A DNA stretch of 64,000 nt from Pseudomonadota bacterium (lineage in GTDB: Bacteria > Pseudomonadota > Alphaproteobacteria > Micavibrionales > CSBR16-224). The stretch is from the NCBI GenBank assembly GCA_013285465.1, contig CP053449.1, forward strand, positions 1 to 64,000. The letters run 5' to 3'. The position numbers were made by a program, and so were the translations under genes. The number at the start of each line of letters is the position of its first letter. Within the stretch, counting starts at the first letter, position 1. Below are positions 1 through 64,000 of this stretch, one piece after another. Under the pieces are notes generated by a model. That model had not been told where the DNA came from. It did no database searches and saw only the letters and a list, made by a program, of their open reading frames with translations.

Positions 1-354
1 TCATATCAACACGGAACATTTGTGCGATACTCAGAGCGCATCCCGTTCGCGTACACACGGTAATCGCGCGGCTGCGGCAGTGATAATCTTTGTCCCGAAA
101 CCAGCGTATAGGGCTCATTGGAGGCCGTTTTCCTCAATCGGTTCGACGGTTCCAGATTGTAATTTTTGGCAATAGTGTAAACCGTGTCATCGCGGTGGAC
201 AAGGACGGTTCCTGCGACTTCCGCCGTGTTCATACCGTGATGGGTGACGGCGACCTCGGGCTTCGGTTTCGGTGTGTACAGCCGGAAATGACGGCGGCGC
301 TCAGACCAACACACAGGAGCAGTGAGAAAACGCGGCGGCCTTGCTTTTCATCAT
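1..354 (-). pseudogene. LysM-domain envelope lipoprotein (NlpD/M23-type), 5' part, frameshifted and cut by window edge
   Basis: The gene enters from the left edge, so only its N-terminal part is seen. A good ribosome site (AAAGGAG) precedes ATG at 354. A lipoprotein signal with lipobox ending AVISGC follows, but in another frame. A third frame carries a LysM repeat (VYTIAKNYN, then PYTLVSGQRL). A further frame at about 3-45 would read ALSIAQMF, the start of a second LysM. Adding one A in the runs at 345-348 and 267-269 joins the signal peptide to the repeat; at least one more shift lies near 40-50. LysM repeats bind peptidoglycan. The position after surE and pcm matches NlpD-type M23 activators of cell-wall amidases, but the peptidase domain is outside the window, so that name is inferred from context. 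Confidence 0.6.
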
Positions 355-362
355 AAATCTCC

Positions 363-1158
363 TTTCCGGCGGTTCCGGTTTTAAATCCCCGCGAGGCTGA
401 GATCGCCTGCAAAGGAAGCGAAAACTCGTTCTCTTTCGCCGTCTCTTCTTTGGGGGAGGATTGTTTTGCGCCGTCTTGTGCGGCGACTCCGTTTCTTCAA
501 GATTATCGGGGGCGATATCAGGCAGGAGCGGCACGAAACGCACCGGCATCATTTTTCGCTTTCATAGCCGTCTTCTGTACGGGTGATGCGGTGAATAAAC
601 TGGTCACCGTTTTGCTTGCCCAGCGGAATAACGAGAAGCCCGCCGATGGATAATTGATCCAGCAGCGCTTTCGGCGGTTCCTGCGAGGCGGCGGCGGTGA
701 CGATAATACGGTCGAACGGCGCCTGTTCCGGCCAGCCTTTCATGCCGTCACCTGCAACGGTGGTAATATTATGCAGGCGCAGCTGTTTTAAAACGCGCCT
801 CGGCAATATCCAGCAGCGGGCGGTGGCGTTCAATACTGTAAACGCGGCGGCACAGCCGCGACAGAATGGCGGCCTGATAGCCCGATCCTGTGCCGACCTC
901 CAGCACTTTATGGCGGTCGCTGAGTTTCATGGCCTGCGTCATGGCGGCGACAACCAGCGGCTGGCTGATGGTTTGGCCGCGCCCGATCGGCAGGGCGATA
1001 TCTTCATAAGCCTGATCGATAAAGGTTTCCGGCACAAAAGCTTCGCGCGGGATGCGCTCAATCGCGCCCAGCACGGCGCGGTCGGTAATGCCGGAGCGGC
1101 GCAGTTTCATCAAAAGCCGGATGCGGCGCGCCGCTGTTGTGATATCGGGAGGGCTCAT
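363..1158 (-). pseudogene. pcm: Protein-L-isoaspartate O-methyltransferase, frameshifted
   Basis: This enzyme uses S-adenosylmethionine to methylate isoaspartyl residues so that damaged proteins can be repaired. Start ATG at 1158 overlaps the surE stop (ATGA). Frame 1 holds the substrate-binding N-terminus and the SAM motif EVGTGSGYQAA. The reading then shifts at the A/T run 786-793 into RLHNITTVAGDG and PFDRIIVTAAA, and again at the T run 552-556 into PVRFVPLLPDIA, the usual Pcm C-terminus. One extra base at each run restores a normal protein of about 215 residues. Where translation ends after that motif is unclear, because the frame stays open to about 301. I think the breaks are sequence errors rather than decay, since every family motif is intact. 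Confidence 0.78.
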
Positions 1159-1941
1159 GATCCGATTTTCTCCTTCAGGGCTTCCAGCGTTTTGTGATGG
1201 GTCAGATTCAGCGTTAGCGGTGTAATGGTGATATAGCCTGATGTCAGGGCCGCGGCATCATAATCCATACCGGCATGATCCGTCGCCTGTGGCGGGCCGA
1301 TCCAGAAATATTTGCGTCCGCGCGGATCCATACATTCAATCACATCATCACTTGAAGCTTCGTAATGGCCTTGCGGTACGACGACAATGCCTTTCGGCTC
1401 CGCATCGCCGCGCGGCAGATTGACATTCAGCAGCGTGTTTTTTCGATCTCGAACCCGGCCAGTTTTTTAAGACTTCCGGCACCCATTTCTGGGCGATGTC
1501 CCAGTTGATATCCCCGTGCCCGCCGCCGATATGCTGGCTGAAGGCAATTGCGGGACAGCCGAGCAAAGTGGCTTCGATCGCAACGGCGATTGTACCGGAA
1601 TAGGTGACATCATCGGCGGCGTTTTTGCCGTGATTAATGCCGGAGACGACCAGATCGGGCGGCGCATCTTTCATCACATGCTGAATGCCCATCACGACGC
1701 AATCCGTCGGTGTGCCGTAAACGGAGAAATGATTATCATCATAGCGCTGGATTCGCAGCGGCCTGTGGATGGTCAGGGAATGTCCGGCAGCGGATTGTTC
1801 GCTTTCCGGCGCGACAACGCAGTGGCGGGCGCCCAGAGAAATAACACATTCCTCCAGCACCTTGATGCCTTGCGAGTGAATTCCGTCATCATTTGAGATC
1901 ATGATCTGCGCCTTGGCGAGATCCGCGGGTATATGAGGCAT
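1155..1941 (-). pseudogene. surE: 5'/3'-nucleotidase SurE, frameshifted
   Basis: SurE is a metal-dependent nucleoside monophosphate phosphatase. The N-terminal part has the metal site ISNDDGIHSQG, then PESEQSAAGHSLT and VSGINHGKN with a TYSGT stretch, all family landmarks. The frame breaks at two six-base T runs (1463-1468 and 1438-1443, plus-strand numbering), after which the C-terminal part (VIECMDPRGRKYFWIGPP) continues to a stop at 1155. One extra base in each run gives about 262 residues, the usual size. I take ATG 1941 as the start; a TTG nine bases upstream is possible. The stop overlaps the pcm start, so the two are translationally coupled, as in many proteobacteria. Confidence 0.82.
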
Positions 1942-2101
1942 GTACGTCAACCTTGCTTCGTCAGGACGATATTATTGTTTTTGGTGTTTGTTTTAGAAAT
2001 CCGCGCGGGGGCGGATAACGCAAGGAAAAGAACATCCCCCGCGCTTACTATACAGTATAGGCAAAAGCGGATGCGGCGTAAACCGTCTTCTTTCAGATGT
2101 T

Positions 2102-2863
2102 TTAAAGCGCGGCGGCGATAATGTCGCAAAATTCCTGCCCGTTCAGGCTGGCACCGCCGACAAGTACGCCGTCGACATTTGCGCAGGACAGGATTTGCGC
2201 GGCATTGGCGCCTTTGACGGAACCGCCATAGAGCAGATGCGTTGCGGCAATCACCGGAAAGCTTTTTTCCAGCAACCCGCGAATAAAGCCGTGCATGGCT
2301 TCGATATCTTCAATCGTTGCCGTCAGCCCCGTGCCGATCGCCCAGACAGGTTCATAGGCAATGACGGTGTTTCCGGCCAGAATTGTGTCCGGCAGAGATT
2401 GCATGATTTGCGCTTTGACGGTTTTTTCCGCTTCGCCGGACTGACGCTGGGCGGCGGTTTCACCGACGCAGACAACAGCCGTCATACCTGCGCGGTGGGT
2501 GGCTGCGGTTTTGGCGGCAACCAGCTCATCCGTTTCGCCATGAATGGCGCGGCGTTCGGAATGTCCGGCAATAATATAGGAACAACCTGCATCTTTCAGC
2601 ATTTCGGCGGAAAGATCACCGGTGAACGCGCCGGATGTTTCCGGATGGCAATCCTGTCCGCCCAGAAAAACGGGGGAAGATTTTGTGACGCTGTGAAGTG
2701 CGGAGACCAATGTCGCGGGCGGCGCAATCAGTATCTCGGCCTTACCGTTCAGAGCGGATTTGTTTTCGGTGACGAAATCCGCGATATGCTTGGCGCGCGG
2801 CAGTCCGTCCGTTGACAAACCGTTCATTTTCCAGTTTCCGGCAATCAGTTTCGTATTCGCCAT
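2102..2863 (-). CDS. tpiA: Triosephosphate isomerase
   Basis: This glycolytic and gluconeogenic enzyme interconverts dihydroxyacetone phosphate and glyceraldehyde 3-phosphate in the cytoplasm. At 253 residues it is the normal length of a TIM barrel. The catalytic residues are visible: Lys in NWKMNG near residue 12, His in IAGHSERR, and Glu in AYEPVWAIGTG. The phosphate-binding LYGGSV and GVLVGGASL segments close the barrel. It is transcribed away from the PpiD-like gene across about 90 bases that must hold both promoters. tpiA next to a PpiD-type foldase is a common alphaproteobacterial arrangement. Confidence 0.97.
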   Translation of the reverse strand: MANTKLIAGNWKMNGLSTDGLPRAKHIADFVTENKSALNGKAEILIAPPATLVSALHSVTKSSPVFLGGQDCHPETSGAFTGDLSAEMLKDAGCSYIIAGHSERRAIHGETDELVAAKTAATHRAGMTAVVCVGETAAQRQSGEAEKTVKAQIMQSLPDTILAGNTVIAYEPVWAIGTGLTATIEDIEAMHGFIRGLLEKSFPVIAATHLLYGGSVKGANAAQILSCANVDGVLVGGASLNGQEFCDIIAAAL

Positions 2864-2954
2864 AACTTCTACCCTTTACCCTTTATTTTTTAATGAAACA
2901 TGTGCATAAATATAACGACCGGAATTTTGAAGACAAGGAAAAAGGAAAAACGTC

Positions 2955-4940
2955 ATGTTACAAGCCATGCGTGAAGGTATGAATTCATGGATTTTGAAGA
3001 CGGTTCTCATCCTGCTATTGGGCGGGGCGATGGGCGGTCTTGTGCTGATGGATACGATTTCCTTTTGGCGGACGGGTGTCTCCCGCGGCTCTGTTGCCAA
3101 TGTTGCCGGAGAAGAAATAAGTTTTGTCGAATTTGACCGCCAATACCGTATGGATCTGCGCCGCATTCCGCCGGAACTGTCGCAAAAGCCGGATGTCCGT
3201 GCCGTTGTCGCGCGCGATACGCTGCAGGAACAGATGCAGAAACGTCTGCTGGTAAAAGCCACGGCGGATAGCGGTTTGATTGTCGGCGATGTTGTGGCGG
3301 CGGAGCGCATTCGCGAATATCTAAAACCCCTGACCGATCAGGGGGCGCTGGAAAGTGTGGCGCTGGCCACGGTTTTGCAGCAGCGCCAGCTGAGCGAAAA
3401 GGCGCTGGTCGATACGCTGCGGCAGGAGCTGGCGGTCGAAATTATGATGTCGGCACTGGTTGTGCCTGTGACCGCACCGCCGCAGGAGGTGCTGGACTGG
3501 CTGCAATATGATATGGAGACGCGGGCGGGCGAATATATCCGTATTTCCGGCGCGGGTTTTAAAGCCGATGCCCCGGATGAGGAAAGCCTGCAGAAATTCC
3601 ATGCCGATAAAACGGCGTTATGGATGTCGCCGGAATACCGTTCCTTTTCCCTTCTTGTCCTGACGCCGGAAAAAGTCCTCACGGAGATAGAGGGAATCGA
3701 GATTGTCAGCGATGACGCGTTGAAAAAAACATATGAAGACCATATCGCCGATTATACCGAGGCCGATAAACGCACGGTGACGCAAGCGGTTTTCGGCGGG
3801 GAAGAAGATGCGAAAGCGGTCTTTGCGCTGTTGAAAGACGGAAAAGCCAAAACACTGGCCGAAGCGGCGGAAAAATCCGGCACGGAAGATGCCCAGATCA
3901 TGGAAGCGGAAGAGCATACGGCGCAATCGATTTTCCCCGAAGAAATCTCTGACGCGGTTTTCGGTTTTGAGAAAGACAAAGGTGTGGTCGGTCCGATTAA
4001 ATCGCCGCTGGGTTGGCATGTTGTGAATATCACGGCGACGGCGCGGGGCAATGTGACCTCATTTGACGAGGTGAAAGAAACGCTGCGCAGTGACTGGATA
4101 CTGGATCATGCCTCTGACCCGCTTTATACGAAAGTCAGCGAGCTGGAAGATATGTTCGCGGGCGGTGCCAGCGTGCAGGAGGCGGCGGAATTTATGCAGA
4201 TCGGCTTTGATAATGTGCCGTTCCTGACATCTATGGGTGCCGCTGCGGATGGTAAAGCCTATCCGCTGGAGCCGGCGAAACATGCGCAGGCGGTGCTGGA
4301 AAAAGTCTTTGCCATGAGCAAGGATGACGAGATCAAGGCTGAGGTGCTGGAAATGGATGACGGCAGTTTCATCGCCGTCAGTCTGGACGAGGTAAAACCC
4401 GCGCAGAAAATCCCTTATGAAGATGTCGCGGAAAATGTCCGCGAAACCTGGGTAAAAAGCGAAAAGAAAAAGCAGATGCGCGACCGCGCCGAAAAAATTG
4501 CGGATGCCGTGCGAACGGATGGTAAAACGCTGGCAGCGGCGGCAAAAGAATTCGGCTATAGCACGGCGCAGATTTCGCTCCGCAGCCGTTCCAAAATGCA
4601 TTTGACGGAGGATGGTAAAAACGCCGTGCCGACCGAGGCTGTCACCAAGCTGTTTGACCTGACGGCGGAAGGTGATGCGGCTGCGCTGCAATCGGGCGAT
4701 GATATTGTGGTTGTGACGCTGACAAAACGTGACCTTCCCGATCTGGGAGATGATGCTGCCGCTGCTGCGGTATCGGAAGCGGCCATCAGCCGTGCCATGA
4801 TCGAGCGCGGCTTGCGCGATGATATCGTGCGGCAGTTTCTGGCGGCGATCGAGAAAAAATACGGCGTTCAGGTCAATGAATTCAGTTTTGAAAAGCAATA
4901 CGGCAAGGCCGCGCAGGAAGAGGCTTTAGGTACTTATTAA
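2955..4940 (+). CDS. PpiD-like membrane-anchored peptidyl-prolyl isomerase/chaperone
   Basis: A 661-residue periplasmic foldase tethered to the inner membrane. Residues about 11-31 form one membrane anchor. A SurA-type N-terminal chaperone region follows (AGEEISFVEFDRQYR, then about 200 helical residues), and a parvulin (PPIC) domain lies around 250-360, ending in VGPIKSPLGWHVV. The rest is helical with a long C-terminal tail. PpiD proteins sit at the Sec translocon and help newly exported proteins fold; in E. coli the parvulin domain is catalytically weak. The length is close to that of other PpiD proteins. The start at 2955 leaves only ten residues before the anchor. It runs divergently from tpiA. 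Confidence 0.88.
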   Translation: MLQAMREGMNSWILKTVLILLLGGAMGGLVLMDTISFWRTGVSRGSVANVAGEEISFVEFDRQYRMDLRRIPPELSQKPDVRAVVARDTLQEQMQKRLLVKATADSGLIVGDVVAAERIREYLKPLTDQGALESVALATVLQQRQLSEKALVDTLRQELAVEIMMSALVVPVTAPPQEVLDWLQYDMETRAGEYIRISGAGFKADAPDEESLQKFHADKTALWMSPEYRSFSLLVLTPEKVLTEIEGIEIVSDDALKKTYEDHIADYTEADKRTVTQAVFGGEEDAKAVFALLKDGKAKTLAEAAEKSGTEDAQIMEAEEHTAQSIFPEEISDAVFGFEKDKGVVGPIKSPLGWHVVNITATARGNVTSFDEVKETLRSDWILDHASDPLYTKVSELEDMFAGGASVQEAAEFMQIGFDNVPFLTSMGAAADGKAYPLEPAKHAQAVLEKVFAMSKDDEIKAEVLEMDDGSFIAVSLDEVKPAQKIPYEDVAENVRETWVKSEKKKQMRDRAEKIADAVRTDGKTLAAAAKEFGYSTAQISLRSRSKMHLTEDGKNAVPTEAVTKLFDLTAEGDAAALQSGDDIVVVTLTKRDLPDLGDDAAAAAVSEAAISRAMIERGLRDDIVRQFLAAIEKKYGVQVNEFSFEKQYGKAAQEEALGTY

Positions 4941-4952
4941 AAGGGATGATTG

Positions 4953-5906
4953 CTATGCGGAGAGGTTTTCTCCGTCCGGTAATATGTTCTTTTTTGCTGC
5001 GGTAATTTCTCTGGGCCAGCGGCGGTGCAGCCACAGCCATTGTTCCGGTCTTTCATGAATCCAGCCTTCCAGCATATGGTTCATATCCTGCAATAACTGC
5101 CGGATATCCTGATCCGTATCCCCTGTTTTTTTGACCTCCAGCGCCGGATAAACCGTGACGCGGAAGGCTGTGCCTTTGATGCGCTCAATCCGTGCGGGGT
5201 AAAGCGGACAGTCATGTTTCAAGGCCAGCTGTGCCGGAAAAGGGATGGTCATGGCATCATGGCCGAAAAACGGTACGGCAATGCCTTCATTCAGTTTCTG
5301 GTCGATCATAATGGCCAGCGTTTTTTTATCTTTGACCAGACGCATCATTTCAATCGCGGCGCTGCGTTTCTTATGAATCTGCCCCTCTGCCCCGCTTTCC
5401 CGCGCGCGGGAGAGCAGCCGGTCAACCAGCGGGTTGTTCAGCCGCCGATAGGTCAGATAAGCCTCGAATCCGCGCTGTTGTCTGACGCTGGCCAGCCCGA
5501 CTTCCCAATTACCCAGATGGGCGGCAACCAGTATGGCGGGGGCGTCGCTTTGCGCGATCGTCTCCAATATGTCACCGCCGACAAGTTCCGCTTTTTTCCC
5601 CAGCGCAACCAGATGAGGGTATTCGGCGATTGTGCGCCCCATATTGTCCCACATTTTGCGGATCAGATCTTTTTTTTCGGCGTCGGTTTTATCGGGGAAG
5701 GCCAGTGCCAGATTCTCATAGGCTTTTTTACTGGCGCCAAGATGCGGCCCGATCATGCGTCCGATAAAGCCGCCGGTGGCGGAGGCCGCGTTGACGGGCA
5801 GCAGTTTAAAGAAACCGTAAAGCGTGTAAGCCGCGGCGGCTTCGATGCCATAGCGGATTTTGCGCAAAAGCGGAATAGGCAGTTCCTGCGGTGTTGTCTG
5901 TTGCAT
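4953..5906 (-). CDS. Lysophospholipid/lipid A acyltransferase, LpxL (HtrB) family
   Basis: Members add a secondary acyl chain to the Kdo-lipid A precursor at the inner face of the inner membrane. The 317-residue protein has the catalytic HX4E motif (H130 to E135, HLGNWE), a hydrophobic N-terminal region, and the later family block IDQKLNEGIAVPFFG, where the chain selection and acceptor site lie. It ends in the usual WLWLHRRWP segment. It starts 12 bases after lpxK on the same strand, so the two are probably co-transcribed, which fits a lipid A role. Which acyl chain and position it serves cannot be told from sequence. Confidence 0.9.
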   Translation of the reverse strand: MQQTTPQELPIPLLRKIRYGIEAAAAYTLYGFFKLLPVNAASATGGFIGRMIGPHLGASKKAYENLALAFPDKTDAEKKDLIRKMWDNMGRTIAEYPHLVALGKKAELVGGDILETIAQSDAPAILVAAHLGNWEVGLASVRQQRGFEAYLTYRRLNNPLVDRLLSRARESGAEGQIHKKRSAAIEMMRLVKDKKTLAIMIDQKLNEGIAVPFFGHDAMTIPFPAQLALKHDCPLYPARIERIKGTAFRVTVYPALEVKKTGDTDQDIRQLLQDMNHMLEGWIHERPEQWLWLHRRWPREITAAKKNILPDGENLSA

Positions 5907-5918
5907 CAGCCGTGGTTT

Positions 5919-6914
5919 CTAGCTTGTTTTTTGCAGTTTTGATTTCAGGAAGGCTGTTATAGCCTGTTCGTCCTGCCATTGTAAAGCAACGGGAAGGGTT
6001 TTGACAGACTCCCTTATTTTTGCGGGCAGGCGGACGGCGTCTTTCTCGGTTGTGATCAGCGCGGCATTATGGCGGCGGGCGGCGGCCAGTAATGTTTTGA
6101 TATCTTCACGGCGATAGGCGTAATGATCGGGAAAGGGAAAGAATTCCGCGACATCCGCGCCGCATGTTTCCAGTGTTTCGCGGAATTTTTGCGGCAGGCC
6201 GATTCCCGCAAAGCCGACAAATGCGCCGTCAAAGGAAGGATTTTGCGGCTGTAGATCTGCGAAAAAAACAGGATTTTGGTAGCCGTATTGCTGTAATTTT
6301 TGCCGCCAGTCTTCGCGGCTGTTTTCATCCTTTATGCCCAGTAAAATACAGGCATCGGCGCGTTTTAAGCCGTTTTGGGGCAGCTCGCGCAGCGGTCCGG
6401 CAGGGAAAACCGCACCATTGCCGAAACCGGCTGCGGCATCAATAACCAGAAAAGACAGGTTCTTATGCAATGACGGATTTTGAAAACCGTCATCCATGAT
6501 AATGGCACCCGCGCCGCCTTCTTCTGCGGCGACGGCACCTGCCGCACGTTTGCGGGCGACCCAGCAAGGCGCATGGCGTGCCAGCAGCAGCGGTTCATCC
6601 CCGATCTCCCGAAAGCCGTGCTGTGCGGGTTTGACAAGTACCGGGCCTTTTAACCGTCCGCCGTAACCGCGGGTCAGGAAATGCGGCAGAAAGCCGAGAT
6701 CATGCAGGATATGGGAGACGGCAATTGCGACAGGGGTCTTCCCGCTGCCGCCCATCGTGATATTGCCGATACACAGGACGGGAACGGTGCCGTGATGCGG
6801 AGATGTTAAGGCGCGGCGTAACCGTGACAGGCGGTCATACAGCCATGCCAGCGGTTTTAAACCGGGCGGCGGGGCGGCTGTGCCATACCAGAAAGCGGGG
6901 GTTTTGCGCATCAT
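5919..6914 (-). CDS. lpxK: Tetraacyldisaccharide 4'-kinase
   Basis: LpxK phosphorylates the 4' position of the tetraacyl disaccharide to make lipid IVA, the sixth step of the Raetz pathway, at the cytoplasmic membrane face. The 331-residue protein has an N-terminal membrane-associating helix, a P-loop GNITMGGSGKT at residues 50-60, and the second-lobe motifs IMDDGFQNPSL and LITTEKDAVRLP. Two methionines start the protein at 6914. It is first in a two-gene unit with the LpxL-type acyltransferase. The upstream 124 bases separate it from a divergent GGDEF-like gene. Confidence 0.95.
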   Translation of the reverse strand: MMRKTPAFWYGTAAPPPGLKPLAWLYDRLSRLRRALTSPHHGTVPVLCIGNITMGGSGKTPVAIAVSHILHDLGFLPHFLTRGYGGRLKGPVLVKPAQHGFREIGDEPLLLARHAPCWVARKRAAGAVAAEEGGAGAIIMDDGFQNPSLHKNLSFLVIDAAAGFGNGAVFPAGPLRELPQNGLKRADACILLGIKDENSREDWRQKLQQYGYQNPVFFADLQPQNPSFDGAFVGFAGIGLPQKFRETLETCGADVAEFFPFPDHYAYRREDIKTLLAAARRHNAALITTEKDAVRLPAKIRESVKTLPVALQWQDEQAITAFLKSKLQKTS

Positions 6915-7038
6915 GTCTCCTTTTTACAAGAAACTTTACCGCAGCTTTGACGGGGATGCCAGCGTTAAGGATGTGTTTCTTAACGGAATTTTAGAACGGG
7001 ACTGATAATCTGGAAGAAGGAATAATGAAGGAGAAGTC

Positions 7039-7950
7039 ATGGCTCTGCGATATACATCCGTTCTTCCCAATGATTTGCTATTGCGCGATATCAAGGCGCA
7101 TATGGACTGGTTTGAGACTGTGTTGCGGCGGTCTTTCTTTCCCGCCGCCGTTACGGAAGACGGCGAGGCGCCTGCCATTCCCGCCATTTTTGTCAAATGG
7201 TGCGGTGATAATACGCATAAAGAGTCCGTTGATGAAAAAGATGTGGAACATCTGCTGCAAATTCATGACGCTTTGGCGGAGGCCGGGGCGGATTGCCTGC
7301 GCGTCGCGGGCGGGATGACGCAGGAAAATTATACGGCGCTGACGCAATGCCTGGATGCCTATATGAAACAGCTGCAGAAATTCAGCGAAGATCTGGCCGG
7401 CAGTAATTTCAGTATTGATACGGTGACGGGGCTGCGCAGCGCGGCGGGGATGAAAAACGAAATCGCCCGCGAACTGGACAGGCGTGACCGTAAAAGTGAC
7501 GTCTTCTGTGTTTGCGCCCTCTCCATTGACGGACATGAAGCGCTGGCGGAAAACCGCGGTGAGCGCCGTATGAAGGAAATCTATGCACATATTGCCGAAA
7601 TTTTGATGGATTCCCTGCGCTCTTACGATGACGGTTATTTTCTTGGGGAAGGCGCATATCTTCTGTGCCTGAAACATGCGGAATTGCTGGATGCCTGTAC
7701 GGTGATGGACCGTATTTGTGCCAGAATAGCGGCAAGCCCCGCCAGTCTGGGCGGTACGGAGGAGACGGTGAGCGTCACGCTTTCCTGCGGCGTTGCCGAA
7801 CCTGTGCCGGGGGATAAAATTGACGATATTTTCGCCAATGCCGAACGCGCAATGAAAGAAGCGCAGGCGGAGGGCGGCAATCAGGTAATGGAGTGGAAGG
7901 AAAAAAGCGCCCTGCAGCAATATGCCGAAGATGCCGCCATGTTCGACTGA
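7039..7950 (+). CDS. Degenerate GGDEF-domain protein with possible N-terminal zinc-sensing (CZB-like) domain
   Basis: A 303-residue soluble protein. The C-terminal half follows the diguanylate cyclase fold: DTVTGL opens the domain and a conserved late block (VTLSCGVAEP, ANAERAMKEAQAEGGNQV) closes it. The signature itself reads GEGAY instead of GGDEF/GGEEF and the first metal Asp region is also altered, so it probably cannot make cyclic di-GMP. The N-terminal 125 residues resemble in layout the zinc-binding CZB domain of DgcZ: His21, Cys55 and His71/His76 could be ligands. That is an inference from spacing only. It may act as a nucleotide receptor or structural partner. It is a single gene with a good ribosome site (AAGGAG). 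Confidence 0.7.
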   Translation: MALRYTSVLPNDLLLRDIKAHMDWFETVLRRSFFPAAVTEDGEAPAIPAIFVKWCGDNTHKESVDEKDVEHLLQIHDALAEAGADCLRVAGGMTQENYTALTQCLDAYMKQLQKFSEDLAGSNFSIDTVTGLRSAAGMKNEIARELDRRDRKSDVFCVCALSIDGHEALAENRGERRMKEIYAHIAEILMDSLRSYDDGYFLGEGAYLLCLKHAELLDACTVMDRICARIAASPASLGGTEETVSVTLSCGVAEPVPGDKIDDIFANAERAMKEAQAEGGNQVMEWKEKSALQQYAEDAAMFD

Positions 7951-7990
7951 CGGCACCCTGACATCATATTTTCCTGTTAGGCGTTTGGCG

Positions 7991-9406
7991 TTACTTTGCC
8001 GGACCGCCCGGTTTTTTCGCACCGTAACGCTTTTTGATCATGTCAAAGCTGGCACGGATGGCATAAGCCTCCCCGCCTTTCGGTGAGCCGGGTTTGGATG
8101 TCGGATTCCAGCCGTAAGTGTCGATATGCACCCAGTTGATATCCTTTTCCACGAATTTCTGCAAAAATAGCGCCGCGGTAATCGCGCCGGCGAAAGAACC
8201 GCCGGAATTATTCACATCGGCGATATCGCTTTTAATCATGGATTCGTAGTTTTTCCACAGCGGCAGACGCCAAAGCGGGTCGCTGGTACGTGCGGAGGCG
8301 GCTTCAAAATCCTTGGCCGTTTTATCATCATTGGTGAAAATCGGCGGGATTTCCGGGCCGAGTGCCGTACGTGCCGCGCCGGTCAGTGTTGCAAAATCGA
8401 TCAGCAGATCGGGTTTGTCATTACAGGCCTCGGCCAGCGCATCGGCCAGTATCAGACGGCCTTCGGCATCGGTATTGCCGATTTCCACCGAGATACCTTT
8501 GCGGGTGTCGATAACATCGCTGGGACGGAAGGCGTTGCCGTCAATATTGTTTTCCACGGCGGGGATCAGAACGCGCAGACGAACCGGCAGTCCGGCCTCC
8601 ATAATCATTTGCGCAAGACCCAGCACATGAGCGGCACCGCCCATATCTTTTTTCATCAGCGCCATATTCGCGCCGCCCTTCATGTTCAACCCACCGGTAT
8701 CAAAACAGACACCTTTACCGACCAGCGTGACTTTCGGTGCGTCTTCATCGCCCCAGCTGAAATCCAGCAGGCGCGGCGCTTTGTCACTGGCGCGGCCGAC
8801 GGCATGAACGGCAGGATAGTTTTCTTTTAAAAGATCATCGCCGCGGATGACTTTCAGGCTTTCGCTGTTGAATTGTTTTGTCAGGGCGCGGGCGGCTTTT
8901 TCAAGATCATCAGGGCCCATATCATTTGTCGGGGTGTTAATCAGGTCGCGGATCAGGAAAATCGCCTTCACCGTCATATTCACCATATCCTGATCGGCAT
9001 TTGCCGGCCAGGCCAGTTTGTTTTCCTTTTGGGCGGTCTTTGTTTTTTTCGATTTGTAACGGTCAAAATCATATTGCCCGAAAGCCCAGCCCATTGCGGC
9101 TTCGGTGGCTTCGTCCTTGCTCATCTTGCGGTCGATATGATAGCCGCCTTTATGTTCCGGCAGGTTTTTCGGCAATGCGGAATAGCTGTAAATCGAATTT
9201 TCTTCCGGCAGGCCGAACAGGAAGGAGGTCGCTTTTCCATCCGTGGCGGGCAGCGGCAGAACGCTGCCGCTTTTGGCCGAAAATCCGGCACTTGCGACCC
9301 AGTTTTGCGTCTCTTCAGGCTGTTTTTTCAGCCAGTCTTTTAATTCGGACGGTTTGACGGGGATAACGGCGCGGGAGGTTTTGCCTTTACGGTCAAGAAA
9401 ATTCAT
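7991..9406 (-). CDS. Leucyl aminopeptidase family M17 metallopeptidase
   Basis: A cytoplasmic two-metal aminopeptidase of 471 residues that removes N-terminal residues from peptides. The catalytic C-terminal domain carries the M17 landmarks: K231 and D236 in LVGKGVCFDTGGL, then NTDAEGR at 311-317, whose Asp and Glu bind the two metals and whose Arg binds bicarbonate. The N-terminal domain (about 1-140) is diverged, as is usual. It stands alone between a convergent GGDEF-like gene and sppA. The substrate (general Leu-type or Cys-Gly) cannot be set from sequence. Confidence 0.93.
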   Translation of the reverse strand: MNFLDRKGKTSRAVIPVKPSELKDWLKKQPEETQNWVASAGFSAKSGSVLPLPATDGKATSFLFGLPEENSIYSYSALPKNLPEHKGGYHIDRKMSKDEATEAAMGWAFGQYDFDRYKSKKTKTAQKENKLAWPANADQDMVNMTVKAIFLIRDLINTPTNDMGPDDLEKAARALTKQFNSESLKVIRGDDLLKENYPAVHAVGRASDKAPRLLDFSWGDEDAPKVTLVGKGVCFDTGGLNMKGGANMALMKKDMGGAAHVLGLAQMIMEAGLPVRLRVLIPAVENNIDGNAFRPSDVIDTRKGISVEIGNTDAEGRLILADALAEACNDKPDLLIDFATLTGAARTALGPEIPPIFTNDDKTAKDFEAASARTSDPLWRLPLWKNYESMIKSDIADVNNSGGSFAGAITAALFLQKFVEKDINWVHIDTYGWNPTSKPGSPKGGEAYAIRASFDMIKKRYGAKKPGGPAK

Positions 9407-9495
9407 GGACGGTTCCTCGTTGTTGTTCTTGTATGATGTGGAGCCGAGATTAGCACGGGAATGAGTTATATGTCAATAAAATACGCGGGGCGGCG

Positions 9496-11469
9496 CTAAT
9501 GGCTTGTCAGTCCGATCGCGAGCGGTGAAATGACGAGCGGTTCGGTCTGACTGCGGGATAATGCCCAGATTTGCAACAATTCGGCGGCACCCTCCGGCAG
9601 CGGCATCGCGGTGGAAATCGGCGGCACGCCACTGACGGCACTTTCCGTGAAGAGTTCAAACAGCAGTTCCAATGTCGAACGGCGCGGCGGGTACTGCACG
9701 ACCGGCACGGCCTCTTCCGGTTTAAATCCGGCCATTTCCTTGGCTTTTTGCAAAGCCTCCTCCAGACCGCCGAGGCTGTCGATCAATCCGACTTCAAGAG
9801 CTTGTTTCCCTGTCCAGACGCGGCCTTGTGCGACTTTTTCCACCTCTTCCGGCGTCATGCCGCGGCCTTCGGCGACCAGAGCAACAAAACTGTCATAAAT
9901 GTGATCAAGCAGGGCGCTGAAGCGTTTGCGGGCGGTCGGTGAAAACTGTGATTGTGATGACCACATATCGGCATTTTCGCCGATATTGACCGATTCCCAT
10001 GTGATGCCGAGTTTTTTCCACAAATCCTCCAGCACCATTTTTCCGGCAAAAACACCGATCGAGCCGGTCAGCGTTGCCGGTGCGGCGACGATATGATCAG
10101 CATTCACCACGGCCCAGTAACCGCCTGATGCGGCGGCACCGCCCATTGAGACGATGATTTTTTTGTCTTTTTCGCGGGCATAGACAACAGCGCGGCGTAT
10201 GGCCTCGGCGGCTGTCGGTGACCCGCCGGGAGAATCCATGCGCAGGACGATGGCGGCGATTTCCTCATTCTGCGCCGCGCTGCGGATGGAGGAGGAAATA
10301 CGATCGGCGAACATCGGCTCGCCGCCTGATAAAGGTGATGCGCCGCCGCCGTCTTTACTGGGCATAATTGCACCGGAAGCATAGATCAGCGCGATTTTGT
10401 CTTTGCCTTCATGTGCCGTGACGGGGGCTTTTTTGCGGATCAGTTGTGACAGGAAACCGACCATACCTTCTTCATCCTCCTCGACTTTGGCGCTGAAGCC
10501 GTAACCGAGAAGGTCGATGGTTTTAATACCCTCTTCTTCATCTTCCTCTTCATCGTCGTCGTCGTCGTCATCATCGTCATTTTTGTGTGCAGCAGATTTT
10601 ATCTGTTTTTCGGCCTCTTCTTTCGCGGTTTCCAGCAGGATATCGTAATGTTCCAGCTTGTCGATCAGCTTGTTTTCCGCCGCTTCCGTGCCCAGATGCG
10701 GGGCGGTATCAATCAGTTTACGTACCTCTTCCGGTGTCATGCCGCGGTCGGCGGCAATGCCTTCGGTGATTTGTGCGGCAAGATCGCCGAGCAATTCCGT
10801 CATCATGCGGCGACTGGGTTGGCTCATATCTTTGCGGGTCAGGCTTTCCATGGCGCTTTTATATTGGCCGCGGTGGTCGAATTCAGCCTCGATGCCGAAT
10901 TTTTCCATCACTCCTTTCAGAAACGGGGTTTCGCTGCTGATACCGGTAATGGAGACAACGCCGAGCGGCTGCAGCCAGATTTCATCAAAAGCTGCGGCAA
11001 GATAGTAAGTGCCTGTGCCGCCGCCCATGCCGCCGAAATTCTCGCTGTAAATCCACGCTTTTTTGCCTTCGCTGCGGAAACGGTGGATGACATCGCGTAG
11101 CTCCTGTATTTCGGCAAGGTCGTAATGGCTGGCACCGGCATGAATAACCAGACCGGAGACGCGGTCATCCGTGGCGGCCATATCGATCGCATCAACGATT
11201 TCATGCAATGTTGTCGGCGGGCGCAAGAGCGGACCGCGCAGGGACGGCTTCTGGCTGGTTTTATACAGATTGGGCTTTAATTTATAAGTCAAAAGGATAT
11301 TTTCCGGCAGCGGCGGCGGCGCGTAATTGACGGCACGGTGAACCGTGGCCAGAAAAAAGCAGATAGAGATAAAAAGCGCAAAGCCGAAAACGGCGAAAAT
11401 ACGTCCCAAAAAGGAAAAAACACGGCCAAAACCTTTATCTTCTTTACGGCGTGTCAGATTGGTTTCCAT
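9496..11469 (-). CDS. sppA: Signal peptide peptidase SppA, 67K type, with polyacidic insert
   Basis: A membrane-bound Ser/Lys protease that degrades cleaved signal peptides. The long 657-residue form has two related halves. One N-terminal membrane segment lies at about residues 27-46. The first half supplies the general-base Lys (DHRGQYKSAMES) and the second half the nucleophile Ser (GGAAASGGYWAV), as in E. coli SppA. Between them is an unusual acidic linker with nine Asp in a row followed by a Glu/Asp run, near residues 298-315; the Asp run uses mixed GAC and GAT codons. No partner gene is evident next to it. Confidence 0.93.
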   Translation of the reverse strand: METNLTRRKEDKGFGRVFSFLGRIFAVFGFALFISICFFLATVHRAVNYAPPPLPENILLTYKLKPNLYKTSQKPSLRGPLLRPPTTLHEIVDAIDMAATDDRVSGLVIHAGASHYDLAEIQELRDVIHRFRSEGKKAWIYSENFGGMGGGTGTYYLAAAFDEIWLQPLGVVSITGISSETPFLKGVMEKFGIEAEFDHRGQYKSAMESLTRKDMSQPSRRMMTELLGDLAAQITEGIAADRGMTPEEVRKLIDTAPHLGTEAAENKLIDKLEHYDILLETAKEEAEKQIKSAAHKNDDDDDDDDDEEEDEEEGIKTIDLLGYGFSAKVEEDEEGMVGFLSQLIRKKAPVTAHEGKDKIALIYASGAIMPSKDGGGASPLSGGEPMFADRISSSIRSAAQNEEIAAIVLRMDSPGGSPTAAEAIRRAVVYAREKDKKIIVSMGGAAASGGYWAVVNADHIVAAPATLTGSIGVFAGKMVLEDLWKKLGITWESVNIGENADMWSSQSQFSPTARKRFSALLDHIYDSFVALVAEGRGMTPEEVEKVAQGRVWTGKQALEVGLIDSLGGLEEALQKAKEMAGFKPEEAVPVVQYPPRRSTLELLFELFTESAVSGVPPISTAMPLPEGAAELLQIWALSRSQTEPLVISPLAIGLTSH

Positions 11470-11711
11470 GGAATATCTCTCTCGAATTACTGATGCGGGC
11501 GGATGAGGAGGAAGGTAATGCCGGAATCATCCTCTTATTCCCCATTCTGACGGAAAACTCTAAACAGAATGTAAAAATTTCCGCTGACTGAAAGGGAAAA
11601 TCTAAAAAAAAGACGCGACCAAAGGGAAAAGCTTTGCTATCCTATACCAACGTGCCAACGGTACGTTTCAGATAACCGAAAATAAACCACAGCATCGCAG
11701 GAACGAAAAAT

Positions 11712-12227
11712 ATGTTCGGAGGCAAAAAAGACAAGCCGCGCGTCGGCGCAACTGCCAAACGCATGCAGGCGGAAATGATTGCACGCAAACATCGCGGCGA
11801 GGACGTCAAAGGCCAGAAACAGGATGTCACAGGCCCGATTGTGCTGATTTTTTTAATCAGTGTTGCCATGGCTTTTTTGATGACGGATCAGGGCGTTTAT
11901 GACCGTTATGCCCATTACTTCCGCATTACCGGAAACCATCTGGTGAACCAGATGCTGGTCGGGCCGGGAACGCCGGTCTTTATCGGCAACGGTCTGGCGG
12001 ATACGATTATCGTTTCCATTACCCGCGGGTTGTTTTTGTTTTTGCTGGCCGGATCAGTGCCTTATATGGTGCGGACATATGCCCGGGTGACGGACCGGAT
12101 GCAGGGAAATCTTTACATCATGCATTGGGGCTGCCTGATTGTCGTACCCTTTATCATTTATGTGTCACAAAGTTTTATCTGGCCGCTTTTAAAAGACGTG
12201 TATGATATCTTTTTCTATACGGGATAA
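11712..12227 (+). CDS. Unknown integral membrane protein
   Basis: I do not recognise this 171-residue protein. The first 40 residues are strongly basic and cytoplasmic-looking. Hydrophobic segments lie near 43-60, 103-122 and 137-158, so three membrane passes are likely. No catalytic motif is visible. It ends 12 bases before an acyl-CoA dehydrogenase on the same strand, so the two may share a transcript. The 241 bases upstream hold no other gene and probably carry both its promoter and that of the divergent sppA. Confidence 0.7.
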   Translation: MFGGKKDKPRVGATAKRMQAEMIARKHRGEDVKGQKQDVTGPIVLIFLISVAMAFLMTDQGVYDRYAHYFRITGNHLVNQMLVGPGTPVFIGNGLADTIIVSITRGLFLFLLAGSVPYMVRTYARVTDRMQGNLYIMHWGCLIVVPFIIYVSQSFIWPLLKDVYDIFFYTG

Positions 12228-12239
12228 GGAACGGAAATT

Positions 12240-14033
12240 ATGACGGAATACAGACCACCGCTTGAGGATTTGGCATTTGTGCTGGATCATATCGCGGGTT
12301 TTGACGGTATTTGCGGTGAAGGCAGCGACATCAATATGGATCTGGCGCGCGCCGTGCTGGAGGAGGCAGGCAAGCTGGCGGCGGATGTCTGGGCGCCTTT
12401 GAATTCCGCCGGGGATAAACAGCCTGCCGTTATGGAGAACGGTGTTCTGAAAGCGACGCCGGGCTTTAAAGAAGCCTATTTGCAATTTGCCGAAGGCGGC
12501 TGGAACGCGATTTCTTTTGACGAGGCGTTCGGGGGGCAGGATATGCCCTGGTGTCTTGCGATGGCGGCGGCGGAAATGTGGCAGGCCTCCAACCTGTCTT
12601 TGAGCCTGTGTCCTTTGCTGGGGCAGGCGGCGATTGAAGCCATCCATAAACACGGCACGGCGGAGATGCAGGAAAAATACCTGCCGAAGCTGATCTCCGG
12701 CGAATGGACGGGTACGATGCATTTGACCGAGCCGCAGGCGGGAACCGATCTTTCCGCCATACGCACGACAGCGAAAAAAGAGGGTGATCATTACCGTCTT
12801 CACGGGCAAAAGATTTTCATCACTTTCGGCGAACATGATTTTACCGAGAATATCATTCATATGGTGCTGGCGCATATTGACGGCCTGCCTGAAGGGAATA
12901 ACGGGCTGGGTCTGTTTCTGGTGCCGAAATTCCTCGTTAATGATGACGGCTCACTCGGCGAACGCAATGATGTTTTCGCAGTCTCCGTCGAACACAAATT
13001 GGGAATTCACGGATCGCCGACCTGTGTGATGACTTACGGCGATAAAGGCGGCGCAGTCGGTTATCTTGTCGGGGAAGAGGGCAAAGGGCTGCGCAATATG
13101 TTCACGATGATGAATAACGCCCGTATCGGCGTCGGCCAGCAGGGGGTTGCCCTTTGTGAACGTGCGACGCAACATGCAAAGGCTTATGCCGCCGATCGCG
13201 TACAAGGTGGGAAAATCGGCGATAAATCCGGCAATGATGTGACGATTATCAATCATGTCGATGTCCGCCGTATGCTGGCGACGATGCGTGCCTTGACCGA
13301 GGCGGGGCGTGCAATGGCGCTTTATGCCGGCGGTTATATTGACCGCGCGACGCGTGCGGCGGATGCGGAACAGAAACAGTCCCTGTCGGCGCGGGTGGAT
13401 TTGATGACGCCGCTGATCAAGGCATGGTGTACGGATGCGGCGGTGGAGGTCTCTTCACTGGGCGTACAGATACATGGCGGTATGGGCTTTATCGAAGAAG
13501 CGGGTGCGGCGCAATTCTACCGCGATGCGCGTATTCTGCCGATTTATGAGGGTACGAACGGTATCCAGTCCAATGATCTGGTCTTCCGCAAAATTCTGCG
13601 TGACGGCGGCCGGGAATTCACCCGTTTTGCCGCGGATATTGCCACGGATATTGATGATTTGCGCAGCCGTAATGATGAAGCCTTGTCGGTGATTGCCCGC
13701 CAGATGGATACGGCGCTGGAAAAACTGAAAACCAGCACGGAATGGATTTTGCAAAACGGCGCGGAAAATACCGATGCCGTTGCGGCGGCCGCTGTGCCGT
13801 ATCTGCGTCAATGCGCAACAGTGGCGGGCGGTTATATGATGGCGAAAATGGCCGGAACCGCGCATCAGCTGCTGCAAGCGGGTGCGGATAATGACAATAC
13901 GGCGTTCTTGCAGACCAAAATCATTCACGCGCGCTTTTTCGCGGAATCACTACTGCCGCAGGTCGGCGGCTTGACGGATGTGGTGACCGGCGGTCATCCG
14001 GCGCTGCTGAAAACATCTGACGCACAGCTTTAA
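12240..14033 (+). CDS. Acyl-CoA dehydrogenase (long DmdC-like form)
   Basis: A flavoprotein of 597 residues that oxidises an acyl-CoA to the trans-2-enoyl-CoA. The usual three domains are present: a helical N-terminus, a middle beta domain with MHLTEPQAGTDLSAIRT that binds FAD and substrate, and a helical domain ending in GVQIHGGMGFIEEAGAAQFYRDARILPIYEGTNGIQ. Beyond the standard 380-residue length there is an extra helical C-terminal domain of about 120 residues, typical of the FadE5/DmdC subfamily. Such enzymes are often named 3-methylmercaptopropionyl-CoA dehydrogenase, but most act on other acyl chains, so I do not assign a substrate. zapE follows 12 bases downstream. Confidence 0.92.
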   Translation: MTEYRPPLEDLAFVLDHIAGFDGICGEGSDINMDLARAVLEEAGKLAADVWAPLNSAGDKQPAVMENGVLKATPGFKEAYLQFAEGGWNAISFDEAFGGQDMPWCLAMAAAEMWQASNLSLSLCPLLGQAAIEAIHKHGTAEMQEKYLPKLISGEWTGTMHLTEPQAGTDLSAIRTTAKKEGDHYRLHGQKIFITFGEHDFTENIIHMVLAHIDGLPEGNNGLGLFLVPKFLVNDDGSLGERNDVFAVSVEHKLGIHGSPTCVMTYGDKGGAVGYLVGEEGKGLRNMFTMMNNARIGVGQQGVALCERATQHAKAYAADRVQGGKIGDKSGNDVTIINHVDVRRMLATMRALTEAGRAMALYAGGYIDRATRAADAEQKQSLSARVDLMTPLIKAWCTDAAVEVSSLGVQIHGGMGFIEEAGAAQFYRDARILPIYEGTNGIQSNDLVFRKILRDGGREFTRFAADIATDIDDLRSRNDEALSVIARQMDTALEKLKTSTEWILQNGAENTDAVAAAAVPYLRQCATVAGGYMMAKMAGTAHQLLQAGADNDNTAFLQTKIIHARFFAESLLPQVGGLTDVVTGGHPALLKTSDAQL

Positions 14034-14045
14034 GGATTTCCGCTG

Positions 14046-15191
14046 ATGAGCGGCCTCCCCGCAAAAACACATAGGGATATGGATGCCGCCTATGCGGCAT
14101 TGCTGGCGGATGGCACATTGCACCCCGATGCGGTACAGCAGGAGATCGTTGAAAAACTGACGGCGCTGCAAAAACAGCTGGCGGGCGGCGGGGCGGCAGA
14201 GACGTCTTTTTTCGACAGGTTATTTTCCGGTTTTAAAAAAAGCGGTGAAAACGGGCGGCAGGGCATCTATCTTTACGGCGGTGTCGGGCGCGGCAAGACC
14301 TTTTTAATGGATCTGTTTTTCAAAACGGCACAGGTGAAGGACAAAACCCGCCTCCATTTCCATGATTTCATGCTGAAAACACATGACGCGCTGCATGACC
14401 GCCGCCGCGGGCGTAAAACCATGCATTATCACAAAACGGATATTCTTGCCGATTACGCGGCGGAGCTGGCGGAGAACAGCCGTTTAATCTGCTTTGACGA
14501 GCTATATATCCGCGATATTGCCGATGCGATGATTTTGGGGCGCTTGTTTACCGCCTTATTTGCGCAGGGTGTGACGGTGGTATTTACCTCGAACTTTCCG
14601 CCGGATGATCTGTATAAGGACGGGCTGCAGCGCGGCTTGTTTCTGCCCTTTATTGCGCTGCTGAAGGAAAGGCTGGAGATTCTGCATCTGTCATCGGAGC
14701 GGGATTACCGTTTGAACCGCGCCTTTAAGGAAGGCACATGGTTTGCGCCTTTGTCACCGGCAGCGCAGGAAAAAATGCATACGGTTTTTGCGGCTCTGAC
14801 GGATGGCAAGCCGAAAGAAAAACGCGTGATAAAAATCAAATCACGGGAAATGGCTGTGAATGACTGTGCGGGGCGGGTGGCATGGTTCACATTTGCCGAA
14901 TTATGCGAACAGCCGCGCGGCGCGGCGGATTATCTGATGCTGGCGCAGCACTTTGACGCCGTTTTGCTGGCGGATGTACCGCAGCTGACGGATAAGAAAC
15001 GTAACGAAACGCGGCGTTTTATGACCCTGATAGACACGCTGTATGAAAAAGGGGTCAGGCTGGCTGTTTCCGCCGAGACAGGCATTGACGGGCTTTATAA
15101 CGGCACGGAGAACGCATTTGAATTCCAGCGCACGCAAAGCCGGTTGATCGAGATGCAATCGGAATCCTATTGGCAGGAAAATGTGGATTAA
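14046..15191 (+). CDS. zapE: Cell division ATPase ZapE (AFG1 family)
   Basis: A 381-residue P-loop ATPase of the ZapE/AFG1/LACE1 family. ZapE in E. coli associates with the Z ring during constriction, and mitochondrial AFG1 helps degrade misassembled oxidase subunits. Walker A is GGVGRGKT at residues 78-85; Walker B is LICFDELYI, followed by the family motif VVFTSNFPP (sensor 1). Upstream is an acyl-CoA dehydrogenase on the same strand. The stop overlaps by four bases the stop of a convergent gene. The alphaproteobacterial copy is normally near mdh, which is not seen here. Confidence 0.93.
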   Translation: MSGLPAKTHRDMDAAYAALLADGTLHPDAVQQEIVEKLTALQKQLAGGGAAETSFFDRLFSGFKKSGENGRQGIYLYGGVGRGKTFLMDLFFKTAQVKDKTRLHFHDFMLKTHDALHDRRRGRKTMHYHKTDILADYAAELAENSRLICFDELYIRDIADAMILGRLFTALFAQGVTVVFTSNFPPDDLYKDGLQRGLFLPFIALLKERLEILHLSSERDYRLNRAFKEGTWFAPLSPAAQEKMHTVFAALTDGKPKEKRVIKIKSREMAVNDCAGRVAWFTFAELCEQPRGAADYLMLAQHFDAVLLADVPQLTDKKRNETRRFMTLIDTLYEKGVRLAVSAETGIDGLYNGTENAFEFQRTQSRLIEMQSESYWQENVD

Positions 15192-15910
15192 TGTTTGGCT
15201 TTGATATGTTTTGCGGGTTTTTCGCGCGCCCAGTTTTTCAGGCGGCGGCTGTCACCCAGACAGGCTCCTAAAACCATGGCGAGGATAAAGATCGGAATAC
15301 CCGAGAAGCCTGTGGCGAACCATTTATCTTCGTTACGGCGGTCAATCTTCTGTGCCGTCACATCAAGGATGTTTTCGACCGATGAACTGGCATATTGTTT
15401 TATGACATCGTCGCGTTTATCGCGCAGGAAACCGTAATCGGCAATATCATATCTGTCATTAATTTCTGCCGGGTCCTTGACGGTGTTTTCAAAAACCGTC
15501 ATCAGATTTTCGGCCTGTGCTTCTGACAGATGCGGGGTGAACAGGATACGGTCAAGAACGGGCGTGGCTTTGCCGTCAAACGCATTGGCGGCGTTGCGGC
15601 GGGCGGTTTGCAGTTCCTGATATTCCGCCGTGGTGTAATCACCGGTTTCAAGACGGGTCTCGATACCGTTTAGCGTGGCAAAGTCTTTTTGCAATACCGT
15701 CAAATCGGACTGAATTTCCGCCAGCACGGTTTCCGTTTGCGGCGTGGTCTGGTGATCGGGTGCTTCATCTGCCAGCATCCAGACGCCGCCAAAGCTGAGC
15801 GCGGCTGTTAGGGCGGCACCGATTGTGACAGCAACGCCGCCATCGCCTTTGCGGGCGGTTTTGGCAAATTGATGCCGTGCCGATTTCAGATAATAAGATG
15901 CGTTTTGCAT
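15188..15910 (-). CDS. Unknown membrane protein with periplasmic helical domain
   Basis: Not recognised. The 240-residue protein has a basic N-terminus, a membrane segment at about 27-45, a long hydrophilic and mostly helical stretch (about 60-195), and a second membrane segment near 200-220 followed by a strongly basic tail. This puts the helical part on one side, probably the periplasm, and both ends in the cytoplasm. No enzyme motif is visible. It converges on zapE with a four-base overlap. Confidence 0.65.
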   Translation of the reverse strand: MQNASYYLKSARHQFAKTARKGDGGVAVTIGAALTAALSFGGVWMLADEAPDHQTTPQTETVLAEIQSDLTVLQKDFATLNGIETRLETGDYTTAEYQELQTARRNAANAFDGKATPVLDRILFTPHLSEAQAENLMTVFENTVKDPAEINDRYDIADYGFLRDKRDDVIKQYASSSVENILDVTAQKIDRRNEDKWFATGFSGIPIFILAMVLGACLGDSRRLKNWAREKPAKHIKAKH

Positions 15911-16004
15911 GGTATAAAACCCGCCCCGTTATTTTAAAGAACAGGCAATAAGCTACCATATTTATGAAAAATAATCAAGTGGCCTATGCGGCAATGCAGG
16001 CAAA

Positions 16005-16040
16005 GAAAAACAGCCCGGCATCGCGCGCGGGCTGTTTTCT
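16005..16040 (-). terminator. Rho-independent terminator after the HU gene
   Basis: Arms AACAGCCCG and CGGGCTGTT pair around a GC-rich loop. On the minus strand a T-rich tail (TTTTTCTTT) follows. It lies about 55 bases beyond the HU stop. A second perfect palindrome (TTCTGCTTTTAAAAGCAGAA, 16062-16081) lies between. Confidence 0.8.
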
Positions 16041-16092
16041 TTATATCTTCAAATGAAAGCCTTCTGCTTTTAAAAGCAGAAAACCGCCAACA

Positions 16093-16368
16093 TTACTTGT
16101 TGACGATTTCTTTCAGGGCTTTACCGACTTTGAACTTAACTTGGTTGCAAGCCGGAATTTGAATTTCTGCACCCGTTTGCGGGTTGCGGCCTTTTGTTGC
16201 TTTACGCTTGGTCACATCGAATGTGCCGAAGCCGATCAGCTGTACTTTGCCGCCTTTTTTCAGTGTAACGGAAACGCCGGAGATGAAAGCTTCCAGAGCT
16301 TTAGCAGCTTCGGTTTTTTTCAGTTCAGCATTTTTCGCGATAAAATCGATCAGTTCACTCTTGTTCAT
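16093..16368 (-). CDS. DNA-binding protein HU
   Basis: A 91-residue nucleoid protein that dimerises and bends DNA without sequence preference. The start MNKSELIDFIA, the GFGTF turn and the arm KGRNPQTGAEIQIPA with its intercalating Pro are all typical. It follows lon on the same strand, the standard alphaproteobacterial order, with 199 bases between that probably contain its own promoter. A strong terminator lies downstream. Confidence 0.97.
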   Translation of the reverse strand: MNKSELIDFIAKNAELKKTEAAKALEAFISGVSVTLKKGGKVQLIGFGTFDVTKRKATKGRNPQTGAEIQIPACNQVKFKVGKALKEIVNK

Positions 16369-16567
16369 AATAGTGCTCCTTTATAAAGTTACGTTTGGCA
16401 AAATTCGCCTTTGGTTTTATAAACCAGGGTCGTTTCTAAATATCTTTTTCAAGATCATTCTAGAAAACGGGTTGAGGTCGATAAAAGTAGCCGAGGGCCT
16501 CGCAGCCCTTGGTTTCCCTACACCGAATCACTCGATACAATTATAATTGCTGGTTTTCCGCGGAATC

Positions 16568-19003
16568 TCAATGACGAATTACGTCTTCCGTCATTTTTTT
16601 GCGGTTTTTTTCAGTAATCTCTTTCAATTCTTCATTATTTGCAGGTTTTATAGGCTTTGGCGCCTGCGAAAGCGCATGTTCCAGCACTTCCTCGACCTTC
16701 GAGACCGGAATAATATCGATGACTTTTTTGACATTTTGCGGAATATCTTCGAGATCTTTAACGTTATCCTGCGGGATCAGCACTGTTGTAATACCTGCGC
16801 GCAGAGCCGCCAGCAGCTTTTCTTTCAAGCCCCCGATCGGCAGAACCTGTCCCAGAAGATCAACTTCACCTGTCATGGCAATGTCACGATGCACCGAAAT
16901 ACCCGTCAGGCTCGAGACCATGGCCGTGACCATAGCAATCCCTGCCGAAGGGCCGTCTTTCGGTGTGGCACCTTCGGGAACATGGATATGCACGCCGATT
17001 GTTTCGAAAACTTCCGGCTGGATGCCAAGGGCGGGTGCGCGTGACTTTACGATCATTTCCGCGACCTGAATGGATTCCTTCATCACATCACCCAGCTTAC
17101 CGGTCATGGTGAATTTGCCTTTGCCGGCATGAGTGACGGCCTCAATTGACAGCGTATCGCCGCCGGTTTCCGTCCAGGCCAGTCCGTTGACAAGGCCGAC
17201 ACGGTTTTCTTCATTGATTTTGCCGTAGTCATATTTTGTGATACCGGCGTAATTCTTCAGATTGCGCGGGGTGATATTCACCTTTTTGCGCTTTTTCATC
17301 AGAATTTCCTTCACGCTTTTACGGGCGAGATTGGATAATTCACGTTCCAGATTACGGACACCGGCCTCCCGCGTGTAATAACGGATCAATTCGCGCAGCG
17401 CATTGTCGGAAATGGAGAACTCGCCTTTTTTCAAGCCATTCGCCTTGATCTGTTTTTCAATCAGATGGCGCTTGGCGATTTCGACCTTTTCATCTTCCGT
17501 ATAGCCGGACAGGCGGATGATTTCCATCCGGTCCAGCAGCGGGCGCGGCAGGTTCAAACTATTCGCCGTACAGATAAACATGACATCGGAGAGATCATAG
17601 TCAACTTCCAGATAATGGTCGTTGAATGTATGGTTCTGTTCCGGATCCAGCACCTCCAGCAGCGCCGAGGACGGATCACCGCGGTAATCATTACCGAGTT
17701 TATCAATCTCATCCAGCAGGAAAAGCGGGTTTGAAGATTTGGCTTTTTTCATCCCCTGCACGATTTTGCCCGGCATAGCACCGATATAGGTGCGGCGGTG
17801 TCCGCGGATTTCCGCTTCGTCACGTACGCCGCCCAGAGAAATACGGACAAAATTACGGTTTGTCGCACGCGCAATCGAGTGACCAAGCGAGGTTTTACCG
17901 ACACCCGGCGGCCCGACAAGGCACAGGATGGGGCCTTTAACCTTGCCGGCGCGTTGCAGCACGGCAAGATATTCCAGAATGCGTGTTTTGACCTTTTTCA
18001 GACCGTAATGGTCTTCATCCAGCACTTTTTCAGCCAGTTTCAGGTCTTTCTTGATTTTGGAGCGTTTGCTCCACGGAATATCAAGCAGCCAGTCGAGATA
18101 GTTGCGCACGACCGTGGCCTCGGCCGAGATCGGGTTCATTTGTTTGAGTTTGCGCAGCTCGTTCTGGGCTTTGGCTTTCGCCTCTTTGGTCAGGCGGGTT
18201 TTTTCCAGCTTTTCTTCCAGCTCCGCCAGCTCGTCCATGCCTTCTTCGGTATCATGCAGCTCGCGCTGGATGGCTTTCATCTGTTCGCTCAAATAATATT
18301 CGCGCTGCGTCTTTTCCATCTGGTGTTTGACGCGGTTGCGGATATTGCGTTCCATTTCCAGCACATTGATTTCGCCCTCCATGAAGGAGAAAATACGCTC
18401 CAGCCTTTCCGCGACATCAACGACTTCCAGCAATTCCTGTTTTTCGGGAATTTTTAAAAGCAGATGCGAGGCCGCCATATCGGCAAGCTTGCCGGGGTCT
18501 TCGACGCGGGCAACAGTCGGCACGACTTCGGGCGGGATTTTTTTGTTGAGTTTGACGTATTGCTCGAATTCCGTCACGGTGGCGCGCATCAGACCCTGCA
18601 GGGCATCTTCCTGACTGGCGGGCGGGGTTTTGTCTTCCAGCGGCGCGCAATAGGCTTCAAAAAAGTCGCTATTCTGCGTGAAAGAGGAAATACGGGCGCG
18701 TTTTTTACCCTCGACCAGAACCTTGACGGTGCCGTCGGGGAGTTTCAGCAATTGCAGAATGGAGGCAATTGTCCCGATTTTATAAAGATCCAGCGTATCA
18801 GGCTCGTCTTTGCCGGCGTTTTTCTGGGTAACGAGGAGAATTTGCTTATTTTCCTTCATCACATGTTCCAGCGCGCGGACGGATTTTTCACGCCCGACGA
18901 ACAGCGGCACAATCATATAGGGAAAGGCAACAATGTCTCTGAGCGGCAGAACCGCGTATTTTTCGGCTGCTTCGGGCGTATCTCCGAGAATTTCGTCTGA
19001 CAT
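16568..19003 (-). CDS. lon: ATP-dependent protease Lon
   Basis: The 811-residue cytoplasmic AAA+ protease degrades misfolded and regulatory proteins. The N-terminal substrate-binding domain starts at VLPLRDIVAFP. A coiled-coil middle leads to Walker A GPPGVGKT and Walker B FLLDEID, and the C-terminal protease domain holds the Ser of KDGPSAG and the Lys of GGLKEKLLAA. It lies between clpP and HU. The 180 bases upstream separate it from clpP; I see no clear heat-shock promoter there. Confidence 0.98.
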   Translation of the reverse strand: MSDEILGDTPEAAEKYAVLPLRDIVAFPYMIVPLFVGREKSVRALEHVMKENKQILLVTQKNAGKDEPDTLDLYKIGTIASILQLLKLPDGTVKVLVEGKKRARISSFTQNSDFFEAYCAPLEDKTPPASQEDALQGLMRATVTEFEQYVKLNKKIPPEVVPTVARVEDPGKLADMAASHLLLKIPEKQELLEVVDVAERLERIFSFMEGEINVLEMERNIRNRVKHQMEKTQREYYLSEQMKAIQRELHDTEEGMDELAELEEKLEKTRLTKEAKAKAQNELRKLKQMNPISAEATVVRNYLDWLLDIPWSKRSKIKKDLKLAEKVLDEDHYGLKKVKTRILEYLAVLQRAGKVKGPILCLVGPPGVGKTSLGHSIARATNRNFVRISLGGVRDEAEIRGHRRTYIGAMPGKIVQGMKKAKSSNPLFLLDEIDKLGNDYRGDPSSALLEVLDPEQNHTFNDHYLEVDYDLSDVMFICTANSLNLPRPLLDRMEIIRLSGYTEDEKVEIAKRHLIEKQIKANGLKKGEFSISDNALRELIRYYTREAGVRNLERELSNLARKSVKEILMKKRKKVNITPRNLKNYAGITKYDYGKINEENRVGLVNGLAWTETGGDTLSIEAVTHAGKGKFTMTGKLGDVMKESIQVAEMIVKSRAPALGIQPEVFETIGVHIHVPEGATPKDGPSAGIAMVTAMVSSLTGISVHRDIAMTGEVDLLGQVLPIGGLKEKLLAALRAGITTVLIPQDNVKDLEDIPQNVKKVIDIIPVSKVEEVLEHALSQAPKPIKPANNEELKEITEKNRKKMTEDVIRH

Positions 19004-19183
19004 GGATTTATACCTTCCGGTCGTATAGGGTGTTGGTTGTTTTCTAAGCCGCGTTCATCTTTTCACTGTTCAAATCGCGCCCCGAAAAAGGGCTTACAGC
19101 ACCGCTTTTTTAAAGGGGACACTCTTTGATTATGACCGTTTTTGTTTAAGAAAGGCTTGATTTCGCCTTTTCATAAGTGCTTA

Positions 19184-19825
19184 TTATTTTTTACCGCTAT
19201 CGGCGTCTTCTTTGACCTCGGGGCGTTTTTCGACAACTTCGTCGATCAGACCGAAAGCTTTTGCCTTAACGGGGTCCATGAAGTTATCGCGTTCCATGGC
19301 TGTTTCGATTTCCTTGATTTTACGTCCGGTGTGATGGACGTAAAGCTGGTTCAGGCGTTTACGCAGATCCAGAATCTCTTTGGCGTGGATCTCGATATCC
19401 GTTGCCTGGCCGCGCGCACCGCCGGAAGGCTGGTGAACCATGATGCGGGAATTAGGCAGAGAATAGCGTTTGCCTTTTGCGCCGGCTGTCAGCAACAGAG
19501 ATCCCATCGAGCAGGCTTGTCCCATGCAGACGGTGGCGACATCGGGGCGGATATATTGCATCGTGTCGTAAATCGACAGACCGGATGTAACAACGCCGCC
19601 GGGAGAGTTGATATACATGAAAATGTCTTTTTTCGGGTTTTCCGATTCAAGATGCAGCAGCTGGGCACAGATCAGTGTGGCCATATGATCGTGAACTTCG
19701 CCATTGACGAAGATAATGCGCTCTTTTAACAGACGCGAATAAATATCGAAAGACCGTTCCCCGCGGGCGGTTTGCTCGATCACGATGGGGACGAGTGTAC
19801 TGACGGGGGATTCAAATTCGCTCAT
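19184..19825 (-). CDS. clpP: ATP-dependent Clp protease proteolytic subunit (canonical)
   Basis: The 213-residue subunit forms the double-ring chamber that degrades proteins delivered by ClpX or ClpA. The nucleophile is S106 in GQACSMGS, the His is H131 in MVHQPSGG, and the Asp lies in the ERDNFMDP block. The N-terminal [22 protein letters not shown] is the conserved axial region. It lies between a second clpP-like gene and lon. The clpX gene that usually follows clpP is not here. Confidence 0.97.
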
Positions 19826-19960
19826 TGTTTGCCTCTTTCATTGCTTTTAAATTGTTTGGCGTTTTCCTGAATAGGATAGCAGGGGGTTTCACCGCATTTC
19901 AAGAATGCCATGACGCGGCAGGGCGGTCAACAAAATGCCGCGCAAAAAGCACAAGAAAAA

Positions 19961-19993
19961 ACCGCCCCCCTTAACTTTCGTAAGGGAGGCGGT
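19961..19993 (-). terminator. Rho-independent terminator after the second clpP-like gene
   Basis: A long stem pairs ACCGCC-CCCC-TTA with TAA-GGGA-GGCGGT. On the minus strand the stem ends in GGCGG followed by a run of six T. It lies about 50 bases beyond the stop of the divergent clpP, so that gene and the canonical clpP are separate transcription units. Confidence 0.85.
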
Positions 19994-20044
19994 ATAACAA
20001 AGAAAGTATATAACTTACTTTTACCTAAGCAAGCACCTTAAAGC

Positions 20045-20914
20045 TTAGCGCTTCGGGCCGTTTTTTTGTGCCGGCGTCGTCGTTTTGGACGCTGCGGGCG
20101 TTGCGACATCGTTGTCGTTGCCTTTGGTGCGCTCTTGGTAGATTTCGTCGATCAGTTTTTTCGATTTTTCGTTAAACTTCTCGCGTTTCGGCGGTGCATT
20201 TCTGTTAACCATATGTGCAAAAGGTGCCGGTTTTTTGTGCGGGATGATACCGTCAATCAGGTTCAGCTTTACGCCTTCTTCCGGAGACAGCCAGTTGTCG
20301 CGCTCGAGAAGTTCGTAAACTTTCTCTTCCGCAATACCGGTATGGGCGACATAGATGTCAGCAAGAATTTTGTACAGACGATCCGTGTTTTCCAGGCTGA
20401 CTTCCTGATCCTGAATTTTGCCCTGCGTACCGGAGGCAATTGCGTGGATCATAATGCTGGAGTTTTGGGAAGCGTAACGCTTGTCACCGCCGACCAGCAG
20501 CAGGGATCCCATGGATGCCATCAAGCCGTAGCCTTGCGTGTGAACCGGAGATTCGATTTCGCGCATCGTGTCATAAATGACCAGACCGTCAAGAACGGAA
20601 CCACCGGGAGAATTAATAATCATGCGAATCGGCTTCGTTTTATCCTGCGCATCCAGAAACTGGAGTGATGCCTGTGCAACAGCGGCCATTGCGCCGTTGA
20701 CTTCGCCGTCAAGGCGGATAATACGGTCGCTCAGGAGGCGGGAGAACAGATCCCAGCGTTTCATAACGCCGCCCGGCTCTTGCTCTTCAACCGTCGGGAT
20801 AACGGTGTTGGACGGAGCCGACGTGTTCTCTTTAATGAAGCTTTCCTGATCTTTCGCAGACAGGTTTTCGAACAATGATTTTACAACGTCCAAATTTGTG
20901 TTTTGCTTTTCCAT
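20045..20914 (-). CDS. Second, divergent ClpP-family serine protease with N- and C-terminal extensions
   Basis: A 289-residue ClpP paralogue. The catalytic Ser (S134 in GLMASMGS) and His (H157 in IMIHAIASG) are present, and the Asp region reads LERDNWLSPEEG, so it looks active. Compared with ordinary ClpP it has about 45 extra residues at the N-terminus and a basic, Thr/Lys-rich tail of about 50 residues. The usual HQP after the His is changed to HAI. Paralogues of this kind can form mixed rings or separate chambers; which applies here is unknown. It sits between tig and the canonical clpP, with its own terminator, in the place where a single clpP is expected. Confidence 0.9.
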   Translation of the reverse strand: MEKQNTNLDVVKSLFENLSAKDQESFIKENTSAPSNTVIPTVEEQEPGGVMKRWDLFSRLLSDRIIRLDGEVNGAMAAVAQASLQFLDAQDKTKPIRMIINSPGGSVLDGLVIYDTMREIESPVHTQGYGLMASMGSLLLVGGDKRYASQNSSIMIHAIASGTQGKIQDQEVSLENTDRLYKILADIYVAHTGIAEEKVYELLERDNWLSPEEGVKLNLIDGIIPHKKPAPFAHMVNRNAPPKREKFNEKSKKLIDEIYQERTKGNDNDVATPAASKTTTPAQKNGPKR

Positions 20915-21135
20915 GGTCTTCTCGTGCCTTTCTTTGTTTTTTTAGTCAACGGTGTCCATTGCGTCGAAGCCGTGCCGTTTGCTTTTGCAAATCAACACAG
21001 AACCCCTTACGTAAACAAACACCGCCAAGTTATAAAGTTTTTCGTAAATTCAAAGATGACTATTTAGACATCTTTCCACTCTCTTCTGCAAGCTTTTTTT
21101 TCTTTTTATGCGATAAAACAGCAATTTTTATATTT

Positions 21136-22626
21136 TTATTTCTTTTTGCCGTCTGTCTTCTTATCGCCCTTCTTTGTTTTTGATGCTGTGCCTTTATCCG
21201 CGGAGGTTTTTTTATCGGAACCTGATTTCTTCGAAGAGGCTTTTTTCCCTTTTGAGGAAGATTTTTTCTTCGTATCGATCGACTGTTCCGCCTCTTCGGC
21301 GAGCTTTAACAAGTCATCAAAACTTACGCTTGTATTAATAACAGAACATATTTCCAGAATAAAGTCAACAATTTTTTCCTCATATAAAGGTGCGCGGAGT
21401 GCTTCGAGAGCTTGTGGCGTGCTTTGATAATACTCAAACACCTGTTTTTCCTGACCCGGATAACGGCGCGCTTCGTTGATGACAGCCTGTTGCAGCTCAC
21501 CTTGCGAGACTTCGACCTTGTTTTCACGGCCGATTTCGGCGAGAACGAGTCCGAGCTTCACGCGGCGTTTGGCAATCTCGCGATATTCCTTTTTCTCCGA
21601 ATCGGACAGGTCGAGTTCGTGGTTGCATTCCTCACCGTGATGGTGGCTGCCGTCCTGATGTGCAAGATGGTGCAGGATGCTCTCATATTCCGAATCGAGC
21701 ATGCCGGCCGGCACGTCGAATGTATGGGTTTCATCCAGAATATCCAGCAATTGACGTTTGGTGTGCAAACGCGTCAGACGGTCGTAATCGGCCTGAATTT
21801 GTTCCGTGACGGCGGCTTTTAACGCTTTCAGATCATCGAAACCGAGTGTTTTGGCAAACTCGTCATCCGTTTTCGGCAGAACGGATTTTTGCAGTTTCTT
21901 GACCGTGACGGTGAAGACGGCTTCTTTACCGGCCAGTTCCTCGCTGCCGTAATCTTTCGGGAAAGTGACGGTAACGTCTTTCTTGTCACCGGCTTTGCAG
22001 CCGACCAGCTGGTCTTCAAAAGTGTCGACAAAGCTGTTTGATCCGAGCTCCAGCGCGTAGTCATCGCCTTTCATACCGGGGCGGGCTTCGCCATCGACGG
22101 TGCCGTCGAAATCAATCACGACAGTGTCGCCTTTTTTGGCGGCGCGCTTTTCTTTGACGTCTTCCAGCGTTTTATTGCCTTTTGCGATGCGCTCGAGCGC
22201 TTCATCAACGGTTTTGGCTTCCGGCTTGGCTGTGTGGCGCTCAAGCTTCAGTTTCTTGATATCCGTCAGTTTGATCTCGGGCAGAACCTCGACAACCATC
22301 GTATATTTCAGGCCTTTGCCTTCTTCAAAGCTTTCCACTTCGATTTTCGGCTGCATGGCGGGTTTGATCTTATTTTCGTTGATGGCTTTCATCGAGCTGT
22401 CATTGACAGCACTTTCCAGCACTTCCCCCAAGACGGACTGACCATAGCGGGATTTCAAAACAGCCAAAGGGACTTTGCCCGGACGGAAGCCGGGGATTTT
22501 CATGGTTTGACCGATTTCCTGCAATTTCTCGTCAACGCGCTGGGAAATTTCCTCAGCTGTCATGGTCACGGTAAAGGTTTTTTCAAGAGCGTTATCTTTG
22601 GTCTGTTTGATTTGCATCGGTTTCAT
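21136..22626 (-). CDS. tig: Trigger factor
   Basis: A ribosome-bound chaperone with prolyl isomerase activity. I choose ATG 22626 (about 496 residues) because the family begins with MxxK/QxxE just before the ribosome-binding domain; an open frame extends 23 codons further upstream without family similarity. The ribosome-docking GFRPGKVP signature is present, then the FKBP-like domain (GDTVVIDFDGTVDG) and the long helical chaperone arms. The C-terminal 45 residues are an unusual Lys/Ser-rich tail that is probably disordered. It heads the tig-clpP-clpP-lon-HU region. Confidence 0.95.
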   Translation of the reverse strand: MKPMQIKQTKDNALEKTFTVTMTAEEISQRVDEKLQEIGQTMKIPGFRPGKVPLAVLKSRYGQSVLGEVLESAVNDSSMKAINENKIKPAMQPKIEVESFEEGKGLKYTMVVEVLPEIKLTDIKKLKLERHTAKPEAKTVDEALERIAKGNKTLEDVKEKRAAKKGDTVVIDFDGTVDGEARPGMKGDDYALELGSNSFVDTFEDQLVGCKAGDKKDVTVTFPKDYGSEELAGKEAVFTVTVKKLQKSVLPKTDDEFAKTLGFDDLKALKAAVTEQIQADYDRLTRLHTKRQLLDILDETHTFDVPAGMLDSEYESILHHLAHQDGSHHHGEECNHELDLSDSEKKEYREIAKRRVKLGLVLAEIGRENKVEVSQGELQQAVINEARRYPGQEKQVFEYYQSTPQALEALRAPLYEEKIVDFILEICSVINTSVSFDDLLKLAEEAEQSIDTKKKSSSKGKKASSKKSGSDKKTSADKGTASKTKKGDKKTDGKKK

Positions 22627-22735
22627 CTTTCTTAAATCGTTGCTTTTAAAAAATGGACTATATTGTCCGCACTTACGTCTAAATTCACCCGGCACCGGCT
22701 GTAAGCCGGTTAGGGTTCATTAAGACATTCAGTGA

Positions 22736-22780
22736 CAGACACTTGAAAAAGGCAGATTTACTGTCTTTTTCAAGTGTCTG
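22736..22780 (-). terminator. Long hairpin directly after tRNA-Leu
   Basis: Twenty-base arms (22736-22755 and 22761-22780) pair perfectly except for one G-T pair, around a five-base loop. The hairpin begins at the base after the CCA end of tRNA-Leu. Each arm contains a five-base A or T run, but there is no clear T tail after the stem. It may stop transcription or shape 3' processing. Confidence 0.6.
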
Positions 22781-22866
22781 TGGTGCGGGCGAAGGGACTT
22801 GAACCCCCACGTCGCTAGGACACCAGAACCTAAATCTGGCGCGTCTACCAATTTCGCCACGCCCGC
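22781..22866 (-). tRNA. tRNA-Leu (UAG)
   Basis: On the minus strand an 86-base cloverleaf starts GCGGGCGTGGCG, has the anticodon loop ATTTAGG (anticodon TAG), a long variable arm typical of class II tRNAs, the TTCAAGT T-loop, and ends GCCCGCACCA with CCA encoded. The acceptor stem pairs fully. Confidence 0.97.
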
Positions 22867-23119
22867 TTTTACACGAAATGCCGTTCATTCCTTTTAAGGC
22901 GGCCTATTTCCGCATATATTATGCTCAGGGTCAATAGTTTTAGGGGTTTCAGACATTGAAAAACTTTGATTTTGTACCGCCGTCACCGGTTTTTGAGGTT
23001 TTTCTGTTATAATAAGGGGTATGGGAGAGGAAAACGGGTGGAACCGCTTTCCGAAAACCCTGTATTTGTTAAGGTTTCTACGGCAATATGAAAGATAGTC
23101 GGGTTTTGCGAATCGGAGG

Positions 23120-23746
23120 ATGACACCGGAGATGACAAAGGGGAGTAAAGAACAGGATGCATTAAGCGGTAAAATTCTTGACCGCCGTTTTGTACCCAAA
23201 GATACGCTGATTATCGAGGAAGGGCAGCCTGCCTCCTGCGCCTATTATATGGAGAAAGGCGCGGCGGAGGTGTTCACAACCGATATTGACGGACGCAAGA
23301 TTGCGCTGTCGCCGATCGGGCCGGAGGATATTTTCGGCGAAATGGCTCTGATTACGCGCGGGGTCCGTACCGCTAATGTGCGCACAACGGAAGATTCGAC
23401 GATTGTGAAGATTACACCGGAGGATTTCCGCCGTTCCTATTCCGGTTCCAACAAGATTTTCAAAAAGCTGATGGTGGCGCTGGTTGACCGTTTGATCGGT
23501 GCCAATCACCATATTGCTGAACAGCATAAAACCATTGCGGATTTTGAGGAAGCCGCGCATTTGACGGTGATGACGGTGAGCAAATCCATCCCCGAAGAGC
23601 TGCGCGACAAATTCGTGATGGAGGTCAAGCCTGTTCTGGATCATCTGCGGACGCTTTTGAAAAAATATAAAGACCTGATTCCCGCCGAGGCTGAAGAGCT
23701 GGAGGAAAAGGTCACGAAAACAGGCAAAAAGCTGAAAGACGAATAA
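23120..23746 (+). CDS. Cyclic nucleotide-binding (CRP-fold) protein without a DNA-binding domain
   Basis: A 208-residue protein. Residues about 20-135 form a cNMP-binding beta barrel; the hinge segment reads GPEDIFGEMALITRGVRTANV, close to the phosphate-binding cassette FGExAL...RxA of true cyclic-nucleotide binders. The C-terminal 75 residues are a Lys/Glu-rich helical stretch with no helix-turn-helix, unlike CRP/FNR regulators. It may therefore sense a nucleotide and act on a protein partner. The start is 23120 or 23132: GGAGG touches the first ATG and stands 12 bases before the second. It is alone between two tRNA genes. Confidence 0.8.
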   Translation: MTPEMTKGSKEQDALSGKILDRRFVPKDTLIIEEGQPASCAYYMEKGAAEVFTTDIDGRKIALSPIGPEDIFGEMALITRGVRTANVRTTEDSTIVKITPEDFRRSYSGSNKIFKKLMVALVDRLIGANHHIAEQHKTIADFEEAAHLTVMTVSKSIPEELRDKFVMEVKPVLDHLRTLLKKYKDLIPAEAEELEEKVTKTGKKLKDE

Positions 23747-23814
23747 AAGGCTTGATGGATGGGGGCAAGAGTCCTTATGATACGCCTGTTTTATAGAAGA
23801 TTTGATAAAAACAG

Positions 23815-23891
23815 GCGCCCGTAGCTCAGCTGGATAGAGCATTGGTTTCCGAAGCCAAGGGTCACAGGTTCAAGTCCTGTCGGGCGCACCA
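23815..23891 (+). tRNA. tRNA-Arg (CCG)
   Basis: A 77-base cloverleaf: seven-pair acceptor stem GCGCCCG/CGGGCGC, D-arm with AGCTCAGCTGGATAGAGC, anticodon loop TTCCGAA (anticodon CCG), TTCAAGT T-loop, and encoded CCA at 23889-23891. Confidence 0.97.
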
Positions 23892-23939
23892 CAACCACAA
23901 TAAAAACTCCCTTGAATGGGGTTTTTTATTGTGGTTGTC
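23891..23939 (+). terminator. Terminator of tRNA-Arg
   Basis: A long stem of about 20 pairs joins ACAACCACAATAAAAA with TTTTTTATTGTGGTTGT around CCCTTGAATGGGG. The stem begins at the last base of the tRNA. The T run lies inside the descending arm. Confidence 0.75.
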
Positions 23940-24055
23940 ACTGGAGCCTTAGCGAGGAAAAGCGGATTTTCCAATCCGCGCAGTCCGAGGTTTAGGCGTA
24001 AGTGTAAATAGCCCCCTTGAATGGGGGTTTTTATTGCGGTTGTCACCGGGGCTTA
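23909..24055. repeat. Two imperfect copies of a 42-43 base terminator-like unit
   Basis: Copy 1 (23909-23951) and copy 2 (24014-24055) share CCCTTGAATGGGG, TTTTTATTG, GGTTGTCAC and a GG-GC-TTA end, differing at only a few positions. Copy 2 keeps a hairpin (CCCCC-TTGAAT-GGGGG plus T run) but not the outer stem. This looks like a local duplication of the tRNA-Arg terminator. Confidence 0.75.
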
Positions 24056-24077
24056 CCGAAATCACACAAAGAAAAAA

Positions 24078-24100
24078 CCCCGCCGGTAATCTGCGGGGCT
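24078..24100 (-). terminator. Terminator after the small two-helix membrane protein
   Basis: Arms CCCCGC and GCGGGG with a loop of about nine bases. On the minus strand the stem is followed by TTTTTTCTTT. It lies about 20 bases beyond the stop of the 93-residue gene. Confidence 0.82.
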
Positions 24101-24121
24101 TCGCCAGTTTTGTTATTTGCG

Positions 24122-24403
24122 TTAGTCGAGACTGCTGTCTCCGTTCGCGTAGTTGAAAATAGACAGGCAACACATTCCCATCGAAACCAGTGTCATCAAT
24201 GTTGACGTGGTGAACAGCGCCAGAAGATTGCCCCAGAAAACAACCAAGGCGCAAACGCATAATGTGACCATAATGGAAATGACGAACAGCGTTTTCAGCA
24301 ACGCGACATTTCTTTCGGGACCGCGGAAGTTGTCCGCGCCCTCGCCCGTTGATCCGGTATTCTTCATATGAATATGAACTTGCTGCGGTGCTGCATTTGT
24401 CAT
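24122..24403 (-). CDS. Small membrane protein of unknown function
   Basis: A 93-residue protein with a polar N-terminus (about 1-33) and two hydrophobic segments near 37-58 and 62-82. The end is short and acidic. A ribosome site (GAGG) lies ahead of ATG 24403 and a strong terminator follows, so it looks like a real single-gene unit. I do not recognise a family. Confidence 0.65.
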   Translation of the reverse strand: MTNAAPQQVHIHMKNTGSTGEGADNFRGPERNVALLKTLFVISIMVTLCVCALVVFWGNLLALFTTSTLMTLVSMGMCCLSIFNYANGDSSLD

Positions 24404-24589
24404 TTTTCTTACCTCACCGTTTCAAAAAATTGCACACTCCCCTGATTCCATAATAGCGCAGAGAAGTTAATATCGAATGAATAATACGTAAAATTACAAC
24501 AATCATTATGAAAAGGCAATACTGCGGATGGATTTTTGATGAAAACACGGTTATGCTGGCACAGTACATATTTTAAGCAGGAGGAAAAA

Positions 24590-25609
24590 ATGCAGGTTTC
24601 TGAACAATTTATCAAGGATATGCCGAAAATCGAACTGCATCTTCATATTGAGGGCAGTCTGGAGCCGGAATTGATGTTCGAACTGGCGCAGCGCAATAAA
24701 ATCGCCCTGCCTTTTCCTGATGTGGAGGCGGTGCGCCGCGCTTATGATTTCAGCAATTTGCAGGATTTCCTCGATATTTACTACCAAGGCATGAATGTGC
24801 TGCGGGAAGAGCAGGATTTCTATGATCTGGCCTGGGCGTATTTTGAAAGAATCGCCGCACAGCATGTCATGCATGCCGAAATTTTCTTTGACCCGCAGGG
24901 CCATACGGCGCGCGGTATTGCTTTTGAAACCGTGCTGAACGGCTTGACCCGCGCCATGCAGGATGCGGAAGACGAGCTGGGCGTGACCGCGAAACTGATT
25001 ATGTGTTTCCTGCGTCATTTAAGCGAGGAAGACGCGTTTAAAACGCTGAATGAGGCGCTGCCCTATAAAGACAGAATCATCGGGGTCGGTCTCGACAGTT
25101 CCGAAAAAGGCCATCCGCCGTCGAAATTCGCCAATGTTTTTGCCAAGGCGCGGGAAGAGGGTTTTTTGATTGTCGCCCATGCCGGAGAGGAAGGCCCGCC
25201 CGAATATGTGACGGAGGCGCTGGATATTCTGAATGTTGACCGCATTGACCACGGCAACCGCCTGCTGGAAGACGCGGCGCTGACCGCGCGGATTGTGGCG
25301 GAAGGCAAGGCGCTGACGGTCTGCCCTTTGAGTAATCTGAAACTTTGTGTCGTAAAGAACATACAGGATCATCCGCTGAAAAAGATGCTCGATCTCGGGT
25401 TGAAGGCAACGGTGAATTCCGACGACCCCGCCTATTTCGGCGGCTATATGAACGAGAATTTTCTGGCCGTTGCCAAGGCGCTGGATCTGAACGCCGATCA
25501 TTTGCTGACCCTGACACGCAACGGTATCGAAGCCAGCTTTCTGAGCGATGCGGAAAAATCGATACTGTTTGACCGTGTCGATGCTTTTGCACAGAAGGCG
25601 GCGGCGTGA
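24590..25609 (+). CDS. Adenine deaminase (adenosine deaminase superfamily, type 2)
   Basis: A zinc amidohydrolase of 339 residues that most likely converts adenine to hypoxanthine for purine salvage. The start ATG 24590 follows AGGAGG. Metal ligands are H17 and H19 (ELHLHIEG), the His of [12 protein letters not shown] and the Asp of [11 protein letters not shown]; the catalytic Glu is in the HAGEE block. The stretches [32 protein letters not shown] and [12 protein letters not shown] match what I recall of the bacterial adenine deaminase subfamily rather than classical adenosine deaminase. It converges on a secreted protein gene. Confidence 0.9.
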
Positions 25610-25613
25610 AGGA

Positions 25614-26870
25614 TTATTCTTCGGCGGGGCAAATCTCAGCGATGAAGTTTTTGCCTGTTGATATATCCGCGAGCATATAGGGTTTCCACAACCCGAAAAT
25701 ACGGCAACCGTTTGCGGAAACAGCCAGGTCGCTGACTGCACCTGCTAAAACACGGATAATTTTTTGTTCACGTGTGACAAGGCAGAGATAGCTTTTTTGC
25801 TGATTGCCCCATAAATCTAAGACATCCGGCTCATCCCGTTTCAGCCCCGCATAGCTGCATGGTATCACAAAACCGTTTGATACCGGGTGACGCAGCATTG
25901 TATGTGCACCGTTTTCCATGTTCATTGGTGGAAGCGTGTATTGATCAACAAGGTTAAACTGACGGTCAAACCAGAGGACTTGACGGCTGTCATCTTCTTC
26001 TGATGCGTGGGTGGCAAGGAAATAGCGGTCGCTATTGCGATCGAATGTCGGATATGGCGGGTGTGTTCCGCGCCAGTTTATGTCGATTTCACCTTTTGTG
26101 CCGTCAGGCTTCTGCCATGTAAATTTTCCAGGCTGATATTTGCTGCGAACGGTTAGGGTGCTGTTGGGTAGTTTATGATGAACACTTGTGTGTTTGATTG
26201 TCATCATACCGTCATCAGGGTGAAAGGCCGGATGGGGAGGTCGTATACCGTAGCTTGGCTCACAATTGGTTAAATAAAGCCCTTTGGTTTCTGGATGGGT
26301 TTTACTGTTAAATTCTTCCACGAATTCAGCATTTTCGTTGAAATGACCGTAGTATATGATGTGACCGTATTTATTCACGGATTTCGGAACGCTGCGTAAA
26401 TAAGTGAAACGCCGTGTCGCGGGATAGTAGCAAAGACGGCTATTCGTTTTTCCTATCGGCCCTTCGTCAAGTTTTCTGAACGTCCCTGTTTGCGTATCCA
26501 GTATAATAATCGCTCGCGGACTGATACGGTAATTTTTCGTGATAGCGTTATAAACAACATAGCGGTTGTCAATCCAGTGCGGGAAATTGCTCCCAAAGAC
26601 ACTGTTTTGCGTGTGTGCGCTGAGGATAGTAGGCATCTCTGTTTGAGAGAAAAACTTGACCGGATATTCGCCCGGCGCGGGATCAACCATATGTGATTTA
26701 ATTCTTTCCGCAGCTGTTTTGTAGCGCTCCAGTCTTTCGCTTTCAAGCCCCAAAATGTCGATGATGGAGGTCTGCTGCGCGCCCTCCTCTGCCTGCGATA
26801 TTCCCGCGTTGCAGATAAACGCCGATAGAAAAGAAAGTAAAGCAATAAAATACAAAAATTTTTTCGGCAT
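25614..26870 (-). CDS. Secreted protein of unknown function, last gene of the gamma-glutamyl operon
   Basis: Not recognised. The protein has about 418 residues from ATG 26870, chosen because GCGAG stands six bases upstream; ATG 26876 is the alternative. A signal peptide (basic start, hydrophobic 5-22, likely cleavage after QAE or ISQA) sends it to the periplasm. The mature part alternates short beta-strand-like blocks with Trp, Tyr and Asp-rich turns (FPHWIDNRYVVYN, PTFDRNSDRYFLATH), which suggests a beta-propeller. Its codons are more AT-rich than those of its neighbours, hinting at recent acquisition. It lies only about 10 bases after the glutamine amidotransferase-like gene, so it is probably co-transcribed. 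Confidence 0.7.
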   Translation of the reverse strand: MPKKFLYFIALLSFLSAFICNAGISQAEEGAQQTSIIDILGLESERLERYKTAAERIKSHMVDPAPGEYPVKFFSQTEMPTILSAHTQNSVFGSNFPHWIDNRYVVYNAITKNYRISPRAIIILDTQTGTFRKLDEGPIGKTNSRLCYYPATRRFTYLRSVPKSVNKYGHIIYYGHFNENAEFVEEFNSKTHPETKGLYLTNCEPSYGIRPPHPAFHPDDGMMTIKHTSVHHKLPNSTLTVRSKYQPGKFTWQKPDGTKGEIDINWRGTHPPYPTFDRNSDRYFLATHASEEDDSRQVLWFDRQFNLVDQYTLPPMNMENGAHTMLRHPVSNGFVIPCSYAGLKRDEPDVLDLWGNQQKSYLCLVTREQKIIRVLAGAVSDLAVSANGCRIFGLWKPYMLADISTGKNFIAEICPAEE

Positions 26871-26881
26871 ACACATCTCGC

Positions 26882-27640
26882 TTAGTCACCCTTGCGGGAC
26901 TGAACGGCGTTCAGATAATGTGCCAGCAGGGCATCGGCATCTGCCTTTGTTTCGTTGCGGGCGAATTCGGGGTGCCATTGCACGGCCATGACATAGCTGT
27001 CGGGCTCGTCCAGCCAGAATGATTCGATGACGTTATCGGTGGAGGAGACGGCCTGCACTTTCAGCCCTTTGCCGAGTTTATGCACGGCCTGATGATGGAC
27101 GCTGTTCACAATCGCCTTTTCCCGCCCTTCGAAAATATAGGACAGCGCCGTATCGGGCGTGATATCGATTTCATGTTTCAGATTATCATAGGCATGGGCG
27201 CAGCGATGCGTGGTGTCCGTGTCGATCTGGGTGGCGATATCCTGATACAGCGTGCCGCCAAGCGCGACATTTATCAGCTGCATACCGCGGCAGATGCCGA
27301 GAACGGGTTTTTTCAGCTCTTTTGCGGCATGAAACAGTGCGATTTCGTAGTCATCACGGGCGGCATCACCTTCCCATTCCGGTTTCAGCGGTTCTTCGCC
27401 ATAGCTGCGCGGGCATAAATCGGCGCCGCCTGCGAAAACGATTCCGTCCATTTCGGCCACTGCGTCACGGCTGGTCACCTTGCCGGAGATTTTCGGCATC
27501 ATATAGGGAATCGCGCCCGCATCTGCGAAAAAATCGCACATGCCCTGTTCCAGAAAAGCGAGGGTTTTCTTGGCGTAAAATTTTCGGTCAGGATCCGGGT
27601 AAAAGAAATTGGCGGAAATACCGATACGTAGATGTGACAT
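26882..27640 (-). CDS. Gamma-glutamyl hydrolase, class I glutamine amidotransferase-like (PuuD family)
   Basis: A 252-residue cytoplasmic hydrolase. The nucleophile Cys lies in LGICRGMQLINVALGG and the His and Glu of the triad in QWHPEF, the PuuD-type peptidase C26 pattern. PuuD releases GABA from gamma-glutamyl-GABA. In this operon it would free the amine carboxylate product (GABA, glycine or similar) and glutamate in the last step of a gamma-glutamylated route. It follows the alcohol dehydrogenase by 38 bases. Confidence 0.9.
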   Translation of the reverse strand: MSHLRIGISANFFYPDPDRKFYAKKTLAFLEQGMCDFFADAGAIPYMMPKISGKVTSRDAVAEMDGIVFAGGADLCPRSYGEEPLKPEWEGDAARDDYEIALFHAAKELKKPVLGICRGMQLINVALGGTLYQDIATQIDTDTTHRCAHAYDNLKHEIDITPDTALSYIFEGREKAIVNSVHHQAVHKLGKGLKVQAVSSTDNVIESFWLDEPDSYVMAVQWHPEFARNETKADADALLAHYLNAVQSRKGD

Positions 27641-27678
27641 GGCGTCCTCTTATTGCCTTCCGTTATAAGGCGGCTCTT

Positions 27679-28869
27679 TTACGCCGCTATTTTGGCGCTG
27701 TCAAGGTCGCCGCGGCGGGCGGCGTCAAATAATGCGGCATAATCTTTTGCCTTCAAGGGCAGCGGATTGCCGCCCGATGACGGGTCGGCCAGCGCCATTG
27801 CGCCGATTTTTGCCGCATCGCCGGTTTTGATGCCGATTTCCGACAGGCTGTGCGGAATGCCCAGACTTTCCCTGATCCGCATCACCCAGTCCAGCACGGC
27901 GTCAAAACCGTGCGTACCGGGCAGGTTCAGGAAACGCGCCAGCAGTTCCATTTTGCCGTTGATGGCATCACGGTTACGGATCATCACATAAGGCAGAAGA
28001 ATGGCGTTTAAAAGCCCGTGATGCTTGTCATACACCGCGCCGAGCGGATGTGCCAGCGCATGCACGCCGCCCAGCCCTTTCTGGAAGGCGGCCGCCCCCA
28101 TCATCGAGGCTGCCAGCATATTGGCGCGGGCTTCCACATCCTTGCCGTTCATATAGGCGCGGGGCAGGTTCAGGGAAATCAGCCGCATGCCTTCCAGCGC
28201 GATCCCGTCCGCCATCGGGTGATAGCCGGGGGCGCAGAAGGCCTCGAAAGAATGGATAAAAGCATCCAGCCCTGTTGCCGCCGTCAGATGCGGCGGCAGG
28301 CCGATGGTCAGCGCCGGATCGGCAATCACGACATCGGGCAGCATTTTCGGGTGGAAGATGATTTTCTTTTCATGCGTGTCTTCCTTGGTAATGACGGAGG
28401 CGCGTCCGACTTCCGAGCCTGTTCCCGCTGTTGTCGGAATGGCGATAATCGGCGCGATTCCATCGGCATTCACGCGTGTCCAATTGTCACCGACATCTTC
28501 AAAATCCCAGAGCGGGCGGTTTTGTCCCGCCATCAGGGCAATAGCCTTGCCTGCATCCAGACCGCTGCCGCCGCCGAAGGCGATGACGCCGTCACAATGC
28601 TGTTCCTTGTAATAGGCTGTGCCGTCTGTGACGTTCTTTCCGGTCGGGTTGCCTTTGACCTTTGTGAACAGCGCGGTGGTCATACCGGCATCGGCATTGA
28701 TTTTCAGCGCGGTTTTGACGATATCCGATTCCGCCAGCCCTTCATCTGTGACCAGTAGCGGCTTGCCGATATTCAAATCGCGGCACAGCTGCGGCAGTTT
28801 TGCCAAAAGACCCTCGCCGAAGATGGTTTTGGTGGGGTAGTTCCAGTTGCCGGAAAGTGTTTTGCTCAT
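27679..28869 (-). CDS. Iron-containing alcohol dehydrogenase
   Basis: A group III NAD(P)-dependent dehydrogenase of 396 residues. I place the start at ATG 28869 (SKTLSGNWNYPTKTIFGEG); the longer open frame upstream lies within the preceding gene. The GGGSGLDAGKAIA nucleotide-binding motif and the metal-binding His residues (GLDAFIHSFEAF, HALAHPLGAVYDKHHG) are present. It sits between an aldehyde dehydrogenase and a gamma-glutamyl hydrolase. That context suggests it oxidises a gamma-glutamylated amino alcohol, for example gamma-glutamylethanolamide, to the aldehyde; this is inference. Confidence 0.93.
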   Translation of the reverse strand: MSKTLSGNWNYPTKTIFGEGLLAKLPQLCRDLNIGKPLLVTDEGLAESDIVKTALKINADAGMTTALFTKVKGNPTGKNVTDGTAYYKEQHCDGVIAFGGGSGLDAGKAIALMAGQNRPLWDFEDVGDNWTRVNADGIAPIIAIPTTAGTGSEVGRASVITKEDTHEKKIIFHPKMLPDVVIADPALTIGLPPHLTAATGLDAFIHSFEAFCAPGYHPMADGIALEGMRLISLNLPRAYMNGKDVEARANMLAASMMGAAAFQKGLGGVHALAHPLGAVYDKHHGLLNAILLPYVMIRNRDAINGKMELLARFLNLPGTHGFDAVLDWVMRIRESLGIPHSLSEIGIKTGDAAKIGAMALADPSSGGNPLPLKAKDYAALFDAARRGDLDSAKIAA

Positions 28870-28883
28870 GCGTTCTACTCCTG

Positions 28884-30293
28884 TTAAAGGCGGAAATGCA
28901 GGTTTTTCGGGCGGGTGAAGCCGGAAAAACCCAGCACGGATAATGTTGCGCCGCAGCCTGAATCCTTGACGCCTGTCCATGCCAGTGCGGGGTCAAGATA
29001 ATCACAGCGGTTCATAAACACCGTACCGGTTTCAAGATCAGCGGCCAGCGCGGCGGCGGCATCGGCATCCTGTGTCCAGAGCGAGGCTGTTAATCCGTAG
29101 GCGCTGTCATTCATCAAGGCGCGGGCTTCCATATCATTTTCGACAGCCATGATGCCGATGACGGGGCCGAAGCTTTCTTCCGTCATCACGCGCATATCAT
29201 GTGTGACATCGGTCAGCACTTGCGGCGCAAGATAGGGCGTGCCTTTTTCGGAGGCCGGGAATTTGCCGTCATCAATCAATGCGGTTGCGCCCTGTTTGAC
29301 GGCTTCGGCGATTTGTCCGCGCACGAAATCCGCTGCGCTTGTGCGGACCATCGGGCCAAGTGTGGTTTCGGGGCTGAGCGGGTTGCCAAGACGGTAGCGT
29401 TCCGTCAGCCGCACAAAACCGGCAACAAAATCATCATAAAGGCTTTTATGGACATAGATGCGTTCAATACCGCAACAGGACTGACCGGAATTGAAAAAGG
29501 CGCCATCGACAAGATTTTCGACGGCATTGTCCAGATCAGCATCAAAGCGGACATAGGCGGGGTCTTTGCCGCCCAGCTCCAGCCCGACGGGGATGAATTT
29601 GCCGATGACGGCTTTTTGCGCGGCAATACCGCCTTTGACGGAACCGGTGAAGCTGACGGAATCCGTGCGCGGATCAGCCAGCAGTTTTTCCGTATCCTGA
29701 TGTGTCAGGTCAAGTTTCCGGAAGATGCCCTGCGGCAGTCCGGCTTCCTGAAAAGCGGCTTCATAACGGTCGGCAACCAGAGGGGTCTGGTGCGAATGTT
29801 TCAAAATAACGGCATTGCCTGCCAGCAGCGCGGGAAAAATGGCATTCACTGATGTCAGATAAGGGTAATTCCACGGCGCGACAACCACAGAGACACCGAC
29901 GGGAACGCGTTTGATGCGGCGCAGGAAACCTTCTTTTTCCTCCGGCACGATATCCGCCAAAGCTTCTTCGGCAATGGCGATCATATGGCGGCCGCGTTCT
30001 TCCAATCCGCGCAATTCACCCGGTGACTGCGCCAGCGGACGACCGATCTGGCGGGTGATTTCTTCGGCGATATCGCTTGTCCATCCGGTCAGAATATCCA
30101 GCGCCTTTGACAGGATATCCTGTTTTTTCGCCAGCGGGGTTTTTGCCCAGTCTCGCTGTGCTTTTTTTGCGCTATGCAGGGCGGCATCAATATCGGATTC
30201 CGTATGATAGCTGCGGGTCAGATAGACGCTGCCATCCACAGGCGAAATAACCTGAAATGTGTTGTCGGCGGTTTTTTTTGCGGGTTTTCCCAT
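28884..30293 (-). CDS. NAD(P)-dependent aldehyde dehydrogenase
   Basis: 469 residues, normal for the family. The Rossmann region has VVAPWNYPY and SFTGSVKGG, the general-base Glu is in GLELGGKDPAYV, and the nucleophile Cys is in FNSGQSCCGIERIYV. In the operon it stands between a glutamine synthetase-like ligase and an alcohol dehydrogenase, so it probably oxidises a gamma-glutamylamino aldehyde to the acid, the PuuC role. It follows the ligase by 12 bases. Confidence 0.94.
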   Translation of the reverse strand: MGKPAKKTADNTFQVISPVDGSVYLTRSYHTESDIDAALHSAKKAQRDWAKTPLAKKQDILSKALDILTGWTSDIAEEITRQIGRPLAQSPGELRGLEERGRHMIAIAEEALADIVPEEKEGFLRRIKRVPVGVSVVVAPWNYPYLTSVNAIFPALLAGNAVILKHSHQTPLVADRYEAAFQEAGLPQGIFRKLDLTHQDTEKLLADPRTDSVSFTGSVKGGIAAQKAVIGKFIPVGLELGGKDPAYVRFDADLDNAVENLVDGAFFNSGQSCCGIERIYVHKSLYDDFVAGFVRLTERYRLGNPLSPETTLGPMVRTSAADFVRGQIAEAVKQGATALIDDGKFPASEKGTPYLAPQVLTDVTHDMRVMTEESFGPVIGIMAVENDMEARALMNDSAYGLTASLWTQDADAAAALAADLETGTVFMNRCDYLDPALAWTGVKDSGCGATLSVLGFSGFTRPKNLHFRL

Positions 30294-30305
30294 GCGCGTT
30301 GTCCT

Positions 30306-31760
30306 TTAAATAATCTCGAAATAGCGTTGCAGTTCCCAATCGGTGATGGCTTTGCGGAATTCGCGTTCCTCCCATTCGCGGGACTGGGCGTAGTGCTCAA
30401 CAAAATCCTTTCCGAACAGTTCTGCGGCGGCTTTTGACTGGCGCAAACGTCCCGCGGCTTCGTAAAGCGTGGCGGGGAACCGGAATTTCTTGGGGAAAGT
30501 CATGTCATAAGCATTGCCTTTGACGGGGGCGGTCGGTTCGATCTTGTTTTCAATCCCCCACAGCCCTGAACCGATGGCGGCGGAGAGCGCGATATAGGGG
30601 TTGATATCGGCGGCGGCAATACGGTATTCAACGCGTTGCGCTTTTTCACTACCGGTAATCGCCCTGAGTGCTGTCGTGCGGTTTTCAATCCCCCATGCGG
30701 CGGCAATCGGTGCCCAGAAACCGGGGATCAGACGGCTGAAACTGTTGACGGTGCAGGCCGTCATAGACAGCAGTTCCGGCATCAGCGCCTGCTGCCCGCC
30801 GATAAACCAGCGCATTTTATCCGAAATATTGTGATCGGCATCCGCATCATAAAACAGGTTTTTACCGCTGTCCTTATCGGTGAAAGACACATGGATATGG
30901 CCGGATTGCCCCGGCCAGTCCGGTGAATATTTCGCCATGAATGTGGCCATCAGCCCTTTTCTTTGCGCCAGAACCTTGACGAAGGTTTTGAATAGTGCGG
31001 CGCGGTCGGCGGCTTCCAGCGCGTTATCATAGACCAGCGCGGCTTCCAGCACCCCTGCCCCCGTTTCAGTGTGTAGCCCTTCGATCGGGAAACGCATATC
31101 ACGGGACAGATTCAGGATATCCTGATACAGCTCGGCATGGACGGAGTTGCGCAAAACGGAATAGCCGAAAAATCCGGGAGTCAGATTATTCAGATTTTTG
31201 TAATTCTTCTCGCGCACGGATTCCGGTGTTTCGTCAAAAATAAAGAATTCAAATTCGCAGGAGGCTTGCGGCAGAATGCCTTGCGCTTCGGCACGCGCCA
31301 GAACGCGGCGCAATAAACCGCGCGGGCAGCATTTTTCCGCCGCACCGTCGAATTCCGCAAGACAGAAAATGCCGTTTTCCTCGAAGGGAATGATGCGTGC
31401 GGTATCGGGCAGCAGCCGGACAGGCGCATCGGGATAGGCGGTGTGCCATCCGGTATAAGAAGCCTGATCGTAAAGCTGGTCATTGGAATCCCAGCCCAGT
31501 ACGACATCACAAAAGCCGAAACCGTTTTTTAAGGCAGAGATAAATTTATCGCGCTGCATATATTTGCCGCGCAACACACCGTCAATATCAAACACGCCGG
31601 TTTTGACGTAGTCGATACCGCCGGCCTCCAGCCCCTTGCCGATATCCGCAGCATCACCGCTGCGGAACAGGCTTTCGATATCTTTGCGTGTCAAACGGTT
31701 GGCAGCGGAGGCTGCAGAGCCTCCGGCAAAAGCTTCCGGCTGTGTTTTGAAGGCGGGCAT
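30306..31760 (-). CDS. Glutamine synthetase-family gamma-glutamylamide ligase (PuuA-like)
   Basis: A 484-residue GS-fold enzyme that uses ATP to join glutamate to an amine. Family blocks are visible: CEFEFFIFDETPES (metal Glu), GVLEAALVYDNALEAAD, GQSGHIHVSF (ATP/metal), the substrate Arg block NSFSRLIPGFWAP and ENRTTALR. Housekeeping GlnA features such as the adenylylation-site Tyr region (NLYDLP) are absent, and the gene is linked to aldehyde and alcohol dehydrogenases and a gamma-glutamyl hydrolase. That points to amine catabolism rather than ammonia assimilation. It is the first gene of a five-gene operon. Confidence 0.9.
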   Translation of the reverse strand: MPAFKTQPEAFAGGSAASAANRLTRKDIESLFRSGDAADIGKGLEAGGIDYVKTGVFDIDGVLRGKYMQRDKFISALKNGFGFCDVVLGWDSNDQLYDQASYTGWHTAYPDAPVRLLPDTARIIPFEENGIFCLAEFDGAAEKCCPRGLLRRVLARAEAQGILPQASCEFEFFIFDETPESVREKNYKNLNNLTPGFFGYSVLRNSVHAELYQDILNLSRDMRFPIEGLHTETGAGVLEAALVYDNALEAADRAALFKTFVKVLAQRKGLMATFMAKYSPDWPGQSGHIHVSFTDKDSGKNLFYDADADHNISDKMRWFIGGQQALMPELLSMTACTVNSFSRLIPGFWAPIAAAWGIENRTTALRAITGSEKAQRVEYRIAAADINPYIALSAAIGSGLWGIENKIEPTAPVKGNAYDMTFPKKFRFPATLYEAAGRLRQSKAAAELFGKDFVEHYAQSREWEEREFRKAITDWELQRYFEII

Positions 31761-31809
31761 AGCAAGGGCACTCCCTAAAAAGAAGAAAGAGATAAAAAAT
31801 GTGCCGTTA

Positions 31810-33540
31810 CTATATCACCGCTGCCCCGAACGGAAAAGCCCCGTGTTTATAGGAAAATAATCCGGCAAAAACCAGCAGCAGCATGGAAATCAGCACAATG
31901 GCAATAAAATTGAACTCGTTTTTCGGACGGAACAGATCGGGATTGATTTCGCTGCAGATTTTGCTGTTGCCATGCATTGGGTTTTTGCCGCATTCGCGCA
32001 TCTGGTCGAAAATGGCAAAAAAGATAAAAACAACGGCGGCGCTCATCACCACCGAGGCCGTATCCTGCCATAAACCGTCGGGGCGGAAGACCATTAGGCC
32101 GAAGATGGTCGAACCGCCGATCAGAGCCAGTAAGACGATTTCGCTGAGCATCATATCGCGCAATTTTGACAGGACGAGGCTGTCGATATCCCTATAGAGA
32201 ATGCGGACGCTATCGTCGTGCCAGTTTTTCTTTAAGGCGGTTAGTTTTTTATAAACAAGGTGAATGCGTTGTTTATCGCCGGTGGATAAAAGCGCGTCCG
32301 TGTATTTGATCAAGGCATTGAGCGGTTTTTTATCCCGTTTTTTATAAGAGGCGCGCAAAGCATCCAGCCCGTAAGAAATATCCAGCGCCAGCGTTTCCAC
32401 ATGTTTGCTGCGGGTGATGACGCGGTCCCATGCGAAGGCGATCAGAATGGCATAGATGACCGTTGTAAAGGAAATCGCATCGTAAAAATCCGGCAGCCCC
32501 CGCCCCGTTGTGAAATAGCAGTAAGCGCCGCCGAATAGCAGGGTGAGCATGCTGGAAGTATAGGAAAAACTGTGTTCGGCCTTGATGGTGACCAGCAGAT
32601 TGGCTGTTAGGACGAATAAAGTGCCGATGACGACAAAATCATTGATGTGTGAAAAGCCGAAGATTTGCAGCCATGTGATCGACAGAACGGGGGCGAGATA
32701 ATACAGCACCTGGATATTCGGGTTTTTTGCACCGAGAAAGCCGCGTGTGTAAAACAGGCTGCCGCCGGTATAAACGACAACACCGATAACGGCGGCCAGC
32801 CAGACATCATTGACGACCATCGTGCTGATACCGTCTTCCTGAAAATACCAGAAGGTCAGGATGAAAAACGGCAGGGCGGCAAAGCGCGTTAATCCGCTGC
32901 TGAAACAGGCGCTGAGCAGAACATCACCGTCATGATGCTGCGTAAAATATTGCGAGACCCGCGCCCTGAGAACCGTGCTGAGTGCAATGCCGAGACTGCC
33001 GATAAAGGCCAGAACATAGCCTTCCAGACGCACGGCTTCGATATCTTTGAAGGCGGAAAAGGCGAGCTGCTGCACAATTTCGCGGCTATCGGCGCTGACG
33101 ATAAAGCCGACGCCGATCAGGGCGAGAAAACCGAAAGCGTAATCAAGCCCGCGGACTTTTTCCCAGGCTTTGGCAACCAGAAAAGGCGTCAGCCAGATGG
33201 CCAGTATCGGCCATGTTTCATATATAATCGTGGCGCCGATTTTTGATGTTTTGATCAACGCCAGCATAAAACAGGAATGCGCGACCGCCGCCGCCGCCCC
33301 TGTTGCAAAGGCTGAAAGCCAGATATGTTTTTCGACTTTCAAGCTGCTCCAAAAGCTTCTTTTACCGGTATAGCGGTTTTTGAAAAGCCTGTAGCCGATG
33401 GCAAAAGAGGCGAGGGAACAGAAAAAATGCGCCAGCATGACAAATAAAACCGGATCATTTTGCTCCAGCCCGAAAGAAGCCAGCAAAGGGTAAAGGCTGA
33501 AAAGAAAGACGGAGATAAGCATGGCAAAAACGGCTGTCAT
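31810..33540 (-). CDS. DMT-superfamily (EamA) permease fused to a C-terminal helical and membrane domain
   Basis: 576 residues. The first about 365 residues look like a ten-helix drug/metabolite transporter with two internal EamA repeats (first repeat ends IGVGFIVSA, second starts near the EGYVLAFIGSLGIALST block). Then comes a cytoplasmic helical segment of about 90 residues rich in Lys/Asp (DALRASYKKRDKKPLNALIKYTDALL), and finally three more membrane helices (about 465-485, 495-512, 545-565). Plain EamA carriers stop near 300 residues, so the tail is an addition. Substrate unknown. It is not clearly co-transcribed with the neighbouring ligase. Confidence 0.8.
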   Translation of the reverse strand: MTAVFAMLISVFLFSLYPLLASFGLEQNDPVLFVMLAHFFCSLASFAIGYRLFKNRYTGKRSFWSSLKVEKHIWLSAFATGAAAAVAHSCFMLALIKTSKIGATIIYETWPILAIWLTPFLVAKAWEKVRGLDYAFGFLALIGVGFIVSADSREIVQQLAFSAFKDIEAVRLEGYVLAFIGSLGIALSTVLRARVSQYFTQHHDGDVLLSACFSSGLTRFAALPFFILTFWYFQEDGISTMVVNDVWLAAVIGVVVYTGGSLFYTRGFLGAKNPNIQVLYYLAPVLSITWLQIFGFSHINDFVVIGTLFVLTANLLVTIKAEHSFSYTSSMLTLLFGGAYCYFTTGRGLPDFYDAISFTTVIYAILIAFAWDRVITRSKHVETLALDISYGLDALRASYKKRDKKPLNALIKYTDALLSTGDKQRIHLVYKKLTALKKNWHDDSVRILYRDIDSLVLSKLRDMMLSEIVLLALIGGSTIFGLMVFRPDGLWQDTASVVMSAAVVFIFFAIFDQMRECGKNPMHGNSKICSEINPDLFRPKNEFNFIAIVLISMLLLVFAGLFSYKHGAFPFGAAVI

Positions 33541-33738
33541 CGGAAGAGAAACCTTTGAGAAAAATGCGGAAAATGATTGACCGAAAAAACGGCTTTGGTG
33601 TCATTATTCTGGCACAAAGCGGAATCGCTGTCACCTGTGGAAATCGGGAAGAGAATTTTCAAGAGAGGCCGCGGGTTCCGTTGTCCGCTGCGGAAAGGAG
33701 TGATAGTATCTTTTGCAAGAGAGATGAAGGGGGCACGG

Positions 33739-36459
33739 GTGTCGCAGCAAGAGCAGATAATCCATACGGCGGAAACGGAAACGGCGTTACAAATCCTGAA
33801 AACGGATATGCACGGTCTGTCTGTGGAAGAAGCGGCGCAGCGTTTGGAAAAATACGGGTTAAACAAGCTGCCCGATGTAAAACGCGCCGGTCCGTTGACG
33901 CGCTTCCTCCGGCAATTTCACAATGTTCTGATTTATGTGCTGTTGATATCGGCGGCGGTGACGGCGCTGATGGGGCATTTTGTCGATATGGCGGTTATTC
34001 TGGCGGTTGTGCTGATTAATGCCCTGATCGGCTTTTTGCAGGAGGGGCGCGCGGAAAAAGCGATGGAGGCCATCCGCAAAATGCTGGCACCGGCGGCGGC
34101 GGTTTTGCGCGGCGGGCAGCGTGTGACTCTGCCGGCTGAACAGCTGGTACCGGGAGATATTGTGCTGATCGAAGCCGGGGATAAAGTGCCGGCTGATCTG
34201 CGCCTGTTGCAGGCGGAGGGGTTATTGATCAGCGAGGCGGTTTTGACAGGGGAATCCGTTCCCGTTGAAAAAGAGACGGCGGCTGTTGCGGAAAAACTGC
34301 CGCTGGGTGATCGCCGCTGCATGGCTTTCAAGGGCACGATGGTGGCGGGCGGCACGGGAACGGGCGTTGTTGCGGCAACGGGCGGCGCAACGGAAATCGG
34401 AAAAATCAGTGATATGCTGGCGGAAATTCAGCCGCTGGTCACACCGCTGATTGAAAAAATGAACCGCTTTGCCCGTTATCTTAGCGCCGTTATTTTAATC
34501 GGCGCGGCTTTGATGACGCTGTACGGCACGCTGCTGCGCGGGATGGAGTTTGCGGAACTGTTTATGGTGGCGGTCGGGCTGGCAGTGGCGGCGATTCCCG
34601 AAGGCCTGCCTGCGGTACTGACGATTACGCTGGCAATCGGTGTGCAGGCCATGGCGAAGCGGCATGCGATTGTGCGGCGGATGCCGGCAATTGAAACGCT
34701 GGGCGCGGTGTCCGTTATCTGTACGGATAAAACCGGCACCTTGACCCATAATGAAATGACGGTCGCGACGATTGTCACGGCGGAGGCCGATTTTACCGTG
34801 ACGGGAGAAGGTTATGCGCCTGACGGGGAGGTGCTGCTGGGCGGGACGCCGATTGATCTTGCCGCGCATGAAACGCTGGGATTTATCGCGGAAGGCGGGG
34901 TGCTGTGTAACAGCGCGGTGTTGCATCAGGAACAGGATGGCTGGTTTGTTGAAGGTGACCCGATGGAGGGGGCGCTGCTGACGATGGCGCGGAAATGCGG
35001 CTTGCAGGAGGAGGAGCTGCGGAAGCGCCTTCCCCGCCGCGCGGCGATTCCCTTTGATGCGAAAACACGTTATATGGCGGTGCTGCATGAAACACCTGCG
35101 GGCGCGGCATTGCTGTATGTGAAGGGCGCGCCGGAAAAAATACTGGAGCTTTGCGGCAGTCAAAGACTGGCGGATGGCGGCGAGGCGGCACTGGATAAAG
35201 ATTACTGGCGTGAGGCGGTGGAAACCATCGCAGCGGAAGGCCAGCGCGTTCTGGCGGTGGCGGTGAAATCTCTGCCCGCGCCGCAGCAGAAAATTACGGC
35301 GGAAGAGGCGGAGAACAATCTGGTATTGCTGGGACTGTTCGGATTGATTGATCCGCCGCGGGATGAGGCGGTCGAGGCCGTCGCGGCATGCCGCACGGCG
35401 GGGATCAGCGTGAAAATGATTACCGGTGACCATGCCGTGACGGCAACGGCAATTGCGCGTCAGGTCGGGCTGGAATATCCGGATCATGTGCTGACAGGAC
35501 ATGATCTGGATGCGATGGATGATGAAACGCTGAGCCGTGCCGTGCTGGAAACGGACGTTTTCGCACGGACAAGCCCTGCGCATAAATTAAGACTGGTGAA
35601 GGCTTTGCAGGCACATCAGATGGTGGTGGCAATGACGGGGGATGGTGTTAATGATGCCCCGGCGCTGAAACGCGCCGATGTCGGCATTGCGATGGGGCGT
35701 AAGGGCAGTGAAGCGGCGAAAGAAGCCGCGGCGATTGTTTTGTCGGATGATAATTTCGCCTCCATTGCCGCCGCCGTACGCGAGGGGCGTACGGTGTATG
35801 ATAACTTGAAGAAAGTGATCGGCTGGACATTACCGACCAATGCCGGAGAATCGCTGGTGATTGTCGGTGCGGTTTTTTCAGGCATGACTTTGCCTTTGAC
35901 CGCTTTGCAGATTTTATGGATTAATCTTGTCACCGATACGGCGCTGGGGATGGCACTGGCTTTTGAGCCGACAGAGGAAAATACGATGAAGCGTCCGCCG
36001 CGTCCGCGTACGGAAGCGCTGCTGTCGGGCGGGCTGGTCTGGCAGATTGTTTTTGTCTCTGTGCTGTTTGCCGGCGGCATCTGGGGGATATTCCTTTACG
36101 GCGAGAGCCGCGGACATAATCTGGATTTATGCCGCACAATGGTTGTCAATGCGCTGGTGGTGATGGAGATCGCCTATCTGTTTTTCTTTCGCAATCTTTA
36201 CGGTACGTCGCTGACATGGAAAGCGGTGCTGGGAACGCCGCCTGTCTGGATTGCGGTGATGTTGGTGACGGCAGGGCAGTTCTTACTGACTTATACGCCT
36301 TTTATGCAGGGCGTTTTCGGCACCGAGAGCGTTCCCTTGCAGGATGGCGCGGTCATTATCTGCACAGGCGCGGTGCTGCTATTTATCATGGAGTTTGAAA
36401 AACAGATAAGGCTGCGGATTTTTAACAGGGTGAAACGGAAAAGGGACAGGCAGAAATGA
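33739..36459 (+). CDS. Cation-transporting P-type ATPase, Ca2+ (P2A) type
   Basis: An inner-membrane ion pump. I choose GTG 33739 (906 residues) because AAGGGGG stands five bases before it; ATG 33724 is possible but lacks a spaced ribosome site. Domains: N-terminal cation ATPase region (HGLSVEEAAQRLEKYGLN), the actuator loop with LTGESVPVEKE, the PEGLP ion-binding helix motif, phosphorylation site CTDKTGTLTHNEM, and hinge MTGDGVNDAPALKRADVGIAMG. The PEGLPAVLT helix and six C-terminal helices place it with SERCA/PMR1-type pumps. Its stop overlaps the start of the MaoC-phosphotransacetylase gene. Confidence 0.93.
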   Translation: MSQQEQIIHTAETETALQILKTDMHGLSVEEAAQRLEKYGLNKLPDVKRAGPLTRFLRQFHNVLIYVLLISAAVTALMGHFVDMAVILAVVLINALIGFLQEGRAEKAMEAIRKMLAPAAAVLRGGQRVTLPAEQLVPGDIVLIEAGDKVPADLRLLQAEGLLISEAVLTGESVPVEKETAAVAEKLPLGDRRCMAFKGTMVAGGTGTGVVAATGGATEIGKISDMLAEIQPLVTPLIEKMNRFARYLSAVILIGAALMTLYGTLLRGMEFAELFMVAVGLAVAAIPEGLPAVLTITLAIGVQAMAKRHAIVRRMPAIETLGAVSVICTDKTGTLTHNEMTVATIVTAEADFTVTGEGYAPDGEVLLGGTPIDLAAHETLGFIAEGGVLCNSAVLHQEQDGWFVEGDPMEGALLTMARKCGLQEEELRKRLPRRAAIPFDAKTRYMAVLHETPAGAALLYVKGAPEKILELCGSQRLADGGEAALDKDYWREAVETIAAEGQRVLAVAVKSLPAPQQKITAEEAENNLVLLGLFGLIDPPRDEAVEAVAACRTAGISVKMITGDHAVTATAIARQVGLEYPDHVLTGHDLDAMDDETLSRAVLETDVFARTSPAHKLRLVKALQAHQMVVAMTGDGVNDAPALKRADVGIAMGRKGSEAAKEAAAIVLSDDNFASIAAAVREGRTVYDNLKKVIGWTLPTNAGESLVIVGAVFSGMTLPLTALQILWINLVTDTALGMALAFEPTEENTMKRPPRPRTEALLSGGLVWQIVFVSVLFAGGIWGIFLYGESRGHNLDLCRTMVVNALVVMEIAYLFFFRNLYGTSLTWKAVLGTPPVWIAVMLVTAGQFLLTYTPFMQGVFGTESVPLQDGAVIICTGAVLLFIMEFEKQIRLRIFNRVKRKRDRQK

Positions 36460-37877
36460 CAGAAGAACAGAATGACGGGATGATCGAAAATGTCACCTTT
36501 GACGAATTGAAAATCGGACAACAGGCCTCGCTGATGCGGGAGCTGACAAAGGAAGAAATTGATCTGTTTGCCCTCGCATCAGGGGATATCAATCCCGCCC
36601 ATCTGGACGAGGTCTATGCCAATGACACGATTTTTCACGGTATCATCGGACATGGTATGTGGCCGGGAGCTTTGATTTCCACGCTGCTTGGTACGGTGCT
36701 GCCGGGGCCGGGAACGATTTATTTAAGTCAGAATATCCGTTTCAAAAAACCGGTGCGTATCGGTGATATGGTGACGGTCACGGTCACGGTGACGGAAAAA
36801 CGGACGGATAAACCCGTTGTGACGCTGGACTGTGAATGCCGCAACCAGCTGGGCGAGATTCTGGTGAAAGGAGAAGCGGTGGTACTGGCGCCGACGGAGA
36901 AAATCCGTAAAGAACGCACGGAGCTGCCGGAAGTGCATTTTAAATATGCCGACCGTTACCGTGCTTTGATTGATTCCTGTGAAAACCTGCCGCCGCTGCA
37001 GACGGCGGTGGTGCATCCGGTGAAGAAACACGGAATGGAGGCGCTGCGTGAAGCGGTGGAGGAAAATCTGATTATTCCCGTTCTGATCGGCCCGAAGGCG
37101 CGTATTCTGGCGGCGGCGGAGGAGGCGGCATTTGATATTTCCGCATTCGAACTTGTTGATACGGAACATTCCCATGCGGCGGCGGAAGAAGCGGCACGCC
37201 TGGCGGCATCCGGTCATGTACAGGCCATTATGAAAGGGTCGCTGCATACCGATGAACTGCTTTCGGCGATTGTGGCGCGTGATAGCGGGCTACGGACGGA
37301 ACGGCGCATCAGCCATGCTTATGTCATGGATATCCCGTCTTATCACAAGCCGCTGATTATTACCGATGCGGCGATCAATATTTCGCCCGATCTGGAAGTA
37401 AAGGCCGATATTTGCCGCAATGCGGTTGCCTTGTGGAAGATTATCGAAGGCAATGACGGGCTGGAGCCGAAAGTCGCGGTGCTGGCTGCTGTGGAAACCG
37501 TGAATGCGCGGATGCAGGCAACGATTGATGCCGCCTGTCTGTGTAAAATGGCGGAGCGCGGCCAGATTGCGGGCGGCATTTTTGACGGGCCGCTGGCACT
37601 GGATCTGGCGATCAGTCAGCAGGCGGTCGCGCAAAAAGGCATTACCTCATCCGTTGCGGGGGATGCCGATATTCTGATAACGCCGGATATCGAGGCGGGA
37701 AATATGGTGGCAAAACAGCTGACGTTTCTGGGGAATAGCGATGCGGCAGGATTGGTGTTGGGCGCACGTGTGCCGGTGATTTTGACCAGCCGCTCGGATA
37801 ATCTGCGCACAAGGCTGATGTCCTGTGCGCTGGCGGTCAGAATGGCGGAGGCCCGCAGACAGGGGCAGATTAAATGA
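36456..37877 (+). CDS. Bifunctional MaoC-like enoyl-CoA hydratase / phosphate acetyltransferase
   Basis: 473 residues in two domains. Residues about 15-150 form a MaoC hot-dog domain with the hydratase motif ALASGDINPAHLD. Residues about 165-470 form a phosphate acetyl/butyryltransferase domain (IPVLIGPKARI, AIMKGSLHTDELL, ITDAAINISPDL, GPLALDLAISQQA). It moves an acyl group from CoA to phosphate, feeding the acyl kinase encoded next. Start and stop overlap the flanking genes by four bases (ATGA), so the three are one translationally coupled operon. The natural acyl chain (acetyl, propionyl or butyryl) is not determined by sequence. Confidence 0.92.
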   Translation: MTEEQNDGMIENVTFDELKIGQQASLMRELTKEEIDLFALASGDINPAHLDEVYANDTIFHGIIGHGMWPGALISTLLGTVLPGPGTIYLSQNIRFKKPVRIGDMVTVTVTVTEKRTDKPVVTLDCECRNQLGEILVKGEAVVLAPTEKIRKERTELPEVHFKYADRYRALIDSCENLPPLQTAVVHPVKKHGMEALREAVEENLIIPVLIGPKARILAAAEEAAFDISAFELVDTEHSHAAAEEAARLAASGHVQAIMKGSLHTDELLSAIVARDSGLRTERRISHAYVMDIPSYHKPLIITDAAINISPDLEVKADICRNAVALWKIIEGNDGLEPKVAVLAAVETVNARMQATIDAACLCKMAERGQIAGGIFDGPLALDLAISQQAVAQKGITSSVAGDADILITPDIEAGNMVAKQLTFLGNSDAAGLVLGARVPVILTSRSDNLRTRLMSCALAVRMAEARRQGQIK

Positions 37878-38977
37878 CGGATATATTACTGGTTTTAAAT
37901 ACCGGTTCATCGAGTGTGAAATTCCGTATTTTCGGTGCGGCGGCGGATTTGCCGCTGCTGGCTGACGGGCGGGTGACGGGGATCGGCACGGCACCGGTTT
38001 TTACGGTCAAAGGGGAAACGCCGCGTGAGCTGCCGCAGGATTTGACGCAGAAACAGGCGCTGCAATATGTGCTGGACTGGATTGACGCTGCGGATGACGG
38101 CCGGCATGTTGTTGCGGCGGGGCACCGTATCGTGCATGGCGGCGGGGTGTTTTGCGCCCCTGTTTTGCTGACACCGGAGGTGCTGGACAGACTGGACGGA
38201 TTTGTGCCTTTGGCACCGCTGCATCAGCCGCATAATCTTGCGGCGGTGCGGGCTTTGGCGGAGATTTATCCCGGGTTGAAACAGATCGGCTGTTTTGATA
38301 CGGCTTTTCATGCCGGACATGACGCGGTGGCGGATTGTTTTGCCCTGCCGGAAAAATTGCGGGAAGAAGGCGTGCGTCGTTACGGTTTTCACGGGTTATC
38401 TTATGAAGGCACGGCGCATTTTCTGGCGCAGGAAGGAAAAATTCCGCCGCGGGTGGTTGTGGCGCATCTGGGTAACGGTGCAAGTCTGTGCGCAATGAAA
38501 AACGGAAAAAGCATTGATACGACGATGGGGATGACGGCGCTGGACGGTTTACCGATGGGGACACGCTGCGGTGCGCTTGACCCCGGGGTGCTGATTTATC
38601 TGCTGCGCACCGGTATGTCGCCGGATGCGCTTGAGGAGATGCTGTATCACGATGCGGGTTTAAAGGCGCTGTCGGGCGGTGTGTCGGATATGAAGGCTCT
38701 GCTGGAGGATGGCGGTGAAAAGGCGGTATTCGCCGTGGATTACTTTACGCGCAAAGTGACGCAATATATTGCGATGATGGCGGCGAGTCTCGGCGGCCTT
38801 GATCTATTGGTTTTTACGGGCGGAATCGGCGAAAATGCCGCGCCTGTCCGCAGGGCTGTTACGGAAGGGCTGGCTTTTTTAAAACCGTTTGATGTGCGTG
38901 TGGTGGGTGCCGATGAAGAGCGCGTGATTGCCCGTCATATCCTTGAATTTTTGTCGCAGGAACAAGAAAAATCCTAG
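37874..38977 (+). CDS. ackA: Acetate/propionate kinase family
   Basis: A 367-residue acyl kinase of the ASKHA fold that makes ATP from acyl phosphate, or the reverse. Motifs: LNTGSSSVKF at the start, GHRIVHGGG, CFDTAFH with the catalytic Asp, YGFHGLSYEG, HLGNGASLCA, TRCGALDPG and FTGGIGENA. It is slightly shorter than E. coli AckA. It overlaps the phosphotransacetylase fusion gene by four bases, and the pair interconverts acyl-CoA and acid for ATP gain or acid uptake. Confidence 0.94.
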   Translation: MTDILLVLNTGSSSVKFRIFGAAADLPLLADGRVTGIGTAPVFTVKGETPRELPQDLTQKQALQYVLDWIDAADDGRHVVAAGHRIVHGGGVFCAPVLLTPEVLDRLDGFVPLAPLHQPHNLAAVRALAEIYPGLKQIGCFDTAFHAGHDAVADCFALPEKLREEGVRRYGFHGLSYEGTAHFLAQEGKIPPRVVVAHLGNGASLCAMKNGKSIDTTMGMTALDGLPMGTRCGALDPGVLIYLLRTGMSPDALEEMLYHDAGLKALSGGVSDMKALLEDGGEKAVFAVDYFTRKVTQYIAMMAASLGGLDLLVFTGGIGENAAPVRRAVTEGLAFLKPFDVRVVGADEERVIARHILEFLSQEQEKS

Positions 38978-39065
38978 AAATAACTTGATTTCACCTCTGA
39001 AACCTTTTACATACACAGGTCTTGGTTTTTAATAATACTGCATTTTATGAAGAGGGAATTTTCAA

Positions 39066-40127
39066 ATGGATAAAACGGAAACCGTCACGGAAAAAACCGC
39101 TGCTGAAAAAACGAAAGACAAAGCCGCGAAAGTAACGGCGGGTGTGAAAGCGGGTCTGCAGACTGCCGGAAGCAAGCTGAAAAACGGTATCGGTGCTGTG
39201 ACAAAGAATTTCCGCGCGGCCATTCGTATGGGGATTGCGCTGGCGGCAACGCCTGCTTTTATCGGGCTTGCGGCGTTGCAGGCTTTTGTCGTGCGTCCGC
39301 TGACGGGTAACCAATCCTTTATTCCCAATCTGATTTACAATGCTTCGGCAAAACTGATCGGTTTGAAGATCAAATTTAACGCCGCCTCCGCCCCTGTCGA
39401 GAAAAAACAGACATGGTATGTTGCCAATCATATTTCCAATGCCGATTTTCTGGCGCTGGGTGCGAAGCTGGACGGCACTTTTGCCGGAAAAGGCGACATC
39501 ATGAAATGGCCGGTGGTTGCGCAAATGGCGCGGGCGATCAAATATATCGGTTTGCGCCGTTCCTCGGAATATAATGCCGAATCCCGCGCCAAGCTGGTGA
39601 AAAATTTCAATGACGGCCAGAATGCCATCATGTTCCCCGAAGGCACGACATCGGACGGGTCGAAAGTGCATTTGTTCCGTGCGGCGCTTCCCGGCCTGCT
39701 TTACGGTGATCCCGCCGTCGACAAGAACAAGCAGGAAATTAAACTGGACAAGGATGTGGTCGTACAGCCTGTTGCCATCAAAATCAAATCCGTGAACGGC
39801 AAAGACCCGTCCGGTGATGCAGATCTGCGCGAGCTGTATTGTATGTATCACGAAGAAAATATGCTGACCCGTATCTGGAAACGGATGCAGGTACGCGAGA
39901 TCACGATCGAGCTGACGGCGATGAAGCCGCTGAAACCGCAGGAATTCAAGGATGCGAAAGAGCTGATGAACAAAGCGGCGCTGGATATTGCCACGGTTGT
40001 TAATCCGGGTCAGACGACATTTACAAAGGCGGAAATTCCGTCGCAACCGCAAAAACCGGCAAATGACACGGCAAAGAAAAAGCCGGCAGCAAAACAGAAA
40101 ACAGCTGTTGCCGCGAAAAAAGCCTAA
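39066..40127 (+). CDS. PlsC-like 1-acylglycerol-3-phosphate acyltransferase
   Basis: 353 residues. The first about 55 are Lys/Thr/Ala-rich and probably cytoplasmic or membrane-peripheral; a hydrophobic segment follows near 58-76. The acyltransferase core has the HX4D catalytic pair in NHISNADFL and the glycerol-phosphate motif FPEGTTSDG. The C-terminal 35 residues are a Lys/Ala-rich tail. Such enzymes make phosphatidic acid or lyso-ornithine-type lipids at the inner membrane. The start follows AGAGGG. A terminator lies just downstream. Confidence 0.88.
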   Translation: MDKTETVTEKTAAEKTKDKAAKVTAGVKAGLQTAGSKLKNGIGAVTKNFRAAIRMGIALAATPAFIGLAALQAFVVRPLTGNQSFIPNLIYNASAKLIGLKIKFNAASAPVEKKQTWYVANHISNADFLALGAKLDGTFAGKGDIMKWPVVAQMARAIKYIGLRRSSEYNAESRAKLVKNFNDGQNAIMFPEGTTSDGSKVHLFRAALPGLLYGDPAVDKNKQEIKLDKDVVVQPVAIKIKSVNGKDPSGDADLRELYCMYHEENMLTRIWKRMQVREITIELTAMKPLKPQEFKDAKELMNKAALDIATVVNPGQTTFTKAEIPSQPQKPANDTAKKKPAAKQKTAVAAKKA

Positions 40128-40151
40128 GAATTTTTGAAATTTAAGTTAAGG

Positions 40152-40186
40152 AGCGCATTCTCTCAAGGGGATGCGCTTCTTTTTTA
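40152..40186 (+). terminator. Terminator after the PlsC-like gene
   Basis: Arms AGCGCAT and ATGCGCT around a twelve-base loop, followed by TCTTTTTT on the plus strand. It ends within the stop codon of the convergent gene. Confidence 0.8.
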
Positions 40187-40903
40187 TCTGCGCCGTAAAG
40201 GCGCGCTGGCGGTGGAGAATTTAATCTGTTCCGGATGCGGCGCGGCTGTCTCTTTTTCCGTCAAATCAAGGATGTGTAACCCGTCATTTTTGGCTTTGCG
40301 GACGGCTTCTTTCAGATGTTTGGCGTTCGTGCGTATATAGGGGCCGTAGCTGAGATCGCTCATCTGCCAGTCTTTTTTGAAATTGTCCCAATTCCGCAGG
40401 CGCAGAAAGCCGTCATCATATTCTGTGACGTCACTGGCCAGAAAGGCGATTTTTTCATTTCTGCCGCCGGAGCCGTCACTGTAACCATCCATAAAGACCA
40501 GCAGATCATCATTGCCGAGCGTGTCGTCCAAAGCGGCGGTGTTGAAAAGAAAGGAAAGTTTTTTATCAATCAATTCCTCTGTGACGGCTTTGCCGGTCAC
40601 TTCCGTTAAATCAATCAATTGGCCGCGTCCTGACGGTGTACGGCCTTCCATGATATTGCAAAGCTCCTGAAACGGCAGGGCGACATAGATTTTTTCCTGC
40701 GCCGCCGTCTCCATAACGGAAATCTGTTCCGTACCGGAGTAATAGCGCGTGATCTGGCTTTTGCCCATGCGGATCTCGCGCTCCCCCGCACCTGTCAGGT
40801 CGCGCATATGCATGCGCAGCGCAATCACAGGTTCGGCGGTGCTGCGGTTGCCGAGATAGCGGATTTTGCTTTTTTCCTTGAACATGTCTTTATGCTGTTC
40901 CAT
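40184..40903 (-). CDS. Unknown cytoplasmic protein, paralogue A of a tandem pair
   Basis: I recognise no family. The 239-residue protein has no signal peptide or membrane segment. It shares a clear pattern with the next gene upstream: ITRYYS, then ALPFQELC, LIDLTEVTG, a hydrophobic LLVFMDGYS strand, NWDNFKKDWQMS, and YGPYI followed by a helix and LHILDL. Mixed beta-strands and helices suggest a soluble globular domain. It follows its paralogue by 12 bases and is probably co-transcribed with it. Confidence 0.7.
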   Translation of the reverse strand: MEQHKDMFKEKSKIRYLGNRSTAEPVIALRMHMRDLTGAGEREIRMGKSQITRYYSGTEQISVMETAAQEKIYVALPFQELCNIMEGRTPSGRGQLIDLTEVTGKAVTEELIDKKLSFLFNTAALDDTLGNDDLLVFMDGYSDGSGGRNEKIAFLASDVTEYDDGFLRLRNWDNFKKDWQMSDLSYGPYIRTNAKHLKEAVRKAKNDGLHILDLTEKETAAPHPEQIKFSTASAPLRRR

Positions 40904-40915
40904 CCCGTATCTCCC

Positions 40916-41680
40916 CTAAATGGCCTGACGGCAGATTTTCGCCGCTTTGGGAGAGAGTTTCAGTCCTGCAATCAGGCGCGCTTTTTGCGGAGGGGGCGTC
41001 TGGCTGCGCAAATCAGCGATTTTCAAGCCTTTGGAAACGGCATCCGTAAGTGCCGTCTGCAAGGATTCCGTATCGATTTTGGAAATGAAAGGGCCGTAAT
41101 TCGTACTCATATGCCACTGTTCTTTATAACTGTCCCAGTCCCGCATCGCGGTATAGGTGCCTTCGCTGTCGGATTTGACGGAGAGAACCTCGCTTTTCAG
41201 GAAGCCCATCAATATGTATTTTCTTTTCTCGTTCTTGGAACTGTATCCATAGGCGATAATCAGGGAATCGCCATCAGGAATTTCAGACAGGACGGCCTCG
41301 GCATTAAAGAGCTTTGCAAGCCGGGCTTTGGCTTCCCGCTCTTCAGCGTCCCGTCCTGTGACGTGACTGAGGTTAATCAGGCGTTTTCCGGCGATATATG
41401 CGCCGTCCAGCTCTTTACAAAGCGTCTGAAACGGCAGCATAACGGTGATTTTTTCACCTTGTGCGGTTTTAATGATGCTGCGGAAAGGGTCGGCATCGCT
41501 GTAGTAACGGCTGATATCCTCGCGTTTGATACGGACACGGCGTTCCAGCGTATCATCCTCGCCTTTGACGGGCATATTCAGTTCCACCTCGCATAATCCG
41601 CCGTTTTGCCGCGTATAGGTAATGCGCCGCTGCGGGGCGGCACTGTCGGGTTTTTCCTGTTTTGTGTCGGTTTCAGCCAT
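40916..41680 (-). CDS. Unknown cytoplasmic protein, paralogue B of a tandem pair
   Basis: 254 residues, unrecognised. It aligns end to end with the downstream gene by eye: ISRYYS, MLPFQTLC, LINLSHVTG, DSLIIAYGYS, DWDSYKEQWHMS, YGPFI and LKIADL. The first 25 residues are polar and the last 25 are basic, and these ends do not match the paralogue. The pair looks like an old tandem duplication. No catalytic cluster is obvious; the conserved aromatic motif around YGPF/YGPY is the best family marker. Confidence 0.7.
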   Translation of the reverse strand: MAETDTKQEKPDSAAPQRRITYTRQNGGLCEVELNMPVKGEDDTLERRVRIKREDISRYYSDADPFRSIIKTAQGEKITVMLPFQTLCKELDGAYIAGKRLINLSHVTGRDAEEREAKARLAKLFNAEAVLSEIPDGDSLIIAYGYSSKNEKRKYILMGFLKSEVLSVKSDSEGTYTAMRDWDSYKEQWHMSTNYGPFISKIDTESLQTALTDAVSKGLKIADLRSQTPPPQKARLIAGLKLSPKAAKICRQAI

Positions 41681-41835
41681 ATTAAATGCTCTGCCGGTCG
41701 AATTGATTTGCCAGCATAAGATAGCAGAATGGTAGTATTATGTCAATAATAACGCGGAATTTCTCCTGCAGAATGCCGTTTTGGTTTATGATGGGAAATA
41801 TGATCTTTGCGCGACTGTATCAGGAGGATGTCAGC

Positions 41836-42123
41836 ATGACGAAATTTACCGATAATACAAAAGCAAACCGTTTTGAGCTGGAACTTGACGGCGGCACGGC
41901 AATTGCCGATTACACAAGGGATGGTGACAGCCTGTCGATCAACCGCGTATTTGTGCCGGAAGAATTGCGCGGCCAGGGTGCGGCGGGAAAAATCATGGCG
42001 GAAATCGTGCAGGCGGCGGAGAAAAGCGGTGACAGGATTGTGCCTGTTTGCAGCTATGCTGTGGCATGGATGGAAAAGCACGGGAAAAAACCGCCGAAGA
42101 AAAGCGGTCACACGCCGCATTAA
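41836..42123 (+). CDS. Small GNAT-type N-acetyltransferase (YidJ-like, DUF4442-size)
   Basis: A 95-residue protein from ATG 41836, which follows AGGAGG by a normal spacing. It matches the short GCN5-related family with the core VFVPEELRGQGAAGKIM, the acetyl-CoA pyrophosphate-binding R/QxxGxG/A loop, and the ending VPVCSYAVAWMEKH. Members acetylate an unknown small molecule or protein. It is alone, converging on the anti-sigma factor gene. Confidence 0.88.
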   Translation: MTKFTDNTKANRFELELDGGTAIADYTRDGDSLSINRVFVPEELRGQGAAGKIMAEIVQAAEKSGDRIVPVCSYAVAWMEKHGKKPPKKSGHTPH

Positions 42124-42131
42124 CGGTTTTT

Positions 42132-42800
42132 CTACCAGCGCAGGAATGTCATCCCGGCCAGCAGTCCCAGAAAAGACAGGCCGAAGGCTGGCAGGAAATG
42201 CCAGATCAATAAATGCGCAAAACCGTCCGCACCGCAAACCAGACGCATAACCGCTGCCGCGAAAGCGGCAATCCCCAGCAGCACGGCATAACCCGTCCAG
42301 AGCGGCAGTACCGGTGCGGATTTCCTGACCAGATAAAAGGCAAGCAGGGCAGGCACAGCCATCAGCAGGATCAGGTTCACGGCGCAATGGTGGAAGATGC
42401 CGTATTTGCCGATTTCACTATGCAGATGCTGCGGTTCCGCCAGCAGGAACAGCATGATATTTGCCCCCAGTGCCAGCAAGACGGTCACCCATACGGCGGC
42501 GAAAGGCATTTTGCCGTAGCGGATATCCGGTACGGAAAGCTTAAATCCGGCGTAAAGGCATAAAATACCCGAGAACAGCAATACAGCTGTTTCGGCAAGG
42601 AAGCCGGCGCCTGTCAGAACCGTGGCAAGGTCATGCCGGAAACCCTTGATAATTGTGACGGCCAGCAGCATGGCGGCAAGGAAAACCGCACTCCATAATG
42701 CTGTGCGCTTTGCCGGCGGCAGTAGAGGACGGACGGGCGGGAGCTCTTCCGCCAGTGCGCTGATCAGTTTTTTCGTGTTTTTGTCCTTATCCGGTATCAT
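42132..42800 (-). CDS. NrsF-like (DUF1109) anti-sigma factor
   Basis: 222 residues with a short charged cytoplasmic N-terminus and about six membrane helices spread over 35-220. This is the DUF1109/NrsF layout; in Caulobacter NrsF holds the ECF factor SigF inactive at the membrane until oxidative or metal stress. The two conserved Cys of the family may correspond to Cys61-type positions, but I could not align them by eye. It abuts the sigma factor gene with no gap, a strong functional link. Confidence 0.85.
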   Translation of the reverse strand: MIPDKDKNTKKLISALAEELPPVRPLLPPAKRTALWSAVFLAAMLLAVTIIKGFRHDLATVLTGAGFLAETAVLLFSGILCLYAGFKLSVPDIRYGKMPFAAVWVTVLLALGANIMLFLLAEPQHLHSEIGKYGIFHHCAVNLILLMAVPALLAFYLVRKSAPVLPLWTGYAVLLGIAAFAAAVMRLVCGADGFAHLLIWHFLPAFGLSFLGLLAGMTFLRW

Positions 42801-43394
42801 TTATGCGTCTTCTTCTCCGTAACCGTGTTTGACAAGCCAGTCCTGCATTTTCCTGTAACCGCGATGCGCTGCGACTTTGACCGCGCTTTCGCTCATTTTC
42901 ATTTCTGTGGCGGTTTCCGCAACGGAGTAACCGTCCAGCTTCATCATATTAATGATCTTGCGCTGTTTATCGGGCAGCTGTGCCAGTGCGTCATGCAAAT
43001 CCTGCATCTGCACGGTTTCTTTATTACTATTCGATGGAATATGCAAAAAAGTTTCAAAATTTTCCGTTAAGACCTCTTTTTGCGTATGGCGGGTCATTTT
43101 GCGCAGGTAATCAATCATTTTGTAGCGGGCAACGCCGTACATCCAGCGTTCGAAAGGTTCATCGGGATTATAGGTATGGCGGGATTTATGAATGGCCAGC
43201 AGGATTTCCTGCACAATATCCTCAATCGCATCATGGTTGAAGATCCGTCCCTGCACAAAACGGCGCAATACCGGCGCAATTGCTGTTAACAGCTTATTAT
43301 AGCATGTTTTATCCCCCTGCTGCGCGGCGCGCATCCAGACGGACCAATCGGGATTGGCTTCAAGTTTTTTGCTGTCGCTATCCGGCGTTTCCAT
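42801..43394 (-). CDS. ECF sigma factor (SigF-like, partner of NrsF)
   Basis: A 197-residue sigma-70 family regulator with regions 2 (AIEDIVQEILLAIHKSRHTYNPDEPFERWMYGVARYKMIDYLRK, shortened here to AIEDIVQEILLAIH and RWMYGVARYKMIDYLRK) and 4 (LPDKQRKIINM, SVAETATEMKMSESAVKVAAHRG). It directs RNA polymerase to a stress regulon when released. Linkage to a DUF1109 membrane protein puts it with the ECF16/SigF group. The gene is first in a two-gene unit, probably self-regulated. Confidence 0.92.
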   Translation of the reverse strand: METPDSDSKKLEANPDWSVWMRAAQQGDKTCYNKLLTAIAPVLRRFVQGRIFNHDAIEDIVQEILLAIHKSRHTYNPDEPFERWMYGVARYKMIDYLRKMTRHTQKEVLTENFETFLHIPSNSNKETVQMQDLHDALAQLPDKQRKIINMMKLDGYSVAETATEMKMSESAVKVAAHRGYRKMQDWLVKHGYGEEDA

Positions 43395-43432
43395 GAGGTT
43401 TAGTTTAGCGGCGAATGCGGCAGGTGCAAATG

Positions 43433-43849
43433 CTATTTCTTTTTGGCGTCTTTCGGCGGGCGGTGACGGTATTCCAGCAGCAGAATATAGGCTTTGACGG
43501 CGGGCATCAGGAAAAAGACCGCAACCGCCCCCAACCCGCCGACATAGAGAAGATGAACCCAGATCGGCGGCGCGAATTTGACATCGATAATCCAGGCCAG
43601 CGGCATCAGGGAAAAGCCGAGCAGAAAAATCAGAAAAACGGCGGCACCGTCGCCGATATCATGGTCGCCCAGCGCTGCGCCGCATTCCGGACATTTTTTT
43701 GTGATGGTCAGGAAAGCGGAAAACAATTTCCCCTTGCGGCAGACCGGGCAGCGCCCTTTGAGGGCAAAGCCGAGATCGGAGAAAAGGCCCGGCGTTTCCT
43801 CCGGGCCCTTATCATTTCCCTTATGCTGTTTGGGGGCGGTTTTAGGCAT
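43433..43849 (-). CDS. DUF983 membrane protein of the oxidase operon
   Basis: 138 residues from ATG 43849. A zinc-ribbon-like pair of motifs, CPVC and CPEC (about residues 34-56), precedes two membrane helices (about 70-90 and 98-120). DUF983 genes commonly follow ctaE in alphaproteobacteria, and the proteins may help oxidase assembly; the exact role is not known. It overlaps the ctaE stop by eight bases, so it is translationally coupled. A longer frame runs upstream to 44185 but lies inside ctaE and is not coding. Confidence 0.88.
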   Translation of the reverse strand: MPKTAPKQHKGNDKGPEETPGLFSDLGFALKGRCPVCRKGKLFSAFLTITKKCPECGAALGDHDIGDGAAVFLIFLLGFSLMPLAWIIDVKFAPPIWVHLLYVGGLGAVAVFFLMPAVKAYILLLEYRHRPPKDAKKK

Positions 43850-44678
43850 TGCCCCACCAGTAAACAGCGCAGAACAGAAACAGCCAGACGACATCGACGA
43901 AATGCCAGTACCATGCGGCGGCTTCGAAACCGAAATGGCTTTCGGGTGTGAAATGTTTCTTTTTGGCGCGGAAATAGCATACGGCCAGAAAGATCGTTCC
44001 GACCAGAACGTGGAAACCGTGGAAGCCCGTCGCCATGTAAAAGGCCGAAGAGTAAATGCCGTCGGTAAAGCCGAAGCTGGCATGGAAATACTCATAAGCC
44101 TGAAAACAGGTAAAGACGATACCCAGCAATACGGTGTAAAGCAGGCCGCGGACGGCGTTGTCGTTATCGCCTTCAAGAATGGCATGATGCGCCCATGTAA
44201 CCGTACAACCCGAGAGCAGCAAAATCATTGTCATCAGGAAGGGCAGGCCGAAAGCGGGGATTGCATGAACGCCCTCCGGCGGCCAGACACCGCCGATCGC
44301 ATCTGTCGGGAACAGGCTGGCATTAAAGAAAGCCCAGAAAAAAGCGAAAAAGAACATAACTTCCGAGGCGATAAACAGCGACATACCGTAACGCATTCCG
44401 ATTTTCGCAATCGGCGTATGCGCTTTTTCTTCGACGGCTTCGAAAATCACATCCTTCCACCAGAAAAACATGACAGCCAGAACGGCGGCGAGGCCAAGGA
44501 AAACGCCTTTTAATCCGACGGATTGTCCGAGGAATTTTACCTCATGCATATAAAGCACGGCACCTGCTGCCAGTAGAAAAGCGGCAATCGCACCAAAGAA
44601 CGGCCAGATGCTGGGTCTGACGATATGATACGGATGCTCTCCGCCGCTTTTGAAGTCATATTCGATTTTTTCCGACAT
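43842..44678 (-). CDS. ctaE: Cytochrome c oxidase subunit III
   Basis: 278 residues with seven membrane helices, the third core subunit of the aa3-type oxidase. The start reads KIEYDFKSGGEHPYHIVRPS, and the family motifs FHASFGFTDGIYSSAFYMATGFHG and AAAWYWHFVDVVW are present. It follows ctaG by 34 bases and overlaps the DUF983 gene. Confidence 0.97.
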   Translation of the reverse strand: MSEKIEYDFKSGGEHPYHIVRPSIWPFFGAIAAFLLAAGAVLYMHEVKFLGQSVGLKGVFLGLAAVLAVMFFWWKDVIFEAVEEKAHTPIAKIGMRYGMSLFIASEVMFFFAFFWAFFNASLFPTDAIGGVWPPEGVHAIPAFGLPFLMTMILLLSGCTVTWAHHAILEGDNDNAVRGLLYTVLLGIVFTCFQAYEYFHASFGFTDGIYSSAFYMATGFHGFHVLVGTIFLAVCYFRAKKKHFTPESHFGFEAAAWYWHFVDVVWLFLFCAVYWWGNA

Positions 44679-44712
44679 GGTCTTGTCCCCGTTTTTTCTT
44701 AAGGTTTATTCA

Positions 44713-45321
44713 TTACAGGTTATTGTAGTTTTTTTCCGCGTCTTCTTCCAGCTCTTCGGAGTCGGCGGGATAAAAAGTATAGGAGAGTGTGATCGTGTCC
44801 ACATCATCCATGTAAGGGTCTTCCGCCAGTTTCGGTTCAATATAGAAAGAAACCAGCATATCGACCTCTTCACCCGGCGCCAGCGTCTGTTCGTTAAAGC
44901 AGAAACATTCGACTTTGTTAAAATATTTACCGGCTTTTTGCGGTGTGACATTAAAAAGCGCCATACCGGTATTTTTGACATCACCGGTGTTTTTTGCCAT
45001 GTAATGCACCTGACGGTCCTCGCCGATTTTAATCGTGACGGATTTTTCTTTGGCTTTAAAAACCCAGGGCAGTTTGCGCGAAGTATTGGCATCAAAGCGG
45101 ATGGTGATATCACGGTCAATTGCTGCATGTTCGGGGGCTTTTTCGGCTTTTTGCGTCGTGCCGCCATAGCCGGTGACGCGGCAGAACAAATTATAAAGCG
45201 CAGGTGTTGTGAAGGTCAGCCCGACCAGAACACAAAAACCCAGCATAATGGAGAGGAAGATTTTTTTGTTCTTCCGGTCCATTGCGGCGATATCATGCTC
45301 TTTATTCTGTTTTTTTGCCAT
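44713..45321 (-). CDS. ctaG: Cytochrome c oxidase assembly protein CtaG/Cox11
   Basis: A 202-residue copper chaperone that loads the CuB site of subunit I. One N-terminal membrane helix (about 22-42) anchors a periplasmic beta-sandwich domain. The copper-binding CFCF motif is in KVECFCFNEQTLAPGE, followed by the MLVSFYIEP strand. It lies between the small membrane protein gene and ctaE. Confidence 0.96.
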   Translation of the reverse strand: MAKKQNKEHDIAAMDRKNKKIFLSIMLGFCVLVGLTFTTPALYNLFCRVTGYGGTTQKAEKAPEHAAIDRDITIRFDANTSRKLPWVFKAKEKSVTIKIGEDRQVHYMAKNTGDVKNTGMALFNVTPQKAGKYFNKVECFCFNEQTLAPGEEVDMLVSFYIEPKLAEDPYMDDVDTITLSYTFYPADSEELEEDAEKNYNNL

Positions 45322-45340
45322 ACCGCAGATGCTGCCTTGT

Positions 45341-45475
45341 TTAAGATGAAAGCCGGACGATGGTCACGACAAACATAATCGCCATATAGGCAATCAATGT
45401 TGCAAGAACAATGTAGTTCTTTTTCTTTTGACGTTCATGTATCTCCGAACGGGTCTGTTTTTCAGCAATCACCAT
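45341..45475 (-). CDS. 44-residue CoxF-like small membrane protein
   Basis: A short gene between ctaB and ctaG. ATG 45475 follows AAAAAAGGAT. The peptide has a charged N-terminus ending ERQKKKN and a single hydrophobic helix (about residues 21-40), then RLSS and a TAA stop at 45341. This size, charge pattern and position match the small CoxF-type proteins found between ctaB and ctaG in alphaproteobacteria, thought to help oxidase assembly. The name is from position and layout, not from a sequence motif. Confidence 0.82.
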   Translation of the reverse strand: MVIAEKQTRSEIHERQKKKNYIVLATLIAYMAIMFVVTIVRLSS

Positions 45476-45492
45476 TTTTTTATCCTTTTTTG

Positions 45493-46410
45493 TCAAAGCG
45501 CACCAATCATCAATGCGGCAAAAAGACCGAACAGGTAGAAGATTGAAAAGGCAAACATTTGCCGTGCCGGTTTGTGATCATCCTCCGTTGCGCGGAAAAC
45601 GCGGATGGCGCAGCGCAGGAACAGCATGTTTAAAATTGCGGCCGTCGCCAGATAAAACAATCCGCCCATATGCAGCAGATAGGGGGCAAGTGCCAGCAGG
45701 CAGACAATCACGGTATAGGCCAGCATCTGGCGTTTGGTCGCACGGCTTCCGGCAATAACGGGCAGCATCGGTACGCCTGCGCGTTTATAGTCGGCGTTGC
45801 GGAAAAGTGCCAGCGCCCAGAAATGCGGCGGTGTCCAGAAAAAGATCAGCGAAAACAGCAGCAGGGATTCGGGCGAAATGCTGCCTGTGACGGCTGCCCA
45901 GCCGATCATCGGGGGGAAAGCACCGGCCGCGCCGCCAATGACAATATTTTGCGGCGTGCGGCGTTTCAGCCAGATCGTATAGACAAACACATAAAACAGC
46001 GAGGCGGCGGCCAGCAGCGCTGCGGCCGTCCAGTTCAAGGCCAGCCCCATCAGCATGACGGAGAGGATGGTCAATACAACGCCAAAGGCCAGCGCATCAT
46101 CCGGCTGCATCCGTCCCTGCGGCAAGGCGCGCTGTTTTGTGCGTTTCATCAGCGCATCAATATCGCGGTCATACCACATATTGATGGCACCTGCCGCGCC
46201 GGAGGCCAGTGCGATACAGAAAACGGCAATCACGGCCAGAAACGGGTGCAGATCTTTTGCCCCCGGTGCCATCAGCATGCCGCAGAATCCGGTAAAGACG
46301 ACAAGCGACATTACCCGCGGCTTCAGAAGACTGATATAGTCTCTGACGCTGGCCTCGGGAAATGCGGGAGAGGTCCCCGCGTATCCGGAATATTTCTGTT
46401 CTATCGACAT
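45493..46410 (-). CDS. ctaB: Protoheme IX farnesyltransferase
   Basis: A 305-residue polytopic enzyme that adds a farnesyl group to heme b, making heme O for the oxidase. The prenyl-diphosphate-binding motif NMWYDRDIDALMKRT and the second Asp-containing loop (NADYKRAGVPMLP) are visible, with about nine membrane helices. It lies between ctaD and the 44-residue gene in the oxidase operon. The heme A synthase CtaA is not in this window. Confidence 0.97.
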   Translation of the reverse strand: MSIEQKYSGYAGTSPAFPEASVRDYISLLKPRVMSLVVFTGFCGMLMAPGAKDLHPFLAVIAVFCIALASGAAGAINMWYDRDIDALMKRTKQRALPQGRMQPDDALAFGVVLTILSVMLMGLALNWTAAALLAAASLFYVFVYTIWLKRRTPQNIVIGGAAGAFPPMIGWAAVTGSISPESLLLFSLIFFWTPPHFWALALFRNADYKRAGVPMLPVIAGSRATKRQMLAYTVIVCLLALAPYLLHMGGLFYLATAAILNMLFLRCAIRVFRATEDDHKPARQMFAFSIFYLFGLFAALMIGAL

Positions 46411-46437
46411 TTTTGCTCTCTTGGCAGAGGCCGCGTT

Positions 46438-48881
<2,444 letters not shown>

Positions 48882-48945
48882 GGGGAGCCTCCTTAATACG
48901 AGAGATTATTCTTTTTATTTCTTATGGTGTCGGATACGCGCTTTT

Positions 48946-48959
48946 TTGACCTAGGTCAA
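48946..48959. promoter_or_regulatory. FNR/FixK-type palindrome upstream of the oxidase operon
   Basis: TTGACCTAGGTCAA is a perfect 14-base palindrome. It fits the FixK-type consensus TTG(A/C)-N8-(T/G)CAA and differs from the classic FNR box TTGAT-N4-ATCAA by the fifth base of each half. It lies 65 bases before ctaC and about 130 before the divergent M32 gene, so it may control either. Regulation by oxygen is an inference. Confidence 0.55.
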
Positions 48960-49088
48960 GCGTATTTTCTGTAAAGAGGGAGGGGATGTCAAGAGTCCTG
49001 TGATGGAAAGAGGGGATATTCACATCCTTGTCTTTGCGGGGTAAATACGTTAATTTTTATCTCCCACCCGAAGAACAGGAGAGAGACA

Positions 49089-50642
49089 ATGGCAGGCAAG
49101 GATTGCGATAGGCTGTTAAAGAAGGTCAATGAGGCGGTTTACCGCCGCGACCGCTTTATTTTTAAGGTGCTGACGGCGGAAAACGCATTGGCTCGGAATT
49201 TTGCCGCCGTCAGTTTCCTGCATAATGAATTATCGCTGCACAGTCTTGTGAATAAGAAACAGCTGAAAAAAGCCGTTGAAAATATGAATGCGGAAACGGA
49301 TCCGGTGCGTCTGGCGCATTTAAAGCGGGTGAAACATTACCAGATACATCAAGGCAGCGGCACAAAGCGTGATCTGGTGCGCCGCGCTTTGGCAATGTCT
49401 TCCACGGAGGGGAAGTGGCGCAAGGCAAAAGCGAAAGGTGACTACGGTATTGTCGCAGGCGCTTTTGACAAGCTGGTGAAAATCAGCCGCGATTTCGGCA
49501 AGAACAAGGCGGGAAAGCTTGGCTTGTCTTCGCCTTATGAAGCCCTGATGGATGAATTTGATCCGGGGCGCGATGTCCGCCATTTTGACAAAATGGTCGC
49601 CGGACTGGAAAGTTTTATCAAGCCGCGTATCGCCGGCTTGCCCCCCGCAGAAGAGACAGCGGAGAAAACAGACCCGCTCTTTGCATTGCCCAAAGATGTG
49701 CAACGCGAATTATGCCGGAAAATTCTGGACCATATGGGGCTGGATATGGACGCGCTGGAATTCCGTGACGGGCCGCATCCGACCTGTTTCGGGGAAAGCG
49801 GGCGCGTGATGATGACGATGTCCTATAAGGAGGATGATTTCACTTATGCGGCGCTGGCTGCCGTGCATGAGGGCGGTCACGCCTTGTACCGTCAACATAC
49901 GCCTGCGGAGTATCTGCAAGGGCCGGCGGCGGAGGTATCCAGCCAATCGACCGATGAATCCATGGCGCTGATTTTTGAAAACGCCTATGGCCACAGCCGC
50001 GGCTTTGCCGAATTTCTGGTGAAGACTCTGAAAGAGGATTTCGGTATCAGCTCTCCCGATCTGACGGCGGACAAGCTGTTCCAGCAATTGCAGAAACAGG
50101 ACATGTCGCTGCTGCGCGGCGCAACGGGGGAAGAGGTTTATCCCCTGCATATTGCACTGCGTTATAATACCGCCCGCGATATGATCGACGGCGGCAGATC
50201 GGCGCAGGATATGCCGGAGAAATGGGCAAAGGAAGAGGACGCGCTGTTTGGCTGCGGGGAAAAAATCACGGAACGCCCGATGCAGGATATTCACTGGTAT
50301 GGCGGTAAAATCGGTTATTTCCCTTGCTATCTGACGGGGACATTAATGGCGGCGCAGATTTTTGAAACCGCGCTGGATGAAAAACCGGAGCTGGAGCAGG
50401 CGATTGCCGATTTCAATACCGCGCCGCTGATTGACTGGCTGAAAGAGAATGTTTACAGCAAAGCGCCGCGCCATACATCGGATGAATTGGTCAAAGAAGT
50501 GACAGGCAAAAAGCTTGATATTGATGCCTTTAAAAACCGCGTTATTAAAAGTGCCGCGGCGAATGGCAATAAAGCGGTGAAAAAATCCGCGCCACAATCA
50601 GCCTTGCGGAAAAAAACAGGAGGAAAGTTTTCTCCTAAATGA
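49089..50642 (+). CDS. Carboxypeptidase Taq-type metallopeptidase (M32)
   Basis: A 517-residue cytoplasmic zinc carboxypeptidase. The zinc motif is HEGGHALYRQ, followed by the Glu ligand in SQSTDESMALIFE and the ending HWYGGKIGYFPCYLTGTLMAAQ. The last about 25 residues are a Lys-rich tail. Ribosome site AGGAGAGAG precedes ATG 49089. It overlaps the TauE-type exporter gene by four bases. Confidence 0.93.
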   Translation: MAGKDCDRLLKKVNEAVYRRDRFIFKVLTAENALARNFAAVSFLHNELSLHSLVNKKQLKKAVENMNAETDPVRLAHLKRVKHYQIHQGSGTKRDLVRRALAMSSTEGKWRKAKAKGDYGIVAGAFDKLVKISRDFGKNKAGKLGLSSPYEALMDEFDPGRDVRHFDKMVAGLESFIKPRIAGLPPAEETAEKTDPLFALPKDVQRELCRKILDHMGLDMDALEFRDGPHPTCFGESGRVMMTMSYKEDDFTYAALAAVHEGGHALYRQHTPAEYLQGPAAEVSSQSTDESMALIFENAYGHSRGFAEFLVKTLKEDFGISSPDLTADKLFQQLQKQDMSLLRGATGEEVYPLHIALRYNTARDMIDGGRSAQDMPEKWAKEEDALFGCGEKITERPMQDIHWYGGKIGYFPCYLTGTLMAAQIFETALDEKPELEQAIADFNTAPLIDWLKENVYSKAPRHTSDELVKEVTGKKLDIDAFKNRVIKSAAANGNKAVKKSAPQSALRKKTGGKFSPK

Positions 50643-51409
50643 TACCGGATATTGCTGCTTTTCCCCATATGCCGCTGGTCGCATTTTTTGGGCTGTTTAT
50701 CGGTTTTTTTGCACCGCTGACCGCCTCGGGAGGGTTTCTGGTTGTGGCGTTTTTGCTGACGCTGGGATTGTCGCCGCAAGCGGCGGTCGCCTGCGCCATG
50801 TTTGCCTCGATCGGCAGCGCCTCCATGACCTTTACACGGCTTAAACGCGACGGCAAGGTGGTGTGGAATTTTCTGCCGCCCCTGATTGCCTTGACGGCTT
50901 TGGGAAATGTCATCGGCTCCTTTGTTGTCGTCAACACGCCCGACAATATTTTAAAGCCGCTGGTCGGTTTTTTGATGGTCTTCGCTGCTTCGATCATTGC
51001 TTTTCAGTCCCGTCTGGGGGTGGAGAGGCAGAAAAGCAGCAAAAAGAAAACCGTGCTGGGGATGGTGCTGTATTTTCTATGCGCGGTTTATGCGGGATTT
51101 TTTGTCGGCGGATCGGGCGTTATGCAGCGCTTTACGTCGCTGACATTTTTTGGTTTTACTGTTATGCAATCGGCGGCGACCGGGGCTCTGCCCTGGGTGA
51201 TTGCGGCATCCGCTTCTTCCGTCGTTTTTTATCTGCACGGATATCTTGATTTCGCCTATGCGCTGCCGCTGCTGGTGACGATGGGAATCGGTGCCTATAT
51301 CGGGGCGCATACCGGTCTGAAACGCGGCGAAGCCTGGGTAAAAGGGGTTTTTGTCGGTGTGACTTACCTGACCGCCTTTTATTTCTTTACGACCGCATTG
51401 TTATTTTAA
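50639..51409 (+). CDS. TauE/SafE-family anion exporter
   Basis: 256 residues with about eight membrane helices in two similar halves, the layout of the TauE/SafE (sulfite or organosulfonate exporter) family. The start MIPDIAAFPHMPLVAFFGLFIGF and the Gly-rich helix GSGVMQRFTSLTFFGFTVMQSAATGALPWVIA are typical (written here in parts: GGSGVMQRFTS and QSAATGALPWVIA). Substrate is unknown. It overlaps the carboxypeptidase gene, which suggests shared translation but no obvious shared function. Confidence 0.88.
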   Translation: MIPDIAAFPHMPLVAFFGLFIGFFAPLTASGGFLVVAFLLTLGLSPQAAVACAMFASIGSASMTFTRLKRDGKVVWNFLPPLIALTALGNVIGSFVVVNTPDNILKPLVGFLMVFAASIIAFQSRLGVERQKSSKKKTVLGMVLYFLCAVYAGFFVGGSGVMQRFTSLTFFGFTVMQSAATGALPWVIAASASSVVFYLHGYLDFAYALPLLVTMGIGAYIGAHTGLKRGEAWVKGVFVGVTYLTAFYFFTTALLF

Positions 51410-51489
51410 TCCCGCCGCGGCTTAACGCTTTGTTAAACCTGTTTCTTTACAATATGATAAATGTATTTATTCCGTAGAGGAGTTATCTT

Positions 51490-51906
51490 ATGACAGAAGA
51501 CGAAAGAGAGTGGGTAAAGGATCTGGAAGGCCAACGCGCTGAAGAGTGTAAGGGTGCAGGACCTGTTTTACAGGGAGAGTTGCGGCAGGACGTGGTTCGC
51601 AGACTTGAAGAAAACAGTTTGACGCCCAAGCAGATCGAAGCATTTTGTGACAGTTTTGATTCACCGGATGTAAAGCCGGGGGCGTGGAATTCGACAAAAG
51701 ACTTCGTAGAAGAAGCATTTGATGCTGCCGGTGTAACAAATAAGGCTTATCTTCAGCGCGTTATAGGAAGCTTCCAAAAACCGACAGAACAGGAAAAAAG
51801 AGATGGTAAAAAGTCGCTGATGGACAGAATTGGTGGCGCCGTAGAGGCGAGGGAGGTTCGGATGAAAACCGTTCCGCAAACACAGAAACCGGGCGCTAGA
51901 ATGTGA
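51490..51906 (+). CDS. Unknown small acidic protein
   Basis: 138 residues, no signal or membrane segment, mostly helical and rich in Glu, Lys and Asp. No family recognised. ATG 51490 follows GAGGAG at a good distance, 80 bases after the exporter gene. Codon use is more AT-rich than in flanking genes. A strong terminator lies about 120 bases downstream, and the space between holds no other gene that I can see. Confidence 0.6.
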   Translation: MTEDEREWVKDLEGQRAEECKGAGPVLQGELRQDVVRRLEENSLTPKQIEAFCDSFDSPDVKPGAWNSTKDFVEEAFDAAGVTNKAYLQRVIGSFQKPTEQEKRDGKKSLMDRIGGAVEAREVRMKTVPQTQKPGARM

Positions 51907-52023
51907 CGAAATTCTACTGTTGCAACATAGTGGGCGATATTTTGTTTGGTAGAGGCATTTATTGAAGAAATAAAAAATTTTTAAAATTACGCCCCTGATA
52001 TATTCGGGTGTATTAAGCTTCCG

Positions 52024-52051
52024 CCGCCGCTTGTTTTGCGGCGGTTTTTTT
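52024..52051 (+). terminator. Rho-independent terminator before the pcm-like gene
   Basis: Perfect arms CCGCCGC and GCGGCGG around TTGTTTT, followed by seven T. It closes the unit that ends with the 138-residue gene. Confidence 0.9.
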
Positions 52052-52118
52052 CGTAGAGTGAAAGCAGGGTTTGTGATAAAACTCCGACATTAAGAAAAAA
52101 CAAAAAGGCGCCAAGCAA

Positions 52119-52790
52119 ATGTCTCTCGCGGTGGATAAATTCAGTACGGCACGCAAAAATATGGTGGATTGCCAGATCCGCCCCAGCAAAGTCACGAATG
52201 AGGCGGTTATCAATGCCTTCGAAACCGTGCCGCGTGAATATTTCGTCCCCTCCTATCTGCAGGGTATTGCCTATATCGACGAGGATATCAAACTGGGCAA
52301 AGCGGGCTGGCTGATGGAGCCGGTGATTCTGGCGCGGCTGCTGCAGGCGGCGGCGATCCGGCAGGATGATGTAGTGCTGGATATCGGCTGCGGCAGCGGT
52401 TATTCCACGGCGGTGCTGGCACAGTTGGCGATGACGGTGATCGGCGTTGACCAGGATGCGGATATGATTGAACAGGCGGATGTGCAGTTGCAAACCATGG
52501 ATGTTTGCAATGCGGCGCTGGTGCATGGCAATCCGCGTGACGGCTATCAGGCGCAGGCGCCTTTTAATGTGATTTTAATTAACGGTTCCGTTCCCGGCGT
52601 GCCGGGGCATATTACCGACCAGCTTGCCGAAGGCGGGCGGCTGGTAACGGTATTGCGCGGACCGGAATACGGCACCGGACAGGCTGTTCTGGTGACAAAG
52701 ACAAAAGCCGTTATCACGACGGAATATCTGTTTGATGCGTCAACCTATCCTGCGCCGGGTTTTGAAGATCAGGCGTTTTTCACCTTTTAG
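52119..52790 (+). CDS. Pcm-family methyltransferase (protein-L-isoaspartate-like)
   Basis: A 223-residue SAM-dependent methyltransferase. It begins with the family N-terminus (FSTARKNMVDCQIRPSKVTNEAVINAFETVPREYFVP, cited here as NMVDCQIRPSKVT and VPREYFVP), then the SAM motif LDIGCGSGYSTAVLAQL and a second motif VIGVDQDADM. Alphaproteobacteria often carry this diverged Pcm paralogue next to tolC. Its substrate may not be isoaspartate, because the signature after the SAM site (NVILINGSVPGVP) differs from true Pcm. It precedes tolC by 29 bases. Confidence 0.9.
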   Translation: MSLAVDKFSTARKNMVDCQIRPSKVTNEAVINAFETVPREYFVPSYLQGIAYIDEDIKLGKAGWLMEPVILARLLQAAAIRQDDVVLDIGCGSGYSTAVLAQLAMTVIGVDQDADMIEQADVQLQTMDVCNAALVHGNPRDGYQAQAPFNVILINGSVPGVPGHITDQLAEGGRLVTVLRGPEYGTGQAVLVTKTKAVITTEYLFDASTYPAPGFEDQAFFTF

Positions 52791-52819
52791 CAGTCCGGCT
52801 CTGAACGGAGGCACGATTC

Positions 52820-54205
52820 TTGCGACCTTTTATAAAAAAGACCCCCCGCGCTTTCATACGGGTTTTAACCGGTGTTGTTGCGCTGCTTGCCCTGACGGGG
52901 ACGGCGGTTTCAACGGCAGCGGCGCAGCAGGCGGTGCAAGAATCGGTGCGGAAAAATGACGGCGGACTTTTTGCCGTGCTGGAACATGTGCATCAGACCC
53001 ATCCGCGTCTGGCGGCGGAACGTGCCGGTCTGGAAAAGGCGGATGCCTATATCCGCGAGCAAAAAGGTGAGCTTTTACCGACCCTGTCCGCGCGGGCAAG
53101 CGCGACCAGCAGTCTGACGGAGCCGGGGGCTTTCGGTTCCCTGAACGGGGAGACGGGAGATGTCGGTTTTGAGCTGTCGCAACCTTTATACCGCGGCGGC
53201 AGCACTATGGCGCGTATCCGCGAAGCGGAGGATTTTTCCGAGGCGCAGAGCGAGCGTTACCGCCGCGTAGAAAATGATGTATTGCTGGAGGCGGTTCAGG
53301 CGCATATTGCGCTGGTGCGCGATGATGAGCATGTCCGGCTGCGGGAAAAAAACATCACCAATCTTGAAAAACATCTGGAATCGGAAAATACGCGTTTTGA
53401 TCTGGGCGCGAATACGGCCACGGATGTTAATCAGGCCAAAGCGCGTCTGGCGGCGGCACGTGCCGAGGCGCAACGCGCGCGCGGTAATCTGGCGGCAAGC
53501 GTGGCGGATTATGTCCGCGTCAGCGGAAGACAGCCGCCGGATATTTCCGGTATTTCCCTGCCGCAGGCGGTGCTGGCCGATCATCTGCCGTCACTGGCAA
53601 CATTGGAAACCGCGCTGGCGGCCGCAGGAAAGATCAGCCCCGATATTCTGGCGGCACAGTTGGAGGAAAGCGCGAACCGGCAGGCGCAGCGCGCGATTAA
53701 GGGGGAATATTATCCTGCCGTCACTTTGACGGGACAGGCGCAGCGCACCTATAAACCCGTTTTTGCGCCGGGAATTGATTATCAGGATCAGTCGCGGATT
53801 GTTCTGGAGGCCAGTATTCCGCTGTATAAAGGCGGGCGTACGACGGCCCGTTTGAATCAGGCGCGGCATGACGGCAATAAATTGCGGATGGAAACGCTGG
53901 ATACGGCGCGTGAAGTAACCCGCCGCGTGACAACGGCCTGGGAAAATCTGCAAGCGGCAAAAGCCGAGGCCGATGCTCGTCAGGTGCAGGTGGATGCCGA
54001 GGCGCTGGCGCTGGACGGTGCGCGTGCGGAATTTACACTGGGCGGGCGTACATCGCTGGATGTGCTGGATGCCGAGCAGGAAAAACTGGATGCCGAGCTG
54101 GCGCTTTTATCTGCGCGCCATGATGTGATTCTGGCCGAATTTGATCTATTGGCGGCGACCGGACAAATGACCTGGGATGTGCTGCACACGGCGCTGCAGC
54201 ATTAA
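52820..54205 (+). CDS. tolC: TolC-family outer membrane channel
   Basis: 461 residues from a TTG start; GGAGG lies eight bases upstream and the frame begins in a basic N-terminus followed by a signal peptide (hydrophobic about 14-33, cleaved near AAAQQA). Two long helical repeats with the TolC pattern are present: LEHVHQTHPRL and the second QAQRAIKGEYYPAVTL, each leading to strand pairs such as FELSQPLYRGG and EASIPLYKGGR. It forms the outer-membrane duct for type I secretion and drug efflux. It lies downstream of a pcm-like gene, the usual alphaproteobacterial order. Confidence 0.93.
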   Translation: MRPFIKKTPRAFIRVLTGVVALLALTGTAVSTAAAQQAVQESVRKNDGGLFAVLEHVHQTHPRLAAERAGLEKADAYIREQKGELLPTLSARASATSSLTEPGAFGSLNGETGDVGFELSQPLYRGGSTMARIREAEDFSEAQSERYRRVENDVLLEAVQAHIALVRDDEHVRLREKNITNLEKHLESENTRFDLGANTATDVNQAKARLAAARAEAQRARGNLAASVADYVRVSGRQPPDISGISLPQAVLADHLPSLATLETALAAAGKISPDILAAQLEESANRQAQRAIKGEYYPAVTLTGQAQRTYKPVFAPGIDYQDQSRIVLEASIPLYKGGRTTARLNQARHDGNKLRMETLDTAREVTRRVTTAWENLQAAKAEADARQVQVDAEALALDGARAEFTLGGRTSLDVLDAEQEKLDAELALLSARHDVILAEFDLLAATGQMTWDVLHTALQH

Positions 54206-54240
54206 AATGCATGACCGGGCTGTTTGGTGGAATAATATTA

Positions 54241-54269
54241 TTGACAGTTTTATGAATCTCTCTTAAAAA
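54241..54269 (+). promoter_or_regulatory. Probable promoter of tRNA-Asp
   Basis: TTGACA at 54241-54246, a 17-base spacer and TAAAAA at 54264-54269. The -35 is perfect and the -10 shares four of six bases. A hairpin (TGCACG...GCCGC-TTT-GCGGC...CGTGCA, 54280-54311) lies between it and the tRNA. Confidence 0.5.
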
Positions 54270-54325
54270 GAGACCCTATGCACGGAAGCCGCTTTGCGGC
54301 GGGACGTGCAAAGCCTAAGAAATGT

Positions 54326-54402
<77 letters not shown>

Positions 54403-54446
54403 TTTCTTTCCCCCCCCCCCATTTGTTTGCAAGGACTGTTAAAGTT

Positions 54447-55049
54447 GTGACGCAAGCACATTATCAACAGCTTTATCAGCCTCTGCAGTTTTTCGCTGAT
54501 CTGCCGCTTTGGATTGCCGCACATAGGGCAAGCGATGACACGCTTTCTTTTGAGGCTTTGCCGCTGGATTTATCTTTTAACGCTTTGCCGAGTCATGCTG
54601 TGCGCGTGTTGCATGACGGGCGGGAAATCTGCATTTATAAATGCAATCTGGCGCAGTTCACGGACGAAGACGGGCGGGATTGTGCTTTGTTTTCTCCGCT
54701 TGTCGTGACATGGCGGGACGGTCATCCGCCAAAAGGGGATATCAGCCGCCGCATCATTGCGCATTGTACGGATTCGGCGCGCGGCTTCTGTTCATCAAAG
54801 CAGGATTCGCCGCAGATGGATGTATTGGTGACCAGCGGAAATTTGACCAAAGAACGGGCGGGTTTGCCGTTTTTTACCGCGCTGGGCTGGGAGATTATTA
54901 CGGAAGACACGGCGCAGCGGCAAATCTATCAGATGATTATAAAATCACTGGAAAAGGCGGCTGCGGCATTTTTGGAAGAAGATGACAGGCCGGTGTCTTT
55001 TGCCGTGATGACATTGCCGCCCGTTACGGAACAGGACCGGCACAGCTGA
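54447..55049 (+). CDS. Unknown cytoplasmic protein after tRNA-Asp
   Basis: About 200 residues from GTG 54447; an in-frame TTG at 54423 is an alternative and AAGGA lies between them. No ATG stands near the start. No signal or membrane segment. Two Cys-containing stretches (REICIYKCNLAQF, IIAHCTDSARGFC) and an acidic helical end (EKAAAAFLEEDD) are visible. I recognise no family. An eleven-base C run lies directly upstream, so expression could depend on its length. Confidence 0.6.
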   Translation: MTQAHYQQLYQPLQFFADLPLWIAAHRASDDTLSFEALPLDLSFNALPSHAVRVLHDGREICIYKCNLAQFTDEDGRDCALFSPLVVTWRDGHPPKGDISRRIIAHCTDSARGFCSSKQDSPQMDVLVTSGNLTKERAGLPFFTALGWEIITEDTAQRQIYQMIIKSLEKAAAAFLEEDDRPVSFAVMTLPPVTEQDRHS

Positions 55050-55064
55050 AAGATGCCTGCCGGC

Positions 55065-55691
55065 TTAAAATTCATCCGGTTTTGATGGCACATTACTGCG
55101 TGATTGCACATTTTGCGCCTCCTGCACGGCGCGGCGGAAATCAATCGGTGAATCAATCGGCGGCAGCAGGACTTCCCCGACCCCCATTCCGCGCACGACC
55201 ACGCGGCCATAGCCGAACATCCTGCCGATAATCCCCTGACTGACCGTCACGCCCTCAATCCGGTCGATACTCAGCTCACCGACATGGCGGGCAATCAATC
55301 CGCGCTTATAGACAAGACGGTCAGTGGTGATGGCGATTTCCGTTGTCGCTTTCACAATCATCATGCTGGCGAAAATAAACAGACCCATAATGAAAAAGCC
55401 CATCACCATAAAGCGGACAGCGGGGTGCAGACCCCAGAGAATTTTGAGATAGCCGCCCTGCTGGTCAAGAATGAATTTTTTCGCATTTTCAAACTGTTCG
55501 GGAGGCAGGCTGGGGAATTGCGCTTTGATCTGCTGGCTGATTTCCCACCAGATGGCGCCATAGGCGAGCGCAAAGCCCGCACTGATTCCCATCAAAATCC
55601 AGATAACGGCATTGACGGTGTACATCCAGTGGAATCTTGCGCCCATCAGGATTTCTTCATTTGGTCCTAAAGATTGTTGTACGTAAAGCAT
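55065..55691 (-). CDS. Bacterial PH (bPH2)-domain membrane protein
   Basis: 208 residues. Two membrane helices at about 27-48 and 88-110 bracket an exposed segment. The C-terminal half is a YdbS/YdbT-type bacterial PH domain (TTDRLVYKRGLIARHVGELSIDRIEGVTV, cited as TTDRLVYKRGLIA and IDRIEGVTV), then GYGRVVVRGMG. Its function is unknown; E. coli relatives are linked to envelope stress. It is convergent with an unknown gene and lies upstream of accD, which has the same orientation. Confidence 0.88.
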   Translation of the reverse strand: MLYVQQSLGPNEEILMGARFHWMYTVNAVIWILMGISAGFALAYGAIWWEISQQIKAQFPSLPPEQFENAKKFILDQQGGYLKILWGLHPAVRFMVMGFFIMGLFIFASMMIVKATTEIAITTDRLVYKRGLIARHVGELSIDRIEGVTVSQGIIGRMFGYGRVVVRGMGVGEVLLPPIDSPIDFRRAVQEAQNVQSRSNVPSKPDEF

Positions 55692-55808
55692 GCGGCACTT
55701 ACCTTGAAAGAGATATCCAAAACGCTGATGTTATTTTGGCATGATGTGACAGAAAATGCACAGAAAAAATATCTGCGCACCCTGTCAGTCTACATTTTTT
55801 CGGCAGGC

Positions 55809-56711
55809 TTAGGAAGATTTCTTTCCGTTACCGTTTTTCTTGCCGTTTTTGGGCTCTGCGGCTTTTTGCGGCATCAGGATGGAGAGAATAATGCCGATTT
55901 CCCGTGCCAGATGCGTGCGGGAAACAACGCGGTCCACCATACCGTGTTCCAGAAGATATTCTGCGGTCTGGAAACCGTCGGGCAGTTCTTCGCGGATGGT
56001 TTCCTGAATGACGCGGCGGCCGGCAAAGCCGATCATCGCGCCGGGCTCGGCAAGGTGGATGTCACCCAGCATGGCAAAAGATGCGGAAACGCCGCCGGTT
56101 GTCGGATCGGTCAGCAGCACCAGATAAGGCAGGCCGGCATCTTTAACCTTTTCAACAGCAATCACGCTGCGCGGCATTTGCATCAGTGACAGCATGCCCT
56201 CCTGCATACGGGCGCCTCCCGATGCGGGAATGGCGATCAGGGCGGCCTTGCTTTCCACGGCGATTTCGGCGGCGCGGAGAAGGCCGTTACCGACGGCGGC
56301 CCCCATTGACCCGCCCATAAAGTCAAAATTAAAGGCGGCAATCACAACGGCATTGCCGCCGATTGTGCCTTTGGCGACAATGATGGCGTCCTGCCGTCCC
56401 GTTTTATGACGGGAGTCTTTCAGGCGGTCGCGGTAACGTTTGCGGTCGCGGAATTTTAACGGATCATCGCGTTCGTGCTTTAGCTCGATTTCGCTGTATT
56501 TGCCGTTATCGAACAGCAGGTTCAGACGCGCTGCGACGGAAATTTTCATGTGATGATTGCAGGACGGGCAGACATTCATATTGTCTTCCAGCTCGCGCTG
56601 GAACAGCATGCCCTCGCAAGACGGGCATTTTGTCCATAGATTATCAGGCACCTCTTTCTTGGTGACAAGGGCGCGAATTTTCGGACGAACGTAATTGGTA
56701 AGCCAGCTCAT
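55809..56711 (-). CDS. accD: Acetyl-CoA carboxylase carboxyltransferase subunit beta
   Basis: 300 residues. The N-terminal zinc ribbon has CPSCEGMLF and CPSCNHHMK (four Cys), and the crotonase-like catalytic domain contains GGARMQEGMLSLMQM and PTTGGVSASFAMLGD. It transfers the carboxyl group from biotin to acetyl-CoA to make malonyl-CoA, with AccA. The C-terminal basic tail of about 20 residues is common. pyrF lies upstream on the same strand, separated by 49 bases. Confidence 0.97.
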   Translation of the reverse strand: MSWLTNYVRPKIRALVTKKEVPDNLWTKCPSCEGMLFQRELEDNMNVCPSCNHHMKISVAARLNLLFDNGKYSEIELKHERDDPLKFRDRKRYRDRLKDSRHKTGRQDAIIVAKGTIGGNAVVIAAFNFDFMGGSMGAAVGNGLLRAAEIAVESKAALIAIPASGGARMQEGMLSLMQMPRSVIAVEKVKDAGLPYLVLLTDPTTGGVSASFAMLGDIHLAEPGAMIGFAGRRVIQETIREELPDGFQTAEYLLEHGMVDRVVSRTHLAREIGIILSILMPQKAAEPKNGKKNGNGKKSS

Positions 56712-56760
56712 GCTTTTATCCTGTGTTATTTTGCTGAAAAACCCGTGCGGAGTGTAGCGG

Positions 56761-57483
56761 TTACGCGGCGGCCGTGCAAGGGGGAATTGCCGCGGCGATT
56801 TTTGCGGCGGCAGCGGCGGGGTCAGCGGCTTGTGTGATAGGGCGTCCGATAACCAGATGGTTTGCGCCGGCTGAAAAAGCCTGCTTAGGCGTCATAATCC
56901 GGCTTTGATCATCTTGTGTGACGCGCTCTTCCGCCGGGCGGATGCCGGGAACCATCAGGACGGGTGCGGTGCCGAATCTCTGACGCAGGGCGGCGATCTC
57001 CAGCGGCGAGCAGACCAGACCGCCCGCCCCGGCTTCAAGGGCTGTTTCGGCAAGGCGCAGAACCTGCGCTTCGGTGTCATTTCCGGCGCCTGTTTGCTGC
57101 AGGTCTTGCGCGGTCATATGTGTCAGAACCGTTACGGCCAGAATCGTCATAGCGGGCGCGTGGGTTTTTGCCGCATCGACAGCGGCGGTGACCATGTTTT
57201 TGCCGCCGCCGGCATGGATGGTCAGAAAAGCGGGATTTAAAGGCGCAACGGCTTTGACGGCGCCGGAGACGGTGTTGGGAATGTCATGCAGTTTTAAATC
57301 CAGAAAGAAACCGGTATCTTCGGCGGCGTTTTCCAAAACGCGGCGCACGCCGTCCTGCCCCAGGGCATAGAAAAATTCCATCCCCAGTTTGATACCGCCC
57401 AGATGCGGGGACACCTGCCGGACAAGCTGTGCGGCTTTTTCAGAATCGGTGGTGTCAATGGCGCAGAAAATTTTTGATGTCAT
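56761..57483 (-). CDS. pyrF: Orotidine 5'-phosphate decarboxylase
   Basis: A 240-residue TIM-barrel enzyme that makes UMP in the last step of pyrimidine synthesis. The catalytic DLKLHDIPNTV motif and the phosphate-binding VPGIRP and VIGRPITQA segments are present. There is no clear ribosome-binding site ahead of ATG 57483; a terminator-like hairpin ends about ten bases before it instead. Confidence 0.96.
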   Translation of the reverse strand: MTSKIFCAIDTTDSEKAAQLVRQVSPHLGGIKLGMEFFYALGQDGVRRVLENAAEDTGFFLDLKLHDIPNTVSGAVKAVAPLNPAFLTIHAGGGKNMVTAAVDAAKTHAPAMTILAVTVLTHMTAQDLQQTGAGNDTEAQVLRLAETALEAGAGGLVCSPLEIAALRQRFGTAPVLMVPGIRPAEERVTQDDQSRIMTPKQAFSAGANHLVIGRPITQAADPAAAAAKIAAAIPPCTAAA

Positions 57484-57493
57484 GAATAATAAA

Positions 57494-57518
57494 ACCCGCG
57501 AAAGATTGTCTCGCGGGT
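57494..57518 (-). terminator. Terminator-like hairpin directly before pyrF
   Basis: Perfect eight-base arms (ACCCGCGA and TCGCGGGT) around a nine-base loop, followed on the minus strand by TTTTATTATT and then the pyrF ATG. It can end the small gene upstream, or act as an attenuator for pyrF. Confidence 0.75.
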
Positions 57519-57573
57519 CAGATTAACGCGGGTTGCGCCTTCGCGCAAGCCCTGCCGTATGATGGCGCATTGA

Positions 57574-57741
57574 TCAGCGTGTTTTCGCCGGTTTACGCGG
57601 GGCGCGGCTGGTTTCGTTGACGTTCAACCCGTCATCGATACCTTCCATACCGGACATATCGTAAAGCTCGTTATTGCCGAAGCTTTTACAGAACAGCGAC
57701 AGCGACGTTTCGCGCAATTCACCTTTGTCCTTCATACCCAT
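57574..57741 (-). CDS. Small polar protein of unknown function
   Basis: 55 residues from ATG 57741, which follows TAGGAG at a normal spacing; an upstream in-frame ATG at 57771 lacks one. The sequence is hydrophilic with a Met/Asp-rich middle (NELYDMSGMEGIDDG) and a basic end (SRAPRKPAKTR). No family recognised. It lies upstream of pyrF and is followed by the hairpin at 57494-57518, so it probably forms its own small unit. Confidence 0.55.
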   Translation of the reverse strand: MGMKDKGELRETSLSLFCKSFGNNELYDMSGMEGIDDGLNVNETSRAPRKPAKTR

Positions 57742-57811
57742 ATCGGAATCTCCTAAAGTTAAGCTATACACTAGAATTATCCTTCAAAAAGCTTAATATT
57801 TCCTTAAATTA

Positions 57812-57932
57812 GGATTTTGTATTTTGAAATACAAAATCCGCGTTCAGCTGCCACGCAGGCTTCGCCCGAAAGGGCGGCCCGCGCTTGCGGGCTATCTGTT
57901 GAGCGGTTTAATATAAAAACCGCTCAACAGAT
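57812..57932. repeat. Cluster of three perfect or near-perfect inverted repeats
   Basis: Hairpin 1 (57812-57839) has 13-base arms and a two-base loop. Hairpin 2, between, has short GC-rich stems (GCCC-GAAA-GGGC and CCCGC-GCTT-GCGGG). Hairpin 3 (57894-57932) has perfect 16-base arms and a seven-base AT loop. Together they fill the space between the 55-residue gene and the VanX-like gene. It could be a compact REP/MITE-like element or a structured leader RNA. Confidence 0.75.
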
Positions 57933-57970
57933 GTCTTTCAAAGACCATTATACAAGAGAATTGTGCCGGA

Positions 57971-58696
57971 ATGAAACAAAAACAGATACCCCCTGCGGAT
58001 TTACAGGCATTTGATGATTTTACCGCGACGCAGCCGATTGCGGTTGACCTTGTCTATGCGCAGCCTGAACACCGCGATAATATCTTCGGATGTGCCCTAT
58101 ACCGCGGGGATGCGAAATTATGGGGACATAAGGATATTGTGGCCTTAACACTGCTGGCGGCGCAAATCTGTCACAAGGAATATGGCTGGATATTGGAGAT
58201 CAAGGATTCGCTGCGTCCCGTCGAGGCGCAGGCCGCTATGCAGGAAACAGCGATTGTCCGCGCCAATCCGCATTGGATGGAAGAGCCGCGGCTGTTATCG
58301 CCGCCGGGACATGGCGGACATCCGCGCGGTATGGCGATTGATCTGCTGCCCTTGACGGAAAACGGCGAGGAGATTGATATGGGGACGCGGTTTGACCATC
58401 TTTCGGAAGACCGCAGCAATAATCCGGCGGCGCGGGATTATACCGCTTTTTCAGAGGATGAAGCCTATAACAATCTGATTGTTGAAAACCGCAGGAAACT
58501 GACGGATGCGATGCTGGATGCGGCGGCGCAAAACGGTATGGAGCTGTTGCCGCTGCCGCAGGAATGGTGGGACTTCCGCTTTTACCCCGCCTATACAAAA
58601 AGTTTTTTACCGCTTTTCGATGCGGATCTGCCGGAAGAGATGCAAATGATGCTGCATGGTGACGGCAGAGTATATTCAGAAAGAACATATCCATGA
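57971..58696 (+). CDS. D-Ala-D-Ala dipeptidase-like (VanX/DdpX family, M15D), altered zinc ligand
   Basis: 241 residues, without a signal peptide. It follows the VanX layout: AVDLVYAQPEHRDNIFG, the Arg of DSLRPVEAQAAM, the zinc motif GHGGHPRGMAIDL (His and Asp), and the end motif EWWDFRF. VanX and DdpX have EWWHF there, where Glu is the catalytic base and His the third zinc ligand; here that His is Asp. The enzyme may still bind metal through Asp, or be inactive. It overlaps the next gene by four bases. In nature such enzymes recycle D-Ala-D-Ala from peptidoglycan. Confidence 0.85.
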   Translation: MKQKQIPPADLQAFDDFTATQPIAVDLVYAQPEHRDNIFGCALYRGDAKLWGHKDIVALTLLAAQICHKEYGWILEIKDSLRPVEAQAAMQETAIVRANPHWMEEPRLLSPPGHGGHPRGMAIDLLPLTENGEEIDMGTRFDHLSEDRSNNPAARDYTAFSEDEAYNNLIVENRRKLTDAMLDAAAQNGMELLPLPQEWWDFRFYPAYTKSFLPLFDADLPEEMQMMLHGDGRVYSERTYP

Positions 58697-59715
58697 GCTT
58701 TGATTTTTCCGCCGTCTTCTCATCCGCGCCCTTTGTGATCGCCGCCGTTCTGGCCGTGCAATGGGTTGTCGATACGGTCTTTCCCTTTAATGCCGGAAAA
58801 GCGCGCCCGTTATTGTGGCGGATGGCGGAGCGCGGCGTTTTGGTTTTTGCCGGCTTGTTGAATAACGGCGGTAAAGGGGCGGTCACACAATTGCTGCGCG
58901 GCATCGTCTTATTGCTGTTTCTGCTGGCGGGCGGATTTATACTGGGCGGGGTCTGGTCATTTGTGACGGCGCTGCTGATGTTTGCGCAAGGCGCAGTGCT
59001 GTTTGTCTGTTTCTATATTTGTCTTGGTTTTACGCGTCTCCATAAGATCCACTCACATCTTTTGGAGAGACTCGGGGAAACGCCGCCGGAACGTGCGGAG
59101 ATTGTACGGCTTTTCGCTTGTCTCGGAATTCCGGTGCCGCGTATTTCCAAAGAAATGTCACCTTATATAAAGGCGGCGGCGGTTTCGGCAGGATATTATA
59201 TGAATATCCTGCTGACGGGTCCGCTGTTCTGGTTCTGGCTGGCCGGGCTTTACGGCATGTTTTCCTATGTTCTTGTGATGGCGGCATTGATTGTTCTGCC
59301 CCGGCAGGGCGATTCTCTGTTCACCCTGCCGCTTCGTCTGGCGGCGCAATTAATGGATTTACTGCCCGGTCTGATAACGGCGGCGCTGCTATATGTTGCG
59401 GCATTGGCGGCGTTTCGCGTGCCGCCGCGGGCGGCGCTGGCGGATTTGCGGCAGGACCCGCTGCCGCTGCTGACAAACGGGTTGCTGGCGGTGACGGCGG
59501 TGATGGCCTCTGCCGCGGGGGTGATTCTCGGCGAGACCGCGCCGCATTGGTATATCGGGGTAAAAGCGGCGGAGACGGTTCTGGGAGAGGAAGCGGCGGA
59601 TGCGGAAGGAATAGCGCAGCCGGAAGCGCTGCGGGCGGCATTGCGTCTTGCGGCGGTTCTTCACCTGTTGCTTTTGATCGCCGCAGCGGCGTTTAGTATA
59701 AAATTTGCCGTATAG
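58693..59715 (+). CDS. CbiB/CobD-like integral membrane protein
   Basis: 340 residues with about eight hydrophobic helices. The last third (DPLPLLTNGLLAVTAVMASAAGVILGETAPHWYIGVK, cited as DPLPLLTNGLLA and GVILGETAPHWYIG) recalls the SPNAG-PEAAMAGALGVRLGG segment of adenosylcobinamide-phosphate synthase, but the key residues are replaced. The N-terminal DP-PHPV motif is also missing. So it is a distant relative of CbiB/AmpE-type membrane proteins and probably not a cobalamin synthase. It is coupled to the VanX-like gene by an ATGA overlap, which suggests a cell-wall link. Confidence 0.55.
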   Translation: MSFDFSAVFSSAPFVIAAVLAVQWVVDTVFPFNAGKARPLLWRMAERGVLVFAGLLNNGGKGAVTQLLRGIVLLLFLLAGGFILGGVWSFVTALLMFAQGAVLFVCFYICLGFTRLHKIHSHLLERLGETPPERAEIVRLFACLGIPVPRISKEMSPYIKAAAVSAGYYMNILLTGPLFWFWLAGLYGMFSYVLVMAALIVLPRQGDSLFTLPLRLAAQLMDLLPGLITAALLYVAALAAFRVPPRAALADLRQDPLPLLTNGLLAVTAVMASAAGVILGETAPHWYIGVKAAETVLGEEAADAEGIAQPEALRAALRLAAVLHLLLLIAAAAFSIKFAV

Positions 59716-59759
59716 GCGGTTTTTTTGTAATTTTCGCAATGGAAACGTAAAAAAACCGC
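59716..59759. terminator. Bidirectional-looking terminator after the CbiB-like gene
   Basis: GCGGTTTTTTT and AAAAAAACCGC pair as 11-base arms around a 22-base loop, directly after the TAG stop at 59713-59715. Confidence 0.65.
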
Positions 59760-60102
59760 ATCATTGTTTTATTTTTTTTCACATATACCTTTTTTTCTCT
59801 TGTATATGAGTTTTTAATCGTCTAGGGTATGACTGCTTCGAGAAATGGCGCAAAAGCGCACAAAAGGTAATGATTCCCAAGGGAAGACCACCTTAGTTCG
59901 CTGGAATATATAGAGAAATTATGAAAAACCTCTCTGATGTGATTCGCCTGTTCTTGAATGGAAAGTGTAAAAGGTAAAGGTTAATAAAATCTGAACAGAG
60001 AAAACCGCCTGACAGCTTTCCGGCCGGAGCATAATGAAGAAGGTTTCGCTTTCGGATGGGAAAGTCAGAAACCCGCTCAAAACCTGAAGAAGGGGGCCGT
60101 AA
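59760..60102 (+). promoter_or_regulatory. Long structured leader of the VWA gene, no gene seen
   Basis: These 343 bases hold no convincing open frame. A weak promoter candidate is TTGTAT, 17 bases, TAGGGT, near 59802-59828. Downstream lies a two-part stem (AAGGT/ACCTT outside, TTCCC/GGGAA inside, 59864-59894), which may extend outward to GCG/CGC, and a GGTTTC/GAAACC pairing near 60041-60071. AGAAGGGGGCC just before ATG 60103 is the ribosome site. I know no riboswitch class that fits. Confidence 0.4.
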
Positions 60103-63100
60103 ATGGCAGATAAGAACAGCAATAAGGAACGCAAAAAACTTCAGAATATTCTGAAGGAGCCGCTGACTGGTCACCGTGTCATGCTGGCCTCGACGTTTCG
60201 CGCTGCGCAATCCGGCGCTCCCGTGGAATTCGGTCTTGAAGATCTTAAAAAATTCGTTGCGACGATTCCCGGCCAGAATGATGATTTCAAGGCCGAGGTG
60301 CAAAATATGCTGGAGGCTTTGCAATCCGGTAAGGCACCGAAACGTCCGCAAATCAACACCCCGTCCAAACAGGTTCTGTGGGGCGCGGGTCTGACCTATC
60401 TTGCTTTGAACCCCGACCAGCTTGGTGAATGGGAAAAGCCTGTCGATTGGCAGGGGCTTGAAAAATCCGGATTGTGGAAGCAATTGACGGAAAGCAGCTA
60501 TGCAACGCAGGAGCTGTTGTCGCATTCGCAGAATGTCGAGGAAGTGCTGCGTCACCGCCATACCGCATATAAATGGGGTAAGCCCGGCAGCGGTGTCGGA
60601 TACGACCAGAACAGCAATAAAATCAATATCGACTTCATGCACTGCCTTGTCGTCGGTTTCGAGCACGCCCGTGCCGATGTGATGCGCGAGATCGGTTACG
60701 CCTATCTGTCACGCAGCTATCCCGAGCGGATGCAGAAAGTTTATAAAGAGCTGTCGCCGCTTTTGGTGAAGTCACGCAAAGCGTCTGCGAAAAAAGGCCC
60801 GCAGCTGTCGAAAGACGAGTATAAGCAAATGCGTGTCTTGAGCGCCGAATGGCAGCTGCGCCATATGCTGTTTAAAGCGGCTGAAGGCAATACGGTCAAT
60901 AAATATGTGGATAATCTGGGTCAGGTGCGGATGCAGGATTTCGGTGTCTCGCTGAATAATTCCGGCGTGACCTCCGAAGGATTCGGCTTTATGCCGCCGC
61001 CGAAAAAAGGCAATAACATGTCAGAAGAGCTGGCGCGTTACCTGAACCTTGTTCACACGGTGCGGATCAGCTTCTTCCAGAATAACGGTTTGTTTGATAA
61101 TGACGATGCGGCCTGGAAACAGGGCGGTGTTGATACGGATCAGGTGCGGACGCTGGAGTCGCTGAAAAAGAAAACGGCGGGCGGTCCGAAAGGCGTTGAC
61201 CACCCCGATTTCAAAATGCTGCTGGATTTATGCCGCGGTGATGAAGGTCTTGAAAATCTGCAGCCGAAACAGCATGAGCGTCTGTATGGCGATGATGTGA
61301 TCGAGCGCAAAATCCGTGAAAACGATAAAAAGCGTAATCAGATTATCACGCATATCTGGGATTTATACGCGGAAGAATTGATCGAAAAAATTCTGGAGCA
61401 AACAGCCGAGCAGGTTGAGCAACAGCTTGAGAACGGCGAACAGAATAAAGACGAAAATAAAAACGATCATCTGCAAAATCAGGATGGTCCGCCGCAACAG
61501 CAGGACGGACAGCAGCAGGACGGTCAGGATCAGGATGGCCAAGACGGTCAGGACGGCCAAGATGGTCAAGACGGTCAGGATGGTCAGCAGGGCCAACAAG
61601 GTCAACAGGGCCAGCAGGGTCAACAAGGCCAGCAAGGCCAGCAAGGCGACCAGAGCGGCCAAAAAGGCGATCAAAGTGGTCAGGACGGCCAGCCGAGCGA
61701 CCAAAAGGGCGATCAGAGCGGTCAAGACGGCCAGCAAAGTGACCAAAATGGTGATCAAAGCGGTCAGGATGGCCAGCAGAGTGACCAGAACGGCGATCAA
61801 AACAGCCAAGACGGTCAGGATGGTCAATCCGGCGATCAGAATGGTGACCAGCAGGACGGTCAAGGTCAAAACGGTGACGGCACGCCTGAAGAAGGCAAGC
61901 TGGGAACCGATGAAGACAGCACGGTTCCTGTTGACGGTGCCGGTGATATGCCGAATGTTGAAGATGCTGCTGAAACGCCGGGCCAAGAAGGGCAAGGTCA
62001 GGATGCGGACGGCCAGGACGGCGACGGTCAGGACGGCCAAGGTCAGGATGGCCAAGACGGTCAGGACGGACAAGACGGTCAGGATGGTCAAAAAGGCCAG
62101 AAGGGCGATCAATCCGGTGACCCGAGCGAATCCAGCGATCAGGCCGGAACCGGTGACGGTAAATCACTGTCTGAACTGGCAAAGCAGGACTGGACACAGT
62201 ATGAGAAACGTGTTGCGGAATTGCGCGGCCCGATCATGCAGACACGGAAGGTCTTTAAGCGCGTACAGGATCTGCAAATGCAGAATAAAAAGAAGAAATC
62301 CTCTTCGATGGATATTCTGCCGCAGGATGGCGAAGTTATGGACCGCTTCAACATGGAGGCGCATAAGCATCTGACGCTGAAAAAAGCGATCGGTGATGTG
62401 CAGGAAGATGATTTGAAACGCTTCCACCTTGATGATGATTACGAAATCCCGGCCGAGATCGATATTCTGATTATGATTGACGGTTCCGGCTCTATGGGTA
62501 TGGGCGGCGGCTCCAGTGCAAGCCCGCTGGAAAGCGCGCTGCAGGCAGGTGCGATTCTGTATGAAGCGGCTGCCGGTAAAGACATGAAGATGAATGTCTA
62601 TGTCGGAATGTGGGGCGATTCAAACGCGCCGATCAAGATTAAGCCCGGCGATAACCGCACCAAAATCGGTCAGGTTATGCAGGCAATGCGTAGCGGTTTG
62701 CACAGCGGTACCGATCTGGCGCCTGCGATTAAACGTGCGGCGGAAACGATTTCCGAACAGCGCGGCAAAGGCGATACATTGAGCGGCTTTACGCATATTC
62801 TGGTTCTGTCCGATGGTGATATCGGCGATCAGGCGGAATCGGTTAAGAATCTACAATCGCTGTTTAAATTCTGTGACAAAGTCACGATGGATACGGCCAT
62901 TATTAAGCCGCGCGGCGGTTCGTCCGAAATGGAACGGATGGCCAAGACCTTTAAAGGCAAGAAAAGTAAACCGAATGAAGAAATCGGTACCGTCATCGAA
63001 AATAAAGGTGATGCTGTTCCGATGGCGATTGTCGGCTTGCTGCTGAACAAGATCCGCAAATGCGGCAGCTTTAAAGCCGAGCCGCATCAGAAAAAACGTC

Positions 63101-63159
63101 GTGATATGAAGAAAGCGGCGAATGAGATGAAGAAACGCGGCGGCGGACGCAGATGGTAG
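60103..63159 (+). CDS. Large VWA-domain protein with Gln-Asp-Gly repeat linker, partner of AAA+ ATPase
   Basis: 1018 residues, no signal peptide or membrane helix, so cytoplasmic. Residues 1-440 are a soluble, mostly helical region I do not recognise; the stretch HCLVVGFEHARADVMREIG is a distinctive landmark. Residues about 460-675 are a low-complexity linker of Gln-Asp-Gly and Gln-Gln-Gly units, split by a less repetitive acidic piece. Residues about 785-990 form a von Willebrand A domain with a full metal site: D793, S795, S797 (DGSGSMG), T870 and D904 (LSDGD). The end is very basic. VWA proteins beside AAA+ ATPases act as adaptors for remodelling or metal insertion (MoxR, NorD/NorQ, CobT/CobS). 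The ATPase gene follows 90 bases later. The specific job is unknown. Confidence 0.9.
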   Translation: MADKNSNKERKKLQNILKEPLTGHRVMLASTFRAAQSGAPVEFGLEDLKKFVATIPGQNDDFKAEVQNMLEALQSGKAPKRPQINTPSKQVLWGAGLTYLALNPDQLGEWEKPVDWQGLEKSGLWKQLTESSYATQELLSHSQNVEEVLRHRHTAYKWGKPGSGVGYDQNSNKINIDFMHCLVVGFEHARADVMREIGYAYLSRSYPERMQKVYKELSPLLVKSRKASAKKGPQLSKDEYKQMRVLSAEWQLRHMLFKAAEGNTVNKYVDNLGQVRMQDFGVSLNNSGVTSEGFGFMPPPKKGNNMSEELARYLNLVHTVRISFFQNNGLFDNDDAAWKQGGVDTDQVRTLESLKKKTAGGPKGVDHPDFKMLLDLCRGDEGLENLQPKQHERLYGDDVIERKIRENDKKRNQIITHIWDLYAEELIEKILEQTAEQVEQQLENGEQNKDENKNDHLQNQDGPPQQQDGQQQDGQDQDGQDGQDGQDGQDGQDGQQGQQGQQGQQGQQGQQGQQGDQSGQKGDQSGQDGQPSDQKGDQSGQDGQQSDQNGDQSGQDGQQSDQNGDQNSQDGQDGQSGDQNGDQQDGQGQNGDGTPEEGKLGTDEDSTVPVDGAGDMPNVEDAAETPGQEGQGQDADGQDGDGQDGQGQDGQDGQDGQDGQDGQKGQKGDQSGDPSESSDQAGTGDGKSLSELAKQDWTQYEKRVAELRGPIMQTRKVFKRVQDLQMQNKKKKSSSMDILPQDGEVMDRFNMEAHKHLTLKKAIGDVQEDDLKRFHLDDDYEIPAEIDILIMIDGSGSMGMGGGSSASPLESALQAGAILYEAAAGKDMKMNVYVGMWGDSNAPIKIKPGDNRTKIGQVMQAMRSGLHSGTDLAPAIKRAAETISEQRGKGDTLSGFTHILVLSDGDIGDQAESVKNLQSLFKFCDKVTMDTAIIKPRGGSSEMERMAKTFKGKKSKPNEEIGTVIENKGDAVPMAIVGLLLNKIRKCGSFKAEPHQKKRRDMKKAANEMKKRGGGRRW
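61480..62125 (+). repeat. In-frame tandem repeats encoding Gln-Asp-Gly linker
   Basis: Nine-base units such as CAGGACGGT and CAGGATGGC, mixed with CAGGGC/CAACAAGGC forms, run from 61480 to about 61880 and again from about 61985 to 62125. Synonymous changes vary the codons while the QDG/QQG pattern holds, so selection is on the peptide. The interval 61880-61985 codes a less repetitive acidic piece. Confidence 0.9.
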
Positions 63160-63249
63160 GATAAGGTTTACAGGAACCGTATTTATTTAGGAACAGAAAC
63201 AAAGAGAACACAAAACAAAGCTTAAAAAAAGAAGAAAGAGGTAGGCAAG

Positions 63250-64000
63250 ATGGCAAAGAAAAAAGGTGAATTGAAAGGCAACGGAACAGATAAACTGTTG
63301 CACAAGAAAATCTCCGATCTGACGGACGCGGACGTCGATAAGCTGGAGGTCGCACTCGGCACGAATGCACGCCCTTACCCGATGTGGGGAACGGTTGTCG
63401 TTGACGAGGACGGACATCAGTCTATCGAACAGCGCCTTGGTAAGATTAAAGATGATGAAGAGCCTCTGCGTCTTTACTCCGAGCGCCCTTACGAGGAAGT
63501 CATCGGTATGATGTACCGGGATATGCCTACGCCCAGTATGATGCCGATGCTGAAAGACATCCTCGAGATGATCAAGCCGGAAAGCAAAAGCCGCATCTAC
63601 TTTATGAAAGGTGATCCGGGTGCCGGTAAATCCTTCCTGGGTGGTCTGGTCGGCCGCGCACAATCCACACGCCCTGTCGAAATCTTCGATTGCGGCGGTA
63701 AGAACATGAACGACCTTCTGTTCGAGATGGTTCTGGATTTCGGTGCCGGTGATGCGCTTCCCGAAGCAATTGACAAACGTCTTGCAGCCGGTGCGTTGCA
63801 GCCGCTGTCCTACGGTCTGCTGAAAAGCGGTCTGCCGAGCAAATTCGTCGAGGAAACCGATGAAGGTAAACTGGTCATTGACTGGGAAGGCCTGAAAGAA
63901 TCCGGTACGGATAATGTCGAGAAAGCTTTCCAGGTTCTGACGAAAGTCAGCAAGCTTGAAGGTCTGGACAGTGCCGGCGGAAACGCGCTGGGTATGAACT
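63250..64000 (+). CDS. AAA+/MoxR-like P-loop ATPase, 5' part, partner of VWA protein
   Basis: The first 250 residues of a gene cut by the right edge. The basic N-terminus (AKKKGELKGNG) leads to an unrecognised 110-residue region, then Walker A GDPGAGKS at 121-128 (K127), with FMKGDPG in the style of MoxR/CobS ATPases that bind their substrate through a VWA partner. Walker B and sensor motifs lie beyond or near the edge. The codons are strongly C-ending (six TAC, no TAT; six TTC, one TTT), as in highly expressed genes. It follows the VWA gene by 90 bases with ribosome site AGAGG, so the two are likely one operon. Confidence 0.85.
   Translation, partial: MAKKKGELKGNGTDKLLHKKISDLTDADVDKLEVALGTNARPYPMWGTVVVDEDGHQSIEQRLGKIKDDEEPLRLYSERPYEEVIGMMYRDMPTPSMMPMLKDILEMIKPESKSRIYFMKGDPGAGKSFLGGLVGRAQSTRPVEIFDCGGKNMNDLLFEMVLDFGAGDALPEAIDKRLAAGALQPLSYGLLKSGLPSKFVEETDEGKLVIDWEGLKESGTDNVEKAFQVLTKVSKLEGLDSAGGNALGMN

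Follow-up and report, generated by a model that had tools for sequence, protein, structure and literature searches.

The window analysed here, a stretch of 64,000 nucleotides at one end of a single-contig genome of 2.67 Mb, carries an operon that raises a question of substrate. A glutamine synthetase-like (GS-like) ligase, an aldehyde dehydrogenase (ALDH) and a gamma-glutamyl hydrolase are encoded together, yet at the place where the E. coli putrescine (Puu) pathway has the amine oxidase PuuB the operon has an iron-containing alcohol dehydrogenase (Fe-ADH). Which amine is handled by such a set of enzymes, and how does the set relate to pathways that have already been described? The nearest named relatives of the ligase are encoded by alphaproteobacterial MAGs, some of which are called Micavibrio.

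Organization of the operon

The four ORFs are intact and co-directional on the minus strand between positions 26882 and 31760, and they form one operon in which the ligase, ALDH, Fe-ADH and hydrolase genes are separated by gaps of 12, 20 and 38 bp (Table 1). The gene set, the family assignments and the arrangement as a single operon had been put forward in an earlier sequence-only reading and are borne out here. A start at 28980 for the Fe-ADH is not retained: the longer frame overlaps the ALDH gene, and AGGAG precedes an ATG at 28863, which is most likely the translation start. Two further genes had been overlooked, one for a DMT/EamA-type membrane protein upstream of the ligase gene and a possible sixth operon gene downstream of the hydrolase gene, for whose product no Pfam or NCBIfam match was found. 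A promoter scan gave nothing above chance (7 found, 8.1 expected).

Table 1. Genes of the operon and its flanks, with positions in the window
Gene product	Position	Strand	Match or context	Predicted role
DMT/EamA-type membrane protein, 576 aa	31810..33540	-	49 bp upstream of ligase gene	Candidate amine transporter (inferred)
GS-like ligase, clade A	30306..31760	-	Gln-synt_C 2.6e-97	Predicted gamma-glutamylethanolamide synthetase
Aldehyde dehydrogenase, NAD(P)-dependent	28884..30293	-	Aldedh 1.7e-121	Predicted gamma-glutamyl-aminoacetaldehyde to gamma-glutamylglycine
Iron-containing alcohol dehydrogenase	27679..28863	-	Fe-ADH 1.9e-51	Predicted gamma-glutamylethanolamide dehydrogenase
Peptidase_C26/class-I amidotransferase-type hydrolase	26882..27640	-	Peptidase_C26 1.2e-57	Predicted gamma-glutamylglycine hydrolase
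Possible sixth operon gene, 420 aa	25614..26876	-	5 bp after hydrolase gene; apparent signal peptide	

The catalytic motifs of all four enzymes are intact, namely PWNYP, ELGGK and GQSC in the ALDH, GGGSGLD, DAFIH, GGVHALAHP and DKHHG in the Fe-ADH, and the Cys in GICRGMQ together with an HPE motif in the hydrolase. The ligase, whose amine pocket lies between subunits, retains the metal and substrate residues E169, E171, E232, E239, H288, R343, R366, E378 and R380. The GS residues for metal, glutamate and ATP are kept, and W349 occupies the position of the GSI flap residue E327. A replaced flap residue has also been reported in PauA7 and other ligases that do not use ammonium (PMC6529630). An assignment of the ligase as the glutamine synthetase GlnA was rejected on the basis of W349 at the flap and a score of 227.7 bits against the GlnA model, for which the cut-off is 429.

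Conservation of the gene set

The ligase served as the sole query for collecting relatives, and the count covers the 61 named loci in which 4.5 kb or more of downstream sequence was available. On the same strand as the ligase gene, an ALDH gene is present in 53 of these loci, an Fe-ADH gene in 51 and both in 48. The ADH was found in none of 13 control loci around other GS-like paralogs, of which 12 lie in other genomes of the order and one, the Puu cluster described below, in this genome; the association of these genes is therefore not due to chance. The order ligase-ALDH-Fe-ADH-amidotransferase recurs unchanged on a plasmid of Legionella lytica, and all four genes, with a hydrolase of the C26 type among them, are likewise present in Micavibrio sp. 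UBA2705. Ligases closely related to that of the window (66-72% identical) share the gene order and adjoin either a permease of the TIGR00908 family or a TRAP transporter; in Thalassospira mesophila, for example, a 72% identical ligase is encoded in the order ligase-ALDH-ADH-hydrolase behind a TRAP transporter. In the ligase tree the operons of Thalassospira form the sister group to the window clade (99/91). The hydrolase step is more variable, being filled in related loci by C26 hydrolases, two types of class-I amidotransferase or a formylglutamate amidohydrolase.

Transporters and neighbouring genes

Clues to the substrate come from the transporters of the related operons. Near ligases of the window type (clade A), permeases of one family were found in 24 loci, 20 of which match TIGR00908, a curated equivalog model for ethanolamine permease, at 1e-100 or better; most of their genes either immediately precede the ligase gene or close the operon. 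A TRAP transporter replaces the permease in seven loci. The TRAP binding proteins of two Thalassospira loci match PDB 4UAB/4XF5 (5.6e-165 for T. mesophila, over nearly the full length, and 1.3e-168 for Thalassospira sp.). The 4UAB chain is presumably Csal_0678 of C. salexigens with bound ethanolamine, and, to judge from 4XF5, 2-amino-1-propanol is a further ligand of the C. salexigens protein. Csal_0678 and its homolog in Phaeobacter sp. MED193 have been named ethanolamine-binding, with a Kd of ~7.9 uM for the MED193 protein (PMC10132767).

Neither kind of transporter, Eat permease or TRAP, is encoded in the window operon itself, which carries the DMT gene, and a search of the genome for the TIGR00908 ethanolamine permease gave no match. 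The DMT gene lies beside the ligase gene in 3/3 members of the genus; linkage was sought outside the genus and none was found, the DMT homolog of genome G020 lying ~70 kb from its ligase gene. A DMT paralog near the Puu cluster of the same genome hints at a role with amines, with no particular substrate indicated.

The genes that end some operons of the C. salexigens type provide a second clue. In Salipiger such an operon is followed by glyA and a serine ammonia-lyase gene, and in Aminobacter bhcABCD adjoins it, as would be expected if the product of the pathway is glycine. The outlying (basal) ligases of clade A, which are 52-54% identical to the window ligase, have an aminotransferase and a spermidine/putrescine-type ABC transporter as neighbours, so that the members of clade A do not all share one class of substrate and are not all ethanolamine-specific.

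Two ligase clades and one dehydrogenase pair

A gamma-glutamyl ethanolamine pathway with the enzymes ETAGA, GAADDH, GETADH and GGAH has been described in C. salexigens and Phaeobacter sp. MED193, and the proteins of the MED193 operon rise on phosphatidylethanolamine (PMC10132767, citing Vetting et al.). The window operon has the same predicted chemistry, the same ligase-ALDH-Fe-ADH order and orthologous ALDH and Fe-ADH proteins, but it differs in its hydrolase (Peptidase_C26 instead of the formylglutamate-amidohydrolase type), in its transporter gene (DMT instead of TRAP) and in its ligase, which belongs to clade A whereas theirs belong to clade B. For all comparisons Ruegeria sp. B32 stands in for the MED193 proteins; the Ruegeria operon, RpiR-hydrolase-TRAP-ligase-ALDH-ADH, has the MED193 gene order.

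The difference between the ligases is large. The window ligase is 60-75% identical to most of clade A (52-57% for outlying members) and 28-32% identical to the C. salexigens/roseobacter-type ligases of clade B. Identity is 28% to PDB 5DM3, which we take to be Csal_0679, its sequence having been taken from a printed alignment as that of the C. salexigens ligase. When actinobacterial relatives are included in the ligase tree, clade B groups with them (100/99), clade A groups with IpuC (98/93), and a single clade of A and B is rejected (p-AU 5.6e-69). The ALDHs of the A and B operons, in contrast, are one group (100/100), apart from PuuC, ipu and actinobacterial ALDHs, and both the ALDH and the Fe-ADH are 52-57% identical to their C. 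salexigens/roseobacter-type orthologs. Judged from these trees, orthology with the C. salexigens counterparts holds for the ALDH and Fe-ADH of the window operon and not for its ligase. Within the ALDH tree B is nested inside A, and a clade consisting of A alone is rejected (p-AU 0.003). The Fe-ADH tree gives the same picture (p-AU 0.018, in a test that also counted one Shinella ADH from another context outside A). Trust in the direction of the swap is limited by long branches and by the choice of outgroup. One ADH match, locus L143 on a P. aeruginosa plasmid, was set aside.

Among 27 alphaproteobacterial genomes that carry the pathway ADH, drawn evenly from the class, the ligase near the ADH is of clade A in 11 and of clade B in 9, with none nearby in 7. 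Eat-type permeases accompany both ligase clades in this sample and 4UAB-like binding proteins accompany B, and the named Thalassospira operons pair a 4UAB-like binding protein with a clade A ligase. Since both transporter types thus occur with both clades, the ligases of A and B appear to be interchangeable. On these comparisons the pathway is a mosaic in which ligase and hydrolase are swappable modules on a conserved ALDH/Fe-ADH pair. It is somewhat more likely than not that gamma-glutamylethanolamide synthetases were recruited twice, with clade A as the second family, and that the C. salexigens/roseobacter operon is a hybrid, with an actinobacterial-type ligase placed on the ALDH/Fe-ADH pair of clade A.

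The actinobacterial side of this comparison includes GlnA4 of Streptomyces coelicolor (cluster SCO1610-SCO1615), which has been shown to be a gamma-glutamylethanolamide synthetase (PMC6529630); its cluster and the window operon share a GS-like ligase and the same predicted sequence of steps. Loci in Nonomuraea, Embleya and Arthrobacter encode a ligase, an ALDH of a separate lineage and an SDR dehydrogenase where the window has an Fe-ADH, and their ligases carry the GlnA4 residue at eight published positions, in register (positions from PMC6529630). Direct comparison of these positions with clades A and B is blurred by indels; GlnA4 probably belongs with the actinobacterial relatives, on the side of the C. 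salexigens clade and not in clade A. Thermomicrobium roseum combines a ligase with an SDR and a gene annotated eat. In the sequence-only reading the ethanolamine route was a proposal made around GlnA4. The route is indeed known, but it is more than a proposal, having been described with the same Fe-ADH set in C. salexigens and Phaeobacter (PMC10132767). The pathway is thus not new, and what is added here is a variant with an apparently unstudied ligase clade. Ligases of clade A occur in Alpha- and Gammaproteobacteria and in Myxococcota and are annotated as glutamine synthetase only; in the open-access literature searched, no characterisation of one was found.

A predicted route from ethanolamine to glycine

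Ethanolamine is the head group of the membrane lipid phosphatidylethanolamine. The window operon is best explained, with a probability of about 0.8, as a catabolic operon that would convert ethanolamine to glycine by gamma-glutamylation. This reading follows from the ethanolamine transporters of related operons, the orthology of ALDH and Fe-ADH, and the glycine-using genes at the end of some C. salexigens/roseobacter-type operons, and the same evidence supports the earlier suggestion that an alcohol dehydrogenase in the place of PuuB fits an amino alcohol, likely ethanolamine. In the proposed scheme the ligase would use ATP to join the gamma-carboxyl of L-glutamate to the amine of ethanolamine, protecting the amine as gamma-glutamylethanolamide, the free alcohol of which would be oxidized by the Fe-ADH to an aldehyde and by the ALDH to gamma-glutamylglycine. 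The C26 hydrolase would then release glycine and return glutamate, and the glycine could enter the glycine cleavage system, of which glycine decarboxylase (GDC-P) is present in the genome. The DMT protein encoded upstream may move ethanolamine or a related amine. The analysis shows the gene content, the intact motifs, the orthology of ALDH and ADH, the separateness of the two ligase clades and the linkage to transporters in relatives, whereas substrate, order of steps and direction of transport are inferred.

The main rival to ethanolamine as substrate is another small amino alcohol handled by the same chemistry, such as 2-amino-1-propanol (giving alanine), 1-amino-2-propanol or 3-aminopropanol (giving beta-alanine), with the ligase clade differing because the substrate differs. 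The low identity to the C. salexigens clade (just 28-32%) and the different transporter of the window-type operons of this genus would suit such a substrate, which is nevertheless unlikely, as the same ethanolamine permease and 4UAB-like binding protein are found with both ligase clades, alongside orthologous ALDHs and ADHs.

Family searches of the genome bear on the known routes for putrescine and ethanolamine. At around 362-368 kb lies a separate cluster of the Puu type. Its ligase falls with E. coli PuuA in the tree (100/97), and the cluster also encodes a PuuB-like FAD-dependent oxidase, a further GS-like protein and an ALDH resembling PuuC, which scores 674 bits against the PuuC model (cut-off 850); a second C26 hydrolase gene lies at 1.214 Mb. 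The claim that PuuB is absent consequently holds for the operon, which has no DAO gene, but not for the genome; the PuuB-like gene sits in that other cluster, together with genes for a ligase of the PuuA clade and an ALDH of the PuuC type, a location that speaks against co-regulation with the window operon. The ethanolamine ammonia-lyase EutB was not found in the genome by a search that detected the E. coli positive control, and the window route was accordingly rejected as Eut, a pathway for the same nutrient whose cobalamin-dependent lyase step is not needed here. With a cluster of its own for putrescine and no EutB in the genome, the window operon evidently serves something else and is not a broken putrescine operon.

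It is very improbable, then, that the operon gamma-glutamylates putrescine or another polyamine with the Fe-ADH replacing or supplementing PuuB. Its ligase, ALDH and C26 hydrolase are of general Puu kinds, the ligase scores 195.8 bits against the gamma-glutamylputrescine synthetase model NF045547 (cut-off 650), and both systems have gamma-glutamylation, aldehyde oxidation and amide hydrolysis, with hydrolases of the same superfamily. An alcohol dehydrogenase, however, would not be expected to oxidize the terminal amine of gamma-glutamylputrescine, the genome has the PuuA-clade ligase, PuuB-like oxidase and PuuC-like ALDH noted above, and the ligase and ALDH of the operon are not orthologs of those of E. 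coli Puu (28% and, for PuuC, 31% identical). Membership of the Puu pathway was rejected because the ligase falls outside the PuuA clade and the operon lacks a DAO gene.

An operon for isopropylamine (Ipu) or another alkylamine, in which an oxygenase made elsewhere hydroxylates the gamma-glutamylamide ahead of the ADH, is exceedingly unlikely. The Ipu ligase is likewise GS-like and uses a small amine, and IpuC, which stands on the clade A side of the tree, resembles the window ligase more closely (37% identical) than the C. salexigens ligase does (28%). The ipuC neighbourhood of Paenarthrobacter TC1, however, contains P450, ferredoxin and SDR genes and no homolog of the Fe-ADH found in the window, its ALDH is 32% identical to the window ALDH, and no oxygenase, P450 or ferredoxin gene lies near the window operon; membership of the Ipu pathway was rejected on the 37% identity and the lack of adjacent genes for oxygenase-type hydroxylation. 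Lastly, Fe-ADHs are reversible and the nearest curated model for this one is 4-hydroxybutyrate dehydrogenase (354.6 bits, cut-off 500), but a detoxifying or biosynthetic operon with dehydrogenases run reductively to make a gamma-glutamylated amino alcohol is exceedingly unlikely too: the related operons have transporters for uptake, and beside C. salexigens-type operons lie genes that consume glycine (glyA with serine ammonia-lyase, or bhcABCD), both of which indicate catabolism.

Implications

Ethanolamine from phosphatidylethanolamine is a widespread source of nitrogen and carbon. The operons of clade A would escape a gene marker derived from the ligase or binding protein already characterised. 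The window operon and its relatives are a clear case of one pathway assembled around a conserved pair of dehydrogenases, with ligase, hydrolase and transporter all exchangeable.

Genes flanking the operon and the Puu-type cluster

The DMT/EamA-type membrane protein of the window carries a long C-terminal extension and has two paralogs elsewhere in its own genome, one of which lies about 1.6 kb ahead of a separate, putrescine-type (Puu-type) gene cluster. This cluster encodes two different GS-like ligases, one of them belonging to the PuuA clade, together with a PuuB-like oxidase and a PuuC-like aldehyde dehydrogenase (ALDH). The ORF downstream of the hydrolase gene matched no family in Pfam or NCBIfam, and among 51 genomes of the order searched it has a single relative, the similarity being weak and partial.

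Coordinates of the features discussed (L-numbers are loci of relatives or paralogs)
Feature	Location	Strand	Remark
DMT/EamA-type membrane protein	window 31810-33540	-	576 aa
ORF with apparent signal peptide	window 25614-26876	-	420 aa; 5 bp past hydrolase gene
Puu-type cluster	L035 7164-12878		G000:C1 (own genome) ~362-368 kb
Outlying clade A (window-type) ligases and neighbours	L031 4732-14953; L034 5471-13453		
Inositol monophosphatase family gene near clade A ligases	L111, L114, L116, L125 (7.0-7.9 kb); L093, L095, L105, L113, L075		

Ligase clades and their neighbourhoods

Two gene families recur near clade A ligases, namely an inositol monophosphatase family (nine loci) and DAO-GCV_T, which is dimethylglycine dehydrogenase-like (12 loci). 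L050 and L053 are MAGs titled Micavibrio that NCBI ranks place by name in Bdellovibrionota, yet their sequences cluster with Alphaproteobacteria. Within the other clade, that of the C. salexigens ligase, a GS-like structure has been solved (PDB 11ZS); its deposition label reads glutamine synthetase catalytic domain and nothing more, and the protein may be an ethanolamine ligase.

In actinobacterial and Thermomicrobium versions (L166, L167, L169, L170) an SDR dehydrogenase takes the place of the iron alcohol dehydrogenase (Fe-ADH). A separate ALDH lineage is found in L166, L167 and L170, and a gene annotated eat adjoins in Thermomicrobium (L169).

Plasmids of Burkholderia vietnamiensis G4 (L030) and Paracoccus versutus (L028) combine a clade A ligase with an ALDH and an amidotransferase, and lack an adjacent Fe-ADH. 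A GMC oxidoreductase gene lies close by in P. versutus, where it possibly stands in for the alcohol dehydrogenase. Fe-ADH is also absent beside the outlying clade A ligases of L031 and L034, which are adjoined by a class III aminotransferase, a P1 peptidase and a spermidine/putrescine ABC transporter; these neighbourhoods probably represent a different amine route.

Follow-up and report, generated by a model that had tools for sequence, protein, structure and literature searches.

A predicted FNR-type operator upstream of the aa3 oxidase operon in a Micavibrionales bacterium

The cta locus and its divergent spacer

The window, that is, the whole stretch of DNA analysed here (64,000 nucleotides, from position 1 of contig CP053449.1 in assembly GCA_013285465.1), belongs to a Pseudomonadota bacterium of the alphaproteobacterial order Micavibrionales and carries an aa3 oxidase operon on its minus strand (Table 1). 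The ctaC gene is divergent from a gene for an M32 peptidase, and the 207-bp spacer between the two contains TTGACCTAGGTCAA, a TTGA-N6-TCAA inverted repeat of 14 bases that is separated by 65 bases from the ctaC start codon, a GTG at 48881 on the minus strand. The initial annotation had described a perfect FNR/FixK-type palindrome at this position and distance, exactly as found here, and had proposed that an oxygen regulator acts through it on the aa3 oxidase. The genome also contains a ccoN-like gene of the COX1 family, which lies behind fnrA and ompW, and no CydA match that would point to cytochrome bd as a third oxidase was found in it.

Table 1. Features of the ctaC region (window coordinates) and CRP/FNR regulators of the genome
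Feature	Position	Strand	Evidence or details
ctaE, subunit III	43842..44678	-	PF00510
ctaG/Cox11 assembly protein	44713..45321	-	PF04442
UbiA-family prenyltransferase, ctaB-like (gene name ctaB presumed)	45493..46410	-	PF01040
ctaD, subunit I	46438..48000	-	PF00115
ctaC, aa3 oxidase subunit II, GTG start	48003..48881	-	TIGR02866 CoxB 202.5 bits, above cut-off; PF00116
Likely ctaC ribosome-binding site AAGGAGG	48888..48894	-	sequence
CATAAG, possible degenerate -10 of P2	48921..48926	-	counterpart of TATAT in congener G003 and family relative G005; weak alignment, left unaligned by BLAST
FNR-type box TTGACCTAGGTCAA	48946..48959	.	perfect 14-bp palindrome
Predicted -10 GAAAAT of P1	48964..48969	-	4/6 matches
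Predicted -35 TTGACA of P1	48987..48992	-	10/12 consensus matches, spacer 17
M32 carboxypeptidase, divergent neighbour	49089..50642	+	PF02074
FnrA	genome 527530 (L019:1031-1786)		Cys 9, 113, 215, 218, 226, 234, 240, 245
FnrB			adjoins NnrS; Cys 29, 162, 226, 235
FnrC	genome 2311375 (L020:14376-15176)		Cys 96, 234, 237, 245, 253, 256

The box motif and its possible readers in the genome

The loose pattern TTGAN6TCAA occurs twice in the 64-kb window against 1.61 occurrences expected, which is the level of chance, so the genome-wide motif was used for significance instead. In the genome, a single contig of 2,673,443 bases (2.67 Mb), the loose pattern was found in 57 copies and its reversed control in 12, and the search for the same site that had been suggested in the initial annotation gave 15 copies of TTGAYYNNRRTCAA against 0 of the reversed control pattern. 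Reading of the surroundings of all 15 sites placed 14 in intergenic regions or across a gene end (those at 528282 and 2321990 overlap a stop codon), the site at 912033 being the sole one inside a reading frame. Nine of these 14 belong to loci with genes for nitrate/NO respiration or with cbb3, nrdD, hemN-like or related genes, that is, the motif precedes other low-oxygen genes of the genome: fnrA, ompW-ccoN, a hemN-like radical SAM gene, moaA/fnrB, narG, narK/fnrC, moeA together with an SCP2/U32 pair (ubiT/ubiU-like), nrdD and an NO reductase gene. The other five are the ctaC box and the sites at 405463 (receiver-domain-like gene), 2317595, 2321990 (fatty-acid-hydroxylase gene) and 2545816. 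Among the neighbours of the sites, the COX1-family ccoN-like gene, narG, NnrS, nrdD, NO reductase, SCP2 and U32 were recognised by family scan, and the remaining gene names are those that we presume. Taken together, the 14 sites look like a low-oxygen and nitrate/NO-respiration regulon in which the ctaC box is an ordinary member by score, as it reached 20.2 on a matrix built from 12 sites of the same genome with the ctaC box left out, the 12 themselves scoring 18.1-21.6.

Two of the sites have a noteworthy arrangement of their own. At 2317595 (L021:1595-1660), TTGATCTGGGTCAA is followed after 23 bases by a perfect TATAAT; this promoter points into a spacer in which no frame of at least 90 aa is listed as starting, and the congener keeps the box, making the spacer a candidate for an anaerobically induced small RNA. 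Before fnrA, the box (L019:1002-1015, genome 527501) is so close to the gene, with just 22.5 bases between its centre and the start codon, that its placement would fit autorepression.

Matches to HTH_Crp_2 were detected in three proteins of the genome, designated FnrA, FnrB and FnrC, and an objection from the absence of any FNR-family regulator therefore fails. All three carry the recognition helix ETFSR, in agreement with the E-x-x-S-R rule for readers of FNR-type sites. A chance origin of TTGACCTAGGTCAA is unlikely because three such regulators are present and TTGAYYNNRRTCAA is so clearly enriched over its reversed control, and we infer that the box is very probably a genuine binding site for at least one of them. 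The label FixK/FnrL given to the regulator in the initial annotation appears to be wrong at the protein level, since none of the three proteins reached the NCBIfam cut-offs for Fnr (best 41.8 of 228 bits), FnrL (best 38.9 of 300 bits) or FixK (best 53.2 of 300 bits), and none has an N-terminal cysteine set of the kind that holds the [4Fe-4S] cluster in E. coli FNR. FixK, for its part, is under FixLJ control. In FnrA and FnrC the C terminus contains C-x2-C-x7-C-x7-C, extended in FnrC by x2-C, and these cysteines possibly define an unusual sensor class; FnrB is without this motif. The beginning of the motif, as LC-x2-CD, is found in 28 of 30 FnrC loci of the order (the remaining two are without a readable frame) and in all four FnrC loci of the class, where 6 of 389 genomes, two of those in this order, encode FnrC-like proteins (E 1e-50). 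In this genome, fnrC and a narK-like gene are transcribed away from each other and have an FNR box in the spacer that separates them.

Promoter geometry and distribution of ctaC boxes among relatives

The box starts 4 bases downstream of the predicted P1 -10 and lies over the predicted start point. A second placement is suggested by an apparently ancestral promoter common to G003 and G005 (TTAACA-17-TATAT): if its counterpart P2 remains in use, a weak alignment puts the right half of the box in the place of the P2 -35. The promoters are consensus predictions; the scan found 2 of its grade in the region, against an average of 0.6 in shuffled versions of it. Repression is favoured under either placement, as the box would cover the P1 start or the P2 -35. 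In the class II activator layout, a -10 hexamer follows the box by 21-24 bases. At ctaC, no hexamer with 5-6 matches to TATAAT was found 18-27 bases downstream of the box, and the best one at spacing 21-24 has 3/6, whereas 5 of the 19 other site/direction pairs (ompW, ubiT, 2317595, 405463 and fnrA, the last with its hexamer inside its own gene) have a 5-6-match hexamer at that spacing; this is a weak clue to direction because the other 14 pairs are also without one.

In the congener G003, whose CtaC is 89% identical, the flanks of the spacer align by BLAST whereas the segment 48921-49044, including the box, does not, and no box was found in a forced alignment of the spacer. These approximately 124 bp correspond in position to about 212 bp of other sequence in G003, between flanks that are 86-91% identical, and the ctaC promoter segment thus looks replaced or strongly diverged between the congeners. 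No CtaC match was obtained in a second congener, G004. Among the 13 other intergenic sites, 11 align in the congener and all 11 keep TTGA-N6-TCAA, the sites at the NO reductase gene and at 2545816 being unaligned.

Within the order, CtaC matches were found in 113 of 142 genomes and 90 ctaC upstream regions were scanned, the degraded copy in G006 and the CtaC matches that were fragmentary or ranked lower being left out. A first scan (score 9, 500 bp) gave 10/90 against a permuted mean of 5.7, a count that was reached by 14 of 100 permutations and is not significant. In a 250-bp scan, whose thresholds were picked after the first scan and whose count of 90 includes the genome where the site was first seen, boxes were detected in 6/90 at score 12 (0/300 permutations), 4/90 at 14 (6/300), 4/90 at 15 (1/300), 3/90 at 16 (1/300) and 3/90 at 17 (0/300). 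The four genomes with a score of at least 15 before ctaC are G000, G010, G012 and G130, this genome counted, and the mean of 300 column-permuted matrices at this score was 0.26. Exclusion of this genome left 5, 3, 3, 2 and 2 of 89 at scores 12, 14, 15, 16 and 17, numbers reached by 3, 5, 1, 2 and 0 of 300 permutations, respectively (permuted mean 0.22 at score 15). As a positive control, a site of at least 15 was present within 350 bp before all 30 FnrC matches, the fnrC locus having supplied one of the 12 training sites of the matrix.

In the class, 6 of 27 ctaC loci scored at least 15 (permuted mean 0.05; 0/300 reached 6), all of them in genera g83 and g179; the 27 loci are the top-ranked ones among 303 genomes in which a match was found, and genomes of the same genus are not independent. 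Four members of these genera (G495, G393, G457 and G279) have no strong box (at least 15) before ctaC. Boxes before ctaC have a patchy distribution, yet they outnumber the permuted means in both order and class. Conservation of the site before orthologous ctaC genes, a check named in the initial annotation, is largely lacking, given its absence in G003 and its strong form in few genomes of the order. By this comparison the ctaC site is lineage-specific, and it seems to be a recent gain of this lineage.

The boxes of other genomes differ in placement. In G130, the box directly follows a promoter that is conserved in the siblings G128 and G135, which are without the box; in G010 and G012, it falls near the -10 of their siblings (loose alignment, 45% identity); and in genus g83 its place is next to the -35 or on top of it rather than at the start. 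In G265 of this genus (L169:1271-1471), tandem FNR-like boxes, TTGATCTGAATCAA and TTGATTTGCGTCAA, were observed before ctaC, the second of which overlaps the -35 of a TTGATT-17-TATAAA promoter. It is conceivable, although rather doubtful, that independent gains have repeatedly placed boxes over the core promoter of ctaC in the order (families f1, f3 and f6), and that their readers in this organism are CRP/FNR proteins of a class that senses oxygen through a C-terminal, not an N-terminal, cysteine cluster.

Direction of control and comparison with known systems

Oxygen-linked control of aa3, as proposed in the initial annotation, is well supported by sequence because the box fits the genome's own CRP/FNR motif and sits on the ctaC promoter region; the direction, which had been left open, is more likely to be repression. 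We consider it somewhat probable that the box mediates repression of aa3 at low oxygen. Under such conditions, a CRP/FNR regulator would occupy the ctaC promoter at its start point or its -35 and keep ctaC and the genes downstream from being transcribed, the same regulators would switch on the cbb3 oxidase together with nitrate/NO respiration, and the organism would thereby exchange its low-affinity aa3 oxidase for cbb3.

It is also possible, if unlikely, that the box is an activator site through which a class II regulator maintains aa3 expression when oxygen is low or nitrate is respired. The weak -10 hexamers TAAGAA (spacing 21) and AAGAAA (spacing 22) come near class II geometry, many other sites of the genome are likewise without a good -10 at this spacing, and the g83 boxes located just upstream of the -35 could activate; however, the best hexamer at ctaC is below the 5-6/6 seen at ompW, ubiT and 2317595, and in the published FnrL cases, as given in the relevant parts of PMC5398030 and PMC4263372, aa3 is lowered. 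An improbable variant of repression takes FnrB to be NO-responsive and the main reader of the box, so that nitric oxide, not low oxygen as such, would turn aa3 off. A single base sets the ctaC box apart from TTGACCTGGGTCAA, which precedes the NO reductase gene, and FnrB is the regulator that is without the C-terminal cysteine motif and next to NnrS; on the other hand, the identical 14-mer stands upstream of an nrdD-like frame, of anaerobic function, in the family relative G005, and the specificity of the regulators cannot be split by sequence because their recognition helices share ETFSR. That no regulator is involved, and that the palindrome arose by chance or is made up of the -35 hexamers (TTGACC) of two divergent promoters set back to back, is very improbable: on both strands TTGACC matches the -35 consensus at 5/6 positions, TGTAAA (4/6) follows 18 bases on along the plus strand and most relatives are without the site, but the promoter scan lists no promoter with the box as -35, and the box fits perfectly a motif that has 15 copies against 0 of its reversed control and lies almost only outside frames.

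Repression at low oxygen, if correct, would provide a testable rule of oxidase choice for a little-studied alphaproteobacterial lineage, in which one regulator family turns aa3 off and cbb3 on. In addition, as the ctaC site is lineage-specific while the congener keeps most of the other sites, the gain of aa3 control can be studied in this closely related pair of genomes.

As for the sensor, the C-terminal cysteine cluster of Bacillus Fnr holds a [4Fe-4S] cluster, and FnrA and FnrC resemble it, at the level of sequence, in having C-terminal cysteines in a CRP/FNR protein; their spacing is the C-x2-C-x7-C-x7-C described above, with the additional cysteine of FnrC. In Dinoroseobacter shibae, according to the passages of PMC5398030 on this regulator, FnrL senses via an Fe-S cluster, represses aa3 and induces cbb3, and ctaCBGE and ctaD are lowered anaerobically. 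CRP/FNR-type control of aa3 is shared with that system as portrayed there, being predicted from sequence in the present case, whereas the regulators here are without the N-terminal cysteine set and two of them have a C-terminal one. In Rhodobacter sphaeroides, a table that PMC4263372 gives with its account of the CrpK and FnrL regulons has the target RSP_1877-6 (coxI, aa3 subunit I) under '-' and ccoNOQP under '+'; an aa3 gene is a target there and a predicted one here, under a different regulator. Moreover, FixK/FnrN sites were predicted before ctaCDBXGE in Caulobacterales and before the cta operon in Rhizobiales (PMC4999443), and, to the extent that this source describes them, these predictions agree with ours in motif type, operon and the use of comparative genomics and concern other orders. 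Among the open-access matches listed, none was recognised as dealing with the control of ctaC in this order. In view of the published repression by FnrL and the predicted cta sites, the ctaC box would represent a lineage-specific case of a control that is already known.
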